Below, in pieces: positions 1-64,000 of a stretch of DNA of 64,000 bases. Position 1 is the stretch's first letter, and every line of letters begins with the position of its first letter. Source of the stretch: Shouchella clausii (GTDB taxonomy: Bacteria; Bacillota; Bacilli; Bacillales; Bacillaceae_D). The translations under genes were made by a program, and so were the position numbers. Below the pieces are notes generated by a model. The model did no database searches, was not told where the DNA came from, and saw only the letters and a program-made list of their open reading frames with translations. The stretch is taken from NCBI RefSeq assembly GCF_002250115.1, contig NZ_CP019985.1:2542001-2606000 (forward strand), read 5' to 3'.

Positions 1-684
1 GCACTTGTAACAGGCCCTGGGACAGAGCCGCCGTTAGTCAGGCTTGTTTTTTCCTGTAGTTCCGGCCGGCTGCTCCGCGAGCTTTATAGGCAAGGGGATG
101 TGATTCGCTATGAGCATGTGGCCCGCTCTTGGCCGTTGCAAGATTACCAAACGGTCTACGCTAGCATTCCTGGTTCGGTCGAAATGCCTTCTGCTGGACG
201 GGCATTTACGTGGCGCATGCTTGCCAATTTACAAAAACACGGCATTCGCCTTGCTTTTGTAACCCTTCATGCCGGTTTAAGCTATTATGGCGACGACAAA
301 TGGCCAAATCCAGCGCTCCATCCGGAAGCATTCTCGATTGAAGACGAGCAGGCGGCAATCATAAACGACGCCAAAGCGAATGGAGGACGGGTGATCGCTG
401 TTGGAACGACAGTCGTCCGTGCTCTAGAAACAGCAAGCGATGGCAATACTATCATCCCGCAAGCTGGGGTAACGTCACTCTATCTTTCCCGTACAAGCAA
501 GCTGACCGCCGTCGATGGGTTGTTGACAGGTTTTCACGAACAAGAAGCGAGTCATATTGATTTGTTGCAAACTTTTGCTGGTGAAGAAGGGGTAAAAGCT
601 ATTTACAAGGAAGCGGTTGCAAAGTGTTATTTGTGGCATGAGTTCGGCGATATGAATTTAATAATGAAGCAGGCGCGGTCGTGA
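1..684 (+). CDS. QueA-family S-adenosylmethionine:tRNA ribosyltransferase-isomerase-like protein (5' end outside window)
   Basis: The reading frame is open from base 1, so the gene starts outside the window; 227 C-terminal codons are present. The sequence follows the QueA fold: a GSVEMPSAGRAFT segment corresponds to the GS-x-APTAGLHFT region of QueA, then TLHAGL, and a GGRVIAVGTTVVRALETA block near the C-terminus that is close to the QueA consensus. QueA transfers the ribosyl part of SAM to 7-aminomethyl-7-deazaguanine in tRNA (queuosine pathway). The PTAGLHF region is clearly altered here, so this may be a divergent paralogue rather than the housekeeping queA. The last four bases overlap the next gene (GTGA). 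Family membership is well supported; activity is not. Confidence 0.85.
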   Translation, partial: ALVTGPGTEPPLVRLVFSCSSGRLLRELYRQGDVIRYEHVARSWPLQDYQTVYASIPGSVEMPSAGRAFTWRMLANLQKHGIRLAFVTLHAGLSYYGDDKWPNPALHPEAFSIEDEQAAIINDAKANGGRVIAVGTTVVRALETASDGNTIIPQAGVTSLYLSRTSKLTAVDGLLTGFHEQEASHIDLLQTFAGEEGVKAIYKEAVAKCYLWHEFGDMNLIMKQARS

Positions 685-1043
685 AAATCCATCATTTAGG
701 CTTGGCTGTCGCTGATTTACAGGCAGCCTGGCCTTATTATGTAGCAACGCTAGGCTTCAGGTGGGAATGGTGTATAAGCACGGGCGAGGAGCGCTTTGCC
801 TTTTTCCGAAAAGGACCGTTCACACTGGAACTCGTGGAAACAGAACTGGAAGGGCAAACGCTCCATCTCGCTTTTTCTTTAGCCGATCATGAAGTGTTTG
901 CTGTGCTGAAAAATATCAAAAAACGCGGCTTTACGCTTACCGATCGGTTTCCACTTAACCGAGACGAACAGTCGCTTTATTTTGTCCATCCAAATGGAGA
1001 AGAAGTAGAGTTTATTATTCATCCAAAAATGAAATGGGCTTAG
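681..1043 (+). CDS. VOC (glyoxalase/bleomycin-resistance fold) family protein
   Basis: 120 residues with a GTG start inside the stop of the QueA-like gene, so the two are probably translationally coupled. The N-terminus KIHHLGLAVADLQAA and the second-half segment YFVHPNGEEVEFI are the usual start and end of a single VOC beta-alpha-beta-beta-beta unit; the first His and the late Glu are the positions that bind metal in glyoxalase I-type enzymes. The substrate cannot be inferred. The 3' end overlaps the convergent response-regulator gene by 29 bases. Confidence 0.8.
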   Translation: MKIHHLGLAVADLQAAWPYYVATLGFRWEWCISTGEERFAFFRKGPFTLELVETELEGQTLHLAFSLADHEVFAVLKNIKKRGFTLTDRFPLNRDEQSLYFVHPNGEEVEFIIHPKMKWA

Positions 1044-1671
1044 CAATCCCTGCTTGAATTGCAAACAACGCAGCTTGCGTCCGATCATGAAGCTCCAATT
1101 TGCCAAGGAGATTGGAAACATGGGTCTTTACTGTTTTCTCGGAAATAAACAGCGCGGCTGCGATTTCTTTATTGCTCTTGCCAGTGCTGATTTCTTTCAG
1201 CACGTCGACTTCCCTGTCCGTCAAACGGTTCACTTTGTCGGCGACAGAATTGGCCGGGCGCGCCACATGGGTGAGTACATGCTTCATAATCCGCGGGTCA
1301 AGGGGAAGTTCCCCGCTATTAGCGGCCTGAATCGTTTGGATCAACACGTCAGGTTCAACATCTTTTAGCTGATAGCCGCAGGCTCCTGCTTGCAGCGCTT
1401 GAATCACAAAGTCCTTTTCTCCATAGCCTGACAGCATAAAGACTTTGGCCTGTGGATGATCACGCAAAATCGCTTGTGTCGCCTGAATGCCGTCCATGAC
1501 TGGCATGTCAATGTCCATCAATAGAATATCGGGGCGATGGCGCTTATACAATGCGATTGCTTCGGCGCCATTGCTCGCTTCAGCGACAATCTCAATGTCG
1601 GGATGGGCTTCTAAAAAATAGGCCAGCCCTTTGCGGACCACGTGGTGGTCGTCAGCTAATAAAATTCTCAT
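1015..1671 (-). CDS. NarL/FixJ-type response regulator
   Basis: 218 residues. The N-terminal receiver domain has the acidic pair (ADDHH), the phospho-accepting Asp in LLMDIDMPVMDG and the usual Thr/Ser and Lys region further on. The C-terminal LuxR-type HTH reads LTDREVDVLKEISTGKSNKEIA and continues with KTVKTHVSNLLGKL. It is the DNA-binding partner of the upstream GAF kinase, with which it shares an ATGA stop/start overlap. The pair resembles B. subtilis YhcY/YhcZ in architecture. Targets are unknown; the 79-residue membrane protein divergently placed next to the kinase is a possible one (inference). Confidence 0.92.
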   Translation of the reverse strand: MRILLADDHHVVRKGLAYFLEAHPDIEIVAEASNGAEAIALYKRHRPDILLMDIDMPVMDGIQATQAILRDHPQAKVFMLSGYGEKDFVIQALQAGACGYQLKDVEPDVLIQTIQAANSGELPLDPRIMKHVLTHVARPANSVADKVNRLTDREVDVLKEISTGKSNKEIAAALFISEKTVKTHVSNLLGKLELHDRTQAALFAIQAGIAKPISFLDE

Positions 1672-2780
1672 TCCATTTCCCCCCTTTTATCAGGAAAGCG
1701 AATTTCCCACGTCGTTCCACTCCCTGGTGCTGCAAGCAATAACGCCTGCCCGCCTAGTTCTTTTGCCCGTTTGCGGATCGAATCAAGCCCTTGTCTACGG
1801 CTAACGTGGTTTGTTTCAAAGCCTTCGCCTTGATCAGAAATCGTTAAAAGCCATTCTCCTTGTGCTTTTGTCAAAGAAATCGTTGCTTCTTTCACGCCAG
1901 CGTGTTTTTTACAATTGTTTAATGCTTCTTGGATGATTCGGTAAGTAGCTAACTCTGTTTTTGCTGGCCAGTCAATCTCAGTAGGAAGGAGGAGGCACAC
2001 GGAAATGCCGATTAAGCGGCTGTATTGTTCAACTGCCTGTGCCAGTCCAGCCTCTAATTCCTCTCCTGAATGGCCTCGTATAATGGCTCGTAGTTCACCT
2101 AATGCTGCGCTTACCAATTTGGAAACGTCCGTCATTTTCTCTTTCATTTCCCCATCTTTTGTCCGGATAGCCATCCCTTGCAACGTCATGTTTACGGAAA
2201 AAAGCAATTGGTTGACTGAATCATGGAGATCCTGGGATAGCCGTTGCCGTTCATTTAATTCAGCCTGTTCTGCTTCAAAGGCAACAAGCTCAACACGTTT
2301 GATCGCTGTTCCAATTTGCAAAGCAATGAGTTCTAACAACTCCAGTTCATCTTGTGCATAATGGTGTTTTTGGGGATGGGCAACGTTTAAGATGCCAAGG
2401 GGCTCCTCCCCTGCGTAGATGGGAACCGTAGCGTGATGGGTAATGCCATTTGTGTCGCCCCAGCCTCGTTCAATCGCCCGTTCTAAACGTTGGCATTCAA
2501 TCATATTAACAGCTCGTTCCAATGTCCCATGAAGGAATTGGTTTTTGCACCAGCAACCGCCGTCTTTAAGCGGGGCGCCATTTTTTCGCGAAAGTCCTGG
2601 AGGAATGCCGCTTGCAGCATAAAGGGTATGGTTTCCCATTTGGTCAATTAAAAAAATCCAGCCGCTCGAAAAATCGAGCTCCGCAAGCAATGTGCGCAAC
2701 ACGTTGTCAAGCATACGTTTCAAGTCATTCTCGGCATTTAACGTCTGGGAAATTTGCTTAAGCGTGTGGAGATGGCTCAT
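1668..2780 (-). CDS. Soluble GAF-domain sensor histidine kinase
   Basis: About 370 residues from an ATG at 2780 preceded by AAAGGAG eight bases upstream; upstream in-frame starts lack an SD. There is no membrane segment. Order: GAF domain (about 10-150) containing a CWC pair followed about 20 residues later by another Cys (GGCWCKNQF, then MIECQRLE), HisKA_3 dimerisation helix with the phospho-His in RLSQDLHDSVNQLLFS, then a HATPase_c domain with N box EALNNCKKHA and G boxes. It should phosphorylate the response regulator whose start overlaps its stop. Conserved GAF cysteines suggest redox, metal or gas sensing, but the ligand is not known from sequence. Confidence 0.9.
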   Translation of the reverse strand: MSHLHTLKQISQTLNAENDLKRMLDNVLRTLLAELDFSSGWIFLIDQMGNHTLYAASGIPPGLSRKNGAPLKDGGCWCKNQFLHGTLERAVNMIECQRLERAIERGWGDTNGITHHATVPIYAGEEPLGILNVAHPQKHHYAQDELELLELIALQIGTAIKRVELVAFEAEQAELNERQRLSQDLHDSVNQLLFSVNMTLQGMAIRTKDGEMKEKMTDVSKLVSAALGELRAIIRGHSGEELEAGLAQAVEQYSRLIGISVCLLLPTEIDWPAKTELATYRIIQEALNNCKKHAGVKEATISLTKAQGEWLLTISDQGEGFETNHVSRRQGLDSIRKRAKELGGQALLLAAPGSGTTWEIRFPDKRGEME

Positions 2781-2928
2781 TATATAAACTCCTTTTGATG
2801 AAAAAGGTACAGTGTAAATTTCTCTTTCTAGTTTAGCATAGGAGTTCTTTGCCGTGCTTTTGTAATGTTTAAACAAACGGCAAACGTGAAATAGCAAGGT
2901 AACACCTTAGTTAGGAAAGGAAACGAAC

Positions 2929-3168
2929 ATGAAACGACACACATTGTTGATTATTGCTGGATTTTTGCTTTTTGGGGCTCTTGTTGGCGGCGGAGCAGGC
3001 GCCGGTTTACGCTACCTATTCCACTACTTTTGGGCCGATGGTCAGTTGCGAGGAGGCGATTTATGGGTAGCGGCAGCGATTGCTGCTGTACCTGGAATGG
3101 TGGCCAGCGTCTATTGGGGTTATTTTTACCGCAAAAAAGAACGGAACGAAACCAAGCATTTGCATTAA
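2929..3168 (+). CDS. Small two-helix membrane protein of unknown function
   Basis: 79 residues from an ATG with a GGAAAGGA site seven bases upstream. Two hydrophobic helices are visible (about 5-30, Gly-rich GALVGGGAGAGL, and about 46-66), followed by a positively charged tail (YRKKERNETKHLH). It is divergent from the kinase/regulator pair across a short intergenic region. I do not recognise the family. Confidence 0.7.
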   Translation: MKRHTLLIIAGFLLFGALVGGGAGAGLRYLFHYFWADGQLRGGDLWVAAAIAAVPGMVASVYWGYFYRKKERNETKHLH

Positions 3169-3231
3169 TGTGGAACTCAACAACAAAACGTAAACGATTT
3201 GTAAAGACTCTGTGTGAAAGCATGGATTCTA

Positions 3232-3260
3232 TTGCAGACAACACAAGGATATCGTATAGT
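3232..3260 (+). promoter_or_regulatory. SigmaA-type promoter of the riboswitch transcript
   Basis: TTGCAG (3232-3237), a 17-base spacer and TATAGT (3255-3260). Transcription would start near 3267, just ahead of the yybP-ykoY aptamer. Confidence 0.75.
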
Positions 3261-3283
3261 TAAACAAAATCTATAGGAAATTC

Positions 3284-3408
3284 CCAAAGGGGAGTAGCAT
3301 AAAAGCAGCTGTCGTCATTACAGGAGCAATCCTCGGCACTGCTGGCAGCACAGGCTTCATGCGCTGCTTGCGAGACCTTTGTCCATGCTGTGGGCAAAGG
3401 TCTTTTTT
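3284..3408 (+). ncRNA. yybP-ykoY manganese-sensing riboswitch with intrinsic terminator
   Basis: The conserved 5' block CAAAGGGGAGTAGC (from about 3285), the internal GTCGTCATTA block (3312 onward), a CTGGCA-type segment and the 3' block GAGACCTTTG (3372-3381) are the hallmark motifs of the yybP-ykoY leader (Rfam RF00080), a Mn2+ sensor. The 5' CAAAGG can pair with CCTTTG to form P1. The same AGACCTTTG also pairs with CAAAGGTCT at 3395-3403, followed by a T run, giving a terminator that excludes P1. This is the known ON-switch layout: Mn2+ binding favours P1 and read-through. The downstream genes are a 40-residue basic protein and a kinase-like protein, not the usual TerC/MntP-type exporter. 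Confidence 0.9.
3373..3408 (+). terminator. Expression-platform terminator of the riboswitch
   Basis: AGACCTTTG (3373-3381) and CAAAGGTCT (3395-3403) form a nine-base-pair stem, with an inner CCA/TGG extension, followed by six T. Its left arm is shared with P1 of the aptamer. Confidence 0.9.
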
Positions 3409-3459
3409 GTGTGCTTTTGCCTGCGGCGGCCACTAGAAAACATAAGGGAGAGATCGGTT

Positions 3460-3582
3460 ATGTCGAAAATAACAAAGCTACTAAAATCGAAAGCTGTACG
3501 GGAAGGGGTCAAACAAGCACAAAAACATCTCTTGCCGGTTGTTAAAAAAGAGTTGGCAAAGCGAATGTCAAAAAAGCGATGA
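3460..3582 (+). CDS. Small basic protein, 40 residues, unknown function
   Basis: Starts at an ATG nine bases after AAGGGAG. The product is strongly basic (a lysine/arginine-rich helix ending in KRMSKKR) with no membrane segment. It is the first gene after the Mn2+ riboswitch terminator and overlaps the kinase-like gene by four bases (ATGA), so both should be co-expressed. A longer in-frame start at 3379 lies inside the terminator and has no SD. Function unknown. Confidence 0.6.
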   Translation: MSKITKLLKSKAVREGVKQAQKHLLPVVKKELAKRMSKKR

Positions 3583-4211
3583 ATGCGGAGACGTCTACAA
3601 TCTATAGAGATGAATTGGCCCACATTGTATTTGTAAGAAAAGGTAGGAATATAGCACTAAAAAACACTCCTGCGAATTGGGAACTAATCGGCAAGGGCAG
3701 GAGTGCATACGTTTTTAAAATAATAGGGGAACAGCGGGCGATCAAAGTGTTCTATCCGCCGTTCGAGCATTTGGCGATGGAAGAGGCACGCAACTATGAG
3801 AAAGTAGCGGGTATTTCGTTTTTTCCTCGCCTTTACGAAGCAGGTGAAGGATACTTAGTGATGGATTTCATTAGTGGAAAAACGTTTTTTGACTGCTTAG
3901 CAGAAGGTGTGGCGATTACGAAGGACCATGTTGCCCAAGTCGACAAAGCCCTTGAATTGGCAAGAAGGGCCGGCTTAAATCCGTCTGACATCCACTTGCA
4001 TAATTTGCTGCTGACAGAAACAGGCACTGTCCGCTTAATTGATATTGCTCGTTTTTCTCAAAAAAAGCAATGCACACAATGGCAAGACTTAAAAAGAGGT
4101 TATGAGCGCCATTATGGACAACGTTATTTTCCGAAACGAGTGCCAAAGTGGTTGATGATGATTGTCGCCTATTTCTATCAGTTGCGAAAACGTTGGAACG
4201 GCAAACAGTAA
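3579..4211 (+). CDS. Protein kinase-fold protein (YrzF-like Ser/Thr kinase family)
   Basis: 210 residues. A glycine-rich loop (LIGKGRSAYVFKI), the ATP-binding Lys (RAIKVFYP), a hinge region (GYLVMDFISG), a catalytic loop with D-x4-N spacing (PSDIHLHNLL) and a metal-binding Asp (RLIDIARF) are all in kinase order. HRD and DFG are degenerate, as in the small Bacillus YrzF-type and lipopolysaccharide-kinase-like families. The C-terminus is basic and aromatic. It is coupled to the 40-residue gene and sits in the transcription unit read out of the Mn2+ riboswitch. Substrate unknown. Confidence 0.8.
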   Translation: MNAETSTIYRDELAHIVFVRKGRNIALKNTPANWELIGKGRSAYVFKIIGEQRAIKVFYPPFEHLAMEEARNYEKVAGISFFPRLYEAGEGYLVMDFISGKTFFDCLAEGVAITKDHVAQVDKALELARRAGLNPSDIHLHNLLLTETGTVRLIDIARFSQKKQCTQWQDLKRGYERHYGQRYFPKRVPKWLMMIVAYFYQLRKRWNGKQ

Positions 4212-4243
4212 GCTAGTCCGAAAAAAGCAATGCCATTGTCCGT

Positions 4244-4753
4244 CTAGTGATTTCTCTGTTCTTTTAATTGGGCAATATCAGGGGAACCGAGGGCGCGGTT
4301 CCAGTCAACGAGCTCGATCTTTTCTCGGTTTAACGTCTGATGAATCGCTTCTGCCAATGTGGTCTTGGCCAAGCTAGCCATGTATTGTTCTTGCGCTTCC
4401 AGAAAAATGGCTTCAAGCCGTTTTGAACCGGCTTCTGCTGCTGGAATCTCAGGGAAAACATATTGGATTAAGCCTTCCGTCTGGAAGAACGGGCTTGTTC
4501 CTTCAATGGCTTCAAGAATATCAAGCATGGTGATTGCTTCAGGCGATTTGGCAAGGGCAAAGCCACCGCTATTGCCAGGCACGCTCGTAATGAGCTTGCT
4601 GATGACAAGTTTGCGCATAATTTTCTTTAAATAAGAAGGAGAAACGCGGAGACGGGCGGAAATAGTATCGCTTTTGACATGTTGCTGCCCCGTTTGCGTT
4701 GCTAAAATGACAAGGATGCAAACAGCTTGTTCAACCCCGCTTTTAATTTTCAT
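4244..4753 (-). CDS. Rrf2-family transcriptional regulator, cysteine-poor type
   Basis: 169 residues. The N-terminal winged helix has the Rrf2 pattern (SGVEQAVCILVIL, then SDTISARLRVSPSYLKKIMRKL and a PGNSGGFALAKSPEAITMLDIL wing). The three clustered cysteines that bind Fe-S in IscR/NsrR are absent; only Cys12 is present, so this is a YwnA-like member sensing something else. It is divergent from the MBL hydrolase gene. Start ATG at 4753 has AAAGGTG eight bases upstream, overlapping an inverted repeat that could be its own operator. Confidence 0.88.
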   Translation of the reverse strand: MKIKSGVEQAVCILVILATQTGQQHVKSDTISARLRVSPSYLKKIMRKLVISKLITSVPGNSGGFALAKSPEAITMLDILEAIEGTSPFFQTEGLIQYVFPEIPAAEAGSKRLEAIFLEAQEQYMASLAKTTLAEAIHQTLNREKIELVDWNRALGSPDIAQLKEQRNH

Positions 4754-4763
4754 TCACTTGCAC

Positions 4764-4782
4764 ACCTTTCTATATAAAAGGT
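4764..4782. promoter_or_regulatory. Inverted repeat in the Rrf2/MBL divergent region, possible Rrf2 operator
   Basis: ACCTTT (4764-4769) and AAAGGT (4777-4782) are separated by seven A/T-rich bases and overlap the SD of the Rrf2 gene. Location suggests autoregulation; there is no direct evidence. Confidence 0.35.
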
Positions 4783-4882
4783 TGTTCGTTTTCCACTATA
4801 CGGCTAGTTGGTGAGAAAATGCAATCCTGTTTTTAGAAGGGCAAGTTATGGTATTTTATTAGAAAGAAAGGAAGGTGCATTC

Positions 4883-5611
4883 GTGTTTACTTTTATTGGT
4901 TGTGGCAGCGCGTTTCATACAAAACTAGGCAATAACGGCATCATGGCAAAAGAGAGTGGCCAGCTTTTTTTGATTGATTGCGGCAGCTCTACGTTTCATC
5001 GTTTGCAATCGTTTCATGTATTAGACGGGGTTAAGACGATACACGTCGCCATGACCCACACTCACCCTGACCATATAGGTTCTCTTGGCGATTTGATTTT
5101 TTACTCCTATTTTAAAATGGAACCAGCATTTCAAGCAAAAGTAACAGTGCTAGCGCCTAAAGCATTGCTGCCAGCGATAAAGGCAGTGTTGAAAGGAAAT
5201 GGAGTAGACGATACCCATGTCTTTTGGCAAGAAATAAAAGATGCCTATATGTACGAAGGCTGCGGCGGGATCGAGCTTGTACCTGTACAAGTGCAGCATG
5301 CTGAAAATCTGCTTTGCTTTGGCTACGAAATCAACACGAAAGGCAACCATATTTACTATAGCGGCGATGCCAATGCAATCAGCGCCGACGTGTTGCAAAA
5401 ATTAAAAGCAGGACGTTATGACGTCTTTTACCAAGACACATGCACGGCGGATTATCCAGGAAATGTCCACTTGTCCTTACGTAAGCTGATCGAACTTGTC
5501 CCTGAAGAGAATCGGTCTGTTGTGTGCTGCATGCATGTAGATGAGGAATTCGATTTAGCCTATGCAAAAAAACAAGGATTTCAAACGGCAACCGATTATT
5601 TGATTTCGTGA
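4883..5611 (+). CDS. MBL-fold metallo-hydrolase
   Basis: 242 residues from a GTG with AAAGGAAGG seven bases upstream; the longer frame from 4808 has no SD. The zinc signature H-x-H-x-D-H appears as THTHPDHIGS, with a later YYSGDANA segment (metal-bridging Asp) and CCMHVDEE near the C-terminus. The fold and length resemble the RNase Z/arylsulfatase-like branch of MBL proteins, but no substrate can be given. It is divergent from the Rrf2 regulator, which may control it. Confidence 0.85.
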   Translation: MFTFIGCGSAFHTKLGNNGIMAKESGQLFLIDCGSSTFHRLQSFHVLDGVKTIHVAMTHTHPDHIGSLGDLIFYSYFKMEPAFQAKVTVLAPKALLPAIKAVLKGNGVDDTHVFWQEIKDAYMYEGCGGIELVPVQVQHAENLLCFGYEINTKGNHIYYSGDANAISADVLQKLKAGRYDVFYQDTCTADYPGNVHLSLRKLIELVPEENRSVVCCMHVDEEFDLAYAKKQGFQTATDYLIS

Positions 5612-5626
5612 TCGCGTTTTTGTTGA

Positions 5627-5656
5627 TTGACAACGTTTGCAATAAGCTCCTATACT
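5627..5656 (+). promoter_or_regulatory. SigmaA-type promoter of the aldolase gene
   Basis: TTGACA (5627-5632), an 18-base spacer and TATACT (5651-5656); start of transcription expected near 5663, about 35 bases ahead of the ATG. Confidence 0.75.
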
Positions 5657-5698
5657 AATGAAGATCCAAGTACAAAGACAACTGTGGAGGGTTTCCAT

Positions 5699-6334
5699 AT
5701 GAGTTTAGACAAGCTTTTGTCTTCTGGGGTAGTGGCTGTTATGAGAAAGCTGCCTGTTGAAGACATTGAAAACATTGCCAGTGCGCTCATTGAGGGTGGC
5801 ATTAGCGGTTTAGAAATTACGCTCGATTCAGACGATGCTTTAGGTGTGATCGAGCGCTTAAGCAAGCTCGTTGGCGATCGTGCTGTCGTCGGTGCCGGTA
5901 CAGTGCTAAGTTCAGAACAAGCTGAAGAGGCCATTGACGCTGGGGCTAAATTTGTATTTGCCCCTATTCTCGACAAAGGTACGATTGAAGTGGCGAAACG
6001 GCGGGAGACGATTGTCATTCCTGGCGTGTTTACGCCTACAGAAGCGTACCAGGCAGTAAAATGGGGCGCTGATGTCGTGAAGGTGTTTCCTGCTGATTGC
6101 GTTGGTCCTTCCTTTATCAAATCAGTAAAAGGGCCACTACCGATGGTGCGGATGATGCCGACAGGGGGCGTTGATTTAACCAACTTAGCCTCGTTTATAA
6201 AAGCGGGCGCAGTTGCAGTCGGTGCAGGAGGCTCTTTGCTCGACAAAAACATCATCGCTGCCCGCGATTGGCCGCGTTTGACGGAACTCGCTAAGCAATA
6301 TGTCGATTGTGCGCAAACGGCAAGGGGCAACTAA
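5699..6334 (+). CDS. KDPG/KHG aldolase (2-dehydro-3-deoxy-phosphogluconate aldolase family)
   Basis: 211 residues from an ATG preceded by GTGGAGG. Cleaves 2-keto-3-deoxy-6-phosphogluconate (or 4-hydroxy-2-oxoglutarate) to pyruvate and an aldehyde, the last step of Entner-Doudoroff-type routes. Visible active-site parts are the Glu of GLEITLDS, GAGTVLSSEQ, the Schiff-base Lys in VVKVFPAD and the phosphate-binding GGV/GAGGSLL segments. It is monocistronic, with its own promoter and terminator; no sugar kinase or dehydrogenase lies next to it, so its pathway here is not clear. Confidence 0.9.
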   Translation: MSLDKLLSSGVVAVMRKLPVEDIENIASALIEGGISGLEITLDSDDALGVIERLSKLVGDRAVVGAGTVLSSEQAEEAIDAGAKFVFAPILDKGTIEVAKRRETIVIPGVFTPTEAYQAVKWGADVVKVFPADCVGPSFIKSVKGPLPMVRMMPTGGVDLTNLASFIKAGAVAVGAGGSLLDKNIIAARDWPRLTELAKQYVDCAQTARGN

Positions 6335-6436
6335 AACAGCGATTGTCCCCATTAAGCAACGAAGCTTAATATTGAAAACAAGAGCAATGATTCATAGATA
6401 AAGGAATTTGTCCAAGACTGGCGGGAACCAATGATT

Positions 6437-6470
6437 AAGAGCGTCTAAAAAGATGCTCTTTTTTTGTTTT
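6437..6470 (+). terminator. Rho-independent terminator of the aldolase gene
   Basis: Ten-base-pair stem (AAGAGCGTCT with AGATGCTCTT, one G-T pair), loop AAAA, then a long T run. Confidence 0.9.
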
Positions 6471-6521
6471 TTACTATTTCTCTCAATGCTTGCCTGTGTG
6501 GGGAAAAATTGTTCACAAATG

Positions 6522-6584
6522 TGTAAAGATATGTTTACATTTTTACGCAAACGGGCATATCATAATATGTAAAGATATATTTAC
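6522..6584. promoter_or_regulatory. Two matching inverted repeats upstream of the XRE gene (likely autoregulatory operators)
   Basis: TGTAAAGATATGTTTACA (6522-6539) and GTAAAGATATATTTAC (6569-6584) are near-identical palindromes whose centres are 46 bases apart. They bracket the probable promoter of the HTH gene starting at 6604. Confidence 0.6.
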
Positions 6585-6603
6585 TTTTTTGAGGTGATGG
6601 GTA

Positions 6604-6810
6604 ATGGCAGTGGAAAACAAAATCCGAGCCATCCGAAAACAAAAAGGGATTACGCAAGTTCAAATGGCACAAGATTTACGTATCACCAGACAAACGATCA
6701 ATGCGATTGAAAAACATAAATACAATCCAAGTTTAGAACTTGCCCTTAAGTTGATCCATTATTTCGATGTCCCGATTGATGAGCTTTTTACATTAAAGGA
6801 GGATGAATAA
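6604..6810 (+). CDS. Small XRE-family HTH regulator
   Basis: 68 residues consisting almost only of a HTH_3 domain (IRAIRKQKGITQVQMAQDL, then ITRQTINAIEKHKYNPSLELALKL). This is the YgzD-like single-domain type usually paired with a small membrane protein, as here. The SD (GAGGTGATGG) is good. The paired palindromes just upstream are its probable binding sites. Confidence 0.9.
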   Translation: MAVENKIRAIRKQKGITQVQMAQDLRITRQTINAIEKHKYNPSLELALKLIHYFDVPIDELFTLKEDE

Positions 6811-6811
6811 C

Positions 6812-7199
6812 ATGACACGGCAAAAAGGTTTGGCATGGTTGCTTATTTTCGTTTCTTCTTTAGTAGGCGGGTTTTTAGCAATTTACTTCCTGAATGACGG
6901 ACATGAATATACGATGCTATTTGCCATCGCAGGCGGCGTTTTACTGGCGTTATCATTTACTTCATTAGTGTCCGTTCACGAAAAGACAAAAAAGTGCCAA
7001 CATCCGATGAACGCTCTGAATTTCTAGCAGAACGTTTTTTAGCAATCGCATTCATAGCGGTCTTGTTTATCAGTGCCCTATTATTGATTGGGCTCATGAT
7101 AATGGCTATACGTCCATTCAGGTGGGAACATTGTTAATTTATCTCATGCTCGTTTTCTTTGGATTAGGCATTGGTGTAGTTGTAGCCAAGAGGATCTAA
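6812..7199 (+). pseudogene. Frameshifted four-helix membrane protein (DUF2178-like), partner of the XRE gene
   Basis: Starts at ATG 6812 with AAAGGAGG nine bases upstream. The first frame encodes two membrane helices and then runs into a stop at 7025. Reading continues in another frame from about 6980 (RKDKKVPTSDERSEFLAERF, then a third helix), and in yet another frame from about 7095 (AHDNGYTSIQVGTLLIYLML to VVVAKRI, stop at 7197). Joined, these give a coherent protein of about 128 residues, so at least two frameshifts separate the pieces. They could be true mutations or sequencing errors. Confidence 0.75.
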
Positions 7200-7287
7200 G
7201 GAAACATTCGTAAAAGAGAGGATTTGTTATCAGTTTTTACAATCAAGGAACGTTTATCAAAAGGGGGAGAACGCGCCTTGTCAGGGA

Positions 7288-7329
7288 GAAAAAAGTAGAC
7301 AGTTGAGAAATTGAATTTCCCAACTGCCT
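7288..7329 (-). terminator. Terminator of the ytr-like ABC operon
   Basis: On the minus strand a long near-palindrome (GGCAGTTGGGAAATT pairing with AATTTCTCAACTGTC; 7297-7328) is followed by TTTTTT at 7294-7288. Confidence 0.8.
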
Positions 7330-7343
7330 AACGGTTTGTTGTG

Positions 7344-8540
7344 TTATAGCGGACCTTCGTAATAGACATCTAGCCAGTTAAATAAGACCGAGGTATCGCC
7401 CTTATTAACAAATTGCCCTTCGTACACGGTTTCGCTGGAGCTTAAGAGAATGGCTTTAATGAATGCAAGTGTGTCTTGGTGTTGTAAATCTACGGCAAAC
7501 ACATACAACACCCCGTCTTTACAGGCAACACCAGCTACTTCTCCATCGATCTCAATGGTGGTTGCTTCAGGAAGCGTTCCATCAAGTTCTTCTAAATTAA
7601 TAAGTTGATACGATAAGTAGCTTCCATCGTACTGTAAAATCATTAGTTCGTTCCCTACTTGAAAACGTTCATAGCCAATCATGTCATCTATAGCCAAAGC
7701 TCGTTGATCTTCCTCGCTTTTATCATTGCTTTTAGATAAGACATCAAGTTCCTCGCTGTCATAGTTGTACGAATAAACTTGAACGATTTCCGTATTTCCT
7801 TCAGGCGATACGTGTTCAATTGCCCAAGTTAAATAGCCGTTCGGCGAATAAAAGCTAGAAGGGTATGAGTCTAAGTAAATATCGGCTTTGCTTATGGTGC
7901 TTACGTAATCTTCAGAGCTACTAAAATGGGCCAGTTCCTGGCGTTCTTCAATTTGTTTGCTTTGAGGATCAATTTTGTAAAGGGAAACCACTTCACTGCT
8001 GCCAACGGATTCGAGCAATGTCATATGCAAAAGCGAATCGCGAATCTGGATGTCAAGCAAGTCAACTTGCTTAGTCGGCGTGGTTTCTAGCTGAAAGTCC
8101 AAAGATTGCCCTTCCGAACGATCGAGCCAGCTAATTTGCAATGACGATGGTTTTTCGATCGGATGAGACTGGTAGGGAACATCAATATGGACAATAAAGT
8201 CTTGATCTACATATAGAGAGTTCCATGTATCTTTTCCTCTAAAAAAGGAGCGGAACTGTTTTTGCAACTCATTGATCGCAGGATTTGGGGTCGCATCAAG
8301 GGATTCAAGAAAAGACGGCTTATTTGCCTTGCCATATAAAGGAACATTATGGGTGTTGTCCCCTTGCCCTTGTACGCCAAAACCATCAATGACGTCCTCT
8401 GAGCCAGATACCGTTTTAAGTTCAATGCCATCAGCGATTTCCTTTATATCTTGCTGCTTAAGTGTGTAACTAATAGCCAACCAACTAAAGACGACAATAC
8501 TAAACACAATCAATGTCATGCTATACCAATATCGTTTCAT
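7344..8540 (-). CDS. Membrane-anchored extracytoplasmic protein of the ABC operon (copy B)
   Basis: 398 residues: one N-terminal membrane helix (about 8-28), then a large soluble domain predicted to lie outside the cell. No catalytic motif is recognised; repeating short beta-type segments would suit a beta-propeller-like fold (inference). After the helix it shares the motif TVSGSED with the TISGDES motif of the 386-residue protein at 10447-11607, so the two are paralogues. ATG 8540 has AGGAGG seven bases upstream; an ATG three bases earlier is possible. It is the last gene of the operon, following its permease by nine bases. Confidence 0.7.
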   Translation of the reverse strand: MKRYWYSMTLIVFSIVVFSWLAISYTLKQQDIKEIADGIELKTVSGSEDVIDGFGVQGQGDNTHNVPLYGKANKPSFLESLDATPNPAINELQKQFRSFFRGKDTWNSLYVDQDFIVHIDVPYQSHPIEKPSSLQISWLDRSEGQSLDFQLETTPTKQVDLLDIQIRDSLLHMTLLESVGSSEVVSLYKIDPQSKQIEERQELAHFSSSEDYVSTISKADIYLDSYPSSFYSPNGYLTWAIEHVSPEGNTEIVQVYSYNYDSEELDVLSKSNDKSEEDQRALAIDDMIGYERFQVGNELMILQYDGSYLSYQLINLEELDGTLPEATTIEIDGEVAGVACKDGVLYVFAVDLQHQDTLAFIKAILLSSSETVYEGQFVNKGDTSVLFNWLDVYYEGPL

Positions 8541-8551
8541 CATAAAGCCTC

Positions 8552-9370
8552 CTACACCGTCACATATTTGGCAATTAGCCGTCTGGACAGCAGAAGATTA
8601 ATGGCGATTAACAGAGTGACTAACGCAATCGCCACAAAGAAAAGCTCTGAATCATAAATTCGCCCTGACAGCATTCCGAGAGGGACGGTCGCCGCACATA
8701 GGATGACCCCACCATAAGAAAGCGCAAAGGCAATCCCGATTAAGCGAAAAGACCGCTCAATTAAAACCATTGTAAAAATCGTCGTTAATGCGAACAGGCC
8801 ACAGCCGAACATCATAAACAGATCAATCAAGTAGTTTTCGGTGTCAAACACATGAATAAAAACAAAATCAAGTGTTGTATTCAAACTGTCTGTCTGTAAA
8901 ATTTCGTTTGGCAGCCGTAGCGATAAAAACAAGTCCTGGAGTGGATACAGACACAATTGGAATGCATAAACGACGATCGCCATGAAAACGATGGCTGCTA
9001 GTTTAGCAAAATAAACGTGCATCCGGCTGTTTGGCAACATGAGTAGCCTGTGTATGAAAGGGTGGCTGCCATACCACTCTCTATACCAAATCAACAACGC
9101 GTAACATAATAGTGCGCCAAATAGGAAGAGCAGCGGACCTATATAAAGGGGGCTGAACAAAAACAAACTAATCGAAATAGGGCCGTTTTCCATTAAGAAC
9201 TCAGCAGCGGTTCGCCCAGATGCCAAATGAGCGTTGTATTCCGTTAATGTACTTTGCGTGTAGATGAAAACGACAGCAAACTGCATGAGCGCAAACAAGG
9301 CGAGTGCTCCGAGAAACAAAGGCATGACGCGCCTCAGTTCAAAATCAACCAACTTTAAATAGCTTTTCAT
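8552..9370 (-). CDS. ABC-2 type permease (copy B)
   Basis: 272 residues with about six hydrophobic segments and a short cytoplasmic N-terminus (YLKLVDFELRRVMPLFLGAL), typical of ABC-2 permeases paired with YtrB-like ATPases. It carries the LIWYREWYGSHPFIHRLLMLP segment that is nearly repeated (LIWYRDWFSKNNVITRLLMLP) in the 273-residue permease at 11607-12428. The start overlaps the ATPase stop (ATGA). Confidence 0.85.
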   Translation of the reverse strand: MKSYLKLVDFELRRVMPLFLGALALFALMQFAVVFIYTQSTLTEYNAHLASGRTAAEFLMENGPISISLFLFSPLYIGPLLFLFGALLCYALLIWYREWYGSHPFIHRLLMLPNSRMHVYFAKLAAIVFMAIVVYAFQLCLYPLQDLFLSLRLPNEILQTDSLNTTLDFVFIHVFDTENYLIDLFMMFGCGLFALTTIFTMVLIERSFRLIGIAFALSYGGVILCAATVPLGMLSGRIYDSELFFVAIALVTLLIAINLLLSRRLIAKYVTV

Positions 9371-10056
9371 GACTGGTATACCTCACGCATTACATCTTCA
9401 ATCGATTTGCCTTCAGCTAGGCGCATTTCTTCTGTATCGAACTGTTTGAGTACACGCCCTTCATCAAGAAAGACGACTTTGTCTATTAAGTGTTCAATAT
9501 CATTGATTTCATGAGTCGTGATGATGACGCCTCGATCTTCGAGAAAGCCGCTGGAAAACAAATCGGTGATTTGTTCGCGACTGAAAATGTCAATGCCTGA
9601 AAACGGTTCATCCATAAGCACGTAGTGTGTATCTAGCGATAGGCCAAGGAGGAGGTTCACTTTGGCTGTATTCCCCTTCGACAAATCAGCAATTTTCGCC
9701 GCACGATCAAGCTTAAAGAATTTAACGAGTTCATTGGCGCGCTCATCGTTCCAGCTTTTATAAAAGTCGCGCATAAAAACAATTGCTTTGTCAATCGTCA
9801 TTGAAGGCGGCATCGGGATGACGTCAGGAATGAATGTCAATGTTTCATATCCCTTTGGCGATAGTTTGCTGCCGTCAATCTTAATTTCCCCACCACTTAT
9901 AGGCGTTAAATTCGCAATCATTTTCAGGACAGTCGTCTTGCCGACGCCATTAATGCCGATAAGCGAAGTAATTTCCCCGCGTTTGGCCGTAAACGAGACG
10001 TTATGCAGCACTGCTTTGCGGCCATATTTTTTCGATACGTTTTTCACTTCAATCAT
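9367..10056 (-). CDS. ABC transporter ATP-binding protein (YtrB-like)
   Basis: 229 residues. Walker A GINGVGKTT, signature LSKGN in place of LSGGQ, Walker B VLMDEPFSG and the H-loop TTHE are visible. The degenerate signature and short length are usual in the YtrB/BcrA-like group that works with GntR-type YtrA regulators. It is the only ATPase in the six-gene operon, so it should drive both permeases. It overlaps the GntR gene by eight bases. Confidence 0.92.
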   Translation of the reverse strand: MIEVKNVSKKYGRKAVLHNVSFTAKRGEITSLIGINGVGKTTVLKMIANLTPISGGEIKIDGSKLSPKGYETLTFIPDVIPMPPSMTIDKAIVFMRDFYKSWNDERANELVKFFKLDRAAKIADLSKGNTAKVNLLLGLSLDTHYVLMDEPFSGIDIFSREQITDLFSSGFLEDRGVIITTHEINDIEHLIDKVVFLDEGRVLKQFDTEEMRLAEGKSIEDVMREVYQS

Positions 10057-10429
10057 GTTCCGTTTCCCCTTCCTTATAGCGAGCTTGGATCATGGCAATG
10101 ACTTCGTCGAGCGGAACTTGGATGGTGCGGATTGCTTGCAAAAATGTATCAACTGACTCCTGGATTAATTCATCACGGACTGAGTCAAGTACGTCTTGGT
10201 CATACGTAATCCGGCTAGGTTTGTTCCGTTCAGTATGAATCAACAATTGATCCTCCATTTCTTTATAGGCACGTTGTGCTGTGTTTGGATTGATTTTTAA
10301 TGTCGCGCCAAGTTCTCGGCGCGAGGGGATTTCCTGCCCAGCAACAAGCTTCCCAGTAGCAATTTGCTCTTTAAAGTAGCGGACAACTTGTGCGTAAACG
10401 GGCTCGCGGGTATTAAACTGAATGTTCAT
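10049..10429 (-). CDS. GntR-family regulator, YtrA subfamily
   Basis: About 126 residues: winged HTH (YAQVVRYFKEQIATGKLVAG, then RELGATLKINPNTAQRAYKEME) plus a short C-terminal helical tail, the YtrA subfamily layout. ATG 10429 has GGGAG about seven bases upstream; TTG 10432 is an alternative. YtrA regulators repress their own ABC operons and respond to cell-envelope antibiotics in B. subtilis (family knowledge). Here the gene lies in the middle of the operon, and a palindrome over the -10 box at 12485-12504 is the probable target. Confidence 0.9.
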   Translation of the reverse strand: MNIQFNTREPVYAQVVRYFKEQIATGKLVAGQEIPSRRELGATLKINPNTAQRAYKEMEDQLLIHTERNKPSRITYDQDVLDSVRDELIQESVDTFLQAIRTIQVPLDEVIAMIQARYKEGETEHD

Positions 10430-10446
10430 CAAGCGCTCCCTTCTTT

Positions 10447-11607
10447 TTATGCACGTTTCAGTTTATGGAAATAAAGATATCCATTTCCGGTTCCATACTC
10501 GGTTTTTCCATGATAGAGGATTTGCCCGTCTTCTAGTTTAACTGTGTAAAAACTATAGCTGGAAACAATCGGATTTTCTTCTGGCCTCGTTTCGTTTACA
10601 AGCAAGTGAAGAAAGCCGTTTTCCTCGGTGAAACCAACTAAATAGTGGTCTTCACTTTCGGTTAGTTCCTTTGGCAGCTCACCGATTGGAGTGAGCGTTT
10701 CTGGGGAATCAGCCTCAAAGCGGTAGACCACCTGTTTGTCCGTTCCCTCTATCAGTGTGACACTGCCGTCTTCTGCTTCTGAGGCATCGATCTTGTTTTG
10801 TCCGTTGCTTGTGTCAATTTCTGACAAGCGGTTCGCTTTGAAATCGTAAAAAGCGAGCGATCCATTAATATTCAAAATGACTGCTGGCTGCTGTTTAAGG
10901 CCAATCAATACGTAGGCACTGTCGCTGGCAACCGAATCGGTGGCCAAATCGGCAAGAGCGGCTTCTTGCACAATCGCTTGTTTCTCCAAGTCAATTACAT
11001 AAAACAATAAGCGCTCGCCATTTGGCGTTGAAGTCATTGTTTCCATAATGACGGAAACGGTACTGCCTTCCACATAAGCATAAGAAATATAACCTGTTTC
11101 TTCGCTATGAAAGCCGTCAAGAGAAACAGTCGCCTGTATGGAATTGCCTGTGTTGTTCTCAAGGACTGTAATCAACATTTCCTGTTGATCTTGTTTGAGG
11201 CTAATAGCAGTAACCTGGTCATTTTCGTCATTCACGTCCGTGTACGTATTCAAATCATTAAGTGGGCGAAACAAAGACCGATGTTCAAACGCGATGCGGT
11301 CATAGTAAGGGTCATATCCTGCGTCATAGCGTTCAAGCCATGACAATGGTTCGCCAAAATCGACAGTGTGCCCGTCTGTTTCAAATAAAAGCGAATTGCT
11401 TGCGTAATCTTGACTTTTCTGCAAGGAACCGCTTAGCTGCACTCTTTCTAAATACGACTCGTCGCCGGAAATGGTTTCCCATTCAAATGGGATCGGTTCA
11501 ATGTCTAAACGATCGGAAATGGCTACATAAAAGTAGGTGATGGTCACTGACAAAAACGCAATAAATACGAACAACACCATGTAGCGTTTCGTGCTAACAT
11601 GTTTCAT
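10447..11607 (-). CDS. Membrane-anchored extracytoplasmic protein of the ABC operon (copy A)
   Basis: 386 residues with an N-terminal membrane helix (about 10-30) and a long extracytoplasmic part. It is a paralogue of the 7344-8540 product: same size, same topology, and a shared T(V/I)SG motif directly after the helix. No enzyme motif is seen. The ATG sits in a TAATG overlap with the permease upstream, so permease and anchored protein are tightly coupled. Function unknown. Confidence 0.7.
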   Translation of the reverse strand: MKHVSTKRYMVLFVFIAFLSVTITYFYVAISDRLDIEPIPFEWETISGDESYLERVQLSGSLQKSQDYASNSLLFETDGHTVDFGEPLSWLERYDAGYDPYYDRIAFEHRSLFRPLNDLNTYTDVNDENDQVTAISLKQDQQEMLITVLENNTGNSIQATVSLDGFHSEETGYISYAYVEGSTVSVIMETMTSTPNGERLLFYVIDLEKQAIVQEAALADLATDSVASDSAYVLIGLKQQPAVILNINGSLAFYDFKANRLSEIDTSNGQNKIDASEAEDGSVTLIEGTDKQVVYRFEADSPETLTPIGELPKELTESEDHYLVGFTEENGFLHLLVNETRPEENPIVSSYSFYTVKLEDGQILYHGKTEYGTGNGYLYFHKLKRA

Positions 11608-12428
11608 TAGGCACTCACCTTCTTCCGGATTAAGTAAATGCTTAGCCAGGAAGACAACACAATTGTCGTCAGCCCCGTGGCTACAGCAATCAATAGTGCT
11701 TCCGACGGGAACACATGACTATATAAGTCACTTATAAAAAAGAAACTGTTCAACCAAAAGACAAAAGCCAGATAAAGCGCTCCTAACAATGCTCCTTTGA
11801 CACGGAAACTACGTTCAAGGAGAATGGCCGAAAACAAAGCCGTTAAAAAGGCAAAACCTAGGCCATAAGCAAGGACGAATACAAACGGGTCGAGGGGAAT
11901 GAGCAAGCTAAATAACCTGTTCGTTTGCATCACTTGCGCCATTGTTAACGGAGCAAGAAAAAGATCGCTCGGTACGACCGCTTCAATGATTTTGTTGCCT
12001 ATTGTGACTAGTACAATTTGCAGCGCCACTAAACCAAGAACGAGCAAGAACAGTAAAAGCAGCTTAGCTGCAAATAACTGGGCACGGTTGATTGGCAACA
12101 TTAGCAGCCGGGTAATGACATTGTTTTTACTGAACCAATCGCGGTACCAAATAAGCAACGAATAAGCGAGCATGATCGCAATCGCCATCATAATCGAACC
12201 AATAATAGGAAGAGCACCGTACAAGGAATCCCAGCGAATCGAGTAGGACTCGGCAATTTGCTCAAGTGATACGTTTGAGATTAAAGCTTCGTTTGTTAAG
12301 TTGGCAGTCTTCGCTGATGCCAAGACGTAAATGGCAATAAGCTGGATCGCGGAGACAAGGACGAAAAGGAAAAAATACATCTTGGACACACGCTGCCATT
12401 CAAAATGTAGCAATGATAGAAATCGCAT
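11607..12428 (-). CDS. ABC-2 type permease (copy A)
   Basis: 273 residues with about six membrane helices. It is paralogous to the 272-residue permease of the same operon (LIWYRDWF...RLLMLP motif). First gene of the operon: ATG 12428 follows GAGGTGA five bases upstream, and a strong promoter lies about 60 bases ahead. Confidence 0.85.
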   Translation of the reverse strand: MRFLSLLHFEWQRVSKMYFFLFVLVSAIQLIAIYVLASAKTANLTNEALISNVSLEQIAESYSIRWDSLYGALPIIGSIMMAIAIMLAYSLLIWYRDWFSKNNVITRLLMLPINRAQLFAAKLLLLFLLVLGLVALQIVLVTIGNKIIEAVVPSDLFLAPLTMAQVMQTNRLFSLLIPLDPFVFVLAYGLGFAFLTALFSAILLERSFRVKGALLGALYLAFVFWLNSFFFISDLYSHVFPSEALLIAVATGLTTIVLSSWLSIYLIRKKVSA

Positions 12429-12448
12429 AAGTCACCTCTTTTTTTGTG

Positions 12449-12472
12449 TGTATGTATTAAGTGATTCATACA
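12449..12472. promoter_or_regulatory. Inverted repeat in the leader of the ABC operon
   Basis: TGTATGTAT (12449-12457) and ATTCATACA (12464-12472) form nine-base arms with one mismatch, downstream of the promoter; a second possible regulator site. Confidence 0.35.
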
Positions 12473-12484
12473 TGAGCGTCTATG

Positions 12485-12516
12485 TGTACTATATGCTTGA
12501 TACAGATAACTGTCAA
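12485..12516 (-). promoter_or_regulatory. Promoter and probable YtrA-type operator of the ABC operon
   Basis: On the minus strand, TTGACA (12516-12511), 17 bases and TATAGT (12493-12488). A palindrome TGTATCAAGCATATAGTACA (12504-12485) covers the -10 box; TGTA...TACA ends suit GntR/YtrA-type operators, so the encoded GntR protein probably represses here. Confidence 0.75.
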
Positions 12517-12776
12517 GCTTTTTTTATAAACCGTATGAAACACGCTGTTTTTGCATACATTGGAACAGGATTGTTTTGTTTTGATTGCCAGCTATGAAGA
12601 CAATCGATTTGCCCAACTGAAACAAGCCAGAATTTCATAGGCTTTTTCTGGATTTTATCGTACACTAGAGCTACAGACCATTCGTGGCATCAGAACAAAA
12701 CATCGTCCTCATGGAATGAATAGGAGGGAGGCTGTCTTGGGAGGACAGCGAGAAATCGCGCAAGGCAGCTAGCGGA

Positions 12777-13619
12777 ATGAGCAAAGTACACACAGATGAA
12801 AGAGAAGATATGTTTAAAACAAAAGACCATAACAATGTAGCGATTTTTATTGATTATGACAATGTGTATTGGACGCTAATGAACCGGTACAATCACAACC
12901 CTAACCACGAAGAGCCAGAAAAGAATTTATTTAATTGTTTATGGGACCGGTATGGGCAAAACCAAGTCCGCACGTTTCGCGCTTATGCCGACTTCCAGCG
13001 AATTCGTTCTAGCTTGACTGATCTCCAAAAGCAGCGGGTCCAAATCCGCCACGTCTATTCAAACGATAAGGAAGGCGATTCCCGCAAAAATTCGTCGGAC
13101 ATTGAACTTTGCATAGACGCGATAGAGAGCACTTATAAAGACGAGAACATTTCCTGTTATGTATTTGTCACAGCGGATAGTGATATGGTTCCGATTATGA
13201 GCAGGCTGATGTATAAAGGGAAACGTGTGGAACTTTATTATTTATCAGAGGCAGCGCCGAAACATACGGATATTACAAATTACTCCCATTATAGCGAGGA
13301 CTTGCGTGACTTTTTGCAACTAGAAATCAAGGAGTACCATTTGGAATCGTATAAACTGGATGCCCTTCGTTTTGTCGAGGAGTGGGAACAACGCTTTGGC
13401 TCGGAAAATGAATTGTATTTAGGGGCGCCGTGGCTGAGAAACCAATTCTCGATCAAGTTTGGCATTCCTGCCAATTCAGCGAGTGAATTGATTGATTTAT
13501 TGAAAGTAGAAAAGCTGCTTGGCACTGAAAACAAAGAATTGAAGAATGGGGATATTAAACCAAGTCTAGCGTTAACAGAACAAGGGCGCAGTTGGCTTGC
13601 ACCCTTGTCGAAAGCGTAG
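12777..13619 (+). CDS. NYN-domain (PIN-like) protein, putative RNA-binding or RNase
   Basis: 280 residues. The N-terminal NYN domain shows acidic metal-site residues: AIFIDYDNVYW, SSDIELCIDAIE and FVTADSDMVPIMSRL. A C-terminal region from about 190 (WLRNQFSIKFGIPANSASELIDLL) may be a winged-helix module. LabA/DUF88-like NYN proteins act on RNA (family knowledge). ATG 12777 has no clear SD; ATG 12810 is an alternative. A strong SD at 12722-12731 instead precedes an 11-codon ORF (TTG 12737) that ends four bases before 12777. Confidence 0.85.
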   Translation: MSKVHTDEREDMFKTKDHNNVAIFIDYDNVYWTLMNRYNHNPNHEEPEKNLFNCLWDRYGQNQVRTFRAYADFQRIRSSLTDLQKQRVQIRHVYSNDKEGDSRKNSSDIELCIDAIESTYKDENISCYVFVTADSDMVPIMSRLMYKGKRVELYYLSEAAPKHTDITNYSHYSEDLRDFLQLEIKEYHLESYKLDALRFVEEWEQRFGSENELYLGAPWLRNQFSIKFGIPANSASELIDLLKVEKLLGTENKELKNGDIKPSLALTEQGRSWLAPLSKA

Positions 13620-13655
13620 TTATGTTTTAGGTGGAGATTTGTCGAATCTTAAGGG

Positions 13656-13684
13656 TTGACTTGTAGATAAGTCTCAAATATTAT
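13656..13684 (+). promoter_or_regulatory. SigmaA-type promoter with no ORF behind it
   Basis: TTGACT (13656-13661), 17-base spacer, TATTAT (13679-13684). It reads into about 90 bases ending in an intrinsic terminator. Confidence 0.6.
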
Positions 13685-13690
13685 AGGGGT

Positions 13691-13777
13691 AGACAACAGA
13701 TTCGTTATAATTCGCTAAAACATTAATGCGTTAGACAAATTCGTTATGAGAGGCAAGGACATACCTTGTCTCTTTTT
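13691..13777 (+). ncRNA. Candidate small RNA of about 90 nt
   Basis: A consensus-like promoter ends at 13684, and a hairpin with T run (GAGAGGCAAGG, loop, CCTTGTCTC, then TTTTT; 13748-13777) closes the unit. No ORF with an SD lies between. The RNA would contain two copies of an AGACAA...ATTCGTTAT motif (about 13692 and 13732). No known RNA family is recognised. Confidence 0.4.
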
Positions 13778-13854
13778 GTATGTTTTTGACCACTCCTTCT
13801 TAATAGGGATTCGTGTTATATGCTTTGTTCCCCAAATTGTAAAATCGTAAACCT

Positions 13855-14199
13855 CTAAATGAACTTATTTTCATTTAGGTCGCTGCATCGTCGGTTTTTT
13901 CGAATCTTTCTAAATAACTTCAACTGCTCCTCTAAAAATTCCTGCTCCTCCTTATCCAAATCTTTAAAATAATAACGCTGCGTTTGTTCATTGATACGAT
14001 CTGTCTCTCCGGCAAGATAAGCAATGGAAACGTGATAGATTTCGGCAAGCTGTTTTAGCTTGCGAAGGGAAGGTTCGTTCCTGCCTTGCTCATAGAAACC
14101 GTACGCACTTTCGGTAATGCCGAGAAAGGAGGCAACATCTTGTTGGGTCAACTGGTGGGCTTTTCGCAACTCGCGCAATCGTTTATTCAGCTCAACCAT
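13855..14199 (-). CDS. XRE-family HTH regulator with C-terminal acidic/basic tail
   Basis: 114 residues from ATG 14199, with AGGAAGG eight bases upstream. HTH_3 domain at about 3-60 (LRELRKAHQLTQQDVASFLG, ESAYGFYEQGRNEPS), then a linker and a charged helix (DLDKEEQEFLEEQLKLFRK). The layout is like phage/ICE repressors of the ImmR/SinR class. It is divergent from the 80-residue HTH gene. Confidence 0.88.
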   Translation of the reverse strand: MVELNKRLRELRKAHQLTQQDVASFLGITESAYGFYEQGRNEPSLRKLKQLAEIYHVSIAYLAGETDRINEQTQRYYFKDLDKEEQEFLEEQLKLFRKIRKNRRCSDLNENKFI

Positions 14200-14229
14200 A
14201 AGCATACCCTTCCTGCATGTTCGCAATAA

Positions 14230-14250
14230 TTTACTCAGCCATTCAGTAAA
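14230..14250. promoter_or_regulatory. Inverted repeat between the divergent XRE genes
   Basis: TTTACT (14230-14235) and AGTAAA (14245-14250) lie in the promoter region of the minus-strand regulator; possible XRE operator. Confidence 0.4.
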
Positions 14251-14279
14251 GTTGCACTCTTTTTTATTGTGTCATTCTA

Positions 14280-14308
14280 TTGACTGCCAATTATTTGTTG
14301 GGTAAACT
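14280..14308 (+). promoter_or_regulatory. Promoter of the 80-residue HTH gene
   Basis: TTGACT (14280-14285), 17-base spacer, TAAACT (14303-14308), about 30 bases ahead of the TTG start. Confidence 0.6.
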
Positions 14309-14338
14309 AAGACTACAACATGTTGGGGAGTGATCACA

Positions 14339-14578
14339 TTGTGCAAAAGGGATCAATTAATTTCCTTACGAAAAAGCAGAAACTGGTCTCAACAAAAAGT
14401 AGTTAGTCTATTGAAGAGAAGATACGACATCATCATCACGGAAAGTTATTATGGGATGATTGAACAAGGGTCTAGGCTTCCGAGTTTGTATGTGGCCCTT
14501 GCCATTTCCGATTTGTTTAAGGCTGAGCCGTCTGCGTTGTTTGGTGCCCCTAAGCGCAAACGTGAAATCCATTCTTAG
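14339..14578 (+). CDS. Small XRE-family HTH protein
   Basis: About 79 residues. The most likely start is TTG 14339, eight bases after GGGGAG; GTG 14330 overlaps that SD. The HTH core reads LISLRKSRNWSQQKVVSLL and TESYYGMIEQGSRLPSLYVALAI. It is divergent from the larger XRE gene; such pairs often form a small switch, but no function is assigned. Confidence 0.75.
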   Translation: MCKRDQLISLRKSRNWSQQKVVSLLKRRYDIIITESYYGMIEQGSRLPSLYVALAISDLFKAEPSALFGAPKRKREIHS

Positions 14579-14883
14579 GGACAATTGGTTCGATAAAAGG
14601 AAGCGATAATCCTCTAGATAAGCGGAAAATTATATAGGAGAAGCGGCCATGTGCAGGTGAGGAGCATCGTTTGATTGGGAGGCATAAAAGCATGTTTTCA
14701 TTGATAGGATGATAAAAAGGGAACGAAAAACTGGCTATGGAAAAAAGAGTAACGCCCCTTCTTAGGACGATGTGATATTCCTCCTGTCTATGGAGCGGTG
14801 CTTGCTCCGCAAAACAGCTCGGCAAAGGACAAGAAAGCCGTATTTACAGCCCACTTTTAACGGCTTAAGGGAGAGGGAAAGCC
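14579..14883. other. Intergenic stretch upstream of nagZ
   Basis: About 305 bases without a supported gene. A three-codon ORF behind AGGAG (ATG 14649) is the only translated-looking item. I found no convincing promoter pair, riboswitch or terminator, although the NagZ/ABC operon promoter is expected here. Confidence 0.4.
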
Positions 14884-16452
14884 ATGGATGAAGAACAAAA
14901 AAGAATGCTGGGGCAGTTGCTAGTCTTTGGTTTTCATGGAACAACAGCGACGCCGGAAATAAAGGCGCTGATCTGTGACCATTATGTCGGCAACATCATT
15001 TTGTTTAGTCGTAACATTGAAACGCCTGAACAGTTGCTATCCTTAACGAGCGATTTACAAAAAGCAGCAAAGGAAGCTGGTCACGAGCGCCCGTTGGCGA
15101 TTTGTGTCGACCAAGAAAACGGAACGGTACGCCGCCTAAGCACAGGCGTAACAGCGCTCCCAGGGGCGATGCTTCTAGGAGCAACGAATAAACGCCGCTA
15201 TGCATCCGTTGTTGGACAGTTGACAGCGAAAGAGCTTCGCGCTGTAGGCGTTAACTGGAACTTAGCCCCAGTTGCTGATGTGAACAATAATTCGAACAAC
15301 CCAGTGATCGGCGTCCGTTCATTTGGCGAGGACCCAGGCAAAGTCGGCGAATACGCGGAGGAAATGATGAATGGCTTGCAGGCAGAGGGCGTCATCGCTA
15401 CACTGAAGCATTTTCCAGGCCACGGTGATACGGTCGTTGACTCTCACCATGCAATGCCGACCATTCCCCATGGCTTAAAACGCCTTCGACAAGTGGAACT
15501 TATGCCTTTTAAAGCGTGTATAAAAGCAGGTGCAGAAGCGATCATGAGCGCTCATATCCATTTCCCCGCACTGGAGACGGAGCCAGTGCCTGCGACGATG
15601 TCATATAAAGTAATGACGGAACTTTTACGGCACGAACTAGGCTATTCAGGCGTATTGATGACAGACTGCTTAGAAATGGAGGCGATTGCCGGGACAATTG
15701 GCACCGCCCAGGGCGCTGTGGCCGCATTGCTCGCAGGTGCAGATATGCTTGTTGTCTCTCACAGCGAAAGCCGGCAACGCGCTGCAATCGCTGCGTTGGA
15801 AGCTGCATTTGCCGAAGCGCGATTTGACCAAAAACGGCTGGACATGTCGTTTCAACGCATTGATGCCTTAAAAGCAAAGTATTTGTCTTGGGATAGGCTA
15901 CCGCGGCGAGAGGAGTTGAAGAACGTCGGATCAACGTTTCGGCAAAGCAAGGCAAACGCCATTTATGCTGACGGGGTGACGGCATTTGGCGGGAGAAAGC
16001 TATCCCCTCATCAACCATTATTGGTATTTTATGGGAAAGTTCAGCATAGAACACCTGCAGAAGAAAGACAGGATGAAGATCATCCACTTGTAGAGGCGCT
16101 CTACAAACAAGCGGCAATGGCAAAAGCAATCGCATTTGACGCTGATAGCCAAAATTGGGAGAGCTGTTTAGCTGAGGCAGATCTTTATGGGCAAATTATT
16201 GTCGCCACGTCGAATATTGCCCAAGCGCCCTACCAGCAACGATTCATTCACGCATTAATGGCGAAAGGGCACAAGCCGATTATTATGGCAACGCAAAACC
16301 CTTATGACTATCGCTTTGTGTCCAACTCGTTAACGTTTGTGGCCACCTATGAGCCTACAGAGCCAGCAGTTGCAGCAGCTTTAGCATACTTATTTGGCCA
16401 GGGCGAGGCAAATGGCCGCTTTCCTGTATCGGTAAATGAGGACGGGAGGTGA
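14884..16452 (+). CDS. nagZ: Beta-N-acetylglucosaminidase (GH3, NagZ-like), cytoplasmic
   Basis: 522 residues, no signal peptide. The GH3 NagZ hallmark KHFPGHGDTVVDSHHAMP carries the Asp-His general acid/base pair on its loop, and the nucleophile Asp lies in VLMTDCLEMEAI. A C-terminal domain of about 150 residues follows, as in Bacillus NagZ (YbbD). It removes GlcNAc from muropeptides or other GlcNAc beta-linked sugars. ATG 14884 has a purine-rich SD (GGGAGAGGG). The gene is 48 bases ahead of a sugar-binding lipoprotein gene, so the imported substrate of that ABC system is probably a GlcNAc-containing oligosaccharide (inference). Confidence 0.92.
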   Translation: MDEEQKRMLGQLLVFGFHGTTATPEIKALICDHYVGNIILFSRNIETPEQLLSLTSDLQKAAKEAGHERPLAICVDQENGTVRRLSTGVTALPGAMLLGATNKRRYASVVGQLTAKELRAVGVNWNLAPVADVNNNSNNPVIGVRSFGEDPGKVGEYAEEMMNGLQAEGVIATLKHFPGHGDTVVDSHHAMPTIPHGLKRLRQVELMPFKACIKAGAEAIMSAHIHFPALETEPVPATMSYKVMTELLRHELGYSGVLMTDCLEMEAIAGTIGTAQGAVAALLAGADMLVVSHSESRQRAAIAALEAAFAEARFDQKRLDMSFQRIDALKAKYLSWDRLPRREELKNVGSTFRQSKANAIYADGVTAFGGRKLSPHQPLLVFYGKVQHRTPAEERQDEDHPLVEALYKQAAMAKAIAFDADSQNWESCLAEADLYGQIIVATSNIAQAPYQQRFIHALMAKGHKPIIMATQNPYDYRFVSNSLTFVATYEPTEPAVAAALAYLFGQGEANGRFPVSVNEDGR

Positions 16453-16500
16453 TGGCTTCGTCATAAATAAGTCTAATTTCGGTTTTAAGGGGGAAAACAT

Positions 16501-17844
16501 ATGAAAAAATCGCTGCTCTACACGGCGGCAGCAAGTGTTTTACTTGTTCCGCTAGCCGCTTGCAACAGCGCAGAAACAGGAAATGACGGGAACGGAGGCA
16601 ATTCAACCGACACAGTCACAGTCTGGACATACCCAGTACATGAAGAGTATGAAAGCGAATTGAAAGAGTCAATAGCCGAGTTTGAAGATGCCAATCCTGA
16701 TATAAAAATTGAGTATGAAATCCTTTCCTGGGCAGAAGGAGAGCAAAAGTTTGATATTGCTTTAAATACGGGGAGCCCGCCTGACTTGTATTTCGGCAAA
16801 GCGCTCGGAAAATACAAAGAAACACAGCTCTTAGTGGAGCTGGACGATAAACTAAATATTGATTTAGCTGACTATGATGATGTTGCACTCGACCATATGC
16901 GGATTGAAGGTTCTTTGTACGGCCTTCCTCTCTATCAGTATCTTCATGTATGGGGAGGGAATAAAGCGCTGTTAGAGGAATACGGAATTGATTATGAGAA
17001 GATTCAGAATGAAGGATGGACATGGGATGAATTTTATGAGCTTGCTAACATCGGCGAGCAAACGAACGACAATGGCGACCGCCAATATGGATTTGTATTC
17101 CAAGGCGTTGATGAGGAACTTCTTGACCATCTTGCCCGCAACAATGGCCTTCCTTACCGGATGACGGAGGACGGAATCGCTTGGACAGATGAGCGGATTT
17201 TAGAAGCGATGGAGTTTATTATCAAGCTTCGTGAAGAAGGCATCATGCCAAATGAAACGGCAGCAATTGACGCGGCGAAACGGAATGAAATGTTTTATAA
17301 TCACCAAGCGCTCATTTATGGCAGGGCTATCCCTTATTCTGAACCAAGTGCAGAGAAGCGCAACGAAGATATCCGAAACGGCGACATTGACGGCGAGGAA
17401 ATAGAATTTGTCTTATTGCCTACACCCCATAATGAAGGACAGGAAGAAGTTGCCCGAGGCGGGGCAGAAGGCTATTTGCTGTTTACGCAAAAAGGCGCAA
17501 CGGAAGAGCATATTGGAAACAGTGTCAAAGTGCTGGAACATTTAGCTGGAGCTGATGCGATCGGGCAAGCGTCTTCTGCGCTCGCTTTGCCGATCGTTCA
17601 TAAACAAGCAGCCGCTGATTACGATTTGCCTCTTTCTGAACTGAATGAACGGGCTGCCCAACGTTTAGCAGGCAAAGTCTTGCCGCCTAACAACATCAAC
17701 AGCGAGCTAGCGGCCAAAGATGATATGTTTAATACGCAAGTCGTTGTACCGACATTCCAGGCGTTAATGAATGGTGAAACAACGCCTGAACAAGCGCTGG
17801 AAAAATTTAAAACAGAGGCCGAATCAGCCCAATTCAAACCTTAA
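16501..17844 (+). CDS. Sugar ABC transporter substrate-binding lipoprotein
   Basis: 447 residues. Lipoprotein signal peptide ending in LVPLAAC (Cys about 20), then a Gly/Asn-rich linker and an SBP_bac_1 fold (VTVWTYPVHEEYE, PDIKIEYEILSW, GSPPDLYFGKA). It captures a sugar outside the membrane for the two permeases downstream. A stable GC hairpin separates it from the permease genes, which would allow a higher level of this component. Confidence 0.92.
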   Translation: MKKSLLYTAAASVLLVPLAACNSAETGNDGNGGNSTDTVTVWTYPVHEEYESELKESIAEFEDANPDIKIEYEILSWAEGEQKFDIALNTGSPPDLYFGKALGKYKETQLLVELDDKLNIDLADYDDVALDHMRIEGSLYGLPLYQYLHVWGGNKALLEEYGIDYEKIQNEGWTWDEFYELANIGEQTNDNGDRQYGFVFQGVDEELLDHLARNNGLPYRMTEDGIAWTDERILEAMEFIIKLREEGIMPNETAAIDAAKRNEMFYNHQALIYGRAIPYSEPSAEKRNEDIRNGDIDGEEIEFVLLPTPHNEGQEEVARGGAEGYLLFTQKGATEEHIGNSVKVLEHLAGADAIGQASSALALPIVHKQAAADYDLPLSELNERAAQRLAGKVLPPNNINSELAAKDDMFNTQVVVPTFQALMNGETTPEQALEKFKTEAESAQFKP

Positions 17845-17856
17845 AGCATCAGGCTG

Positions 17857-17880
17857 AAAGAGGGGGACTCCCCCTCTTTT
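17857..17880 (+). terminator. Hairpin between binding protein and permease genes (partial terminator or mRNA stabiliser)
   Basis: AGAGGGGG and CCCCCTCT form an eight-base-pair stem with a three-base loop followed by TTT. It lies within the operon, so incomplete termination or 3' protection is likelier than a full stop. Confidence 0.6.
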
Positions 17881-17899
17881 AAGGAAAGGAGAAAAATCC

Positions 17900-18805
17900 A
17901 TGGCTACGACGATTCAGTCGCCTTCGAAATGGCGTTTGTTTTTTCGTGATTACGGCTGGTGCTATTTGTTTATTACTGTGCCGATTCTCGTATTTTTGCT
18001 GTTTACGCTCATTCCCGTCATTTACGCATTTATTATGAGCTTTCAACAATACCATGTAATGGGTTCTACCTTTATCGGCTTGGACAATTATAAAACGATG
18101 ATCAATGATGACGTATTTTGGAAGTCAATGCGCAATACATTTATTTTTACAGTTGCGACTGTGCCTGTCAGTGTCGCGATCACATTAGTGCTAGCTGTTT
18201 TGATTTTCCCACGTGGCAAAAAAATGCAAACTTTTTTTAAAGCGTCTCTTTACTTGCCAACAGTCGCTTCAGGCGTGACGATGGCGCTCGTATGGTTTTG
18301 GATTTATGACCCGACGAATATGGGACTCGTGAATATGATACTCGGCCTCTTTGGGATTGATCCGCAGATGTGGCTTGGCAGTTCAAACACTGCTTTATTT
18401 TCCCTCATTTTAATGAGCTGGCTGACTGGGCATGGGGCCGGTGTCATTTTATATTTGGCTGCCCTCGGAGGTATTCCTAAATCGCTGTATGAGGCGGCTG
18501 ACATCGACCACGCTAGTCCTTTATCGCAATTTTTCAACATTACATTGCCATTGCTTAAGCCGACAACGCTTTATTTGCTCGTAATGGGCATCATCACCTC
18601 GTTCCAAGTGTTCATGAGCATATATTTAATGACACAAGGCGGTCCGAACTTTGCGACGACGACAATTGCCTATTTAATTTATGTACATGCATTTGAATAT
18701 TACCAATTTGGCCTTGCAGCTGCGGAATCGTTCGCATTAGGCATCGTCATTATTGTTGCCTCTATTTTTCAATTCAAGTTAATGGCAAGCGACGTAGAAT
18801 TTTAA
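17900..18805 (+). CDS. Sugar ABC transporter permease (MalF/UgpA type)
   Basis: 301 residues, six membrane helices. The EAA loop appears as YEAADIDHASPLSQFFNITLPLLKP, the ATPase contact typical of CUT1 permeases. An SD (AAAGGAGAA) precedes ATG 17900. It pairs with the next permease. Confidence 0.93.
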   Translation: MATTIQSPSKWRLFFRDYGWCYLFITVPILVFLLFTLIPVIYAFIMSFQQYHVMGSTFIGLDNYKTMINDDVFWKSMRNTFIFTVATVPVSVAITLVLAVLIFPRGKKMQTFFKASLYLPTVASGVTMALVWFWIYDPTNMGLVNMILGLFGIDPQMWLGSSNTALFSLILMSWLTGHGAGVILYLAALGGIPKSLYEAADIDHASPLSQFFNITLPLLKPTTLYLLVMGIITSFQVFMSIYLMTQGGPNFATTTIAYLIYVHAFEYYQFGLAAAESFALGIVIIVASIFQFKLMASDVEF

Positions 18806-18820
18806 CTGGAGGTGGTTGCC

Positions 18821-19696
18821 ATGAACCAACAAGCGGCAAACAGAAAGGCGCCTCTTAACCATCCGCCTGAACGAAAGGCAATCGCCGCAAAAATGGTTAG
18901 TTACGCACTTTTGTTGTGTTGGATTGTCATTACACTGATTCCCCTTTATTGGATGCTGGTCATGTCGTTTAAGGATACGGCTGTGGCGTCTTCCTTTACT
19001 CCTGAGTGGTTCCCGAAGAATCCATCGATTGCCACATACGTGCGTTTTTTGACAGAAACCGATGCCGTCCGTTGGCTTTTGAATAGCTTGTTTGTCTCAT
19101 CTGTGTTAACAGTAACCAATGTGCTGTTTTGCTCGTTGGCAGGCTATGCGTTTGCGAAGTTGCGGTTTCCAGGGCGGAACACGATCTTTTGGCTGCTACT
19201 CGGAACGATGATGATCCCGGCACAAGTAACATTGATCCCTGTTTATATTATTGTTGTCAACACGTTGCAGCTAGGCAATACATATACCGCGATCATGCTG
19301 CCGATGTTTGCTACAGTTGGGAACATCTTTTTGATGAAGCAATACATGTCGACTTTGCCGTCATCGCTCATTCAAGCGGCGCGGATTGATGGTTGCAGCG
19401 AGTGGCGTATTTTTTACAAAATCATTTTGCCGATTTCAAAACCAGGCTTAGCCGTGTTGGCTATTTTTACGTTCGTGGCGACATGGAATGAATTTTTTTG
19501 GCCATTTCTAGTTACACAAACAAGTTCGATGCGGACGATTCAAATTGGCTTGGCTAGTTTTAAATTTGCCGATGCTACTGATTTCGGGGCAATGATGGCC
19601 GGTTCTGTAGTCGCAGCGCTGCCGATGTTTCTGTTGTTTTTCTCGCTGCAAAAGTATTTTTTGCAAGGCATTACCATTGGTGCCGTGAAAGGATAG
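18821..19696 (+). CDS. Sugar ABC transporter permease (MalG/UgpE type)
   Basis: 291 residues, six membrane helices, with the EAA-type loop IQAARIDGCSEWRIFYKIILPISKP. ATG 18821 has CTGGAGGTGG eight bases upstream; the in-frame GTG at 18812 overlaps that SD. Second CUT1 permease of the NagZ-linked importer. Confidence 0.93.
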   Translation: MNQQAANRKAPLNHPPERKAIAAKMVSYALLLCWIVITLIPLYWMLVMSFKDTAVASSFTPEWFPKNPSIATYVRFLTETDAVRWLLNSLFVSSVLTVTNVLFCSLAGYAFAKLRFPGRNTIFWLLLGTMMIPAQVTLIPVYIIVVNTLQLGNTYTAIMLPMFATVGNIFLMKQYMSTLPSSLIQAARIDGCSEWRIFYKIILPISKPGLAVLAIFTFVATWNEFFWPFLVTQTSSMRTIQIGLASFKFADATDFGAMMAGSVVAALPMFLLFFSLQKYFLQGITIGAVKG

Positions 19697-19703
19697 GTGA
19701 AAA

Positions 19704-20795
19704 ATGGCGACGATTGTGTTTGACCGCATTACCAAAACATTTGTGGACGAAAAGCGCGGCGGCACCTTTACAGCCGTGAAAGACGCTACGTTTACGATCA
19801 ACGATAAAGAGTTCCTCGTTTTTGTCGGCCCCTCTGGTTGTGGCAAGACGACATCGCTGCGAATGATTGCTGGTCTTGAAAAGCAGACAGAGGGCAACAT
19901 CTATATAGACGGCCAACTTGTTAACCACGTCCATCCGAAAGACCGCGACATTGCGATGGTGTTCCAAGATTATGCGCTTTATCCACACATGACGATCAAA
20001 GAAAACTTAAGTTTCGGCTTGAAGAATATGAAAATCGACAAAAGCATCATTGACGAAAAAGTCCGTTATGCATCAAATATTTTAGGGCTGGATGAACTGC
20101 TTGAACGGAAGCCAAAGGAGTTGTCTGGAGGGCAGCGGCAACGTGTCGCCCTTGGCCGTGCGATTGTCCGTGATCCAAAAGTGTTTTTATTTGATGAGCC
20201 TCTTTCCAACCTTGACGCGAAACTGCGTGTGCAAATGCGGATTGAATTAGCAGAGCTTCATCAACGCCTTGGAGCGACAATTGTCTATGTCACCCATGAC
20301 CAAGTAGAGGCGATGACATTAGGTGAACGGATTGTCGTTATGAATAAAGGGGAAATCCAACAAATTGCGTCGCCACAAGAATTGTATGCCAAACCAGCGA
20401 ATATGTTTGTTGGCGGCTTTATTGGTTCGCCGGCGATGAATTTTTTGGATGGAAAAATCGTTTCCGGTCAGTATCTTCAAGTGGGAAACAGCAAATGGCC
20501 TTTGGCTCCAGCATTGAAACAAAAGATTGCTAGCTATATCGGCAAAGAAGTCATCTGCGGCATTCGTCCAGAACATATCCGCCTTACTAAAGGTGATGGC
20601 CATGCCACTGTAACAGTGCGCGTATGTGAGCATCTGGGTTCGGAAAACTTGATCTATTTTTCTTTAAATGGCACAAATACGATTGCGAAAGTATCTGGGG
20701 AATCATTTGTCCAGGCTGGGGAAGAAGTGACGGTTTCTTTGCAAATCGATAAAATCCATTTGTTCGACAAAACAAGCCAACTACGAATAGGGTGA
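19704..20795 (+). CDS. Sugar ABC transporter ATPase (UgpC/MsmK/MsmX type)
   Basis: 363 residues. Walker A GPSGCGKTT, Q-loop VFQDYALYPHMT, signature LSGGQRQR, Walker B VFLFDEPLSNLD, H-loop VTHD and a C-terminal OB/TOBE region (ICGIRPEHIRL). It energises the CUT1 permeases just upstream. MsmX-type ATPases are known to serve several sugar importers; the fructan importer downstream has no ATPase gene of its own, so this protein may serve both (inference). Confidence 0.94.
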   Translation: MATIVFDRITKTFVDEKRGGTFTAVKDATFTINDKEFLVFVGPSGCGKTTSLRMIAGLEKQTEGNIYIDGQLVNHVHPKDRDIAMVFQDYALYPHMTIKENLSFGLKNMKIDKSIIDEKVRYASNILGLDELLERKPKELSGGQRQRVALGRAIVRDPKVFLFDEPLSNLDAKLRVQMRIELAELHQRLGATIVYVTHDQVEAMTLGERIVVMNKGEIQQIASPQELYAKPANMFVGGFIGSPAMNFLDGKIVSGQYLQVGNSKWPLAPALKQKIASYIGKEVICGIRPEHIRLTKGDGHATVTVRVCEHLGSENLIYFSLNGTNTIAKVSGESFVQAGEEVTVSLQIDKIHLFDKTSQLRIG

Positions 20796-20799
20796 GTCT

Positions 20800-21489
20800 A
20801 TGTTTTCAGTGACAGCGCTTTTACGGATAACGGCCAAGGATTTGTACCAATCCATTGTTTCAGTCGTTGCTATTAGCTTGTTCGTTTCGATGATCATGTT
20901 GCCAGGCATCTTGTTTTTGCCCTGGCAGTTGGCGATTGCTTTTGCCTTGCTTGTTGGCGGGCCAGTATGGTTTGGCGCGAGCAAAGCAGTTGAGGCCATG
21001 CTACAGGAGAAAAAAGGAACAAACATTTTAACGTTTTTAAAAGCTACGAAAACCCATTGCTTCCAAGGAATCGCCTTTGCTAGCTTTTTAGGTGGATTCG
21101 TGTTAATTGTTGTTTCTTCTTGGTGGTTGTGGGCCGTTGAAGGCACATGGTTTGCCTTTGCGATTGCCTGTTTCCAAACTTATTTTGCTGGCATGGTTGC
21201 TTTAAGCCAGCTTTATACGGTGCCGCTCGTCATAAAATACGGACTAAAGTTGCCAAAAGCGATGTTTGTAAGCATCAAAGTGTTGTTAGCGAACCCTCTT
21301 TATACGATTGGTGCTTTTCTTCAGCTCGTTTTGTTTGCTGCGCTGTTGTCTATGACCATTGTTGGCAGTGCGCTCTTACTTCCCGGTGTGGCGGCAGTGT
21401 TTGTAAGCAGAATGACGAGCGGTGCGATTAGTCGATCTGAGTTAGGAGACAATGGGGTTTTTGTTCAGCAGCAATCTAATTCACACTGA
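20800..21489 (+). CDS. DUF624 (YesL-like) membrane protein
   Basis: 229 residues with about five membrane helices; DUF624/YesL proteins typically sit in sugar ABC operons, as here, but their role is not established. It follows the ATPase by four bases with a GGGTGAG SD. An imperfect CTGATGT/ACATCAG hairpin lies just after the stop. Confidence 0.82.
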   Translation: MFSVTALLRITAKDLYQSIVSVVAISLFVSMIMLPGILFLPWQLAIAFALLVGGPVWFGASKAVEAMLQEKKGTNILTFLKATKTHCFQGIAFASFLGGFVLIVVSSWWLWAVEGTWFAFAIACFQTYFAGMVALSQLYTVPLVIKYGLKLPKAMFVSIKVLLANPLYTIGAFLQLVLFAALLSMTIVGSALLLPGVAAVFVSRMTSGAISRSELGDNGVFVQQQSNSH

Positions 21490-21585
21490 TGTGTTGGTTG
21501 TTTGAAACATCAGTAAGAAAACGCTTTAAAAAATGGTATAAACCAGCCCTTTTTTGTTTAAAATGCTAAAAAGGGGTGCTTGCAA

Positions 21586-21702
21586 ATGAAGTATCGCCAT
21601 ATGCAAGACGGACGGTTTGTTTTAGGGCTTATGTGGGGCACGTTGATTAGTTTGCCGATTTGGATTATTCTCTTATTTATTGGTTACTTGCTTTTTTTCT
21701 AG
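21586..21702 (+). CDS. Small single-helix membrane protein, 38 residues
   Basis: ATG 21586 follows AAAAAGGGGTG by seven bases. A short polar N-terminus (MKYRHMQDGRFVLGLMWG) is followed by one hydrophobic helix (SLPIWIILLFIGYLLFF). A terminator lies directly after the stop, so it may be its own transcription unit. Function unknown. Confidence 0.6.
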   Translation: MKYRHMQDGRFVLGLMWGTLISLPIWIILLFIGYLLFF

Positions 21703-21705
21703 CTT

Positions 21706-21735
21706 GCCTATTGCCGTATGGCTTTAGGCTTTTTT
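21706..21735 (+). terminator. Terminator after the 38-residue membrane protein
   Basis: GCCTA (21706-21710) pairs with TAGGC (21725-21729), inner GCC/GGC pairing, then TTTTTT. Confidence 0.75.
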
Positions 21736-21736
21736 A

Positions 21737-21765
21737 TTGTGTGAAAGCGCTGGCTTCATTAATAT
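21737..21765 (+). promoter_or_regulatory. Promoter of the LacI-type regulator with a cre-like site
   Basis: TTGTGT (21737-21742), 17-base spacer, TAATAT (21760-21765). Within the spacer, TGAAAGCGCTGGCT is an imperfect match to the CcpA cre consensus, so carbon catabolite repression is plausible. Confidence 0.5.
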
Positions 21766-21785
21766 AGAAGGCAGAAGAATAGGGG

Positions 21786-22775
21786 GTGTTTAAAATAAAG
21801 CCGAAAATTAGCGATGTGGCCAAAGCGGCAGGTGTTTCGCCAACCACTGTTTCACGAGTAATGAACAAACGTGGCTACATAAGTGAAGAAACACGCCAAA
21901 AAGTTTATGACGCAATGAAAAAGTTAAACTATATTCCGAATGATTTAGCACGCTCGCTTTACAATAAACGCTCCAATTTAATCGGCTTGATTGTTCCAAC
22001 AACCGCTAACCCGTTTTACGGGGAACTAACAGCGCGGATTGAACATTTTTGCGCGCTAGCTGGATTAAAAGTGCTTCTTTGCAATAGTTTACACAACGCA
22101 GAAAAAGAAGCACATTACTGGGAAATGCTGCGGCGCAATCAAGTGGATGGCGTGATCGTCTGTACATACAACCGTGGATTAATCGACGTGTCCGAGCAAA
22201 TGCCTACAGTTGCATTTGACCACTATTTATCAAGTGGGATCCCAGTCATTAGTTCCGATAATTATGCAGGGGGAGAACTCGCAGCCGCCACGCTTATCGA
22301 AGCCGGTTGTAAAAGCATTGTCCATATTAATGGGCCAGCTGAACTAGAGACACCTGCCAATCTTCGGCGTAGCGGTTATGAAGCAGTGATGCAACGATAC
22401 GGTTTGCCCGCTATGACCTATGAAATTCGCAGCGTTTTGTCGCAAGCAGAAGCGGAAGCAGCGATTTGTACTTTGTTTGATCAGCAACCACAGATGGATG
22501 GTGTCTTTGCAAGTGACGATAGCATCGCTCTAAAGGTTATCCAAGAAGCGCGGCGCCGTAACAAGCGTGTTCCTGAAGACGTGAAAGTGATCGGATATGA
22601 TGGCACGGAGTTTGTTCGTCAGCATGTGCCAGAACTAACAACAATCAAGCAGCCGATGATCACGATGGCAGAGACTGCAGTGCAAATTCTCATTCAGCAA
22701 ATAGAACAACCTGATAAGGCGCTTGAAAAAGAATATGTGCATAACATTGAATTAGTAAGAGGAAATAGTGTATGA
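21786..22775 (+). CDS. LacI-family transcriptional regulator of fructan utilisation
   Basis: About 327-330 residues. N-terminal LacI HTH (KISDVAKAAGVSPTTVSRVM) and hinge helix region, then a periplasmic-binding-like effector domain (GLIVPTTANPFYG, DGVFASDDSIALKV, VIGYDGTEF). It probably represses the fructan operon downstream through the 20-bp palindrome at 22835. GTG 21786 is the first start codon, but it overlaps the only SD (AGGGGG, 21781-21786). Eight bases after that SD stands ATA (21795) in the usual Met-Lys-Pro position, so either ATA is used or the ATG was lost. Confidence 0.88.
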   Translation: MFKIKPKISDVAKAAGVSPTTVSRVMNKRGYISEETRQKVYDAMKKLNYIPNDLARSLYNKRSNLIGLIVPTTANPFYGELTARIEHFCALAGLKVLLCNSLHNAEKEAHYWEMLRRNQVDGVIVCTYNRGLIDVSEQMPTVAFDHYLSSGIPVISSDNYAGGELAAATLIEAGCKSIVHINGPAELETPANLRRSGYEAVMQRYGLPAMTYEIRSVLSQAEAEAAICTLFDQQPQMDGVFASDDSIALKVIQEARRRNKRVPEDVKVIGYDGTEFVRQHVPELTTIKQPMITMAETAVQILIQQIEQPDKALEKEYVHNIELVRGNSV

Positions 22776-22789
22776 ACAAAGCATAGGCG

Positions 22790-22826
22790 AAAAACATCAT
22801 TGCCGAACGTTCGGAGATGTTTTTTG
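22790..22826 (+). terminator. Terminator of the LacI-type gene
   Basis: AAAACATC and GATGTTTT form the outer stem, with an inner CCGAACGTTCGG palindrome, followed by a T run. Confidence 0.8.
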
Positions 22827-22834
22827 CCCACTTT

Positions 22835-22870
22835 TATGTCAACCGGTTGACATATGAAACCGGTTGACAT
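22835..22870 (+). promoter_or_regulatory. Two LacI-type operators of the fructan operon
   Basis: A perfect 20-bp palindrome TATGTCAACCGGTTGACATA (22835-22854) is followed by a second, half-conserved copy AACCGGTTGACAT (22858-22870), centres 17 bases apart. The central CG and even symmetry are typical of LacI-family sites. Confidence 0.85.
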
Positions 22871-22875
22871 AAAAT
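22847..22875 (+). promoter_or_regulatory. Promoter of the fructan operon, embedded in the operators
   Basis: TTGACA (22847-22852), 17-base spacer, TAAAAT (22870-22875). Operator 1 covers the -35 box and operator 2 fills the spacer, so bound repressor would block RNA polymerase. Confidence 0.8.
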
Positions 22876-22880
22876 CGTCT

Positions 22881-22896
22881 TGTAAGCGCTTTTCAT
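22881..22896 (+). promoter_or_regulatory. cre-like site in the fructan operon leader
   Basis: TGTAAGCGCTTTTCA resembles a CcpA site with one extra T in the right half. It lies just downstream of the promoter. Confidence 0.4.
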
Positions 22897-22918
22897 AATA
22901 AAGGAGGTGGGGAAACAG

Positions 22919-23890
22919 ATGTCTGTCGTACAGCCATCACGCATTAAGGGCAATCGTGCCAAATTAGGGCACATTCAACCACAAAAACAGAAGAAGTTCG
23001 TCCGTGTGCTTCGCAGTTGGCAATTATATGTGTTGTTGGCGCCAACGATTATTTACTTTCTTATATTTAAGTATTACCCCATGTATGGGTTGCAAATTGC
23101 GTTTAAAAATTACTTGCCAAGCTTAGGAGTATGGGGCAGTGAATGGGTGGGGTTTGACCACTTTCTGCGCTTCTTTCAGTCTTATCAATTTTGGACTATT
23201 TTGGAAAACACCCTTGTTTTAAGCATTTATGAACTTGCTGTCGGGTTTCCGCTGCCAATCTTATTGGCATTAATGCTAAACATGCTTATTAGCCACAAAT
23301 ATAAACGATTTCTCCAGACAGTCGTGTATGCACCTCATTTCATCTCTGTCGTTGTATTAGTGGGAATCTTATTTGTTTTTTTATCGCCATCAAGTGGGTT
23401 AATCAACCATTTGATTGGACTGTTTGGCGGCGAACCAATCAATTTTATGGCGAGTCCAGAATGGTTCAAAACGTTATATGTGTTCTCCGGCGTTTGGCAA
23501 GGAACGGGCTTTGCAGCAATTATTTATTTGGCTGCATTGAGCGGGGTCGATCCATCTTTGCATGAAGCGGCGGTGATGGACGGCGCCAGTAAGTTTAAAC
23601 GAATGCTGCATATTGATATACCAGCGATTATGCCGATTTCCGTTATCATGTTAATTTTAGCGCTAGGAAACTTGATGAACATCGGATTTGAAAAGGCGCT
23701 ATTGATGCAAACACCGCTAAATAAAGAATCATCTAACATTATTGCAACGTATGTGTACGAGGTCGGCATCCAGCAAGCGCAATATAGTTTTGGCACAGCA
23801 GTCGGGTTATTTAATGCCATCATTAACTTGATTTTGCTTGTCACAGTCAACCAAATCGCGCGAAAAATGTCCGACAGTAGTTTGTGGTAG
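22919..23890 (+). CDS. Oligosaccharide ABC permease (LplB/SusT1-like)
   Basis: About 323 residues. ATG 22919 lies after AAGGAGG; an in-frame GTG at 22907 overlaps the SD. Six membrane helices; the EAA loop reads LHEAAVMDGASKFKRMLHIDIPAIMP. This belongs to the LplB group that pairs with large LplA-type binding proteins. Gene order regulator-permease-permease-binding protein-GH32 matches the pneumococcal sus/fus-type fructooligosaccharide systems. Confidence 0.9.
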   Translation: MSVVQPSRIKGNRAKLGHIQPQKQKKFVRVLRSWQLYVLLAPTIIYFLIFKYYPMYGLQIAFKNYLPSLGVWGSEWVGFDHFLRFFQSYQFWTILENTLVLSIYELAVGFPLPILLALMLNMLISHKYKRFLQTVVYAPHFISVVVLVGILFVFLSPSSGLINHLIGLFGGEPINFMASPEWFKTLYVFSGVWQGTGFAAIIYLAALSGVDPSLHEAAVMDGASKFKRMLHIDIPAIMPISVIMLILALGNLMNIGFEKALLMQTPLNKESSNIIATYVYEVGIQQAQYSFGTAVGLFNAIINLILLVTVNQIARKMSDSSLW

Positions 23891-23903
23891 GGGGGAAGAT
23901 CGA

Positions 23904-24794
23904 ATGGACAAATGGAAACGGACAAGAGGCGATAAGGCGTTTGATATAGTCAATGTCACGTTGCTGACAATTGGCTGCCTGCTTGTGTTATATCCACTTT
24001 ACTTTATTGTGATTGCCTCAATAAGCGATCCAAACCGTGTCTTTGCCGGGGATGTACTCCTTTTGCCAAAGGATATTACGTTTGATGGTTTTAAACGTAT
24101 TTTTCAAGATGACAATATTGTCAATGGTTTTAAAAATACACTTCTATACGCAACACTTGGTACTGCGATAAGCGTGTCGTTGACGGTTACCTCTGGATAC
24201 GCCCTTTCCCGTAAAGATTTGCCGGGACGCCATATCATTATGATGTTTTTGGTAGTTACGTTGTTTTTCCATGGAGGAATGATTCCAACGTATCTTGTCG
24301 TTCGCGATTTAGGCATGGTGAATACAATTTGGGCAATGGTGATTCCGAATGCAGTTGGGTTATGGAATGTCATTATTTGCCGTACTTTTTTTCAGACATC
24401 GATTCCGAAAGACATGCTAGAGGCAGCACAAATTGATGGCTGCAATGATTTTCGTTTCTTTGCAAAAATTGTTCTACCGTTGTCAAAGCCTATTATTGCC
24501 GTTATGGTGCTTTTTCACGTCGTTACTCATTGGAACTCTTTTTTTGATGCGTTGATTTACTTAAATAATGATTCGCTTTATCCGTTGCAATTAATTTTAC
24601 GAAATTTGCTCATCCAAAGTGAAGCATCGACGCAAATGATTGGCGACATTGAATCGAACCAAGTGCAGCTTGCTGTAGCAGAACAAATTAAATACGGAGT
24701 CATTATCGTTTCGTCTTTACCATTGCTTGTTTTATACCCATTTTTGCAAAAATATTTTGTAAAAGGCGTGATGATTGGGTCGATTAAAGGCTAA
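23904..24794 (+). CDS. Oligosaccharide ABC permease (LplC/SusT2-like)
   Basis: 296 residues from ATG 23904 after a GGGGGAAG SD. Six helices, EAA loop LEAAQIDGCNDFRFFAKIVLPLSKP and the usual C-terminus QKYFVKGVMIGSIKG. Partner of the upstream permease. Confidence 0.92.
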   Translation: MDKWKRTRGDKAFDIVNVTLLTIGCLLVLYPLYFIVIASISDPNRVFAGDVLLLPKDITFDGFKRIFQDDNIVNGFKNTLLYATLGTAISVSLTVTSGYALSRKDLPGRHIIMMFLVVTLFFHGGMIPTYLVVRDLGMVNTIWAMVIPNAVGLWNVIICRTFFQTSIPKDMLEAAQIDGCNDFRFFAKIVLPLSKPIIAVMVLFHVVTHWNSFFDALIYLNNDSLYPLQLILRNLLIQSEASTQMIGDIESNQVQLAVAEQIKYGVIIVSSLPLLVLYPFLQKYFVKGVMIGSIKG

Positions 24795-24813
24795 CAAAAG
24801 GGGGAAAACGCGT

Positions 24814-26418
24814 ATGAAAAAATGGGCCACATGCTTGCTTGTTTCGGTCATTGCTTTGTCTGCCTGCAATAACGAATCAAGCAACAAGGAAAATAACAAT
24901 GCCGAGAAAGTAGACTTTAACGAAACGGGGCTGCCGCTCGTCGACGAAGGAGTTGATGTGTCTTTACAGTTTGTATCGCCAAAGTCTGCCTTGGCGCCAA
25001 ATTTTGGTGAAATGACGATCTTTCAAGAACTCGAAAAGATGACCAATGTTCACATTAACTGGAACAACATTCCTGGGGATGGCTATGCTGAGAGGAAAAA
25101 TTTAATGCTCGCCAGCAATGATTTGCCTGATGCTTTTTACAATGCTGGTTTTAGTGATTATGACCTTGTCCGCTATGGCCGTGATGGCGCCATTATCCCT
25201 CTTGAAGGCTTAATTGAAGAATATGCGCCGAACTTACAAAAGATTTTAGATGAACGCCCTGAGCTGTTGGCTGTTTTAACAGCTCCAGATGGACATATTT
25301 ATTCATTGCCACGAGTAGAAGAAATGGGGCTTGTTCCCTATGCCAATTTTACAGCGATTAACCAAGCTTGGCTTGATGAAGTGGGGCTTGAAAAACCAGA
25401 AACGTTGGATGAACTTCGTGAGGCATTAAGGGCTTTCCGCGAGCATGATGTGAATGGAAGCGGCAAAGCCGATGAAGGATTGAGCTTTACGCCAAATGAC
25501 GGATTTCAAGGCTATTTAGGCGACTTTTTTGCGGCCTTTGGCCTGCCTGATAACCCGAACAAAATAGTTGTAAAGGACGGGGAAGTCATTTTTACAGCCG
25601 TTCAAAATGAGTATAAAGAAGCGATCGCGTATTTCCATGAATGGTTTGCAGAAGGGCTGATCGACCAAGAAGTGTTTACCCATGACACAGGACAGTTTTT
25701 GGCTAAAGGCAAACAAGATCCTAACCCTTTAGGCGCCTTTATTTTTTGGGAGATTGAGTCTGTTGTCGGCTTAGAGCGAGCTGAGGATTATGTCTTGCTT
25801 GGTCCCCTTGAGGGGCCGAATGGCGAGCGGATGTATGGGCGTTCCAACCATCATGAACATCATCGCGGTGCCTTTGTCATTACATCGGCGAATGAAAATC
25901 CAGAATTGACAATGAGATGGGTCGACCAACTATATGACCCACACTTGTCGGCCCAGATTAACTGGGGACCGATTGGTGAAATTTATGAGGAAGACGAAAA
26001 TGGCATGCTTGTGAATAAAGAGCTGCCAGAAGGGATCACCATGGGCGAATTTCGTGAAAAAGTGGCGCCGATGGGCCCATCTGTTGTATTAGAAGAACAT
26101 TTTGGCACTGTAGTAGATATGGAGCCGCGGGCCAAACAGCGACTTCAAGATATTGAAACGTATTACGCCGATTTTATTTGGGAAGAGAGTTACCCAAATG
26201 TCTTTATGAACGAAGAAGAGCTAGACCGGTTGCATTTCCTAGAAGCGGATTTAATGGATGTCGTTGAGCGAAATTATGCCCGTTGGCTTATGGAAGGCGG
26301 CGTCGAAGAGGAATGGGAAACCTATGTAAACCAGCTGTATGAAATGGGCTTAGAAGAATGGCTGCAAATCCGCCAAGATGCGTATGACCGCTACTATGAA
26401 CAAATGGAGAGCCAATAA
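24814..26418 (+). CDS. Oligosaccharide-binding lipoprotein (LplA/SusX-like)
   Basis: 534 residues from ATG 24814 with an AAAGGGGG SD; the upstream in-frame start lies inside the permease gene. The signal peptide ends in VIALSAC, followed by an Asn/Lys-rich linker. The large size is that of LplA-type binding proteins for longer oligosaccharides. With the adjacent GH32 genes, fructooligosaccharides or levan/inulin fragments are the likely ligand (inference). Confidence 0.9.
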   Translation: MKKWATCLLVSVIALSACNNESSNKENNNAEKVDFNETGLPLVDEGVDVSLQFVSPKSALAPNFGEMTIFQELEKMTNVHINWNNIPGDGYAERKNLMLASNDLPDAFYNAGFSDYDLVRYGRDGAIIPLEGLIEEYAPNLQKILDERPELLAVLTAPDGHIYSLPRVEEMGLVPYANFTAINQAWLDEVGLEKPETLDELREALRAFREHDVNGSGKADEGLSFTPNDGFQGYLGDFFAAFGLPDNPNKIVVKDGEVIFTAVQNEYKEAIAYFHEWFAEGLIDQEVFTHDTGQFLAKGKQDPNPLGAFIFWEIESVVGLERAEDYVLLGPLEGPNGERMYGRSNHHEHHRGAFVITSANENPELTMRWVDQLYDPHLSAQINWGPIGEIYEEDENGMLVNKELPEGITMGEFREKVAPMGPSVVLEEHFGTVVDMEPRAKQRLQDIETYYADFIWEESYPNVFMNEEELDRLHFLEADLMDVVERNYARWLMEGGVEEEWETYVNQLYEMGLEEWLQIRQDAYDRYYEQMESQ

Positions 26419-26420
26419 GA

Positions 26421-28250
26421 TTGTTTACAAAAACGCTTTTTTTGCTGGCGTTTCTGATGATAGGCACAAGTTGCACGATGCTTGAAACAGGAGGGGAAAG
26501 AATGGCTTCATTAAGAGAGGACGCTTCTTATTACACAGAACGGTATAGGCCACAGTACCACTTCTCTACCCCCGTGGGCAACTTAGCTGATCCAAATGGG
26601 CTCGTATTTTATAAAGGGGAATACCATTTATTCCATCAAAAAAATGGAACGTGGGCCCATGCTGTTAGCAAGGATTTGCTTCATTGGGAGCACTTGCCGA
26701 TTGCGTTAGAACATGATCATTTAGGTCAAGCGTTATCCGGTAGTGTAGTTGTTGATGAGAAGGACACAAGCGGTTTGTTTGGCGGGAAGCCAGGGTTGGT
26801 TGCTATTTATACAAACACAGAGGGGGGCGAAGCCCAATCGATTGCTTACAGCATAGACGATGGACGGACGTGGGAACGGTATGTTGGCAACCCTGTTATT
26901 CCGAACACTGGCATGAAAGATTTCCGCGACCCGAAAGTGTTTTGGCATGAGGAAACGGCAAAGTGGGTCATGGTAGTCTCAACGAATCAGACCGTCAGCT
27001 TTTACCATTCTGACAACTTGATTGATTGGGCATTTGCGAGTCAGTTTGGTGACGAGGAAGGATTGCATGCTGCAGTGTGGGAATGTCCTGATTTGTTCCG
27101 CCTTCCAGTTGACGGCGATGAGGACAATCAAAAGTGGGTTCTCCACGTAAGTGTAGGCGATAATGATGAAACCAATGGCTCTACTGCGCAATATTTTGTC
27201 GGTGAATTTGATGGGACTGCCTTTACAAACGACAATGATGCCGCTGAAGTGCTGATTACTGATATAGGCCAGGACTTTTATGCAGCGCAAACATTCGCGA
27301 ATTTGGATGGCCGCACGGTCTGGCTCGGCTGGATGGCGAACTGGCGGTATCCGTACCAATCGCCAACCGATCCATGGATGGGAGCGATGTCGATTCCAAG
27401 AGAGTTAGGGTTGTATACAAATTCCAACGGGCAAGTGCGACTACGGCAAAAGCCGATATCCGAACTTGACACGATTTATGCCAAACAACAGGATTTTGCT
27501 CCTTTTGACGTTGCCAACGAGGCAACTCCCCTCGATTTTAAAGGGACGACTTACCGTTTTACGGCCGAAGTTTCGTGGGAAGATTTGCGAGAATTTGGCT
27601 TGCGGCTCAGGCATGGTGATGGTGTCGAGTCACTTCTTGGCTTTGATGGAGAATATCAGAAAGTGTTTTTAGATCGTACCAATGCAGGGCTGGAAACGAT
27701 AATCGATCGCAATGGCCAACCATTTCCGTTCGGACAGCGCTATGAGGCAGATTATGATGCAAAACAGGGTTTCATGAAGCTGGATGTACTTGTCGATGAA
27801 TCATCGATCGAATGGTTTATCAATGATGGTGAGCTTACGTTTACATCCCTTATTTATACGGATCCAACGAATGCAGGGATTGAATGGTATGCTGACGGCG
27901 GCTCCATCCATGTCCAGCATGCACAAGCAATCCACTTGCATAATGTGTGGCGTGCCCGTGTGCCCGGGGGGCAGCTGGAGCGGATTGTGACCAATGAAGA
28001 AACAGTTCGGTTGGAGATTGGGGAAACAAAAGAGCTTATTGCCGATTTGAAACCAGATTACAACGTGGGCGAAGAAATGATCGAGTGGGGAAGCAGTGAT
28101 GAGGACATCGTCACCGTTATCGATGAAACAGAACGAGGAGTGATGATCGAAGCAGTTGGCCAAGGGAGTGCCGAAGTGGTTGCCAGAGAGCCAAAAAACC
28201 GCCTCGAGAAAAGAATACGGGTTTATTCAACAGGAGAAGGAGAGCAATAG
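26421..28250 (+). CDS. Exported GH32 fructan hydrolase lipoprotein with C-terminal Big2-like domain
   Basis: 609 residues from TTG 26421, directly after the binding protein gene. A hydrophobic N-terminus ends in IGTSC, a weak lipobox, so surface anchoring is likely. The GH32 five-blade domain (about 40-340) has nucleophile Asp in LADPNG (usual W-M-N-DPNG is altered to N-L-A-DPNG), FRDPKV and acid/base Glu in VWECPD. A beta-sandwich follows (about 360-500), then a Big2-like Ig domain (about 525-600, LEIGETKELIADL to EAVGQGSAEVVA). It should cut levan or inulin outside the cell to feed the importer. Confidence 0.88.
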   Translation: MFTKTLFLLAFLMIGTSCTMLETGGERMASLREDASYYTERYRPQYHFSTPVGNLADPNGLVFYKGEYHLFHQKNGTWAHAVSKDLLHWEHLPIALEHDHLGQALSGSVVVDEKDTSGLFGGKPGLVAIYTNTEGGEAQSIAYSIDDGRTWERYVGNPVIPNTGMKDFRDPKVFWHEETAKWVMVVSTNQTVSFYHSDNLIDWAFASQFGDEEGLHAAVWECPDLFRLPVDGDEDNQKWVLHVSVGDNDETNGSTAQYFVGEFDGTAFTNDNDAAEVLITDIGQDFYAAQTFANLDGRTVWLGWMANWRYPYQSPTDPWMGAMSIPRELGLYTNSNGQVRLRQKPISELDTIYAKQQDFAPFDVANEATPLDFKGTTYRFTAEVSWEDLREFGLRLRHGDGVESLLGFDGEYQKVFLDRTNAGLETIIDRNGQPFPFGQRYEADYDAKQGFMKLDVLVDESSIEWFINDGELTFTSLIYTDPTNAGIEWYADGGSIHVQHAQAIHLHNVWRARVPGGQLERIVTNEETVRLEIGETKELIADLKPDYNVGEEMIEWGSSDEDIVTVIDETERGVMIEAVGQGSAEVVAREPKNRLEKRIRVYSTGEGEQ

Positions 28251-28252
28251 GG

Positions 28253-29743
28253 ATGAATCAAGTACACGGAAATAATAGCCACAGAGAACGAGTGACACAA
28301 GCAACAAAAACCGTTCAAGCAAACCAAAATGAACGTGCTGCCTACCGGCTTGGCTATCATTTAATGGCGCCTTCGGGGTGGATGAATGATCCAAATGGGC
28401 TCATTTATTTCAACGGCCAATACCATGCCTTTTACCAACATTACCCATATGGGGAAACGTGGGGCCCGATGCATTGGGGCCATGGAATAAGCGATGATCT
28501 CATTCATTGGCGCCATTTGCCCGTTGCTTTAGCACCTGGTGAGGCATATGACCGCGATGGCTGTTTTTCAGGAAGTGCGGTAGACGACCAAGGCACGCTA
28601 ACACTCATATATACAGGCCACAATGTCATTGATCCTCAAAAAGATGTCGTTGTGCAAAACCAAAACATTGCACGTAGCCGTGACGGCATTCACTTTTATA
28701 AAGCAAACGCCAATCCGGTGATTCAACAACAACCAGCAGGGATGGGGCAGGATTTCCGCGATCCAAAAGTGTGGCGTGAAAACGGTGTATGGTTCATGGT
28801 TGTTGGGGCGACTAAACATGGCCAGGGGCAAGTGTTGCTATACGAGTCGGCTAACCTTGAAGAATGGACCTACCGAGGTGTGCTTGCCCAAAATGACGGT
28901 GGCAACGAAGGCTATATGTGGGAATGCCCAGACTTTTTCAAGCTCGGCGATAAATATGTGCTGCTTGCTTCCCCACAAGGCGTTGAGCCTGAAGGAGACC
29001 GGTATTTAAATCATCATCAAACGGTTTATATGGTTGGTGATTATGTGAATGGCCAATTTATACGAAGCAGCTTTACGGAGCTTGATTACGGGCATGATTT
29101 TTATGCGGTGCAAACGTTGTTGGACGGCAAAGGCAGGCGGATTGCCATCGGTTGGATGGATATGTGGGAATCGCCAAAACCAAGCCAAAAGCATGGTTGG
29201 GCAGGGGCGATGACTTTGCCAAGGGAGTTGGTGCTTACCGATGAAGGAAAAATAACAATGAAACCAATTGAAGAGTTGACGTTGTTGCGCCAACAATCGA
29301 CCCCTATTGGCCCGCTTCACGTCAAGCGCGTACACCCCATCATCTCATCAGGCAACCTAGTAGAACTTGAAGCCCAGTTCGCTCTTGTTGATTCGGATGC
29401 TTCTGCTTTTGGCATCAAATTTTGCTGTGCGACAGATGGGAGCGAGGAAACGGTGCTCCGGTTTGACTTGATGAAGCACACGGTTACGTTGGATCGCTCT
29501 CGCTCAGGGGAAGGGCCAGGCGGAACACGGACGGTTTCAATCAAGTCTGCGCCAACAATCGACGTTCGCTTGTTTATCGATCGATCTTCGGTTGAAGTGT
29601 TCATTAATGATGGGGAAACGGTAATGACGAGCCGAATTTACCCGCAAGAAACAAGCACTGGCATGACCGTATTTGCAGAAGGAGGGAGCGTCGTTATGCC
29701 AACATGCACCGTTCACAAACTTAAATCTATTTGGAATGAATAA
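28253..29743 (+). CDS. Cytoplasmic GH32 beta-fructofuranosidase
   Basis: 496 residues, no signal peptide. The GH32 motifs are canonical: SGWMNDPNG (nucleophile Asp), FRDPKV and MWECPD (acid/base Glu), then a C-terminal beta-sandwich with the usual DRSSVEVFINDGETVMTSRIYP end. It should hydrolyse imported fructooligosaccharides or sucrose. Two bases separate it from the exported GH32 gene, giving an outside-inside pair. The gene ends the operon; a strong hairpin follows. Confidence 0.92.
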   Translation: MNQVHGNNSHRERVTQATKTVQANQNERAAYRLGYHLMAPSGWMNDPNGLIYFNGQYHAFYQHYPYGETWGPMHWGHGISDDLIHWRHLPVALAPGEAYDRDGCFSGSAVDDQGTLTLIYTGHNVIDPQKDVVVQNQNIARSRDGIHFYKANANPVIQQQPAGMGQDFRDPKVWRENGVWFMVVGATKHGQGQVLLYESANLEEWTYRGVLAQNDGGNEGYMWECPDFFKLGDKYVLLASPQGVEPEGDRYLNHHQTVYMVGDYVNGQFIRSSFTELDYGHDFYAVQTLLDGKGRRIAIGWMDMWESPKPSQKHGWAGAMTLPRELVLTDEGKITMKPIEELTLLRQQSTPIGPLHVKRVHPIISSGNLVELEAQFALVDSDASAFGIKFCCATDGSEETVLRFDLMKHTVTLDRSRSGEGPGGTRTVSIKSAPTIDVRLFIDRSSVEVFINDGETVMTSRIYPQETSTGMTVFAEGGSVVMPTCTVHKLKSIWNE

Positions 29744-29785
29744 AACCGGAGCAGCCTCCAGTAGGATGGCTGCTCCGGTTGTTGT
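29744..29785 (+). terminator. Terminator of the fructan operon
   Basis: AACCGGAGCAGCC (29744-29756) pairs perfectly with GGCTGCTCCGGTT (29768-29780), followed by a weak T-rich tail. Confidence 0.8.
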
Positions 29786-29816
29786 TACCTCGCATCATTC
29801 ATTATTCGTCTTTTTC

Positions 29817-29863
29817 CTCGCCTACACGTCTCGATGGCAAGTGTTTTCTATCAGCCCGATTGC
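29817..29863 (+). repeat. Right-end copy of the dispersed inverted-repeat element (copy A)
   Basis: CCTCGCCTACAC...GGCAAGTGTTTTCTATCAG is a near match to the right half of the complete element at 33091-33215. The left half is missing. Confidence 0.6.
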
Positions 29864-29866
29864 TGT

Positions 29867-30622
29867 TTAAAGCAATGTCTGCGCCCCGTCAATCACGATT
29901 TCTGCGCCGCTCACATGTTTAGCGCCGTCTGATGCTAAATAAAGGACGGTGTCAGCGACTTGCTCGGGCGTGCCAGGAGGTGTCGGAAATGGCTCGCTTT
30001 TTTTATGAATTGTAATCGGTGTGAGCGCTTCCTCATGGCGGTATGTCCGTTCATCGATATGTGTGCGAATCGCGCCTGGACAAATGACATTGACGCGTAT
30101 GCCATAGTTGGCAAGTTCTAGCGCGGCCATCTTGGCAAAAGCGGCGATTCCTGCTTTTGAGGCGCTGTAAGCAGACATACCGAAGTTGGAAAAGACACGA
30201 GTGCCGTTAACCGAACTGGTCATAATGATGCTTCCGCCATGTTTTTTCATAAGTGGAATGGCGTATTTGACGCTTAAAAAAGTGCCTGTTAAATTGACTC
30301 GCAACGTTTGTTCCCATTCTTCCGGCTCAAACGCTTCGATTGATGTGACGGTACCGTTTATGCCAGCATTGGCAAAGACAATATCAATGGCTTTCACCGT
30401 TTCGCCGATTTCATTAAATACAGTCTCCATCCGTTTGGCGTCTGAAATGTCAGCCTGAAAACAATAAACGTGCTCTTTATCAAGCTCCGCTTTCAACGTT
30501 TTTAACCTTTGTTCGTCTTGATCGATTAAAGCAAGCGTGGTTCCTTTTTTGGCAAACGCCATTGCGGTTGCTCTTCCGATTCCTGATGCTGCTCCAGTTA
30601 TGACCGCTGTTTTTTGGGACAT
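29867..30622 (-). CDS. Short-chain dehydrogenase/reductase (SDR)
   Basis: 251 residues. Classical SDR motifs: NAD(P)-binding TGAASGIGRATA, NAG motif FANAGING, catalytic Ser (MTSSVNG) and YSASK, and the PGAIRTHIDE segment. The Asp after beta-2 (ALIDQDE) favours NAD(H). The substrate is unknown. The SD (AAGAAGGTG) precedes the ATG; it is convergent to the fructan operon. Confidence 0.92.
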   Translation of the reverse strand: MSQKTAVITGAASGIGRATAMAFAKKGTTLALIDQDEQRLKTLKAELDKEHVYCFQADISDAKRMETVFNEIGETVKAIDIVFANAGINGTVTSIEAFEPEEWEQTLRVNLTGTFLSVKYAIPLMKKHGGSIIMTSSVNGTRVFSNFGMSAYSASKAGIAAFAKMAALELANYGIRVNVICPGAIRTHIDERTYRHEEALTPITIHKKSEPFPTPPGTPEQVADTVLYLASDGAKHVSGAEIVIDGAQTLL

Positions 30623-30749
30623 CCCTGCACCTTCTTTACTCCAGCTTTTAAGGCTTTAGGACGATGAGGCTACATCGATTCCTTCTGCCTTGTTTTGCCT
30701 TGGACAGGCACTTATAGAATTGCCGTTTTTGCATCTGCCTAAACGTATA

Positions 30750-32042
30750 TTAACGGCGTTTGCGGATCGTAAATTGGTCATTGAGCAACAGCCAGTTTTG
30801 CGGGAATGACAAGCCGAGCTTCCAGTAGCTAATGCCACGAAGTTGGTGTTGTTTAATTAGGTTGAACTTCGCTTGGATGGAACGGCCATCTTCAAACCAC
30901 ACTTCGTGTTCCCTACCGTTCACGTCAATATAGTGGAAGAAAGGGGCCTGTGCGTCTGTGTCAAACTCGATCGCAACATTGTGTTCACGCGCTAATGCAA
31001 TGGCTTGCTGGGGGCTTATTGCCCGGGCGTATTCTCCGCCAGGTTCGAACGGCAATGTCCAATCGTAACCATATAAATTTTGACCAAGCATGATTTTATC
31101 TGGCGCCATTTCAGTTAAAGCGTATTCGACTACATCGGTAACAGGCCCTATTGGCGAAACGGCTTGAGGTGGTCCGCCTGAGTAGCCCCACTCATAGGTC
31201 ATGAGCACAACAAAATCGACAATCTCACCATGGGCCCGATAATCATGGGCTTCATACCATTGCCCTGTTTGGGCGGCGCTTGTTTTTGGGGCAAGAGCAG
31301 TGGAAACTAGCAGCCCTTCTTGATGGAGCCTGTCGACTGCCTTTCTTAGAAAGGCATTATAAGGTTCCCTCATGGCTGGAGGTAAAAATTCAAAATCGAA
31401 GTGGACATCAGAAAAGCGGCCAACACGATTGGCTTCTGTAACAATCGCCTCAAGGAGCGCGTTTTGGATGTCAGGTGATTCTAATACAGTCTGGCCAAGT
31501 TCGCCACTAAATGCCCCTTCCTGCAAGTTTGTAATCACCATCATTAAAGCGGTGTTGTTTTCATCGGCTATATCAGGAAGACTGCCTAGGGGAACAGGCA
31601 ACAGTGCGCCTTCAGCAGTGATGCGGTAACTGAACGGCGCTAAGTACGTCAAGTACGGAGCTGTTTCACGGGCAGAAGCGAGCAACGCCTCGCTAATCGT
31701 ATCCTGTGTTGGTTCAATATAGGCATTCGTTTCAATTTCCTGCTTTGCGGCAGGAGGCAAGTAAAGACGAAAACCGACAGGGAGAACTTGATTTGGCATA
31801 AGGTTGTTTATTTCGGCCAACTGTTGGACAGAAAAACCATAGCGCGCAGCAATGGCGCTTAATGTATCACCAGGCTGGACAAAATAGTACCTTCCGTAGA
31901 TCGGAATGACAAGCGTCTGGCCAACAACAAGTTCATTAGGGGCATCCAGTTGGTTGGCGGTGGCAATCGACTGGGGCGACGTATTATAAGCTTGGGCAAT
32001 GCCATAGAGCGATTCCCCTGTCTGAACGACGTGCAATTGCAT
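30750..32042 (-). CDS. LysM-LysM-GH18 glycosidase (YaaH/SleL-like, spore cortex-type)
   Basis: 430 residues from ATG 32042 with GAGGG eight bases upstream; the longer frame to 32153 has no SD. Two LysM repeats (about 1-45 and 48-95; VVQTGESLYGIA, VQPGDTLSAIA) precede a GH18 barrel with the catalytic D-x-D-x-E in VHFDFEFLPP. This is the layout of SleL/YaaH N-acetylglucosaminidases that process cortex fragments on spore germination (family knowledge). It has no signal peptide, as usual for spore-coat-located members. Confidence 0.9.
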   Translation of the reverse strand: MQLHVVQTGESLYGIAQAYNTSPQSIATANQLDAPNELVVGQTLVIPIYGRYYFVQPGDTLSAIAARYGFSVQQLAEINNLMPNQVLPVGFRLYLPPAAKQEIETNAYIEPTQDTISEALLASARETAPYLTYLAPFSYRITAEGALLPVPLGSLPDIADENNTALMMVITNLQEGAFSGELGQTVLESPDIQNALLEAIVTEANRVGRFSDVHFDFEFLPPAMREPYNAFLRKAVDRLHQEGLLVSTALAPKTSAAQTGQWYEAHDYRAHGEIVDFVVLMTYEWGYSGGPPQAVSPIGPVTDVVEYALTEMAPDKIMLGQNLYGYDWTLPFEPGGEYARAISPQQAIALAREHNVAIEFDTDAQAPFFHYIDVNGREHEVWFEDGRSIQAKFNLIKQHQLRGISYWKLGLSFPQNWLLLNDQFTIRKRR

Positions 32043-32104
32043 GAAAAAAACCCTCTTTCCTCTTGTTAATACTCTATACCTATGTGGAAAGAAGGGCGGA
32101 CATG

Positions 32105-32138
32105 AAAAAAGCAAAGAGGCGCTAAATGTCCTCTTTGC
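32105..32138 (-). terminator. Terminator downstream of the SE1561-like gene
   Basis: On the minus strand GCAAAGAGG and GCCTCTTTGC form a nine-base-pair stem followed by TTTTTT. Confidence 0.8.
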
Positions 32139-32139
32139 A

Positions 32140-32204
32140 CAGACTGTAGCCAAACGCTCGCATACGTGTCGTTTTCCGCTTAAATGCTTATGAACCCTCG
32201 TTCT
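32140..32204 (+). repeat. Left-end copy of the dispersed inverted-repeat element (copy B), entering the SE1561 reading frame
   Basis: CAGACTGTAGCCAAACGCTCGCATACG and, further on, an ATGAACCC-CGTTCT segment match the left half of the element at 33091. The match continues past the stop codon of the minus-strand gene into its last codons. Confidence 0.6.
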
Positions 32205-32385
32205 TGATTGCCTCGTTAAGTTGTTTCCTCACACTTGCAATTTCCTCTTCTAAAGCAGTTAGCTGTTTTACTGCTTGTGCGACATTGCCGCCAGTTGTCT
32301 CAATTTTTTCGACGTCGCCTTGGATGCGGACAAAATCGCTTTTTAATTCAGCTAGCGTGGCTTGAAGTTCATCAACAGTTTTCAC
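32188..32385 (-). CDS. SE1561-family small coiled-coil protein
   Basis: 65 residues, almost all heptad-rich helix (MKTVDELQATLAELKSDFVR, EEEIASVRKQLNEAI). This matches the uncharacterised SE1561 family of Bacillaceae and staphylococci. The SD (AAAGGAGG) is strong. Its C-terminal codons (NEGS) coincide with repeat element copy B. Confidence 0.8.
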   Translation of the reverse strand: MKTVDELQATLAELKSDFVRIQGDVEKIETTGGNVAQAVKQLTALEEEIASVRKQLNEAIKNEGS

Positions 32386-32505
32386 ATAAACGCCTCCTTT
32401 TAACGATAACGTATCAAAAAAGCATCGTGTTGTACATGGATTTACATTTTATAGGCGTGGTTCGCTTTTTGCGTTATGATAGAAGAAAAGAGGAAGGTGA
32501 AGCGA

Positions 32506-33051
32506 TTGAAAGCTTTGCTTGTTATTGATTATACGTATGATTTTATTGCCGATGAGGGAGCTTTAACGGTAGGGGCGCCAGGGCAAGCAATTGAAGACGC
32601 GATTGTAGACAAAGTCGAGGCGTTCCACCGGGCCGGTGATTTAGTCGTCTATGCCGTTGATGTGCACGAACAAAACGATCAATGCCACCCGGAAACAGCG
32701 CTTTTTCCGCCCCATAACATCCGTGGCACGAAAGGGCGCGAACTGTATGGAAAGGTCGGCACTCAATATGAGCGGATAAAGGGAGAGAACCATGTCATAT
32801 GGCTTGATAAAACACGCTACTCTGCTTTTGTCGGAACCAATCTTGATTTGGTATTGCGGGAACGAGGCATTACGGATGTCCATCTTGTTGGCGACGTCAC
32901 CGATATTTGCGTGCTTCATACAGCCGTTTATGCATATTCCCTCGGCTACAAATTAACGATCTATAAAGACGGCGTTGCTAGTTTCGATGCATCTGGCCAT
33001 GAGTGGGCATTGCGCCACTTTCAGCAAGCATTGGGAGCAACCGTCGTGTAG
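32506..33051 (+). CDS. pncA: Isochorismatase-fold cysteine hydrolase, nicotinamidase-like (PncA/YueJ)
   Basis: 181 residues from TTG 32506 with AGGAAGG eight bases upstream; the start at 32476 has no SD. The first strand LLVIDYTYDF carries the catalytic Asp, a Lys follows in WLDKTRYSAF, and the nucleophile Cys is in VTDICVLHTAVYA. The size and motifs fit nicotinamidases of Bacillus, which convert nicotinamide to nicotinate for NAD salvage. Other isochorismatase-fold amidases cannot be excluded. Confidence 0.85.
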   Translation: MKALLVIDYTYDFIADEGALTVGAPGQAIEDAIVDKVEAFHRAGDLVVYAVDVHEQNDQCHPETALFPPHNIRGTKGRELYGKVGTQYERIKGENHVIWLDKTRYSAFVGTNLDLVLRERGITDVHLVGDVTDICVLHTAVYAYSLGYKLTIYKDGVASFDASGHEWALRHFQQALGATVV

Positions 33052-33064
33052 AAGTCCGAATAAT

Positions 33065-33090
33065 AGCCCGCTATTTACATATAGCGGGCT
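33065..33090. repeat. 26-base hairpin repeat, copy 1
   Basis: AGCCCGCTAT and ATAGCGGGCT are perfect arms around a six-base loop. An identical copy lies at 33246-33271. There is no T run, so it is not a classic terminator. Confidence 0.8.
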
Positions 33091-33215
33091 CAGACTGTAG
33101 ACAAACGCTCGCATACGTCGTCGTTTGTCTCGGTCATATGCTCATGAACCCCCCGTTCTATTCGCATCTTCCCTCGCCTGCACTCCTCGTCTGACAAGCG
33201 TTTTCTATCAGTCTG
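33091..33215. repeat. Complete 125-bp inverted-repeat element (MITE-like, copy C)
   Basis: The ends are imperfect inverted repeats of about 20 bases: CAGACTGTAGACAAACGCT at the left and, on the other strand, CAGACTGATAGAAAACGCTT at the right. No ORF lies inside. Partial or shortened copies occur at 29817, 32140 and 61397. It sits between two identical 26-base hairpins. Confidence 0.7.
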
Positions 33216-33247
33216 AGGGCGGTTATCGACTTTGTCGACAACCTCAG
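33213..33247. repeat. Inverted repeat joining the element to the second hairpin
   Basis: CTGAGG...GTTATCGAC pairs with GTCGACAAC...CTCAG around TTT; it overlaps the right end of the 125-bp element and the start of hairpin copy 2. Confidence 0.6.
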
Positions 33248-33271
33248 CCCGCTATTTACATATAGCGGGCT
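33246..33271. repeat. 26-base hairpin repeat, copy 2
   Basis: Identical to 33065-33090. It lies a few bases after the stop of the minus-strand Nudix gene. Confidence 0.8.
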
Positions 33272-33278
33272 TAACGTA

Positions 33279-33905
33279 TTAAGAAGTATGGTTTAAAATA
33301 TCAACAACGAATTTGGACCAGCTTTCTAGCCGGTCATACATCGGCTGAGCGCTTAGCTCTTCAAGGGTAACCCAACGCCCGGCAAGTTGATTCGTTTCCC
33401 GGATGGCAACGTCTGTATCCTCTTCGAGATCAAGGACGGAGAGAATACCTAGGTGGACGCGGCCGACTTCGTTGGCATCGTCGTTAATTAAGCCAATCGT
33501 CTTCATTTCTTTTTGCTTGCTTGCATCAAAAATAAGTTCTTCGTGTAATTCTCGATGTGTATTGGCTTCAAGCATTTCAATAAAGCTTGATGACATAATG
33601 GCATTCATATGGCCGCCAAAGCCAATGGAAAGTTGATTGTGCAAGCGGGCCTCGCCGCCGCCGCTTAGGCGTTCGTAGGAGTAGATCTCTTTCCCACGAC
33701 GAATGACGACATAAGGAATTGGCTGTTTGTAAGTGGTGTCTTCTTCTGCATTGCCACGGCGCATCTCGCTGAAGTGGCGGTTAAGGCGGTTCATAATCGT
33801 TGCGACTTGTTCCCGTTCGCTAACAACGCCTTGAAAAGCAAGCGTTTCGTTATGGAAAACGTGTTTGCGCGGTGCGACAACAATCATTTCATCCATTTTT
33901 CCCAA
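33279..33905 (-). CDS. Nudix-type hydrolase
   Basis: 208 residues from TTG 33905 with AGGGGG about eight bases upstream; ATG 33896 is an alternative. The Nudix box is visible as GGHMN...EANTHRELHEEL (RE-x2-EE core), following a longer N-terminal part (IVVAPRKHVF...YVVIRRGKEIYSYER). Nudix enzymes cleave nucleoside-diphosphate derivatives; this longer form is common in Bacillus without known substrate. It is convergent with the nicotinamidase gene. Confidence 0.82.
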   Translation of the reverse strand: MGKMDEMIVVAPRKHVFHNETLAFQGVVSEREQVATIMNRLNRHFSEMRRGNAEEDTTYKQPIPYVVIRRGKEIYSYERLSGGGEARLHNQLSIGFGGHMNAIMSSSFIEMLEANTHRELHEELIFDASKQKEMKTIGLINDDANEVGRVHLGILSVLDLEEDTDVAIRETNQLAGRWVTLEELSAQPMYDRLESWSKFVVDILNHTS

Positions 33906-34023
33906 CGTAGTTTCCCCCTGTCGAAAAAGCAGCAAGTGAAAAGGCATCGCTGCTGATCGTTGAACATGTACATTATCGTACAGCTAGGCAAGCAAAGCAA
34001 GAGGATTTTTTTAACTTTGCGAA

Positions 34024-34059
34024 AGCAAAAAGGAAGAGCAGGCGATTTATCCTGCTCTT
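34024..34059 (-). terminator. Terminator of the nrdIEF operon
   Basis: On the minus strand AAGAGCAGG pairs with CCTGCTCTT (34059-34034), then a T-rich CCTTTTTGC. Confidence 0.85.
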
Positions 34060-34069
34060 GCGAGGTCGA

Positions 34070-35074
34070 TTAACGCTGCTCTTGCTTTGCTTTTTCCTCG
34101 GCTTCTGGAAAGAAGAAATCCTCATCACGAAGGGGTTCGACAGTTGCTTTTTTGTAGCCGTTTCCTTTCATCGAGAAAAAGTCATGTGACTTCGTTTTTG
34201 TATTCAGTCCGTTGAGGACGATCGGGTTGATTTCCTCGTCTTCAAAATAAGGATCAAAGCCAAGGTTCATTAACGCTTTATTGGCATTGTAGCGAATGAA
34301 TTTTTTTACATCGTGGGAAAGCCCAACTTGATCATACAGATCTTCCGTATAGAGGAGCTCATTTTTATACAGTTCATCTAAGAGCTCAATCGCAAATTGG
34401 TGCAGTTCCTTTTGCGTATCAGGGGATTGCTTGTTGTAAATCTCTTGCGCCAACAGCCCAATATATACGCCATGGATTGCTTCATCGCGAAGAATGAGGT
34501 TTATAATTTCGCCGCTTTGCATCAACTTTCCTTGGCCGTAGAAATAAAGCGGGTAGTAGAAACCGCTGTAGAACAAAAAGCTTTCTAAGTAGACAGAAGC
34601 TACTAGTGCTTTAAACAGAGAAATGTCGTCGCCGCGTTTAATGTCTTTATAAATCGAGACGATTGTATTGGCCTTTTTCTGGAGGCGGGGGTTGACTTTG
34701 ACCCATTCAAACAAATCATTGATTTCTTCTGACGTAGCAAGCGTCATGAAAATGTTTGAATAAGACTTGGCATGGACGGCGTTTTCCATCATTGCCATAA
34801 AGTTTAAAACCGCTTTGCGTTGATGGCCTTGGACGTGTTCTGCCACAAGTGGCATGCCGGTATTTCCTTGTTCGGTGTCGAGCAATGTCAAGCCAGCAAG
34901 CACTTTCATATACGTGTCTTTTTCGGCAGGCGTCAAATACTTCCACGTGAGAAGGTCGCCATTTAAGGCGACTTCCTCGGGAAGCCAAAACTGTTTGACG
35001 TTTTGGTTATAAAACATTTGCGTAAAATCATCTTCATGCTTGGACCAGTTGGCCGCATCGTAGACGTGCGTCAT
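34070..35074 (-). CDS. nrdF: Class Ib ribonucleotide reductase, small (radical) subunit
   Basis: 334 residues. The ferritin-like di-metal ligands are visible in [20 protein letters not shown] and [12 protein letters not shown]; the region between carries the radical-harbouring Tyr. The length and the nrdI-nrdE-nrdF order mark it as class Ib, where NrdI provides the oxidant for a Mn2-tyrosyl cofactor (family knowledge). It supplies deoxyribonucleotides together with NrdE. Confidence 0.95.
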
Positions 35075-35110
35075 TAGGCACTCTCCTTTTTAGGTTGCAT
35101 TTAAACTTTG

Positions 35111-37207
35111 TTAAACGACACAAGAAAGGCAGTTGTCTTGCCCTGTATCTTTTGTGCGCGCGTAGTAAAGGGTTTTGATGCCTTTATGGTGCGCATAAAG
35201 GTCGATTCGGTTCAAGTCACGGGTCGTCATCGTATCTTTTAGGAAAAGCGTAAAGCTGATCCCTTGATCGACGTGTTGTTGGATCGTTGCAATCATATCA
35301 ACGACTTTAAACATATCCATGTCATAGGCTTCTTTGTAGAAGAACCAGTTGTTCGCATTTAGCCCAGGCATTGGATAGTATGTTTTGGAGTTGCCGTATG
35401 TCCGTTCTTCAATCCGTTCCATAATCGGCATGACGCTTGCTGTGGCCGACTGTACATAAGAAATCGAACCAGTTGGCGCGATCGCTAATCGGTAACTATG
35501 GTAAAGGCCGTGTTCTGCTACAAATGCTTGCAAAGCTTGCCAATCTTCTTTTGTTGGCACAAACATCCCGTCAAACAGCGCTTTGACTTTGTCAAATTTA
35601 GGCGTGAAGTCATTCTCGATATACTTTTTAAAGTAGGAGCCGTCAGCGTACGTACTGCCTTCATAACCGTGATACGTTTCACCCTGATCCCTGGCAATCT
35701 CGGCAGACCGTTTAATTGAGAAATAGTTCATCGCCATAAAAAAGGTATTGGCAAAATCACGAGCTTCTTCGCTTTCGTAAGCAATATGCTGCTTGGCTAG
35801 GTAACCGTGCAAATTCATTGCGCCGAGGCCGATTGATTTCATCAGTTTGTTACCGCGGCGCACTGCTGGCGCATTCGTAATATTGGTTGACTCTGATACG
35901 CGCGTTAAGGCGTCTGTCGCCAGGCTAACTGTGTTTTCAAGCGATTTGTTTTCCATCACGTTCATAATGTTAATCGACCCAAGGTTGCAGGAAATGTCAA
36001 GACCGATCTCATCTTCCTCGCCGTAGTCGGTGTAAGTCGATACTTCCGAGGCTTGTAAGATTTCTGAACATAAGTTTGAAAACTTGACATTACTAATATG
36101 GCCATTTGCATGGGCCTTGTTTACGTTGTCGGCAAACATAATGTATGGGTAGCCAGATTCGGACCGCAAGATTGCTAGCTTTTGGAACAGACGACGAGGG
36201 TTGATTTTTTCTTTCCGTACCCGCGGGTCGTCAACAAGCGTTTCGTACATTTCTTCCATGTCCATTTCATCAAAATGTTGGCCGTAAGCTTTATAAACGG
36301 TATGTGGATAAAACAAGTATGCATCTTTATCTTCGCGCATCAACTCAATAAATTTGTCTGGGATAACGACGCCAATTGACAATGTTTTAACGCGTACGTC
36401 TTCATCAGCAGATATTTTCCGCGTGTCAAGAAAGTCGTTAATGTCAGCGTGGAAAATATTTAAGTACGCTGCACCAGACCCTTGGCGCTGTCCCATTTGG
36501 TCGGCATAGCGAAACGCATTGTCGAGAAGTTTCATAACGCCGACAACGCCTTTTGTCGCGTTAGCCACATCTTTGATTGCCTCGCCTTTCGCGCGTAACT
36601 TTGATAAGTTAAGGGCCACGCCGCCGCCAAGCTTTGAGAGCTGCATCGAAATGTCGACAGCTCGGCTAATGTCATTTAATGAATCGTTAATTTCAAGCAA
36701 GAAGCAGGAAACGAGTTCGCCGCGGCGTTTACGTCCTGCATTGAGGAACGTGGGCGTCGCTGGCTGGAACTCTTGCGAAATCATGGCTTTTACTAACGCT
36801 TTGGCTTTTTCAACATCCCCGTTTCCGAAGAAAAGGGAAACAATGGCGACACGGTCTTCATACCGCTCTAAAATTTTGCTTTTGTCATTCGTTTTTAGCG
36901 CGTAATCATTGTAAAATTTAAAAGCGCTCATAAACGACGGAAAACGGAATTTTTTGTTATAGGCAATGTCCATCACCGCTTTGATTTCGTCGATCGTATA
37001 CAAGCGCAGAAGCTCTTCTTCGTAATAATCATTTTCAATTAAGTAGTCGATCTTTTCTTCAAGATCATGGAAAAAGACGGTATTTTGGTTAATGTTGTCT
37101 ACGAAATAACTATGTACAGCTTCTTTGTCCTTTTCAAACTGGTAGCTGCCGTCTTTTGTAATCATTAGCTCGTTGTTAAGCTGAACCCACTTTGGAACTT
37201 GTGCCAA
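35111..37207 (-). CDS. nrdE: Class Ib ribonucleotide reductase, large (catalytic) subunit
   Basis: 698 residues from TTG 37207 with a GGGGGT SD. Class Ib large subunits lack the N-terminal ATP-cone, as here. Visible parts are the substrate-site Cys in ELVSCFLLEINDS, the radical-site NLGS/INIMN region (LDISCNLGSINIMN), the catalytic-loop APTGSISYVQSATA and the redox C-terminal DNCLSCVV. No intein is present. The start overlaps the end of nrdI by 32 bases, as in B. subtilis. Confidence 0.96.
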   Translation of the reverse strand: MAQVPKWVQLNNELMITKDGSYQFEKDKEAVHSYFVDNINQNTVFFHDLEEKIDYLIENDYYEEELLRLYTIDEIKAVMDIAYNKKFRFPSFMSAFKFYNDYALKTNDKSKILERYEDRVAIVSLFFGNGDVEKAKALVKAMISQEFQPATPTFLNAGRKRRGELVSCFLLEINDSLNDISRAVDISMQLSKLGGGVALNLSKLRAKGEAIKDVANATKGVVGVMKLLDNAFRYADQMGQRQGSGAAYLNIFHADINDFLDTRKISADEDVRVKTLSIGVVIPDKFIELMREDKDAYLFYPHTVYKAYGQHFDEMDMEEMYETLVDDPRVRKEKINPRRLFQKLAILRSESGYPYIMFADNVNKAHANGHISNVKFSNLCSEILQASEVSTYTDYGEEDEIGLDISCNLGSINIMNVMENKSLENTVSLATDALTRVSESTNITNAPAVRRGNKLMKSIGLGAMNLHGYLAKQHIAYESEEARDFANTFFMAMNYFSIKRSAEIARDQGETYHGYEGSTYADGSYFKKYIENDFTPKFDKVKALFDGMFVPTKEDWQALQAFVAEHGLYHSYRLAIAPTGSISYVQSATASVMPIMERIEERTYGNSKTYYPMPGLNANNWFFYKEAYDMDMFKVVDMIATIQQHVDQGISFTLFLKDTMTTRDLNRIDLYAHHKGIKTLYYARTKDTGQDNCLSCVV

Positions 37208-37562
37208 TTGAATTTACCCCCTGTAAAAAAGCATCGACGTCTCTAGACGTTCCGCTTAGCTCGAATTTATGAAGAACAGGAACATTGTACATGCTTGCGA
37301 TGGTGTCTGCGCTTCTTGCAAAGCGGTCTCCCCAAATCCGGTTCCCACTTGCAGCTACTCCTTGGAGCTGCTCATGGTTCTTCTCAAGAAAGACGCGTGT
37401 CCTAGGCGAGAGTTCGCCAAAACCAGTCGTATACGTAATTAGTACGAAAGGCTTGTCCACCGTGGTCGTGTCGTCAATTTGTTCAATGTCGTCAAATGGC
37501 AATTTCGCCACAAATCGTTTGACGTTTCCTGTTTTTGAATCAAAAACAATTTTCACCTTCAT
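37176..37562 (-). CDS. nrdI: NrdI flavodoxin-like protein
   Basis: 128 residues from ATG 37562; the longer frame to 37646 would run through the NrdR boxes and has no SD. FMN-binding flavodoxin features: VFDSKTGNVKRFVAKL, ITYTTGFGELSPRTRVFL and GVAASGNRIWGDRFA. It generates the superoxide used to assemble the Mn2 cofactor of NrdF (family knowledge). Confidence 0.93.
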   Translation of the reverse strand: MKVKIVFDSKTGNVKRFVAKLPFDDIEQIDDTTTVDKPFVLITYTTGFGELSPRTRVFLEKNHEQLQGVAASGNRIWGDRFARSADTIASMYNVPVLHKFELSGTSRDVDAFLQGVNSIGTSSKVGSA

Positions 37563-37609
37563 CACAACCCTGTACAAAGAATCTATTTGTGTTTGATTAT
37601 TGTTTTGTA

Positions 37610-37656
37610 TACCACATATGGTAGATGATAAACGGAAATTAATCAATATATTGATT
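37610..37656. promoter_or_regulatory. Pair of NrdR boxes upstream of nrdIEF
   Basis: TACCACATATGGTA (37610-37623) and AATCAATATATTGATT (37641-37656) match the 16-bp NrdR consensus around its C-A-ATAT-G core. Their centres are 32 bases apart, the three-turn spacing expected for NrdR. They overlap the promoter area of nrdI. Confidence 0.75.
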
Positions 37657-37754
37657 TATCCCCAACCTGTGCACAATTAGAACAGAGGCTTGTCCACGAA
37701 GGGAAACGCTTGTGTATAACTTTTAAAAAACATTTTTTTTGGCCAAAAACGAAA

Positions 37755-37784
37755 GGACGTTCTGTTCATATGAACAGAACGTCC
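37755..37784 (-). terminator. Terminator after the SGNH gene (perfect 30-base palindrome)
   Basis: GGACGTTCTGTTCAT and its exact complement form a 15-base-pair palindrome; on the minus strand a TTTCGTTTTT tract follows. Confidence 0.8.
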
Positions 37785-37821
37785 ATTATAGCGCATTTTG
37801 AAAAAATGAAAAGCAAACTGC

Positions 37822-38595
37822 TTACTCGCCAATGAAAAATTGACTAAAAGCCGATGCCCAAAGTTCATGGCCTTCGCTTGTCGGTCGCCCGCTTTCCACG
37901 TATGCGGCCATTTCCTCCTCGGCTGGCCAAGCATCCCAATGGTCCACATACGTTACAGGGAGTGATGGGGCTTGTTCGTTTAACACATCAATTTGTCCAG
38001 GGTAGACGGTTGCTGGGCCAATTGGGTTTGTCGGCACAAGAATAATTTCAACGCCTGGAATTTGTTCGGAAACGGCGTCAATAAAAGCAGAGAGGTGGGC
38101 AATTGAGTCAGATGCAGCAAGATTGCCGTTGTCGTTAAGCGTCAGTGATTCGAGCACAAGCACATCAGGCTCAGATTCTGCAATCTTGTCGGCAAACCCT
38201 TCTGCCAGAAGCTGGTCGCTTGTTGTGTCGCTTCCGACTGAAATCACTTCGTAATCGATAGTGGGCGAAGCAGCCCCATTATCAATTTGTTCCATCACAA
38301 GCTCTGGCCAGCTTTTTCCGTTTTCGTTCTCAATGGAGCTGGAACCGAAAAAGACAATATGCGCCGAGTCAGCGTCTTGGCTGTCAAGAAAATCGCCAAG
38401 CCATCCGCCGATTTCAATCCCCTCGCTATCATGCTCTGCTTTTGTGCTTGTTTTCTCTTGGTTGTGTGTGTCGACAGATGCTTGGGAAATAGCCTCTTTT
38501 GCGATCGTATTAACGCGATTTTGGTAATAAAAGTGGGCGATCACCATGCCAACAACACTAACCATTATCAGTGCTGTAAAGACCGTGTTCTTCAA
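37822..38595 (-). CDS. Membrane-anchored SGNH/GDSL-type hydrolase
   Basis: 257 residues: N-terminal helix (about 5-22) acting as anchor, a polar linker, then an SGNH fold with block-I Ser in HIVFFGSSSIENENG and LVLESLTLNDNGN resembling block III. The block V motif D-x-x-H is not canonical (ESGRPTSEGHELWA), so the catalytic pair may differ or be impaired. Facing outward and next to polymer-synthesis genes, an esterase acting on wall or exopolysaccharide acyl groups is plausible (inference). Confidence 0.78.
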   Translation of the reverse strand: MKNTVFTALIMVSVVGMVIAHFYYQNRVNTIAKEAISQASVDTHNQEKTSTKAEHDSEGIEIGGWLGDFLDSQDADSAHIVFFGSSSIENENGKSWPELVMEQIDNGAASPTIDYEVISVGSDTTSDQLLAEGFADKIAESEPDVLVLESLTLNDNGNLAASDSIAHLSAFIDAVSEQIPGVEIILVPTNPIGPATVYPGQIDVLNEQAPSLPVTYVDHWDAWPAEEEMAAYVESGRPTSEGHELWASAFSQFFIGE

Positions 38596-38788
38596 TCAAT
38601 GTCGTCCTTTCTGTATGGCTTAAGTCTCTATCTAGTATAAAATGGCTTTGCCGGTAATAGAAGAAAAAACAACAAAATTCCCTAAAATTCTGTGCCAGTC
38701 ATGTAAATGGGGGAAAGGATGTTTACTTCTAAAGCACTTTCCGGTAGTATTATCACCATTGTCAATACATGAATCAGGGGGAGAGGAA

Positions 38789-39817
38789 ATGGGCGAGCAA
38801 ACAGCACAGCGCACGCCATTTTTTTCCGTATTGCTCGTCTTGCGCAACGAAGAAGCTTATATTGGTCGTCTACTTGAGCAAGTGCTTAACCAGCAACGCA
38901 ACGGTTTTGAGATGGAGCTGATTGTGGTAGATGGCCATTCGACGGACAATACACGAGAAATTGTGAGATCATACCAACAGAAGCACCCGATCATTAAATT
39001 GGTCGATAACCCAAAACAAACGCTTCCAGTCGGCTGGAACTTAGCGATTAAGGAAGCTTCAGGGGAGTACGTTCTTCGAATTGATGGCCATACATCGATT
39101 CCTGATGACTTTCTGCTCCGCTATGCGAAGGTGATTCGTAAACAGCCTGATGCTGATGTTGTAGGCGGCATCATTGAGTCTAAAGGCGAGGGCACCCAAG
39201 GTTGCATCAATGAATATGTCTATTCCCATCCTTTTGGCGTCGGCAACTCTAAATTCCGTACATTGGCTAGTGACCAAGTTTGGGAAGGCTTTGTCGACAC
39301 AGTGCCATATGGCGCTTATAAACGAAGTGTATTTCAAGAAGTCGGCTATTTTAACGAGCAGCTAAAACGAAACGAAGATTTGGAATTCCACAAACGGATG
39401 CGCACCGCCGGAAAAACATTTTTTCTTTCGACAACCATTTGTTCTACTTACTATGTCAGAAGCACAATAGGGGGCCTTATAGACAAGTCGCTAGGCGACG
39501 GCATGTGGACGATTGTTGCCAACCGCGTGACGCCTGGCTCCCTTGGAAACCGACACAAAGCGCCGTTATTTGCGTTTATAGCCGGCCTTGCACTGCTGGT
39601 GGCCTCTTTTTTTCATCCCGGCTTTGCGTTGTTTTTTGCTTTATGTGTAATCGCCTATATCGGCGCCAGTGCCTATGCTTCAATCGGTTTTGCGAAGAAG
39701 AAAGGGTGGAAATGGTTGCTTCCATGCATGTGGACGTTTTTTTGCCTTCATTTTTTCCGAGGCTATGGATCATTTAAAGCTTTCTTTACAAAAGCATACT
39801 GGACGGCGGGCCGTTAA
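38789..39817 (+). CDS. Membrane-associated GT2 glycosyltransferase (ExoA-like)
   Basis: 342 residues from ATG 38789 behind a purine-rich SD; the longer frame from 38642 crosses the promoter area. The GT-A domain shows FSVLLVLRNEEAYIGRLL, VVDGHSTDNT and the D-x-D-like RIDGHT, followed by the acceptor-side motif KRNEDLEFHKRM. Two or three membrane helices at the C-terminus (about 275-325). It resembles succinoglycan ExoA-type transferases that add sugars to lipid-linked intermediates. First plus-strand gene of the envelope polymer cluster. Confidence 0.88.
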   Translation: MGEQTAQRTPFFSVLLVLRNEEAYIGRLLEQVLNQQRNGFEMELIVVDGHSTDNTREIVRSYQQKHPIIKLVDNPKQTLPVGWNLAIKEASGEYVLRIDGHTSIPDDFLLRYAKVIRKQPDADVVGGIIESKGEGTQGCINEYVYSHPFGVGNSKFRTLASDQVWEGFVDTVPYGAYKRSVFQEVGYFNEQLKRNEDLEFHKRMRTAGKTFFLSTTICSTYYVRSTIGGLIDKSLGDGMWTIVANRVTPGSLGNRHKAPLFAFIAGLALLVASFFHPGFALFFALCVIAYIGASAYASIGFAKKKGWKWLLPCMWTFFCLHFFRGYGSFKAFFTKAYWTAGR

Positions 39818-39965
39818 AAGCGCGACTGCCGCCCTTCATTGCCAATATGAGAAAATATCGAGTAGCTGTGGATTTTCATTGAATGTTAAGGATCTGTAAA
39901 GACTTTCTTATATTCGTATGCTAAAATGTCGTTAGACGAAAACTACGAAACTAGGAGTCATGCAG

Positions 39966-41342
39966 ATGCCTACTATGATCCCAAATCGAATGACCCGCGG
40001 CTTAACGATGCTTGTCGATTTGCTGCTTATTATCTCCTCATATGGCTTAGCCTTTTCGATATTAAGGGGCCAGATGACGCCAAAGAACTACGAGGCATTT
40101 GGCTCAGTGGCTCCTTGGATTTTGCTTATTAGTGTGCTGTTTCTCGGCATCTATGAATTGGACCGTCTTGTCCAGCATGATATGTGGGATCTCGTCCGTA
40201 AATTGGCGATTTCTTTGACATTTATTATGCTATTGACAATGACTGTGTCATTCTTTTTCCGGGAATTCGCGCTGCCCCGTTCCGTTTTGCTTCTTGCCCA
40301 TGTGCTCGCTTTTATCTTGTTGCTTATTTGGAAAGGGGCCTACACGAAATACAGCCAGCTTTCGCGAAAAGGGAAAGTCATGTTTATCGGCTCGGAGGAA
40401 GAATTTGCCGAAATGGAACATAGCTTGTCGACATTCTTATCGAAAAGCAGCTACGTTAGATGGTACGATAAACGCGAGTCGCTCGCTCAACTGCGGACGA
40501 AGCTAATGGAATACGATGTCGTCTTTCTCGGTTCAGGGTTAGACGAAGGCAAGAAGGATCGTCTCATGTTCCATGCGATGAAAAAGAAAAAGCTTGTTTA
40601 TGTCGTGCCGAAAGTAAACGACATGCTTTTGATGAACACATCGGTGACAACAATGGACGATACGATGGTTATGCAAGTAAAGCCTTTTACGTTAACGTTA
40701 ACGCAACTGCTTATAAAACGGGCTGTTGACATTGCTGCATCAAGTGTGATGCTGATTGCTACGCTGCCGGTCATGCTCTTAACAGCGATCGCGATTAAGT
40801 TGGAAGATGGCGGGCCGATTTTCTTCAAACAAGAGCGGCTAGGGAAAAACCATCAACCTTTTAACATTTTAAAATTCCGCTCAATGGTTATGGACGCAGA
40901 GGCCAAAACAGGACCTACGTTGGCTAAATCAGATGACGATCGGATTACGAAAACAGGCAAGTTCATCCGCAAAACTCGGATTGATGAGCTGCCGCAACTG
41001 ATCAATGTCTTGATCGGCGACATGTCTTTAGTCGGTCCTCGCCCAGAACGGGATTTCTTTGCAGAAAAATTCCAGCGGGAGAACAAATGGTTCAACTACC
41101 GCCATGCGGTTAAACCAGGAATTACCGGTTATGCCCAAGTGATGGGGAAATATACGACGAACGTTGATAAAAAGCTCAAATTTGACTTACACTATATTCG
41201 CAACTATTCGTTTTGGCTGGACTGCATCATTTTAATGCAAACGATCTTGGTTGTCATTAATAAAGCGAAGTCAGAAGGGGAAGCGGCGCCGCAAAAAGCG
41301 AGCCGTGTATACCGCAAAAGCGAAAAAGTGTCCGTCAAGTAA
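39966..41342 (+). CDS. Polyprenyl-phosphate sugar-1-phosphate transferase (WbaP/EpsL-like)
   Basis: 458 residues from ATG 39966, eight bases after AGGAG; ATG 39960 is too close to the SD. Four to five N-terminal helices, a soluble central part, then the bacterial sugar transferase domain (from about 250: KRAVDIAASSVMLI, KFRSMVMDAE, RKTRIDELPQLINVLIGDMS, VGPRPERDFF, KPGITGYAQV). It loads the first sugar phosphate onto undecaprenyl phosphate, starting polymer assembly. An extended -10 (TGCTAAAAT, 39919-39927) lies upstream. Confidence 0.92.
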   Translation: MPTMIPNRMTRGLTMLVDLLLIISSYGLAFSILRGQMTPKNYEAFGSVAPWILLISVLFLGIYELDRLVQHDMWDLVRKLAISLTFIMLLTMTVSFFFREFALPRSVLLLAHVLAFILLLIWKGAYTKYSQLSRKGKVMFIGSEEEFAEMEHSLSTFLSKSSYVRWYDKRESLAQLRTKLMEYDVVFLGSGLDEGKKDRLMFHAMKKKKLVYVVPKVNDMLLMNTSVTTMDDTMVMQVKPFTLTLTQLLIKRAVDIAASSVMLIATLPVMLLTAIAIKLEDGGPIFFKQERLGKNHQPFNILKFRSMVMDAEAKTGPTLAKSDDDRITKTGKFIRKTRIDELPQLINVLIGDMSLVGPRPERDFFAEKFQRENKWFNYRHAVKPGITGYAQVMGKYTTNVDKKLKFDLHYIRNYSFWLDCIILMQTILVVINKAKSEGEAAPQKASRVYRKSEKVSVK

Positions 41343-41414
41343 GCCCCATTTCGGCCATGGTGAGAGAACCGCCGATGAAAGACTGACTATGATAAACGTG
41401 ATGCGAATAAGACC

Positions 41415-41442
41415 ATATCCCCGCGATGATTTGTGGGGATAT
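41415..41442 (+). terminator. Hairpin between the sugar transferase and TagB/F-like genes
   Basis: ATATCCCC and GGGGATAT form an eight-base-pair stem followed by CTGTTTGTTTG. It could be a weak terminator or attenuator in front of the glycerophosphotransferase. Confidence 0.5.
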
Positions 41443-41462
41443 CTGTTTGTTTGGGGGAAACA

Positions 41463-42656
41463 ATGCGAAAAAAAATCAAACAGCTTCCTATAATAAGGGC
41501 GCTTTCCAAATTTGTGTTTGCCTGTTTTGCGTGCCTGCCGGCCAAAAAAAAGCTTGTTGTGTTTGAAAGTTTTTCCGGAAAGCAATATTCATGCAATCCA
41601 CGGGCGATTTATGAATACATGCGCTCCCATGACATGCCCTATGAACTTGTCTGGAGCGTCAATAAAGATCATATTGGCAAGTTTGAAGCACAGCAAATTC
41701 CATATGTACGGCGCCTTAGTTTAAAATGGTTTTATTATATGGCCCGTGCTGGCTTTTGGGTGACTAACAGCAGAATGCCCAATTGGGTGCCAAAACCGGC
41801 CCATACTACGTATGTACAAACTTGGCACGGTACGCCGCTGAAAAAGCTAGTCGGCGATATGGAACAGGTTCGTATGCCTGGCATATCAAAATCAAAGTAT
41901 ATAAAAAATTTCCAAACTGAAGCAAGCCATTGGGATTATTTGCTGTCGCCTAACCCGTATTCTACCGCGATCTTTAGAAGGGCGTTTGCGTTCAACAAAC
42001 AAATTTTAGAGACAGGTTACCCACGAAATGATATTCTGTATCAAGGAGATCTAGACGAAGCATCACACCGATTGCGGAAAAAGTACGGCATCGCGAACGG
42101 CAAGAACGTGATTTTGTATGCGCCAACATGGAGAGATCACCAACATTATGGGCTTGGGTCATATAAATTCGATTTGCAGTTGGACTTAGATGAGCTTTTT
42201 GCGCGATTTGGCAATGATACGATTATTTTGTTGCGCCTCCATTCTTTCATAAAGGAACAATTTGATTTAGACGCATACGGTGAATTTGTAAAAGACGTAT
42301 CTGCGTTCCATGATATTAACGAACTTTACTTATTGTCCGATCTGTTAATCACGGATTACTCATCTGTGTTTTTTGATTACGCCAATACACGGAAGCCAAT
42401 GATCTTTTTTGTCTATGACCTAGAAGAGTATCGTGATGAAGTCCGCGGCTTTTATTTTGACTTGGAGGCGGAAGCGCCGGGGCCGGTTGTGCGGACAACA
42501 GCAGAAGTAGCAGCAGCGATTGAGCAACTTAGCGCCGAAGGCATGAAACCATATAAGGAAAAATACGAAGCCTTTATCGAGCGTTTTTGTCACTTGGAAG
42601 ACGGTAATGCGGCTAGTAGAGTTGTAACGGAAGTTTTCAAGGAGGAAAATTTTTAA
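41463..42656 (+). CDS. CDP-glycerol glycerophosphotransferase (TagB/TagF family)
   Basis: 397 residues from ATG 41463 with a GGGGG SD. Family motifs: TWHGTPLKKLVGDM (base/His region), YPRNDILY, YAPTWRDHQHYG, LLRLHSF and LLITDYSSVFFDYA, the CDP-glycerol site. It adds glycerol phosphate to a lipid-linked acceptor or chain. An amphipathic basic N-terminus (KKIKQLPIIRALSKF) suits membrane association. A single-unit enzyme like TagB would be a primer; chain polymerisation may belong to the fused protein at 44041. Confidence 0.92.
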   Translation: MRKKIKQLPIIRALSKFVFACFACLPAKKKLVVFESFSGKQYSCNPRAIYEYMRSHDMPYELVWSVNKDHIGKFEAQQIPYVRRLSLKWFYYMARAGFWVTNSRMPNWVPKPAHTTYVQTWHGTPLKKLVGDMEQVRMPGISKSKYIKNFQTEASHWDYLLSPNPYSTAIFRRAFAFNKQILETGYPRNDILYQGDLDEASHRLRKKYGIANGKNVILYAPTWRDHQHYGLGSYKFDLQLDLDELFARFGNDTIILLRLHSFIKEQFDLDAYGEFVKDVSAFHDINELYLLSDLLITDYSSVFFDYANTRKPMIFFVYDLEEYRDEVRGFYFDLEAEAPGPVVRTTAEVAAAIEQLSAEGMKPYKEKYEAFIERFCHLEDGNAASRVVTEVFKEENF

Positions 42657-43408
42657 TGGAGACCAACAAACTCCCCACAACGTGGCTCGATACAAAGGCG
42701 ATCCGCGCCTACCGTCAACAAGCGCAATCCTATAGTACGAAAGAAGATCTTTGGTCTTGGTATGTATTGCGGCGTCTCTCCATCTATGTCACAATTGTGT
42801 TTTTAAAGTGGAAATGGACGCCAAATGCAGTAAGCTGGATGAGCGCTTTCTTTGTGGCTTTCTCGGGTTTTTGGCTATTGCAGGCTACTCCAGCTGCATG
42901 TATTGTTGCTTTTTTCTGTTATAACATAGGCTATTTGTTTGATTGCGTCGATGGTGAAATGGCGAGAATTTCCAATAACACATCAAAAAAAGGCTACTTT
43001 ATTGACTTGCTCATCCAAGGAGCAACGCTCCCTGTGTATTTAGCTATGCCATTGTCACTTATGGTGGCGTTAGAATATGTACAATTGGATTCAGTCGGGC
43101 GAGGTATTCTGTATCTGCTCATCGTTTTAATCATTATGGCGTTATTCGTACCGATTGCCTACCAGCTTACACATTCGCAAGCGCCAAATGCACGTGACCC
43201 AGTCAATAAAATTCGTACAAAAGGGCTTCTATTTGAGGCCGCTGGTGTGTTGTTAGGTTTGCCAGGTTTCTTTTTCGTCTTGGCGCTAATTACGTTGGTG
43301 ACAGGAATTCAGCCTACAGCTGCGCAAAGTTGGTATATCGGCGGCTTTTTGCTCGTGTTTGCCTTAAAAGTATGTGCCCGTTTTTTCTTGACGGTACGAA
43401 GCTTTTAA
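42656..43408 (+). CDS. CDP-alcohol phosphatidyltransferase family membrane protein, altered motif
   Basis: 250 residues; ATG overlaps the previous stop (TAATG). About five or six helices. The family motif D-x2-DG-x2-AR-x8-G-x3-D-x3-D is present as DCVDGEMAR...GYFID-LLIQ: the last Asp, the proposed catalytic base, is Gln. Members use CDP-diacylglycerol, CDP-choline or similar donors. Tight coupling to a CDP-glycerol enzyme and proximity to tagD suggest a role in the same polymer, but its reaction is uncertain. Confidence 0.82.
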   Translation: METNKLPTTWLDTKAIRAYRQQAQSYSTKEDLWSWYVLRRLSIYVTIVFLKWKWTPNAVSWMSAFFVAFSGFWLLQATPAACIVAFFCYNIGYLFDCVDGEMARISNNTSKKGYFIDLLIQGATLPVYLAMPLSLMVALEYVQLDSVGRGILYLLIVLIIMALFVPIAYQLTHSQAPNARDPVNKIRTKGLLFEAAGVLLGLPGFFFVLALITLVTGIQPTAAQSWYIGGFLLVFALKVCARFFLTVRSF

Positions 43409-43542
43409 TTCTACCGGATTTCCCCAAGAAATTACAAAATGCTTGCCTGTAAAATATGCTATACTGATACTATTGCAAACTAAGTGTAGAATCGACTCGA
43501 ACGATAGAAGAACCGCTACAGTGACCATAGGAGGAGAGCATC

Positions 43543-43941
43543 TTGAAAAAAGTAATTACGTACGGAACGTTTGATTTGCTCCATTGGGGCCATATTAATT
43601 TACTAAAACGGGCGAAAGATTTAGGTGACTATTTGATTGTCGCCATTTCATCTGACGAATTTAATGCCCTTAAACAAAAAGAAGCGTACCACAGTTTTGA
43701 AAACCGCAAAATGATCCTTGAAGCGATCCGTTATGTGGATGAAGTCATCCCTGAAAACACATGGGAGCAAAAAGTGGAAGACGTACAAAAATATGATATC
43801 GATGTCTTTGTCATGGGAGACGATTGGAGAGGCAAATTCGATTTCTTAAAAGAGTATTGCGAAGTAGTCTATTTGCCGCGTACTGCTGGTATTTCGACGA
43901 CAAAAATTAAGACGGAATTGCTAGAGGCGAAGCAAGGATAA
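43543..43941 (+). CDS. tagD: Glycerol-3-phosphate cytidylyltransferase
   Basis: 132 residues, the usual TagD length. Makes CDP-glycerol from CTP and glycerol-3-phosphate. Motifs: YGTFDLLHWGHINLLKRAK (H-x-G-H), the RYVDEVIPE segment, and RTAGISTTKIK. It supplies the donor for both glycerophosphotransferases nearby. An extended -10 (TGCTATACT, 43457-43465) lies upstream and a terminator downstream, so it is probably expressed separately too. Confidence 0.96.
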   Translation: MKKVITYGTFDLLHWGHINLLKRAKDLGDYLIVAISSDEFNALKQKEAYHSFENRKMILEAIRYVDEVIPENTWEQKVEDVQKYDIDVFVMGDDWRGKFDFLKEYCEVVYLPRTAGISTTKIKTELLEAKQG

Positions 43942-43972
43942 ATTCCCATTTAGAATTTCATACTAAGAAAGG

Positions 43973-44018
43973 GAGCTCCATGCTTTAATTTAGATTGAGT
44001 GTGGAGCTCATTTTTTTT
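43973..44018 (+). terminator. Terminator after tagD
   Basis: GAGCTCCA (43973-43980) pairs with TGGAGCTC (44002-44009); eight T follow after one A. Confidence 0.88.
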
Positions 44019-44040
44019 CGAGGAAGGTGGCTTTATATAT

Positions 44041-46209
44041 ATGTACGAAATAAGCATTGTCACACCTGTAAGCCAACAAGACGAGAAATACATAAAACGT
44101 TGCTATGAATCAGTAAAAGGGCAATTACAAGCAAACGTTGAATGGATTGTCATTTTAGAAGGGGATTCCCCCTTGGCAGAACAAGTTCAATTGGAGAACA
44201 GAGAAAATTCCAATGTGGATGTAAAAGTTGTAGTGGACACTGAATTAAAAAATGTCAACGAAAAGCGTAATAAAGGCATTGAGGTAGCAACAGGGGAATA
44301 CCTCTATTTTTTAGATGTCGATGATTTGCTGCATGAGCACACCTTATATGTACTATTGGAGTCAGCAAAGTCCAATAGTGACTCTTACGATGTGGTACTT
44401 GGAGCAATGAAAGAAACGAACGTGTCCGTTCATCTACCTTCTTCTTATAGCAGGATGTTGAAGCGCCTTTTAGAAAACAGAATAGCGAAGCCGAAAACAC
44501 TAGCGGTAAAAAAATACCGTGCTTCTGCTCTCAACACTCTTTTTAAGCGGGATTTCATTCTTGAGCATGGCATTTATTTTGAGGAGAATGTCCTTGGCTT
44601 TAGTGATATTTTGTTTACTTCACAAGCGTACACCAAAACGACGAAGGCCGTCGTGTACGACAAGGATGCCATTTATTTAAAATTGATCCGCAATGATCCA
44701 ATTAATGACCCGTCTATTGCGCAAGCGTTAAACGGCATTGAATGGTATCCGCAATCAATGGCACAAGCAATCGCTTCATTAGAAGACGGTCAACCGTTCA
44801 AAAACGTTTTGCTTAAACGATTTTTAAAGGCTTACCATTATAAGTATTTAAACGGGATTTATAATGATGATCCAGATGACGTATATAAGGGCATTTGGGC
44901 TGACGCATTCAAACGAATCGGGCTAGACCAATTTTCTTTTAGCCGCTCAATCCATCAAAAAGAAATCCAACATTTGTGTGAAGGCCATTATAATAAGGCG
45001 GCCCGAATGGCGAATAGGCGCTTGAATTTCCGTACGTTGAAGAAGATTAAAAAGAAACCAGGGTCATATCGGCGGGTTCTTTATCAAAAATGGTTTACAA
45101 AGAAACTGGCCATCAAGAAAGACTATATTTTGTATGAGAGCTTTTTAGGGAGAAACTATTCAGATAGCCCAAAATACATTTATGAGTATTTAAATCGCAC
45201 CTATCCGGGTAAATACAAACATATATGGGTTTTTAATGATCCAGAGAGAGAAGAGCCTAAAGGGGTCGTGAAAGTAAAACGCTTTGGTTTAAAACATTTG
45301 TACTTTATGGCGAGAGCGAAATTCCACGTAAATAATATGCGTCAACCTAAATGGTTTGTTAAACGGCCTGGACAAGTATTTCTTGCAACTTGGCATGGAA
45401 CCCCTTTAAAAAAGTTAGTATTTGATATGAATGAAGTACATTCAGCTAACCCGAATTATAAAAAAGATTTCTATCTCCAATCGAGGGCGTGGGACTATCT
45501 TGTCTCTGCGAACCATTATTCGACTGAGATATTCAAACGGGCGTTCATGTTTGATAACGAGATATTGGAACATGGCTATCCAAGGAATGATTTGCTTTAT
45601 GCAGAAAATAAAGAACAAATCGCAGAGCAGCTGAAAGCTAAACTGCAGTTGCCAAAAGACAAAAAAATTGTCCTTTATGCTCCTACTTGGCGCGACGATG
45701 AATTTTACAAACCAGGGCAATACAAATTTAAGTTACAACTTGATCTGGAAAAATTAAAAGCAGCGCTAGGGGATGAGTATTTCTTTATGATCCGCACTCA
45801 TTATTTTATAGCGGACAAGTTGGATTTCTCCGGGGTCGAGGATTTTGTCTATAATGCTTCACAATACGATGATGTGACCGAGCTTTATTTGTTGGCGGAT
45901 GTTCTAATTACTGACTATTCGTCTGTCTTCTTTGATTATGCAAACTTAAAACGACCGATCTTGTTCTTTACTTACGACCTTGAGAAGTACCGAGATACGT
46001 TGAGAGGTTTCTACATTGACCTTGAATCAGACGTGCCTGGCCCATTATTGAAGACAACCGATGAAATTATTGCTGCATTAGCAAACTTGAACGAAACCAA
46101 GGAGCTTTATAGGGACAGAATAGAAAAATTCTATGATGAATATTGTCACTTGGATGATGGCCGTGCCTCTGAAAAAATTGCTGAAAAAGTGATTGTTTCT
46201 GCAAAATAA
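44041..46209 (+). CDS. GT2 glycosyltransferase fused to CDP-glycerol glycerophosphotransferase (TagF-like)
   Basis: 722 residues from ATG 44041 (GAGGAAGGTGG upstream). The N-terminal GT-A domain (about 1-220) has YEISIVTPVSQQDEKYIKRC and FLDVDDLLHEHT with a D-x-D-type motif. The C-terminal TagF domain (from about 350) has TWHGTPLKKLVFDM, YPRNDLLY, YAPTWRDDEF and LLADVLITDYSSVFFDYA. A single chain with both activities is known from teichoic/capsular polymer enzymes and would make alternating sugar-glycerol phosphate units or a primed chain (inference). It lies after the tagD terminator. Confidence 0.92.
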   Translation: MYEISIVTPVSQQDEKYIKRCYESVKGQLQANVEWIVILEGDSPLAEQVQLENRENSNVDVKVVVDTELKNVNEKRNKGIEVATGEYLYFLDVDDLLHEHTLYVLLESAKSNSDSYDVVLGAMKETNVSVHLPSSYSRMLKRLLENRIAKPKTLAVKKYRASALNTLFKRDFILEHGIYFEENVLGFSDILFTSQAYTKTTKAVVYDKDAIYLKLIRNDPINDPSIAQALNGIEWYPQSMAQAIASLEDGQPFKNVLLKRFLKAYHYKYLNGIYNDDPDDVYKGIWADAFKRIGLDQFSFSRSIHQKEIQHLCEGHYNKAARMANRRLNFRTLKKIKKKPGSYRRVLYQKWFTKKLAIKKDYILYESFLGRNYSDSPKYIYEYLNRTYPGKYKHIWVFNDPEREEPKGVVKVKRFGLKHLYFMARAKFHVNNMRQPKWFVKRPGQVFLATWHGTPLKKLVFDMNEVHSANPNYKKDFYLQSRAWDYLVSANHYSTEIFKRAFMFDNEILEHGYPRNDLLYAENKEQIAEQLKAKLQLPKDKKIVLYAPTWRDDEFYKPGQYKFKLQLDLEKLKAALGDEYFFMIRTHYFIADKLDFSGVEDFVYNASQYDDVTELYLLADVLITDYSSVFFDYANLKRPILFFTYDLEKYRDTLRGFYIDLESDVPGPLLKTTDEIIAALANLNETKELYRDRIEKFYDEYCHLDDGRASEKIAEKVIVSAK

Positions 46210-46248
46210 AGGCCATCTATTAAGAGGTGCAGATAGGAGTGGGGAAAA

Positions 46249-47793
46249 ATGGGTATCTTCAATTTATTCTCTAAAAAGGAAGATGAAAAAGCGTACTACA
46301 ACAAGGTGGATTACTCGATATTAAATGAAGCAGCGCTTAAGAACGACACGAAGGTGTCTGTAGTAGTGCCTGTATATAATGCGATCGCCTACTTAGAGAA
46401 GACGGTTGATTCGATTATTAAGCAAACGATTGGGTTTGAAAACATAACTTGCATCCTTGTCGACGATGGTTCAAATGACGGATCAAGGGAATTGTTGAAG
46501 AGTTACTCAGAAACCTACAAAAATATCGTTAGCATTTTCCTGGAAACGAACACCGGTACCCCAGCGTTTCCGAGGAACTTGGGAACGCATTTGGCAAATT
46601 CGAAGTACATTATGTATGTAGACGCCGATGATTGGCTTTCGTTAGATGGCATTCAAATTTTGTATGACTTGTTAGAAGAGACAAATGGAAAGTATGCCGT
46701 TGGAAAGTCGATTCAAGTTGACTCAAAAGGACAAAAGGTTATTGGAAGATACGAATCGAGTAAAGTCAGGCACAATGTCTCACCTTTTTCGATCAAGCAT
46801 TTGTTTTACCATTTAGGGCCAAGAGCGCGGATGATGAGTTTAGATTTAATCAAACATCATAAAATCCGTTATCCAGAAATGAAGTTTGCTGAGGACAAGC
46901 AATTTTTTATAGATGTGATTTTGGCTGCAGGAGAAATCTCGACAACGACTGAGACGATTTATTATTTAAATCGAATCGATGACAACGATTCTCTGACAAA
47001 ACAAACGGATATTGGCGAGAAAATGGACTCGAACATTAAAGTTTTAAAATACGTATTAAATAAGAAGCTGGAGCCGGAAAAAGAAAAAAACATCGTCAAC
47101 CGCTTAATTGAATTTGACTGCATTACGAGGCTTTTTGACCGGAAACACTTTGTAAAAAGCAAAGATAAACAACTGTATTATGCCAAATTCCATGAGGCAA
47201 TGGGCATTTTCAAAAAGGCCAAACGCCCTTATGAAATTAGAGAGACGATTATTAAGCCAATAAACGTTATTTATTTTGATTTGGCAATGGCAAAGGATTA
47301 TGGCACGCTAGAAGCATTGGCAAAATGGTCGAAAAAAGGTGGAGAAACAAAACAGATTATAGAGAACGGGCTTCCTTACAATGTTGCCGTATTGGAAAAT
47401 GGGAAAGAAATGAAGATTCCCGTTCGGTTAAAAGCAGAATTGGATACAGAAATGCAAGACCAAGAAAAAATCCAACTGAAAATTAAACTGACTGGCCATT
47501 CCCTGTCTCCGATTGAAGGAGTTGCCTTAATAGACAGGGCCAATGTGGACAACGTCTACCAGCTACCGAATGCAGTAAAACAGAAAGAGGACTCTGTGGT
47601 AGTTTCACTGAAAATGGAAGAATTAAACGTTCTTCCAAAAGGCTCATACGAGTTTGCCCTGATGTATGACGACTATGAAAAGAAACTAGTTAAAAAACGA
47701 ACGGAAACCACATTGACCGCTAAACTTGATAACGGCAAAAAGTTTAATCTGTATAAAACAATCAACAACAATATAGGCGTTAAAGTAAAATAA
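46249..47793 (+). CDS. GT2 glycosyltransferase, TarS/TarQ-like (polymer-decorating)
   Basis: 514 residues. GT-A core: [50 protein letters not shown] (D-x-D) and the late [13 protein letters not shown] acid region. A C-terminal extension (about 330-514) is beta-rich, as in TarS-type wall teichoic acid glycosyltransferases that add GlcNAc to the chain. It is 39 bases after the TagF fusion, supporting a role in decorating its product. Confidence 0.85.
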
Positions 47794-47845
47794 CCGAGAC
47801 CAATCAAAAAGGTGTAATGGCCTGCCGGTAAAGGAGTTTTTCGAA

Positions 47846-48730
47846 ATGAAACCAATCAAAAAAGCAATCATTCCAGCAGCTGGCCTAGGAACGCGTTTCC
47901 TGCCAGCCACAAAAGCAATGCCAAAAGAAATGTTGCCAATTGTTGACAAGCCGACGATTCAATACATTGTTGAAGAAGCGATTGAGTCAGGAATTGAAGA
48001 CATTATTATCGTTACTGGAAAAGGCAAACGCGCAATTGAAGACCACTTCGACCATGCGTTTGAACTCGAAGAAAACCTTGCGAAAAAAGAAAAGTTTGAG
48101 CTTCTTGAAGCGGTACAACAAGCAGGCAAAGTCGATATTCATTACATTCGCCAAAAAGAGCCGAAAGGGCTTGGCCACGCGGTTTGGTGCGCTCGCAAAT
48201 TCATTGGCAATGAGCCGTTTGCAGTTTTGCTTGGCGATGACATTGTCCAACACGAGAAGCCGTGCTTAAAACAGCTCATTGAACAATATGAGGAAAAACA
48301 AGCGAGTATTATAGGCGTCCAGCAAGTTCCTAGAGAAGAAACAAACCGGTATGGAATCATTGACCCAGCAAACCAAGAAGGGCGCTTGTATGGCGTTAGC
48401 CGCTTTGTTGAGAAGCCAAAAGTGGAAGAGGCACCTTCGAACTTGGCGATTTTAGGACGCTATTTGTTGACACCAGAAATCTTTGCCCATTTAGAAAAAC
48501 AAGAGACGGGCGCAGGCGGAGAAATTCAGCTTACCGACGCGATTCAAAAGTTAAACGAAGAACAACAAGTCTATGCCTACGATTTTGAAGGCAAGCGCTA
48601 CGACGTGGGTGAAAAACTAGGGTTTGTGTTAACAACATTAGAATTTGCTATGCAGCGTGAAGAGCTTAAACCAGCGCTGATTAAAAAAATGAAAGAGTAT
48701 CTCGAACTCGAAAACATGCTCAAACAGTGA
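47846..48730 (+). CDS. gtaB: UTP-glucose-1-phosphate uridylyltransferase
   Basis: 294 residues. Motifs [26 protein letters not shown] (nucleotide binding; first part), [19 protein letters not shown] and EIQLTDAIQ are those of GtaB/GalU. It makes UDP-glucose for glycosylation of wall polymers and glycolipids. Last plus-strand gene of the envelope cluster; a terminator follows. Confidence 0.95.
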
Positions 48731-48778
48731 ACGTGTAATAGGCAATTTGACGGTTCAGATTGCCACATGGAAGCATGG

Positions 48779-48811
48779 AAGCCTGTCAACGTACTCGTTG
48801 GCAGGCTTTTG
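48779..48811 (+). terminator. Terminator of gtaB
   Basis: AAGCCTGTCAACG pairs with CGTTGGCAGGCTT around a four-base loop (one G-T), then TT. A second, weaker GGCAAT/ATTGCC hairpin lies at 48741-48764. Confidence 0.8.
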
Positions 48812-48875
48812 CAGTATACGGAAGTGTAGTGATCAAAGACAGTGTTGCCCGATCGGAAAAAGGCTCTAATTTAAA

Positions 48876-48907
48876 GAGCGAGGCAACTAGAATTAGTTGC
48901 CTCGCTC
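48876..48907. terminator. Terminator hairpin at the end of the glucosaminidase gene
   Basis: GAGCGAGGCAACT and AGTTGCCTCGCTC form a perfect 13-base-pair stem. The minus strand continues with TTTAAATT and the plus strand with TCTCTGTTTT, so it could act in both directions. Confidence 0.75.
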
Positions 48908-48915
48908 TCTCTGTT

Positions 48916-51900
48916 TTAATGAAGCACTGCAGCGAGTGCTTCAACCGCAATCCAGCCTTCAACGCCGTTCGCTTTTACTTTTACAAAATCAGTGTCTTCC
49001 TCAAGAATCTCGATCATATCATCTTCGAAAAGTTCAAGTAGTTGTTCGGAATTGCTAGAGGCTTCACTAAATAAGAGCGTGTTTTCCGTCAGTTGAATTT
49101 TTTTGCCAACTGCTGTTTGCTGCTCTTCCGTTGCTTCTGAAGGTTCCTCGTCTTGTTCTGAAGACGCTTCAGCCTCTTCTGGTGATGCCTCATCTTCGTC
49201 GCCTGCTACATCTGATTCTTCTTCTTCTTGTTCTTGAACAAATTCACTGTTTTCGTCAGCTTCATTGTTTTCAGTTGTACCGCTAACTGGACTGTCTTGG
49301 TCTTCGGAGGTACGATCAGTATCGCCATGTTCTTCCTCCGCTACCTGTTCCGCTAGATCTTGTTCTTCTGTGCTAGTGTCCGTTTCTAGATCTTGTTCTT
49401 CTGCGCCAGTGTCCGTTTCTGGATCTTGTTCTTCTGTGCTAGTGTCCGTTTCTGGATCTTGCTCTTCTGTGCTAGCGTCAGTTTCTGAATCTTGCTCTTC
49501 TGTGCTAGCGTCCGTTTCTAGATCTTGTTCTTCCTTGGTAGCGTCAGTTTCAGGATTTTGTGGCTCTTCTAGGCTGCTTTCATCAGAGGAGTCGTTCTCT
49601 TCAGAAGGAGCGTCTTCCGATGTTGGTAAGTCGCTTTCTTCGTTTTCAGCGTTGTTTTCCGTGCCAGTCGTTTCGCTAGCTTGCTCATTTTCATCAACTA
49701 CAAGGTCGTCTTCTTTAACTGCGTCGTCATTTGCCTCGCCTGAGTGAAGATCAGTGTCGCTCTCATCGATTGCTGGCTCTTCAGCGTTTTCGTCTGTGTC
49801 TAGTTCTTTGTCAGGTGAAACAGCTTGTGTTGGCTCTTCTTCGTTATTAGCAAGGTTGTCTTGCTCTTGGTTGCCATCGCTTTCAGGAACGTCTTGTTTG
49901 TCTTCTTCTTTTTCATCTTCATCAGCAGGCTGTTGTTTCTCTGATTGACTGTTTTCAGAATCGGCAACATCATTTTCCTCGTTCACAATGTCAGTCACGC
50001 TTTCGTTCGCTTCCTCGTTTGGTTCCATTTCTGGAGCAATGGATGCGAATGAGAAAGTACGTGCCATGACTTGGACAGTCGGTTTCGCCTCTGTTAGCTT
50101 AACGTATTGGGAAGAGACCCAGCCCGTTTGTGAGCCAACTTTAACATAGTACCAGCTGCCTTGTTTCTTTAAGATGTCTAGCTGTTGACCATTGTTCAAA
50201 GTTGTCATAATCTTGCTCGATGTATTTGGTTCAACGCGAAGGTTTAGACGTGCTGTCGTTGTCCCTCTATCGATAACCGTCTCAACTGCCTCTGTTTTGG
50301 CTTGATTGTTGCTCACGTTCAAGTAATCAGCTGATACCCAACCAGTCCGGTTGCCTGCTTTAACTTGGTACCAACCGCCTTGCTTTTTGAGCAACTCAAC
50401 TTTTTGCCCTTTGTTAAGAGTCGTAATAATGCTGTGGTTCGTGCCAGCACCAGACCGCAAGTTAAGCCGTGCTGTCGTTGTAGCAGAGCCGATCGAAGGA
50501 GCACTATCAGCATTGCTAGAGCCGTTAACATTTAAGTAATCAGCCGATACCCAACCAGTCCGGTTGCCCGCTTTAACTTGATACCAACCGCCTTGCTTTT
50601 TGAGCAACTCGACTTTTTGCCCTTTGTCAAGAGTCGTAATGATGCTATGGTTTGTGCCTGCACCAGAGCGCAAGTTAAGGCGCGCAGTTGTTGTGGCCGA
50701 GCCGATCGAAGGAGCACTATCAGCATTGCTAGAGCCGTTAACATTTAAGTAATCAGCCGATACCCAACCAGTCCGGCTGCCTGCTTTAACTTGGTACCAA
50801 CCACCTTGCTTTTTGAGCAACTCGACTTTTTGCCCTTTGTCAAGAGTCGTAATGATGCTGTGGTTTGTGCCTGCACCGGAACGCAAGTTAAGGCGCGCAG
50901 TGGTTGTGGCAGAACCGATAGAAGGAGCGTTGTCGACATTGCCAGAGCCGTTGACATTTAAGTAATCAGCAGAAACCCATCCTGTCCGGTTGCCTGCTTT
51001 AACTTGGTACCAACCACCTTGCTTTTTAAGCAACTCAACTTTTTGCCCTTTGGCAAGAGTCGTAATGATGCTGTGGTTTGTGCCTGCACCGGAACGCAAG
51101 TTAAGGCGCGCAGTTGTTGTGGCAGAGCCGATAGAAGGAGCGTTGTCGACATTGCCAGAGCCGTTGACATTTAAGTAATCAGCAGAAACCCATCCTGTCC
51201 GGTTGCCTGCTTTAACTTGGTACCAACCACCTTGCTTTTTAAGCAACTCAACTTTTTGCCCTTTGGCAAGAGTCGTAATGATGCTATGGTTTGTGCCTGC
51301 ACCAGAGCGCAAGTTAAGGCGCGCCGTTGTTGTGGCAGAGCCGATAGAAGGAGCGTTGTCGACATTGCCAGAGCCGTTGACATTTAAGTAATCAGCGGAA
51401 ACCCATCCTGTCCGGCTGCCCGCTTTAACTTGGTACCAACCACCTTGCTTTTTGAGCAACTCGACTTTTTGCCCTTTGGCAAGAGTCGTGATGATGCTAT
51501 GGTTTGTGCCTGCACCGGAACGCAAGTTAAGGCGCGCCGTTGTTGTGGCAGAACCGATAGAAGGAGCGTTGTCGACATTGCCAGAGCCGTTGACATTTAA
51601 GTAATCAGCGGAAACCCATCCTGTCCGGCTGCCTGCTTTAACTTGGTACCAACCACCTTGCTTTTTAAGCAACTCGACTTTTTGCCCTTTGGCAAGAGTC
51701 GTAATGATGCTGTGGTTTGTGCCTGCACCAGAGCGCAAGTTAAGGCGCGCAGTGGTTGTGGCCGAACCGAGGGAAGGAGACTCTTTGTCCTCTCCATTGC
51801 TTGTAATTTTGACATAATCAGCCGATACCCAACCAGATTGGTGGCCAGCGCGGACGCGGTACCAGTTTCCTTCTTTTTTGAGGATTTCAAGCTTTTGTCC

Positions 51901-53070
51901 TAATGCAAGAGTTGTGAGAACGTTGCTAGACGTATTTGGTTGGCTACGCAAATTAAGCCTTGCCGTTGTTTCACCGTAAGAAATCGGCTCTTGATCAGAA
52001 TCTTCGACGTTGTCCTCACTTGGCTTGTCAAGTTTCAAGTAATCTCCAGAAACAAAACCAGTTGTATTGCCAACTGCGATTTGATACCAATTCCCTTGTT
52101 TTGCTAACAACTCGATTTTTGTATCTTTATCCAAAGTCGTCACAATCGAGTGGCTGGTACCTGGGCCAGTCCGCACATTTAAGCGAGCAGTCGTTGTCCC
52201 AAATGTCCCAGTTGGGAGTTGCTCCAATTTATCGTTTCCTGCGTCTCCTGTTGGCTGGTTTTTGTATACTGGAACGTCAAATGTCATTTCATAGTCATCT
52301 ACAAGGCTATATAGGTTGGACATCTGATGGGTTTGCTTGACAGCCCAGCCTACATCTGTTGCATATTGATATGTACCAGGATTAGCTGGGTTCCAACGCA
52401 TTTTGTAAAGCGTATTTTGGCCGCGGGCAAAGTAGTTGTTAGAAACAAACCGAGCACCGCCAATGATGGCGTCTTCTGGTGTAAACCAGCCTTGGTTGTA
52501 TGCATATTGGGCGCCTGCGCTGACCGCGTTTCCATCATAAGCGCCAATGCCGTACATGTTGTAGACCGTTTTGCCATTGACTTGCACGCCAGTAGCTAGT
52601 TGGGATTTGCCATTACCCGTTTCTAGCAGTGCGTGGGAAATTAAGTAGATTTCATTCACGCCGTAAAGCTTGCTTGCATTAATAAATGCCTGGCCTTGAC
52701 CTTGTAAGATTCCCTTATCTGAAAGGAGTTGGCTGTTAATTGCTTCGGCGCTTAGTCCAGCACTGGAAGACAAATTTAGAAATTGCAGATAGGAAGAGGT
52801 TCCTTGTTTGAAGTTATTGGCATTCATATAATAAGCCACGTCAGAGCGGCTTGCATTTTCCCATCTGCCATTTTTATCGGTCTGAGGTCGGGCTGAGAGG
52901 CCCATTTGCCGATCTACAGCTGCATCAAACGACAAATCGTAATGGCTTTCTTTTACAGTAATTGAGCTTGCATAAGCAGATTGCAGTGGAAGCGCCGATG
53001 CCACTAAAGCGACTATAGACGCAGAACTGCCAGCAAGCATAAGTTTCTTTTGAATAGGGAACACCTCCAA
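48916..53070 (-). CDS. Exported glucosaminidase (GH73) with eleven SH3b domains and acidic repeat region
   Basis: About 1380 residues. Signal peptide ending near QSAYAS; GH73 glucosaminidase domain (about 60-265; catalytic Glu in SHALLETGNGKS). Then two diverged SH3b domains, seven nearly identical 71-residue SH3b repeats, a tenth SH3b, an acidic Glu/Asp/Ser region (about 1020-1310) with a 12-residue repeat, and a final diverged SH3b. It should cut wall glycan and bind peptidoglycan or wall polymer. Start is uncertain: the only good SD (GGAGG, 53068-53064) overlaps TTG 53070/GTG 53064 and stands eight bases before ATT 53055. Convergent with gtaB, next to an LCP gene. Confidence 0.92.
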   Translation of the reverse strand: MEVFPIQKKLMLAGSSASIVALVASALPLQSAYASSITVKESHYDLSFDAAVDRQMGLSARPQTDKNGRWENASRSDVAYYMNANNFKQGTSSYLQFLNLSSSAGLSAEAINSQLLSDKGILQGQGQAFINASKLYGVNEIYLISHALLETGNGKSQLATGVQVNGKTVYNMYGIGAYDGNAVSAGAQYAYNQGWFTPEDAIIGGARFVSNNYFARGQNTLYKMRWNPANPGTYQYATDVGWAVKQTHQMSNLYSLVDDYEMTFDVPVYKNQPTGDAGNDKLEQLPTGTFGTTTARLNVRTGPGTSHSIVTTLDKDTKIELLAKQGNWYQIAVGNTTGFVSGDYLKLDKPSEDNVEDSDQEPISYGETTARLNLRSQPNTSSNVLTTLALGQKLEILKKEGNWYRVRAGHQSGWVSADYVKITSNGEDKESPSLGSATTTARLNLRSGAGTNHSIITTLAKGQKVELLKKQGGWYQVKAGSRTGWVSADYLNVNGSGNVDNAPSIGSATTTARLNLRSGAGTNHSIITTLAKGQKVELLKKQGGWYQVKAGSRTGWVSADYLNVNGSGNVDNAPSIGSATTTARLNLRSGAGTNHSIITTLAKGQKVELLKKQGGWYQVKAGNRTGWVSADYLNVNGSGNVDNAPSIGSATTTARLNLRSGAGTNHSIITTLAKGQKVELLKKQGGWYQVKAGNRTGWVSADYLNVNGSGNVDNAPSIGSATTTARLNLRSGAGTNHSIITTLDKGQKVELLKKQGGWYQVKAGSRTGWVSADYLNVNGSSNADSAPSIGSATTTARLNLRSGAGTNHSIITTLDKGQKVELLKKQGGWYQVKAGNRTGWVSADYLNVNGSSNADSAPSIGSATTTARLNLRSGAGTNHSIITTLNKGQKVELLKKQGGWYQVKAGNRTGWVSADYLNVSNNQAKTEAVETVIDRGTTTARLNLRVEPNTSSKIMTTLNNGQQLDILKKQGSWYYVKVGSQTGWVSSQYVKLTEAKPTVQVMARTFSFASIAPEMEPNEEANESVTDIVNEENDVADSENSQSEKQQPADEDEKEEDKQDVPESDGNQEQDNLANNEEEPTQAVSPDKELDTDENAEEPAIDESDTDLHSGEANDDAVKEDDLVVDENEQASETTGTENNAENEESDLPTSEDAPSEENDSSDESSLEEPQNPETDATKEEQDLETDASTEEQDSETDASTEEQDPETDTSTEEQDPETDTGAEEQDLETDTSTEEQDLAEQVAEEEHGDTDRTSEDQDSPVSGTTENNEADENSEFVQEQEEEESDVAGDEDEASPEEAEASSEQDEEPSEATEEQQTAVGKKIQLTENTLLFSEASSNSEQLLELFEDDMIEILEEDTDFVKVKANGVEGWIAVEALAAVLH
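49354..49557 (-). repeat. 36-bp acidic repeat (12 residues, about six units)
   Basis: Units of the type T-E-E-Q-D-x-E-T-D-A/T-S in the encoded protein, with DNA copies of about 36 bases (ATCTTGTTCTTCTGTGCTAG pattern on the plus strand). They form a highly acidic, probably unfolded spacer ahead of the last SH3b domain. Confidence 0.85.
50290..51785 (-). repeat. Tandem array of seven 213-bp SH3b repeats
   Basis: Seven units of exactly 71 codons, nearly identical in DNA. Differences are confined to a few codons (A/D/N before KGQKVELL; S/N in KAG-x-RTGW; linker SGNVDN versus SSNADS) and fall in blocks along the array, which indicates recent duplication and gene conversion. Confidence 0.92.
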
Positions 53071-53168
53071 AAAAATTGCCTTCTATACTAGTATCGATTC
53101 ACCTGTTTCATAAATTAATAGGTTCAACGTATTTTCTCAAATTTTGTCGGATAATACAACGCAATGCA

Positions 53169-53209
53169 AAAAAAACGTCCATCTTCGGGAAAAAAGACGG
53201 ACGTTTTTT
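53169..53209. terminator. Terminator of the LCP gene (bidirectional hairpin)
   Basis: AAAACGTCC...TCTT pairs with AAGA...GGACGTTTT with A tract on the left and T tract on the right, so it works on either strand. Confidence 0.85.
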
Positions 53210-53213
53210 ACAG

Positions 53214-54302
53214 TTATTCGGTTGGGCTTATTGTGCCAGATGGACTGTTTGTATCAGTTAATGCTTCACTTTCGGGACTCGTTGGGTCTATAAAGTTAGC
53301 TGAACCTGCATCTGTTAGTTCAAGATGTTGTTTAAGAGTTTGCTGGATTTCGAGCAAGCTATCTTCATGAATATCCTCGTACCAGATGCTGTTGCCATAA
53401 ATATCAGGGCGGCGAGTACCAGTAGTCTCTAATTGCATTGTTTCAATGCCGCTAAGAGACGAAGCATAACCATGGAGCGAAATAATATTTGGGAACGTCA
53501 AGTCCATTTGCAAGTTGTCACCAACTGCTTGAAAGACATCATCAAATCGTGTGATGCTAGAAAAAGAAGCAGCTTTATCAATGATGGCTTCAACGACTTG
53601 TTGTTGGCGGATGCCGCGGCCTTTATCGCCGCCGCCAGATGCGGATTTCCGTTCACGAGCATAAGCGAGTGCTTGCTCGCCGTTTAAATGGGCAGGCCCT
53701 TTACGGAATTGAAAGTCAACACCGCGGCTTTTTTCTTCAAAGTCAATGTCGTATGTGAGTTCAAGGTCAATGCCGCCTAAAGCATCGACAACATCTACAA
53801 GACCGTCAAAACGGATGAGCGCGTAATGGTCAATCGGTATATCTAGCAGTTCTTCAACGGTGGCAATCGCCATATCAATACCACCAAACGCGTGGGCATG
53901 CGTAATTTTATCTTTAAAGCCGCCACCTCGATAGCCGACAATTTCTACATAAGTGTCACGTGGAATGCTCGTTAGGATAATCGATCTCTCGCTTTTATTA
54001 AAAGTTGCTACCATGACGGAGTCCGTTCGTTCGGCGCCATCCCCTTCACGGTAATCACTTCCTAAAAGCAGCATCGAAAAATTGTCCTTCCCAACATCAA
54101 CTGGCTCAATCCGTCTCTCAGATTTATTGCCTCGGTCCAAGCCTTGGTAAGAACCGGCCGCTGTATCGCTTAAATGGTTAAAAATATACCAAACGCCACT
54201 GCCTAACGCGAGCAAGGCGACAATGGCTGCAATTAAAGTTGTCTTTAAAATAAATTTTGTCCGTCTTTTTTTTCGGCGACGTTTTCTTGAATCTTCAACC
54301 AT
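53214..54302 (-). CDS. tagU: LytR-CpsA-Psr (LCP) family wall-polymer ligase, TagU-like
   Basis: 362 residues; basic N-terminus (RKRRRKKRRTK) and one membrane helix (about 17-40), then the extracytoplasmic LCP domain: NFSMLLLGSDYREGDGAERTDSVM with phosphate-binding Arg/Asp, SIPRDTYVEI, YALIRFDGLVDVVDALGGID, LNGEQALAYARERK and RQQQVVEAI. These enzymes move teichoic acid or capsule from the lipid carrier to peptidoglycan. ATG 54302 has GAGGG nine bases upstream. It is the probable attachment enzyme for the polymer made by the 38.8-48.7 kb cluster. Confidence 0.93.
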   Translation of the reverse strand: MVEDSRKRRRKKRRTKFILKTTLIAAIVALLALGSGVWYIFNHLSDTAAGSYQGLDRGNKSERRIEPVDVGKDNFSMLLLGSDYREGDGAERTDSVMVATFNKSERSIILTSIPRDTYVEIVGYRGGGFKDKITHAHAFGGIDMAIATVEELLDIPIDHYALIRFDGLVDVVDALGGIDLELTYDIDFEEKSRGVDFQFRKGPAHLNGEQALAYARERKSASGGGDKGRGIRQQQVVEAIIDKAASFSSITRFDDVFQAVGDNLQMDLTFPNIISLHGYASSLSGIETMQLETTGTRRPDIYGNSIWYEDIHEDSLLEIQQTLKQHLELTDAGSANFIDPTSPESEALTDTNSPSGTISPTE

Positions 54303-54388
54303 ACGTCAATCCCTCATTTCAGTATAAATAGGTCCCAATCAAGTGGGAACCAAGCATAAATCGACAAAGTGCGCTATTTCAAAATCAA

Positions 54389-54397
54389 ATTATATCA
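54389..54397 (-). promoter_or_regulatory. Extended -10 promoter of the LCP gene
   Basis: TGATATAAT on the minus strand, about 90 bases ahead of the ATG; the -35 is weak. Confidence 0.5.
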
Positions 54398-54754
54398 CAA
54401 TTTCAGATAAAAGATAGAGGATGAACCGTGAAAAATCGTGTTACATCTTCTCACAATGTCCTTTGAAAGTGAAGGGCTTGCGTTCATAGTATAGAATGGC
54501 TGCCGGAATAAAAACAACCAATAAATAGAAAATAGGCATTAGGAGTTGGGAAAAATAGTTCAAATGGCGCATGAAGAACAGACAATTGTTTTAATATTCT
54601 AGTATAAATAGTATCGATTAAAATGAATGGCGAAAAGAACGAAAAAAGAAAAGCTTGTTAGTTGTGAAATAAACGAGTTTTACACAGTTTTGCCAATGTT
54701 TTCGTTCATTTCACTGATTGTTTCACGAGAAAAGGTTTTTTTTGAAACTTGTTA

Positions 54755-54783
54755 TTGATTTCTGAAAATAATTCTTTTATACT
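54755..54783 (+). promoter_or_regulatory. Promoter of the Lrp/oligopeptide operon
   Basis: TTGATT (54755-54760), 17-base spacer, TATACT (54778-54783). Confidence 0.75.
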
Positions 54784-54797
54784 AGTACTATAATTTT

Positions 54798-54841
54798 TAC
54801 GAAATTAGTATTAGATTTCGCTTTTTTCTGCTAATTTCGTA
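54798..54841 (+). promoter_or_regulatory. 11-bp perfect inverted repeat in the Lrp gene leader (operator or attenuator)
   Basis: TACGAAATTAG (54798-54808) and CTAATTTCGTA (54831-54841) are exact complements just downstream of the transcription start. The left arm can also pair with ATTTCG (54815-54820), which is followed by CTTTTTT, giving a competing terminator-like hairpin. Confidence 0.55.
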
Positions 54842-54885
54842 CCGCAGTTGGGCAAATCCAATTGGGAAAATAAGTGAGTGATGAT

Positions 54886-55338
54886 ATGGGAAAGCTAGAT
54901 AAACTCGATTTCTTGATTCTAGAATATTTCCAGCAAGATGGCAAGTGTACGTACAGCCAAATCGCCCGCAAGCTTGGTGTCAGCGAGGGGACAGTTCGAA
55001 AACGGGCCACAAAAATGCGAAAAGACGGCGTATTTGATTTTATGATTCGCATTAATCCTTTAAAGGTAGGCTATTCCGTAAAAGCGTTTATCGGCATTCA
55101 TTCGCAGTTGGGAAAACAACATGAAATAGGACAATGGCTAAAGACGTTTCCTCAAGTGATTTATATTGCATCTTATTCGGGCTATCATGATTTAATCCTG
55201 CAAGCGTATTTTGAAAATAATGAAGCGCTTGTCCATTTTGTCAATACAGAGCTCACGCCAGAAAACGGAATTGAAGGAATTGATGTCAGCATCCAACTAA
55301 AACAGTACAAAGATTCAATTTCTTATCTATTGTCGTAA
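54886..55338 (+). CDS. Lrp/AsnC-family transcriptional regulator
   Basis: 150 residues from ATG 54886, preceded by an SD-like TGAGTGAT; GTG 54874 in the same frame is an alternative. N-terminal HTH (KLDFLILEYFQQDGKCTYSQIARKLG, first part; SEGTVRKRATKM) and C-terminal RAM domain (AFIGIHSQLGKQHEI, VIYIASYSGYHDLIL). It is 35 bases ahead of the oligopeptide transporter genes and probably controls them, sensing an amino acid (inference from family). Confidence 0.9.
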   Translation: MGKLDKLDFLILEYFQQDGKCTYSQIARKLGVSEGTVRKRATKMRKDGVFDFMIRINPLKVGYSVKAFIGIHSQLGKQHEIGQWLKTFPQVIYIASYSGYHDLILQAYFENNEALVHFVNTELTPENGIEGIDVSIQLKQYKDSISYLLS

Positions 55339-55373
55339 CTCAATCGAAAATGAAAAGCAGTGAGGTGAGCGAT

Positions 55374-56405
55374 ATGGCAGAAGACAAAAAGCTACTTAGC
55401 ATTGAACATCTAACGACTTCTTTTCGAATAAACGATCAGTATTACGCAGCCGTTGACAATGTTTCACTTGATGTCAACAAAAATGAAATTTTAGCGATTG
55501 TCGGCGAGTCGGGTTCAGGGAAAAGCGCCTTGGCGTTTTCGATAGTCGGTCTGCATGACAAGCTAAACACAAAAATTGAAGGAGAAATAAATTACAAGGA
55601 CAATAATATAACAAACTTGCCTGAAAGAAAGCTAAATAAATTGAGAGGAAAAGAAATGGGGATGATTTTCCAAGACCCTTTAACGGCCTTAAACCCTCTC
55701 ATGACTATCGGCAATCAAATTGATGAATCGTTAGAACTACATACAAAGTTAAATAAGCCAAGTCGAAGAAAAAAAGTTTTGGACCTCTTACAACAAGTGG
55801 GCATTCCTAATCCTGAAGTAACGTATAATCAATATCCACATGAGCTTTCAGGGGGAATGAGGCAAAGAGTCGTCATTGCTATAGCGATTTCATGCGATCC
55901 TGAATTTTTAATAGCAGATGAACCAACAACTGCGCTAGATGTCACCATACAATCACAAATATTAGACTTATTAAAGAAGTTAAAAAGCGAAACCAATAGT
56001 GGCATTATTTTGATCACACACGATTTAGGCGTTGTCGCAGAGATGGCAGACCGAGTGGCTGTTATGTATGCAGGTCAAATTGTAGAACTTGCCCCTGTGG
56101 TGGAACTATTTAAAAACCCGCTTCATCCATATACACGTTCTTTATTGCAATCTAATCCTTCGGTAAACGAAGTGAAAACGAAACTGCATGTTATACAGGG
56201 AATTGTTCCTTCGCTAGATAAACTTCCTCGGCAAGGGTGCAGATTTAAGGATCGGATTCCTTGGCTTGCTGAGAGCGCGCATGATGAAGACCCAGTTCTT
56301 CAAGAAGTGAAGCCTGGACATTTCGTTCGGTGCTCGTGCTATAAACATTTCGAGTTTCCAAATAGCAGCGGGGAGGCAGCAAGAAATGGCGTTATTGGAA
56401 GTTAA
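55374..56405 (+). CDS. oppD: Oligopeptide ABC transporter ATPase (OppD type)
   Basis: 343 residues from ATG 55374 behind GAGGTGA; the longer frame from 55350 has a poorer SD. Walker A GESGSGKSALA, Q-loop FQDPLTALNPL, signature LSGGMRQR, Walker B LIADEPTTALD and the C-terminal oligopeptide region (VVELFKNPLHPYTRSLL), but the extended Cys motif is reduced to CSC near the end. With OppF it powers peptide uptake. Confidence 0.94.
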   Translation: MAEDKKLLSIEHLTTSFRINDQYYAAVDNVSLDVNKNEILAIVGESGSGKSALAFSIVGLHDKLNTKIEGEINYKDNNITNLPERKLNKLRGKEMGMIFQDPLTALNPLMTIGNQIDESLELHTKLNKPSRRKKVLDLLQQVGIPNPEVTYNQYPHELSGGMRQRVVIAIAISCDPEFLIADEPTTALDVTIQSQILDLLKKLKSETNSGIILITHDLGVVAEMADRVAVMYAGQIVELAPVVELFKNPLHPYTRSLLQSNPSVNEVKTKLHVIQGIVPSLDKLPRQGCRFKDRIPWLAESAHDEDPVLQEVKPGHFVRCSCYKHFEFPNSSGEAARNGVIGS

Positions 56406-57321
56406 GGATTTAAAAGTTCACTTTCCCGTGAAAGCAGGGATACTAAAACGGACAGTAGGCTACGTAAAAGCAGTAGATGGGATATCGTTTGAACTTGAAT
56501 CGGGAAAAACGTATGGACTTGTCGGGGAATCAGGTTCAGGAAAAACAACATCAGGGCGAGCAATCATTGGCTTAAATGATATCACTTCAGGTAAGGTCAT
56601 TTTTAATGGTCATGATATTACATTAGGAAGAAAAGCAAAATTAGATTTCCGTAAAGACATTCAAATGATCTTTCAAGATCCTTATTCTTCTCTGAACCCT
56701 AAAAAGCGAGTTTTAGACATTATCGCAGAGCCGTTGCGAAATTTTCAAAAAATGACAAAGGCCGAGGAACAAAAAAACGTCGAAGAATTGCTGGAAAAAG
56801 TGGGATTAAGTCGTGAAAGTATCGTTAAATATCCTCACGAGTTTTCTGGCGGCCAACGGCAGCGAATCGGGATAGCTAGAGCGATTGCCTTAAAGCCTAA
56901 ATTGGTTATAGCAGACGAGCCTGTGTCGGCGTTGGATGTTTCAGTTCAAGCACAAGTGTTGAATTTTATGGCTGATATCCAAAAAGAGTTAAACTTAACG
57001 TACTTGTTTATTAGCCATGATTTAGGAATTGTCCGCCACTTTTGTGACCGAATCGGAATTATGTATCGAGGGCGTTTTGTAGAGGAGGGTACGAGGGAGG
57101 ATATTTTTGAAAACCCTCAACATATTTATACGAAACGTTTAATATCGGCAATACCGGATATTAATCCCGAAAATCGGAATAAAACGGCGGAAATGCGACA
57201 AAAAGTGAAAGAACAATACGAAAAAGGGACAACACACTTTTTTACAAAGGAAGGCAAAGTCTTTGATTTGCAAGCAATTTCGAAAACCCATTTAGTCGCG
57301 CTTCCTGGGAAGGGTGAATAA
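56386..57321 (+). CDS. oppF: Oligopeptide ABC transporter ATPase (OppF type)
   Basis: 311 residues, overlapping oppD by 20 bases. Walker A GESGSGKTTSG, FQDPYSSLNPKKRV, signature FSGGQRQRIGIARA, Walker B VIADEPVSALD, H-loop ISHD and the C-terminal IFENPQHIYTKRL. Second ATPase of the importer. Confidence 0.94.
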   Translation: MALLEVKDLKVHFPVKAGILKRTVGYVKAVDGISFELESGKTYGLVGESGSGKTTSGRAIIGLNDITSGKVIFNGHDITLGRKAKLDFRKDIQMIFQDPYSSLNPKKRVLDIIAEPLRNFQKMTKAEEQKNVEELLEKVGLSRESIVKYPHEFSGGQRQRIGIARAIALKPKLVIADEPVSALDVSVQAQVLNFMADIQKELNLTYLFISHDLGIVRHFCDRIGIMYRGRFVEEGTREDIFENPQHIYTKRLISAIPDINPENRNKTAEMRQKVKEQYEKGTTHFFTKEGKVFDLQAISKTHLVALPGKGE

Positions 57322-57323
57322 TT

Positions 57324-58289
57324 ATGTGGAAATTTATTGTTCGAAGAATACTTGTCTCCATCCCGCAAATTTTTGTGCTAAGTATACTCGTCTTTATAAT
57401 GGCTCAATTTATGCCAGGTGATGCGTTAACGGGGTTAATTAACGATCCGGATATTACACCAGAGGCGATGCAGGCTCAAAGGGAAAAGCTTGGTCTTGAT
57501 AATCCTTGGTACATCCAATATAAAGATTGGATTGTAAATGCGGTGCAAGGAGACTTAGGAAAATCTTTTTCTCATAAAATACCAGTTACTGAATTAATTG
57601 ATCAAAGAATGTGGAATACGATTTGGCTTGCATTTCTTTCTCTAGTATTCATCTATGCGATTGCGGTTCCGTTAGGCATTCTAAGCGGTCGATATAACGA
57701 TACATTACTTGATAAAACCATTACTGGTTACACTTATGTAGGTTTTGCAGCACCCACGTTTATTTTTGGTCTAGTAATGGTATTCTTCTTCGGCTTCAAG
57801 CTACAATGGTTTCCGACTGGCGGAAGCGTGGCACCTGGATTGGAGCCAGGTACGTGGGAGTATGTGGTTAGTAAGTTCCAACACTTATTGTTACCGGCAT
57901 TGTCTATTGCTTTAATTGGCACTGTTTCCACTGTTCAATACCTTCGGAGTGAGATTATTGATACGAAACAAAAAGACTTTATAAAACTAGCCCGATCTAA
58001 AGGGGTCTATGAGTCGAGAATATACAATAAACATATTTTCAGAAATTCATTACTTCCAGTAGCCGCGTTAATTGGTTTTGAAGTTTCTAGCTTAGTAACA
58101 GGTTCCATTTTTATTGAAGCGATTTTTAACTACCCAGGGATAGGCCAACTCTTCTTTCAGTCGATCTTAATACGTGATTACAGTGTTGTAACCGCATTAG
58201 TCCTATTGTTCGGTGTCATCATGATCCTTGGTGCCCTGTTATCAGACATCATAATGAGCATAATTGATCCAAGAATCCGTATTAAGTGA
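57324..58289 (+). CDS. oppB: Oligopeptide ABC transporter permease (OppB type)
   Basis: 321 residues, six helices. N-terminal FIVRRILVSIPQIFVLSILVF, the EAA loop FIKLARSKGVYESRIYNKHI and C-terminal IEAIFNYPGIGQL are characteristic. Starts two bases after oppF. Confidence 0.94.
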   Translation: MWKFIVRRILVSIPQIFVLSILVFIMAQFMPGDALTGLINDPDITPEAMQAQREKLGLDNPWYIQYKDWIVNAVQGDLGKSFSHKIPVTELIDQRMWNTIWLAFLSLVFIYAIAVPLGILSGRYNDTLLDKTITGYTYVGFAAPTFIFGLVMVFFFGFKLQWFPTGGSVAPGLEPGTWEYVVSKFQHLLLPALSIALIGTVSTVQYLRSEIIDTKQKDFIKLARSKGVYESRIYNKHIFRNSLLPVAALIGFEVSSLVTGSIFIEAIFNYPGIGQLFFQSILIRDYSVVTALVLLFGVIMILGALLSDIIMSIIDPRIRIK

Positions 58290-58310
58290 TGGATGAGAGG
58301 AGTTAAACAA

Positions 58311-59207
58311 ATGGAAAATACACCATTAGTAAGTACCCATCAAAAGAAAACACCGTCTGGAATGCGTATTTTATGGAAAGAAATTGTTCGCGACAAAATC
58401 GCGCTCATTTCATTCTTTCTAGTTATGATTGTCGCTTTGGCTGTGTTTGGTATATCCCTTGTGCTTGATCAATCTGAAATTGTAAAAGTTGATTTATTTG
58501 CTATTTACGAACCACCATCTTCTCAATTTTGGTTAGGTACCGATTATGGGGGGCGCGATGTATTTGGTCAATTGATCATCGGTACGCGGAACTCGTTAGC
58601 GATCGGCATTTTAGTCACACTGATAAGTGGTGTCATTGGCATACTTAGTGGCCTAGTTGCAGGTTATTTTGGCGGGCAAACAGACAATGTGTTAATGCGT
58701 ATCGTTGACTTTTTCATGGTGCTGCCTAACTTGATGATTATCATTGTCTTTGTTGCATTAGTGCCTTCATATAACGTGTGGAGTTTTTCTTTAATCATGT
58801 CTGCTTTTTTGTGGGTTTCAATTGCAAGGTTAATTCGTGCAAAAGCACTGCAAGAGTCTTCTCTTGATTACGTGCAAGCAGCTAAAACGCTAGGTACACC
58901 ACATTGGAAAATTATGTTTGGGCACGTGCTTCCAAATTTAAGTTCTTTGATTATTGTCACTATGACATTAAACCTTGCTGCAAATATTGGCTTGGAATCT
59001 GGGCTTTCGTTTTTAGGATTTGGATTTCCCGAAAGTACACCAAGTTTAGGCACGTTAGTCGCATATGCGAGAAATCCGCAAGTACTCGAGTTAAGACCAT
59101 GGATCTGGGTACCGGCAGCAATACTAATTTTTGTGTTGATGCTGTGCATAAATAATGTCGGTCAAGCTTTAAAACGCGCGACTGATGCAAAACAACGAAG
59201 AGGCTAA
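58311..59207 (+). CDS. oppC: Oligopeptide ABC transporter permease (OppC type)
   Basis: 298 residues from ATG 58311 with GAGAGGAG eight bases upstream. Motifs: FWLGTDYGGRDVFGQLIIGTRNS, EAA loop YVQAAKTLGTPHWKIMFGHVLPN and GLSFLGFGFPESTPSLG. Pairs with OppB. Confidence 0.94.
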   Translation: MENTPLVSTHQKKTPSGMRILWKEIVRDKIALISFFLVMIVALAVFGISLVLDQSEIVKVDLFAIYEPPSSQFWLGTDYGGRDVFGQLIIGTRNSLAIGILVTLISGVIGILSGLVAGYFGGQTDNVLMRIVDFFMVLPNLMIIIVFVALVPSYNVWSFSLIMSAFLWVSIARLIRAKALQESSLDYVQAAKTLGTPHWKIMFGHVLPNLSSLIIVTMTLNLAANIGLESGLSFLGFGFPESTPSLGTLVAYARNPQVLELRPWIWVPAAILIFVLMLCINNVGQALKRATDAKQRRG

Positions 59208-59227
59208 AAAAAAGGGAGGAAGAAAAA

Positions 59228-61063
59228 ATGAAAAAATATTTACGCTCTGGCAAGGTTCAGTCAGTGGCAATTGCTTCTCTGCTACTATTGGCTGCATGTG
59301 GCGGGGATGAGACGAGTTCAGAAGGAGGCAATAATTCTTCAAGCAACAACGATGGCAATGGAAGCTCTGAACAAGCAGCCGATATCTTTTCAATTGAAGA
59401 TTTTGATCATGAAATACGGGCAGATGGCGAAGAAATTATTGACGGGGGCACGCTAAACGTTGCTTTAGTGACAGACACGCCGTTTGAAGGAACGTTAAAC
59501 AGAAACTTTTACCAAGGCGTGTTTGATGGAGACATTTTGTTTTGGACCGAAGAACCGCTTTTAGATATAGATGAAGATTACCAATACACGCAAACAGGTG
59601 CTGCAACATTCGAAGTAGATGATGACGGCAGGACATTTACGTTCACGATTCGTGATGAAGTCAACTGGTCAGATGGCGAACCAGTAAAAGCGGAAGACTG
59701 GGCATATACGTTTGAAGTGCTCGGCCATCCCGATTATCCAGGGGTTCGATTTACAGAGGCTTCAAATGTGGAAGGGTTTGATGAATACCGCGCAGGGGAA
59801 GCCGATTCGATTTCTGGACTTGAAATCATTGACGATAAAACGTTAAAAATAACATTTAAGGAAGCAAGCCCGTCTTTGTTAGCGAGTGGGATCTGGGCAT
59901 ACGCGATGCCTAAGCATATCTTTGAGGACATTGAAGTGGCGGATATGGAATCTTCTCCAGCAGTCCGTGAAAATCCCGTTTTCTTTGGCCCATATGTGAT
60001 TGATAGCATTACTCCTGGGGAAAACGTTGTGATGAAGAAAAACGAAAACTATTGGCGTGGTGAACCAAATGTCGATGAAGTTGTGTTCAAGACTGTTAAC
60101 CCAAACGTGTTGAACCAAGCATTGCAAAATGGCGAAGTTGATATTGCGACGTACCAAACAGACCAATACGCCGACAACTATGAATCATTAACAAACGTTG
60201 ATTTTATTGGGAAAATTGACTTAGCTTATACGTATATTGGCTTCCAAATGGGTACATGGGATGAAGAAGAAAATAAAAATGTGATGGATCCTGACAAGCA
60301 AGTGTCTGACGTCAACTTGCGTAAAGCCATGGCCCACGCCGTTGACAACAATGCTGTTGGCGAACGTTTTTATAATGGGTTTAGATGGGCTGGTACAACA
60401 TTGATACCGCCATCGCACCCAACTTTCCATAACGACGAATTAGAAGGTTTTGCATACGACGTAGAGCTTGCAAACCAAATTTTAGATGACGCTGGTTATG
60501 AAGATGTTGATGGTGATGGGCTCCGTGAAGATCCAAATGGGGAAAAACTGCAATTAAACTTTGCGTCTATGAGCGGTGGCGACACTGCTGAACCACTTGC
60601 TCAGTACTATATTACCCAATGGAAAAACATTGGCATTGATGTCCAGCTTTTAGACGGAAGGTTACAAGAATTTAATACGTTCTATGACCGCTTAAAAGCA
60701 TCTGATCAAGACATTGATGTTTATCAAGGTGCTTGGGGCGTAGGCTCAGATGCCGACCCATATGGCCTTTGGGGTAGCACAGCCGCCTTTAACTACACTC
60801 GCTGGACCAATGAAGAGAGCGACCGCTTATTAAAAGAAGGGACATCAGAAGCAGCGCTTGATATGGAATACCGCCAAGAAGTCTATAATGAATGGCAAGA
60901 ACTCATGCTTGAAGAAGTCCCTGCGTTTCCGACGCTCTACCGTTCAGAAATGCATGCGGTGAACAAGCGTGTCGTTAACTATTCTGAGCTTCCTGGATCT
61001 GAATTTTACAATGATCGCTCACAAATCGGCTTAACAGCCGAAGAACCAGAAACGGCAAACTAG
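59228..61063 (+). CDS. oppA: Oligopeptide-binding lipoprotein (OppA type)
   Basis: 611 residues. Signal peptide ending in LLLLAAC (Cys about 24), a Ser/Asn/Gly-rich linker (about 30-55), then an SBP_bac_5 fold: FTFTIRDEVNWSDGEPVKAED, KNENYWRGEPNVDEVVFK, VNLRKAMAHAVDNNAV. It delivers peptides to OppBC. An SD (AAGGGAGGA) precedes the ATG; an operon terminator follows. Confidence 0.94.
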   Translation: MKKYLRSGKVQSVAIASLLLLAACGGDETSSEGGNNSSSNNDGNGSSEQAADIFSIEDFDHEIRADGEEIIDGGTLNVALVTDTPFEGTLNRNFYQGVFDGDILFWTEEPLLDIDEDYQYTQTGAATFEVDDDGRTFTFTIRDEVNWSDGEPVKAEDWAYTFEVLGHPDYPGVRFTEASNVEGFDEYRAGEADSISGLEIIDDKTLKITFKEASPSLLASGIWAYAMPKHIFEDIEVADMESSPAVRENPVFFGPYVIDSITPGENVVMKKNENYWRGEPNVDEVVFKTVNPNVLNQALQNGEVDIATYQTDQYADNYESLTNVDFIGKIDLAYTYIGFQMGTWDEEENKNVMDPDKQVSDVNLRKAMAHAVDNNAVGERFYNGFRWAGTTLIPPSHPTFHNDELEGFAYDVELANQILDDAGYEDVDGDGLREDPNGEKLQLNFASMSGGDTAEPLAQYYITQWKNIGIDVQLLDGRLQEFNTFYDRLKASDQDIDVYQGAWGVGSDADPYGLWGSTAAFNYTRWTNEESDRLLKEGTSEAALDMEYRQEVYNEWQELMLEEVPAFPTLYRSEMHAVNKRVVNYSELPGSEFYNDRSQIGLTAEEPETAN

Positions 61064-61096
61064 AGAAAAAAACGTTTATAAAGCACTGAATGCAGT

Positions 61097-61142
61097 AGCC
61101 TGTTACTTGGCCCGGTATATCGGGTAAGTAGCAGGCTTTTTT
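61097..61142 (+). terminator. Terminator of the opp operon
   Basis: AGCCTGTTACTTG pairs with TAAGTAGCAGGCT (small internal mismatch) around a CCCG/CGGG inner stem, followed by TTTTTT. Confidence 0.9.
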
Positions 61143-61474
61143 AAGGGTAAGTGGAAAACAATTCTCTAAGAAAGACAGTCAACTAGCATCTTTATTAGGA
61201 GAAACACGCATTCACTATGCCAACAGTTTTTTTGTTCTCTTTAAATGTAGAAAAGGGGATTTTCCCAACTTTTTATACGTAAATAAAGGGAAAATGGGTT
61301 TTCAAAACGAGCTATTGCTCTATTCCTCAAGACATTTCCCAACTACGCTTAAGTAACTGCTCTGTTTGCGGTTATGATATAATAATACAACTAATGTTAG
61401 ACTAGTAGAAAACGCTTGCAAGAATATTTGTCTACGGTCTGAATGAATGTTTATGTGTGATGGAGGACATAGCA
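61143..61474. other. Intergenic region between oppA and pcp
   Basis: About 330 bases. It contains an ATTTTCCC/GGGAAAAT inverted repeat (about 61259-61295), an extended -10 TGATATAAT (61375-61383) for pcp and repeat element copy D (61397-61440) in the pcp leader. No gene is supported. Confidence 0.6.
61397..61440 (-). repeat. Shortened inverted-repeat element (copy D) in the pcp leader
   Basis: Read on the minus strand, CAGACCGTAGACAAA is followed after a short gap by CTTGCAAGCGTTTTCTACTAGTCT. These are both ends of the 33091 element with the middle missing. It folds as a hairpin and lies between the pcp promoter and SD. Confidence 0.6.
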
Positions 61475-62074
61475 ATGAACACAATCCTTGTTACTGGATT
61501 TGAAGCATTTTTAACACATCAAAAAAATCCAACGGAAGCACTTGTACAAAAGTTGGATGGAACCGAGATGGACGGCACCTTAATGAAAGGGATTGTGCTG
61601 CCTGTTTCGTTTGCTCGAGCTGCGGAAATGTTGATCGAACAAGCAACGGCGATCCGCCCTAATGCGATTGTCATGCTTGGGCTGGGAGCAGGCCGAAAAC
61701 AGGTGACGCCAGAGCGGATTGCTATTAATGTGATGGACGGGCCGCCAGATAATGAAGGAGCTGTGATGACCGATCAACCGATCAAGCAAGATGGTCCTGC
61801 TGCTTACTTTTCGACGCTTCCTATTCGTAAAATAGTCAATGAATTAAATCGTGATGGATGTCCGGCAACCATTTCCAATACTGCCGGGACGTATGTATGC
61901 AATGATTTAATGTACCGCGTTTTGGACCATTTGCAGACGGCGGCTGTACCAGCAGGTTTTATCCATGTTCCTTATACGGATGACATGGTAGGGGAAGAGG
62001 AAGTGTCGTTGCCAGTGGACACGGTAGAAAAGGGGATACGCCAAGCGTTGCGTGTGGTGGCAAGCACGCTTTAG
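61475..62074 (+). CDS. pcp: Pyrrolidone-carboxylate (pyroglutamyl) peptidase
   Basis: 199 residues from ATG 61475, nine bases after GGAGG. Removes N-terminal pyroglutamate from peptides. Catalytic residues: Glu in TPERIAINVMD, Cys in SNTAGTYVCNDLMYRVL and His in GFIHVPY. Directly after the oligopeptide importer, it fits processing of imported peptides. Its stop codon overlaps that of the convergent IMPACT gene. Confidence 0.94.
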   Translation: MNTILVTGFEAFLTHQKNPTEALVQKLDGTEMDGTLMKGIVLPVSFARAAEMLIEQATAIRPNAIVMLGLGAGRKQVTPERIAINVMDGPPDNEGAVMTDQPIKQDGPAAYFSTLPIRKIVNELNRDGCPATISNTAGTYVCNDLMYRVLDHLQTAAVPAGFIHVPYTDDMVGEEEVSLPVDTVEKGIRQALRVVASTL

Positions 62075-62706
62075 CCAACATCCTTTTCTAAATAAACGAG
62101 TTCGCCTTCGGAAAGTTTTGCCTGTCCGTTCGTCTGTTCCGTCATCCATTGCTTGAACGTCACGGTTTCTGCTTCTTTGACGTATGTACGGATGACGACG
62201 TTATCAAGGTAGTCGATTCCTTGCAACAAATAAGGCGATTGGCGGATTTCGTTTTCGATTTTCCCTAGCCAAGTGTAATCAATGGTTGTATGGACGAGGC
62301 GCATGAGTGTCCGTTCGACGATGCCAACTGCATTTAAGCCTTCGCTAACGGCGCCGCCATAGGCGCGGATGAGGCCGCCAGCGCCAAGCTTAATGCCGCC
62401 AAAATACCTAGTCACAACGACCGCTGTATCTTTTAGGTTCCGCTTTTTTAGTACTTCAAGCATAGGAACGCCAGCAGTGCCGCTTGGTTCTCCATCATCA
62501 TTTGCTTTTTGGATTAAATTCTGTTCGCCGATCAAGTAAGCCGAACAGTTATGAGTTGCCTGCCAATGCTGCTTTTTGATGCTTTCGATGAAAGCGAGCG
62601 CTTTTTCTTCGGTTTCAGCCCGGCTAAAATGGGCAATAAAGCGTGATTTTTGGATAATGATTTCATGTTCTCCAGCTTGTTTAACTGTATAATAGTTTGG
62701 CAGCAT
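62071..62706 (-). CDS. yvyE: IMPACT/YigZ family protein (YvyE-like)
   Basis: 211 residues. N-terminal UPF0029 domain with KSRFIAHFSRAETEEKALAFI, the hallmark ATHNCSAYLIG and DDGEPSGTAGVPMLEVL, then VVTRYFGGIKLGAGGLIRAYG, and a C-terminal DUF1949 domain. Function in translation control is suggested for the family but not settled. In Bacillus the gene lies beside degS, as here. Confidence 0.93.
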   Translation of the reverse strand: MLPNYYTVKQAGEHEIIIQKSRFIAHFSRAETEEKALAFIESIKKQHWQATHNCSAYLIGEQNLIQKANDDGEPSGTAGVPMLEVLKKRNLKDTAVVVTRYFGGIKLGAGGLIRAYGGAVSEGLNAVGIVERTLMRLVHTTIDYTWLGKIENEIRQSPYLLQGIDYLDNVVIRTYVKEAETVTFKQWMTEQTNGQAKLSEGELVYLEKDVG

Positions 62707-62834
62707 AACGGCCCTCCATTAACAAGATGTTTATTTTCACAGTTTTACATATTCGCGAAACGACGGTGTAACACATGTCTGTTACTATAATCGGTATTCT
62801 CAGGTCCTATTAAAAAAGGAGGAGAGGTTTCGCT

Positions 62835-62933
62835 ATGAATGGTCTTACGGTAGGACAAAAATCGTGTAAGATAAGGATAGCGGAAAGCGAATTAAAAATA
62901 AAGGCATTACACATGCGACAGTTTTTTGACTAG
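62835..62933 (+). CDS. Small SD-led ORF upstream of degS, 32 residues
   Basis: ATG 62835 follows an unusually long SD (AAAAAAGGAGGAGAGG) by seven bases. The peptide is MNGLTVGQKSCKIRIAE... ending MRQFFD, basic and not hydrophobic, with one Cys. A TATAAT at 62786-62791 could be its promoter. It stops 33 bases before degS. No family is recognised; it could be a leader peptide or a small protein. Confidence 0.45.
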   Translation: MNGLTVGQKSCKIRIAESELKIKALHMRQFFD

Positions 62934-62966
62934 TTCCGTAAGTGATTGAAAAAGCGAGGAGTATTC

Positions 62967-64000
62967 ATGACAGACGTAACGATGCTTGATCATATAATTA
63001 CGCAAACGCTTGACTCAGTTGGGACGAGTCGCGAAAAAATCTTTGAAATCGGTGAACGCTCCCGCAATGAGTATGAATACTTGAAAAAGGAATTAGATCA
63101 AGTCAAAGTTAAATTAACACACGTTATTAATGATGTCGACGAAACCGTGTTAAAAACAAAACACGCACGAAACCGGTTAGCCAAAGTAAGCAAGGAATTC
63201 AATCGGTACACAAGTGAGGAAGTCCGTACAGCGTACGAACAAGCCAGCGATTTCCAAGTACAGCTGGCCGTGCTTCAACAAGAAGAGATCCAATTGCGGA
63301 TTAGGCGGGATGATATTGATCGCCGCTTGAAAAATCTTCAGGATACGATTAATCGGGCTGAACAGCTTTCTGTACAGATGTCCGTGGTGTTTGACTTTTT
63401 ATCAAGTGACCTTAAGCAAGTCGGCGAATACATTAAAGACGCCAATGAAAAGCAAGCGTTCGGCTTAAAAATAATCGAGGCACAGGAAGAAGAGCGTCGC
63501 CGTCTTTCCCGGGAAATCCATGACGGGCCAGCTCAGATGATGGCAAACGTTATGCTTCATTCAGAATTGATTGAACGGATTTACCAGGAACGGGGCATTG
63601 AGGAAGCGCTTAAAGAAATTCGCGGGTTGCGCCGTATGGTTCGTTCTTCATTGGCAGAGGTAAGAAGAATCATTTATGATTTGCGCCCGATGGCGTTGGA
63701 TGATTTAGGGCTAGTGCCTACATTGAGAAAGTATTTGGAGAATATTGAAGAGCGTCATGGCTTAAAAGTCACTTTTAAACACTTTGGCGTTGAAAAGAGG
63801 CTTGCCCAACAATTTGAAATTGCGTTATTTCGCCTTGTGCAGGAAGCGGTGCAAAATGCGACTAAGCACGCAGAACCGACTGAAATTATCGTGAAGATTG
63901 AATTGAAACCAAAAAATGTAACGCTAGTCATTAGAGATGACGGCAAAGGATTTGACCTTTCTGAAAGAAAGGAATCTTCGTTTGGGTTAATAGGCATGAA
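62967..64000 (+). CDS. degS: DegS sensor histidine kinase (3' end outside window)
   Basis: The first 344 codons are present; the frame is open to the window edge. ATG 62967 follows GCGAGGA. A long N-terminal coiled-coil sensor domain (about 1-175; ERSRNEYEYLKKELDQVKVK) with no membrane segment is followed by the HisKA_3 helix with phospho-His185 in RRLSREIHDGPAQMMANVML and a HATPase domain (RLVQEAVQNATKHAEP, IRDDGKGFDL). DegS phosphorylates DegU, controlling exoenzymes, motility and competence in Bacillus. degU is expected just beyond the edge. Confidence 0.95.
   Translation, partial: MTDVTMLDHIITQTLDSVGTSREKIFEIGERSRNEYEYLKKELDQVKVKLTHVINDVDETVLKTKHARNRLAKVSKEFNRYTSEEVRTAYEQASDFQVQLAVLQQEEIQLRIRRDDIDRRLKNLQDTINRAEQLSVQMSVVFDFLSSDLKQVGEYIKDANEKQAFGLKIIEAQEEERRRLSREIHDGPAQMMANVMLHSELIERIYQERGIEEALKEIRGLRRMVRSSLAEVRRIIYDLRPMALDDLGLVPTLRKYLENIEERHGLKVTFKHFGVEKRLAQQFEIALFRLVQEAVQNATKHAEPTEIIVKIELKPKNVTLVIRDDGKGFDLSERKESSFGLIGM

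Follow-up and report, generated by a model that had tools for sequence, protein, structure and literature searches.

The window, that is, the whole stretch of 64,000 nucleotides of Shouchella clausii DNA that was analysed, carries a putative yybP-ykoY (Mn2+) riboswitch followed by two genes, one for a small basic protein and one for a YrzF-type protein with a kinase fold. These features are listed in Table 1. The stop codon of the small gene overlaps the start codon of the kinase gene in the sequence ATGA, and no separate ribosome binding site was found for the kinase gene. The kinase is 94% identical to those of Shouchella clausii, S. tritolerans and S. rhizosphaerae. An earlier note on this DNA had drawn both reading frames and their overlap in the same way, and had described a riboswitch reading into a small basic protein and a YrzF-type kinase at a locus with no TerC gene; our analysis agrees on all these points. 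In the window genome (4.5 Mb), a TerC gene lies under a second, sister yybP-ykoY riboswitch.

Table 1. Features of the riboswitch-kinase operon in the window.
Feature	Position	Strand	Basis and remarks
Probable sigma-A promoter	3232-3260	+	TTGCAG 3232-3237, N17, TATAGT 3255-3260; read from sequence
yybP-ykoY (Mn2+) aptamer	3283-3383	+	RF00080 match, R1 match, covariation in relatives
Intrinsic terminator, 15-pair stem then T-run	3372-3408	+	5' arm contains the 3' strand of P1
Ribosome binding site of the small gene	3444-3452	+	Read from sequence
Gene for 40-aa basic protein MSKITKLLKSKAVREGVKQAQKHLLPVVKKELAKRMSKKR	3460-3582	+	Homologues, codon-position differences
Gene for 210-aa YrzF-type minimal protein-kinase-fold protein	3579-4211	+	Catalytic residues, predicted fold

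Two neighbouring genes of the window were also noted. Positions 4808-5611 encode a protein of the metallo-beta-lactamase fold that matches the Pfam family Anti-Pycsar Apyc1 with 58.5 bits (cut-off 50 bits). Positions 2929-3168 encode a membrane-like protein of 79 amino acids for which Pfam gave no family above the cut-off, and which also lies upstream of the riboswitch in L078, L080, L082 and L083.

Aptamer and terminator of the leader

In a covariance-model search of 351 bases, the Rfam family RF00080 matched window positions 3277-3434 on the plus strand with 26.7 bits (E 1.1e-5), a score below the gathering cut-off of 45 bits. The search of the whole window at curated Rfam thresholds listed nothing. 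That is, the covariance-model search by which the earlier note had suggested checking its riboswitch did find the match, but not at the strength of the family cut-off. The terC-linked aptamer of the same genome also falls below this cut-off with 42 bits, and in 7 of the 13 genus genomes there is a match above it, in no case at the kinase locus. The window aptamer reaches 85 bits with model R1; this value is partly circular, since the window is one of the 31 related aptamers from which the model was built.

The window contains all elements of the expected structure: P1 (3285-3290 with 3376-3381), the junction, P3 and P4, with covariation in relatives, and the conserved loops L1 (GGAGUA, 3291-3296) and L3 (UCGUCAUUAC, 3312-3321), the latter with the Mn-binding adenosine when aligned by eye. 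RNAalifold predicted 25 pairs from the 31 aptamers, of which 11 are changed on both sides. We then considered 52 kinase-linked aptamers without the window, in an alignment (A5) that was fitted to the structure of R1 and therefore favours that structure. In these aptamers 12 of the 25 pairs were changed on both sides, compared with 7.0 in shuffled alignments (0 of 500 as high), and 97.2% of the cells were paired against 28-49% when the pairs were slid; the number of further pair types was close to that of the shuffles (28 of 500 as high). The alignment was made from 46 of the 50 riboswitch loci of the named set described below and from 6 of the family's 23, with L174, L175, L190 and L227 of the former and L093 and others of the latter omitted. 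Both GGGGAGUA and UCGUCA are present in all 52 aptamers and also in the window, while the full UCGUCAUUAC is kept in just 37 of the 52.

The manganese site of the Lactococcus lactis riboswitch is formed by G9, U39, C40, A41, U44 and C45, and its P1.1 by A3-G7 with C96-U100 and beyond (excerpts of PMC9190785). When the window was aligned with this site by eye, the order of the bases was the same, with A3317 at the place of A41 and an A replacing U44. Within the genus, L1 and UCGUCA are identical between the kinase-linked and the terC-linked aptamers, and the bases directly after UCGUCA vary in both.

The predicted terminator (15 pairs at 3372-3404, then the T-run) overlaps P1 and holds its 3' strand, as in RF00080 riboswitches with a shared strand. 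P1 and the terminator should therefore be mutually exclusive, and ON switches are laid out in this way, with a P1 strand that doubles as a terminator arm. At 50 of 51 loci (the window and 50 of the best 80 of 541 kinase loci; L197 has none), P1 is overlapped by a hairpin with T's behind it, as counted by a loose rule without a shuffle control; some of the 50 are weak. The 130-nt leader with the terminator folds 3.9 standard deviations below its shuffles (z -3.93). The aptamer fragment alone, which contains only half of the P1 3' strand, is not unusual (z -0.30). As to transcription, the promoter that the earlier note had called good has both of its boxes, but it is just fair and is absent from the consensus-scan list; in many relatives, TTGAC-like and TATAAT-like boxes are seen by eye at the same position.

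From the RF00080 match, the P1/junction/P3/P4 structure and the covariation, we conclude that the predicted yybP-ykoY aptamer at window 3283-3383 is real, and both the aptamer motifs and the P1/terminator switch which the earlier note had seen are borne out. A chance aptamer is ruled out by the covariation together with the overlapping terminators. Weak matches in the leader to a PyrR site (RF00515, 19.9 bits against a cut-off of 54) and to CRISPR repeats were taken as chance. Separately, we observed by eye that L091, L099 and L069 are among aptamers followed by two tandem terminator-like hairpins, the second again with a CCTTTRC arm.

The small protein and the kinase

Homologues of the small gene were found in 17 of 41 family genomes (E 0.001), one in each and always beside a riboswitch-linked kinase, and none was found in the remaining 24. 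Of 22 homologues that were read, 19 were compared without gaps over 35 codons, near-identical rows included (L183, L191 and L198 were dropped for their length). Over 5985 codon pairs, codon positions 1, 2 and 3 differed 1566, 826 and 3099 times, with 2240 synonymous and 1613 nonsynonymous differences, which is the pattern of a real gene. In Oceanobacillus jeddahense (L183), the small gene lies in one frame with the kinase, giving 247 amino acids; this is a single case and could be a sequencing error. These results indicate that the predicted small protein is a conserved partner of the kinase across part of the range of the kinase. Pfam gave no match for the 40-aa protein at E 1, and we therefore rejected its identity with FbpB (PF13040, Fur-regulated). 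The 41-aa protein in the equivalent slot of L167 does match PF13040, with 56.3 bits.

The kinase itself scores 23.6 bits (E 4.1e-5) with Pfam Pkinase (PF00069), whose cut-off is 31.7, and 15.4 bits with RIO1 (PF01163), whose cut-off is 22; on the latter score we rejected membership in the RIO family. The residues that characterize the protein-kinase fold are all present, that is, the Gly loop, the Lys, the Glu, the catalytic Asp with Asn and the metal Asp, and G38, G40, K56, E69, D137, N142 and D155 are invariant in 24 of 24 relatives. The AlphaFold model (pLDDT 92.6) has a short C-lobe, and its nearest folds are RIO2, the CurKC kinase domain and PknA. The top structural match was 1zar (RIO2), with E 7.5e-8, a TM score of 0.53 by query length and 17% sequence identity. 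Matches of the defence-system search PADLOC (PD-T4-6, MAD6) look like general kinase similarity, and a defence kinase was rejected.

We call the protein YrzF-type because it has full-length homology to a Bacillus subtilis-group protein, as seen from the B. spizizenii relative L210 and from the kinase tree. L210, which we take to stand at the yrzF position, aligns with residues 11-206 of the kinase with 50% identity in the best segment and 45% in the alignment.

YrzF of Bacillus subtilis has been grouped with PrkC, PrkD and YabT as a Hanks-type kinase (PMC12747378, in part) and is listed as a contact of MutL in a table of interaction partners (PMC4205851, in part); the excerpts of these two papers give no function for it. 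As a separate observation, a kinase of a second kind, a clear Hanks-type Pkinase (72.3 bits over a stretch of 110 amino acids), is encoded downstream of a Mn2+ riboswitch whose core lies near position 5244 on the reverse strand of L110 (G024).

Linkage of riboswitch and kinase among relatives

We compared the locus in genus, family, order and named sets, which overlap in genomes. In the genus, 12 of 13 genomes have the kinase, and in all 12 the riboswitch lies less than 350 nt upstream of the kinase match; the remaining genome (G003) has neither the kinase nor the riboswitch copy of the kinase locus. In the family, a kinase match was found in 28 of 41 genomes; among 32 sources, made up of the window and 31 fetched loci and counting L104, which has no kinase match to the window protein, a riboswitch was found in 24.

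At the level of the order, the kinase search had a match in 211 of 299 genomes at E 1e-10, and R1 matched 282 of the 299. Sixty order loci were fetched, and they are not random: they were taken from the top of the kinase matches listed, mostly 1-3 per family, after both lists had been seen. A riboswitch match was present at 24 of these 60, in 23 cases 82-1116 nt upstream and on the strand of the kinase, and in one (L129) divergent. At 12 of the 60, a riboswitch nearby had been noted beforehand (L119, L126, L143, L145, L161 and L167-L173, the last seven added for this reason), and without these loci 11 of 48 were linked.

The named set comprises the best 80 of 541 loci by kinase similarity alone, and so leans to close relatives. 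A riboswitch match was found at 56 of these 80, of which 50 were strong and upstream on the same strand (69.6-101 bits), two were weak and upstream (L212, 25.9 bits; L194, 22.7 bits; both outside the 50 and scored as lacking a riboswitch in the tree) and four were divergent. For the 50, the distance from the riboswitch to the script-chosen kinase start was at most 260 nt in 31, 260-1000 nt in 14 and more than 1000 nt in 5. No match was found at 24 of the best 80 of 541, counting L215, which lies at a contig edge with 371 nt of upstream sequence, and the match was absent at all 12 loci of the B. subtilis, licheniformis and pumilus groups. These 24 loci indicate that the kinase can manage without control by the riboswitch. 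The divergent riboswitches are those of L202, L221, L222 and L223 in the named set (best 80 of 541) and of L129; in L202, L221 and L129 the riboswitch is followed by genes for Spo0M and a membrane protein of the CNNM type, as assigned by Pfam for L202.

With 2-3 model matches per genome of about 4 Mb, a hand estimate puts the chance that a given kinase has one of them upstream on its own strand, at no more than 2 kb, below 0.001. A quickly built tree of 90 kinases, with a single kind of support, explains the riboswitch label by 12 changes, compared with 27.4 after shuffling; just 4 of these 12 are forced by starred branches. The window kinase falls in a clade of 19 rows (SH-aLRT 99), all of which have the riboswitch.

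The earlier note had raised a case against its own reading, namely that an exporter is the conserved downstream gene and that the kinase stands here by rearrangement. The linkage at 12 of 12 genus kinase loci and at 50 of the best 80 of 541 named loci speaks against this case and rules out a rearrangement unique to the window genome. The suggestion of the same note that the kinase is a gene class under the Mn2+-type riboswitch holds, since the arrangement recurs at those 50 named loci. Taken together, these comparisons indicate that the predicted YrzF-type kinase recurs among the genes that make up the Mn2+-riboswitch regulon in Bacillales.

The genes between riboswitch and kinase vary. We found the riboswitch followed directly by the kinase, by the 40-aa protein and the kinase, by a 38-aa protein, a DUF6376 lipoprotein and the kinase, and by an FbpB-like protein, Spo0M and the kinase; elsewhere the intervening genes are FbpB-like, Spo0M, DUF6376 lipoprotein, DUF1232 or TerC genes, or none. 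Thus, of the order riboswitch-small gene-kinase, for which the earlier note had proposed a survey, the riboswitch and the kinase are constant but the small gene is not. In eight fetched loci, terC lies between the two, directly before the kinase, in two kinase subfamilies (subfamily I, L193, L206, L214 and L218; subfamily II, L091, L092, L093 and L099). In L214 (Mesobacillus foraminis), the order is riboswitch, FbpB-like, Spo0M, DUF1232, TerC, kinase. The kinase is accordingly not set apart from exporters: the window locus has no TerC, but at these eight loci TerC shares the operon.

Among the 140 order and named loci (named, best 80 of 541), TerC is in the operon in just four, in addition to a remnant in L143. 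There, a terC-like stretch of 29 codons (L143:3259-3345, tblastn E 3e-5) lies between the riboswitch and the kinase and is probably what is left of a terC gene. Loss of terC may thus have produced some of the kinase-only operons, and the remnant suggests that in some lineages the kinase became the first gene after the riboswitch only through this loss. We regard the arrangement, as read from the sequences, as one gene pool shuffled behind one kind of riboswitch, in which the putative kinase is a frequent member among the loci seen, all of them gathered via the kinase. Because the genes in between vary, common regulation need not mean a common pathway.

Two further groups of genes were observed behind these riboswitches. 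FbpB-like (PF13040, tested on the L167 protein) and Spo0M genes follow the riboswitch in L167-L169, L199, L201, L206, L214, L239, L241 and L247, hinting at cross-talk between iron and manganese control. In the family loci L060, L062, L067, L106 and L109, Mn2+ riboswitches are followed by genes of the undecaprenyl-phosphate translocase-like (PF04018), BacA/UppP and AI-2E families, as called by Pfam on the L060 and L062 proteins and by look-alike sequence for the other three; this suggests that Mn2+ is tied to lipid-carrier recycling.

Possible role of the operon and comparison with known systems

We take the aptamer, the overlapping terminator, the linkage, the sharing of operons with TerC in some species and the intact catalytic residues as established by the sequences compared here, and we infer that Mn2+ is the ligand, that the switch is of the ON direction and that the two genes are translationally coupled. 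In vitro, the ykoY riboswitch of H. halodurans behaves as an ON switch and lets transcription read through when Mn2+ is present (PMC10898510, in part). By analogy, the window switch would turn on at high Mn2+, and the kinase would appear when Mn2+ is plentiful. That is, when Mn2+ in the cell is low, the nascent leader would form the terminator at 3372-3408 and transcription would stop. When Mn2+ is ample, the ion would dock L1 and L3, P1 would keep the strand 3376-3381, the terminator would be blocked and the genes would be made. The 40-aa protein would be translated from its own ribosome binding site, and the kinase through coupling at the overlap.

As to what the kinase does, MeeF and MeeY, which are TerC proteins of B. 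subtilis, show Mn efflux activity and help to load exported enzymes with metal (PMC10550928, in part). We think that an Mn2+ ON riboswitch controls a two-gene operon in which the kinase most likely phosphorylates a protein tied to surplus Mn2+ or to the loading of secreted proteins with metal through TerC, and the small protein would act as its adaptor or activator; we give this reading a probability of about 0.7; the substrate and the role of the small protein are guesses within it. A Mn2+-gated regulatory kinase is thus our best guess. More speculative, and rather doubtful as a whole, is a relay from metal to phosphorylation, in which the riboswitch sets the level of the kinase, and the kinase and its 40-aa adaptor phosphorylate components of Mn2+ efflux or TerC-dependent loading. 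If such a relay were true, one ion signal would act on both transcription and protein activity.

The main rival is a metabolic kinase for a small molecule, a lipid or an envelope component, which would use Mn2+ as cofactor and be made when Mn2+ is available, with no part in signalling. The short C-lobe would suit such an enzyme, as would the matches to models of Kdo kinase (22.4 bits) and heptose kinase (20.1 bits) besides those of protein kinases, although both are weak and fall well short of the cut-offs. The strongest curated-model and structural matches are nevertheless protein kinases (Pkinase, PASTA kinase, RIO2, PknA), and in the 23 listed order loci the genes between riboswitch and kinase include no sugar or lipid gene; we therefore consider a metabolic kinase unlikely, although less so than the other rivals, and signalling in Mn2+ handling the likeliest role. 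It is somewhat less likely still that the kinase acts directly on the exporter or metal chaperone TerC or on its partners, tuning export after synthesis: the eight loci with TerC directly before the kinase in two subfamilies and the sister riboswitch over TerC in the window genome agree with this, but TerC is in the operon in just the four of 140 loci (named, best 80 of 541) given above. Improbable, finally, is a variant aptamer that senses another divalent metal and puts the operon outside Mn2+ control, since, although some yybP variants are expected to sense other metals (PMC7266159, in part), the window has an A at the place of U44 and the full L3 motif is kept in only part of the kinase-linked aptamers, U44 is described as giving a phosphate contact (PMC9190785, in part), and the identical L1 and UCGUCA, like the variable bases after them, are common to kinase-linked and terC-linked aptamers of the genus.

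Returning to the Mn2+-gated kinase, reviews name chiefly cation transporters as the genes under the yybP-ykoY riboswitch, along with some of diverse kinds (PMC7266159 and PMC3766115, in part). In the limited part of the literature searched (including PMC3766115, PMC4342826, PMC7266159 and PMC11087558, each in part), no kinase under this riboswitch was seen. The pairing links a kinase that has received little study with the control of manganese, and it suggests that Mn2+ homeostasis may have a post-translational arm; as a recurrent riboswitch target in Bacillales, the kinase offers a functional lead for the YrzF type.

Compared with the transcriptional ON riboswitches of RF00080 (yoaB of Lactococcus lactis and ykoY of H. 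halodurans), the window riboswitch is the same in architecture, in L1, in UCGUCA of L3 and in the strand shared by P1 and the terminator, but differs in reading into a kinase operon and in scoring below the Rfam cut-off. The window kinase belongs to the same family as YrzF of Bacillus subtilis; unlike the window, the 12 loci of the B. subtilis, licheniformis and pumilus groups (best 80 of 541) have no riboswitch match. RIO2 kinases provide its best structural match (1zar), yet the identity is 17% and the RIO1 score is below the cut-off. With the TerC/MeeY (YkoY) operons under Mn2+ riboswitches, the operon has the same riboswitch in common, and TerC and the kinase are co-operonic in the eight fetched loci, whereas the window locus differs from them in having the kinase without TerC.
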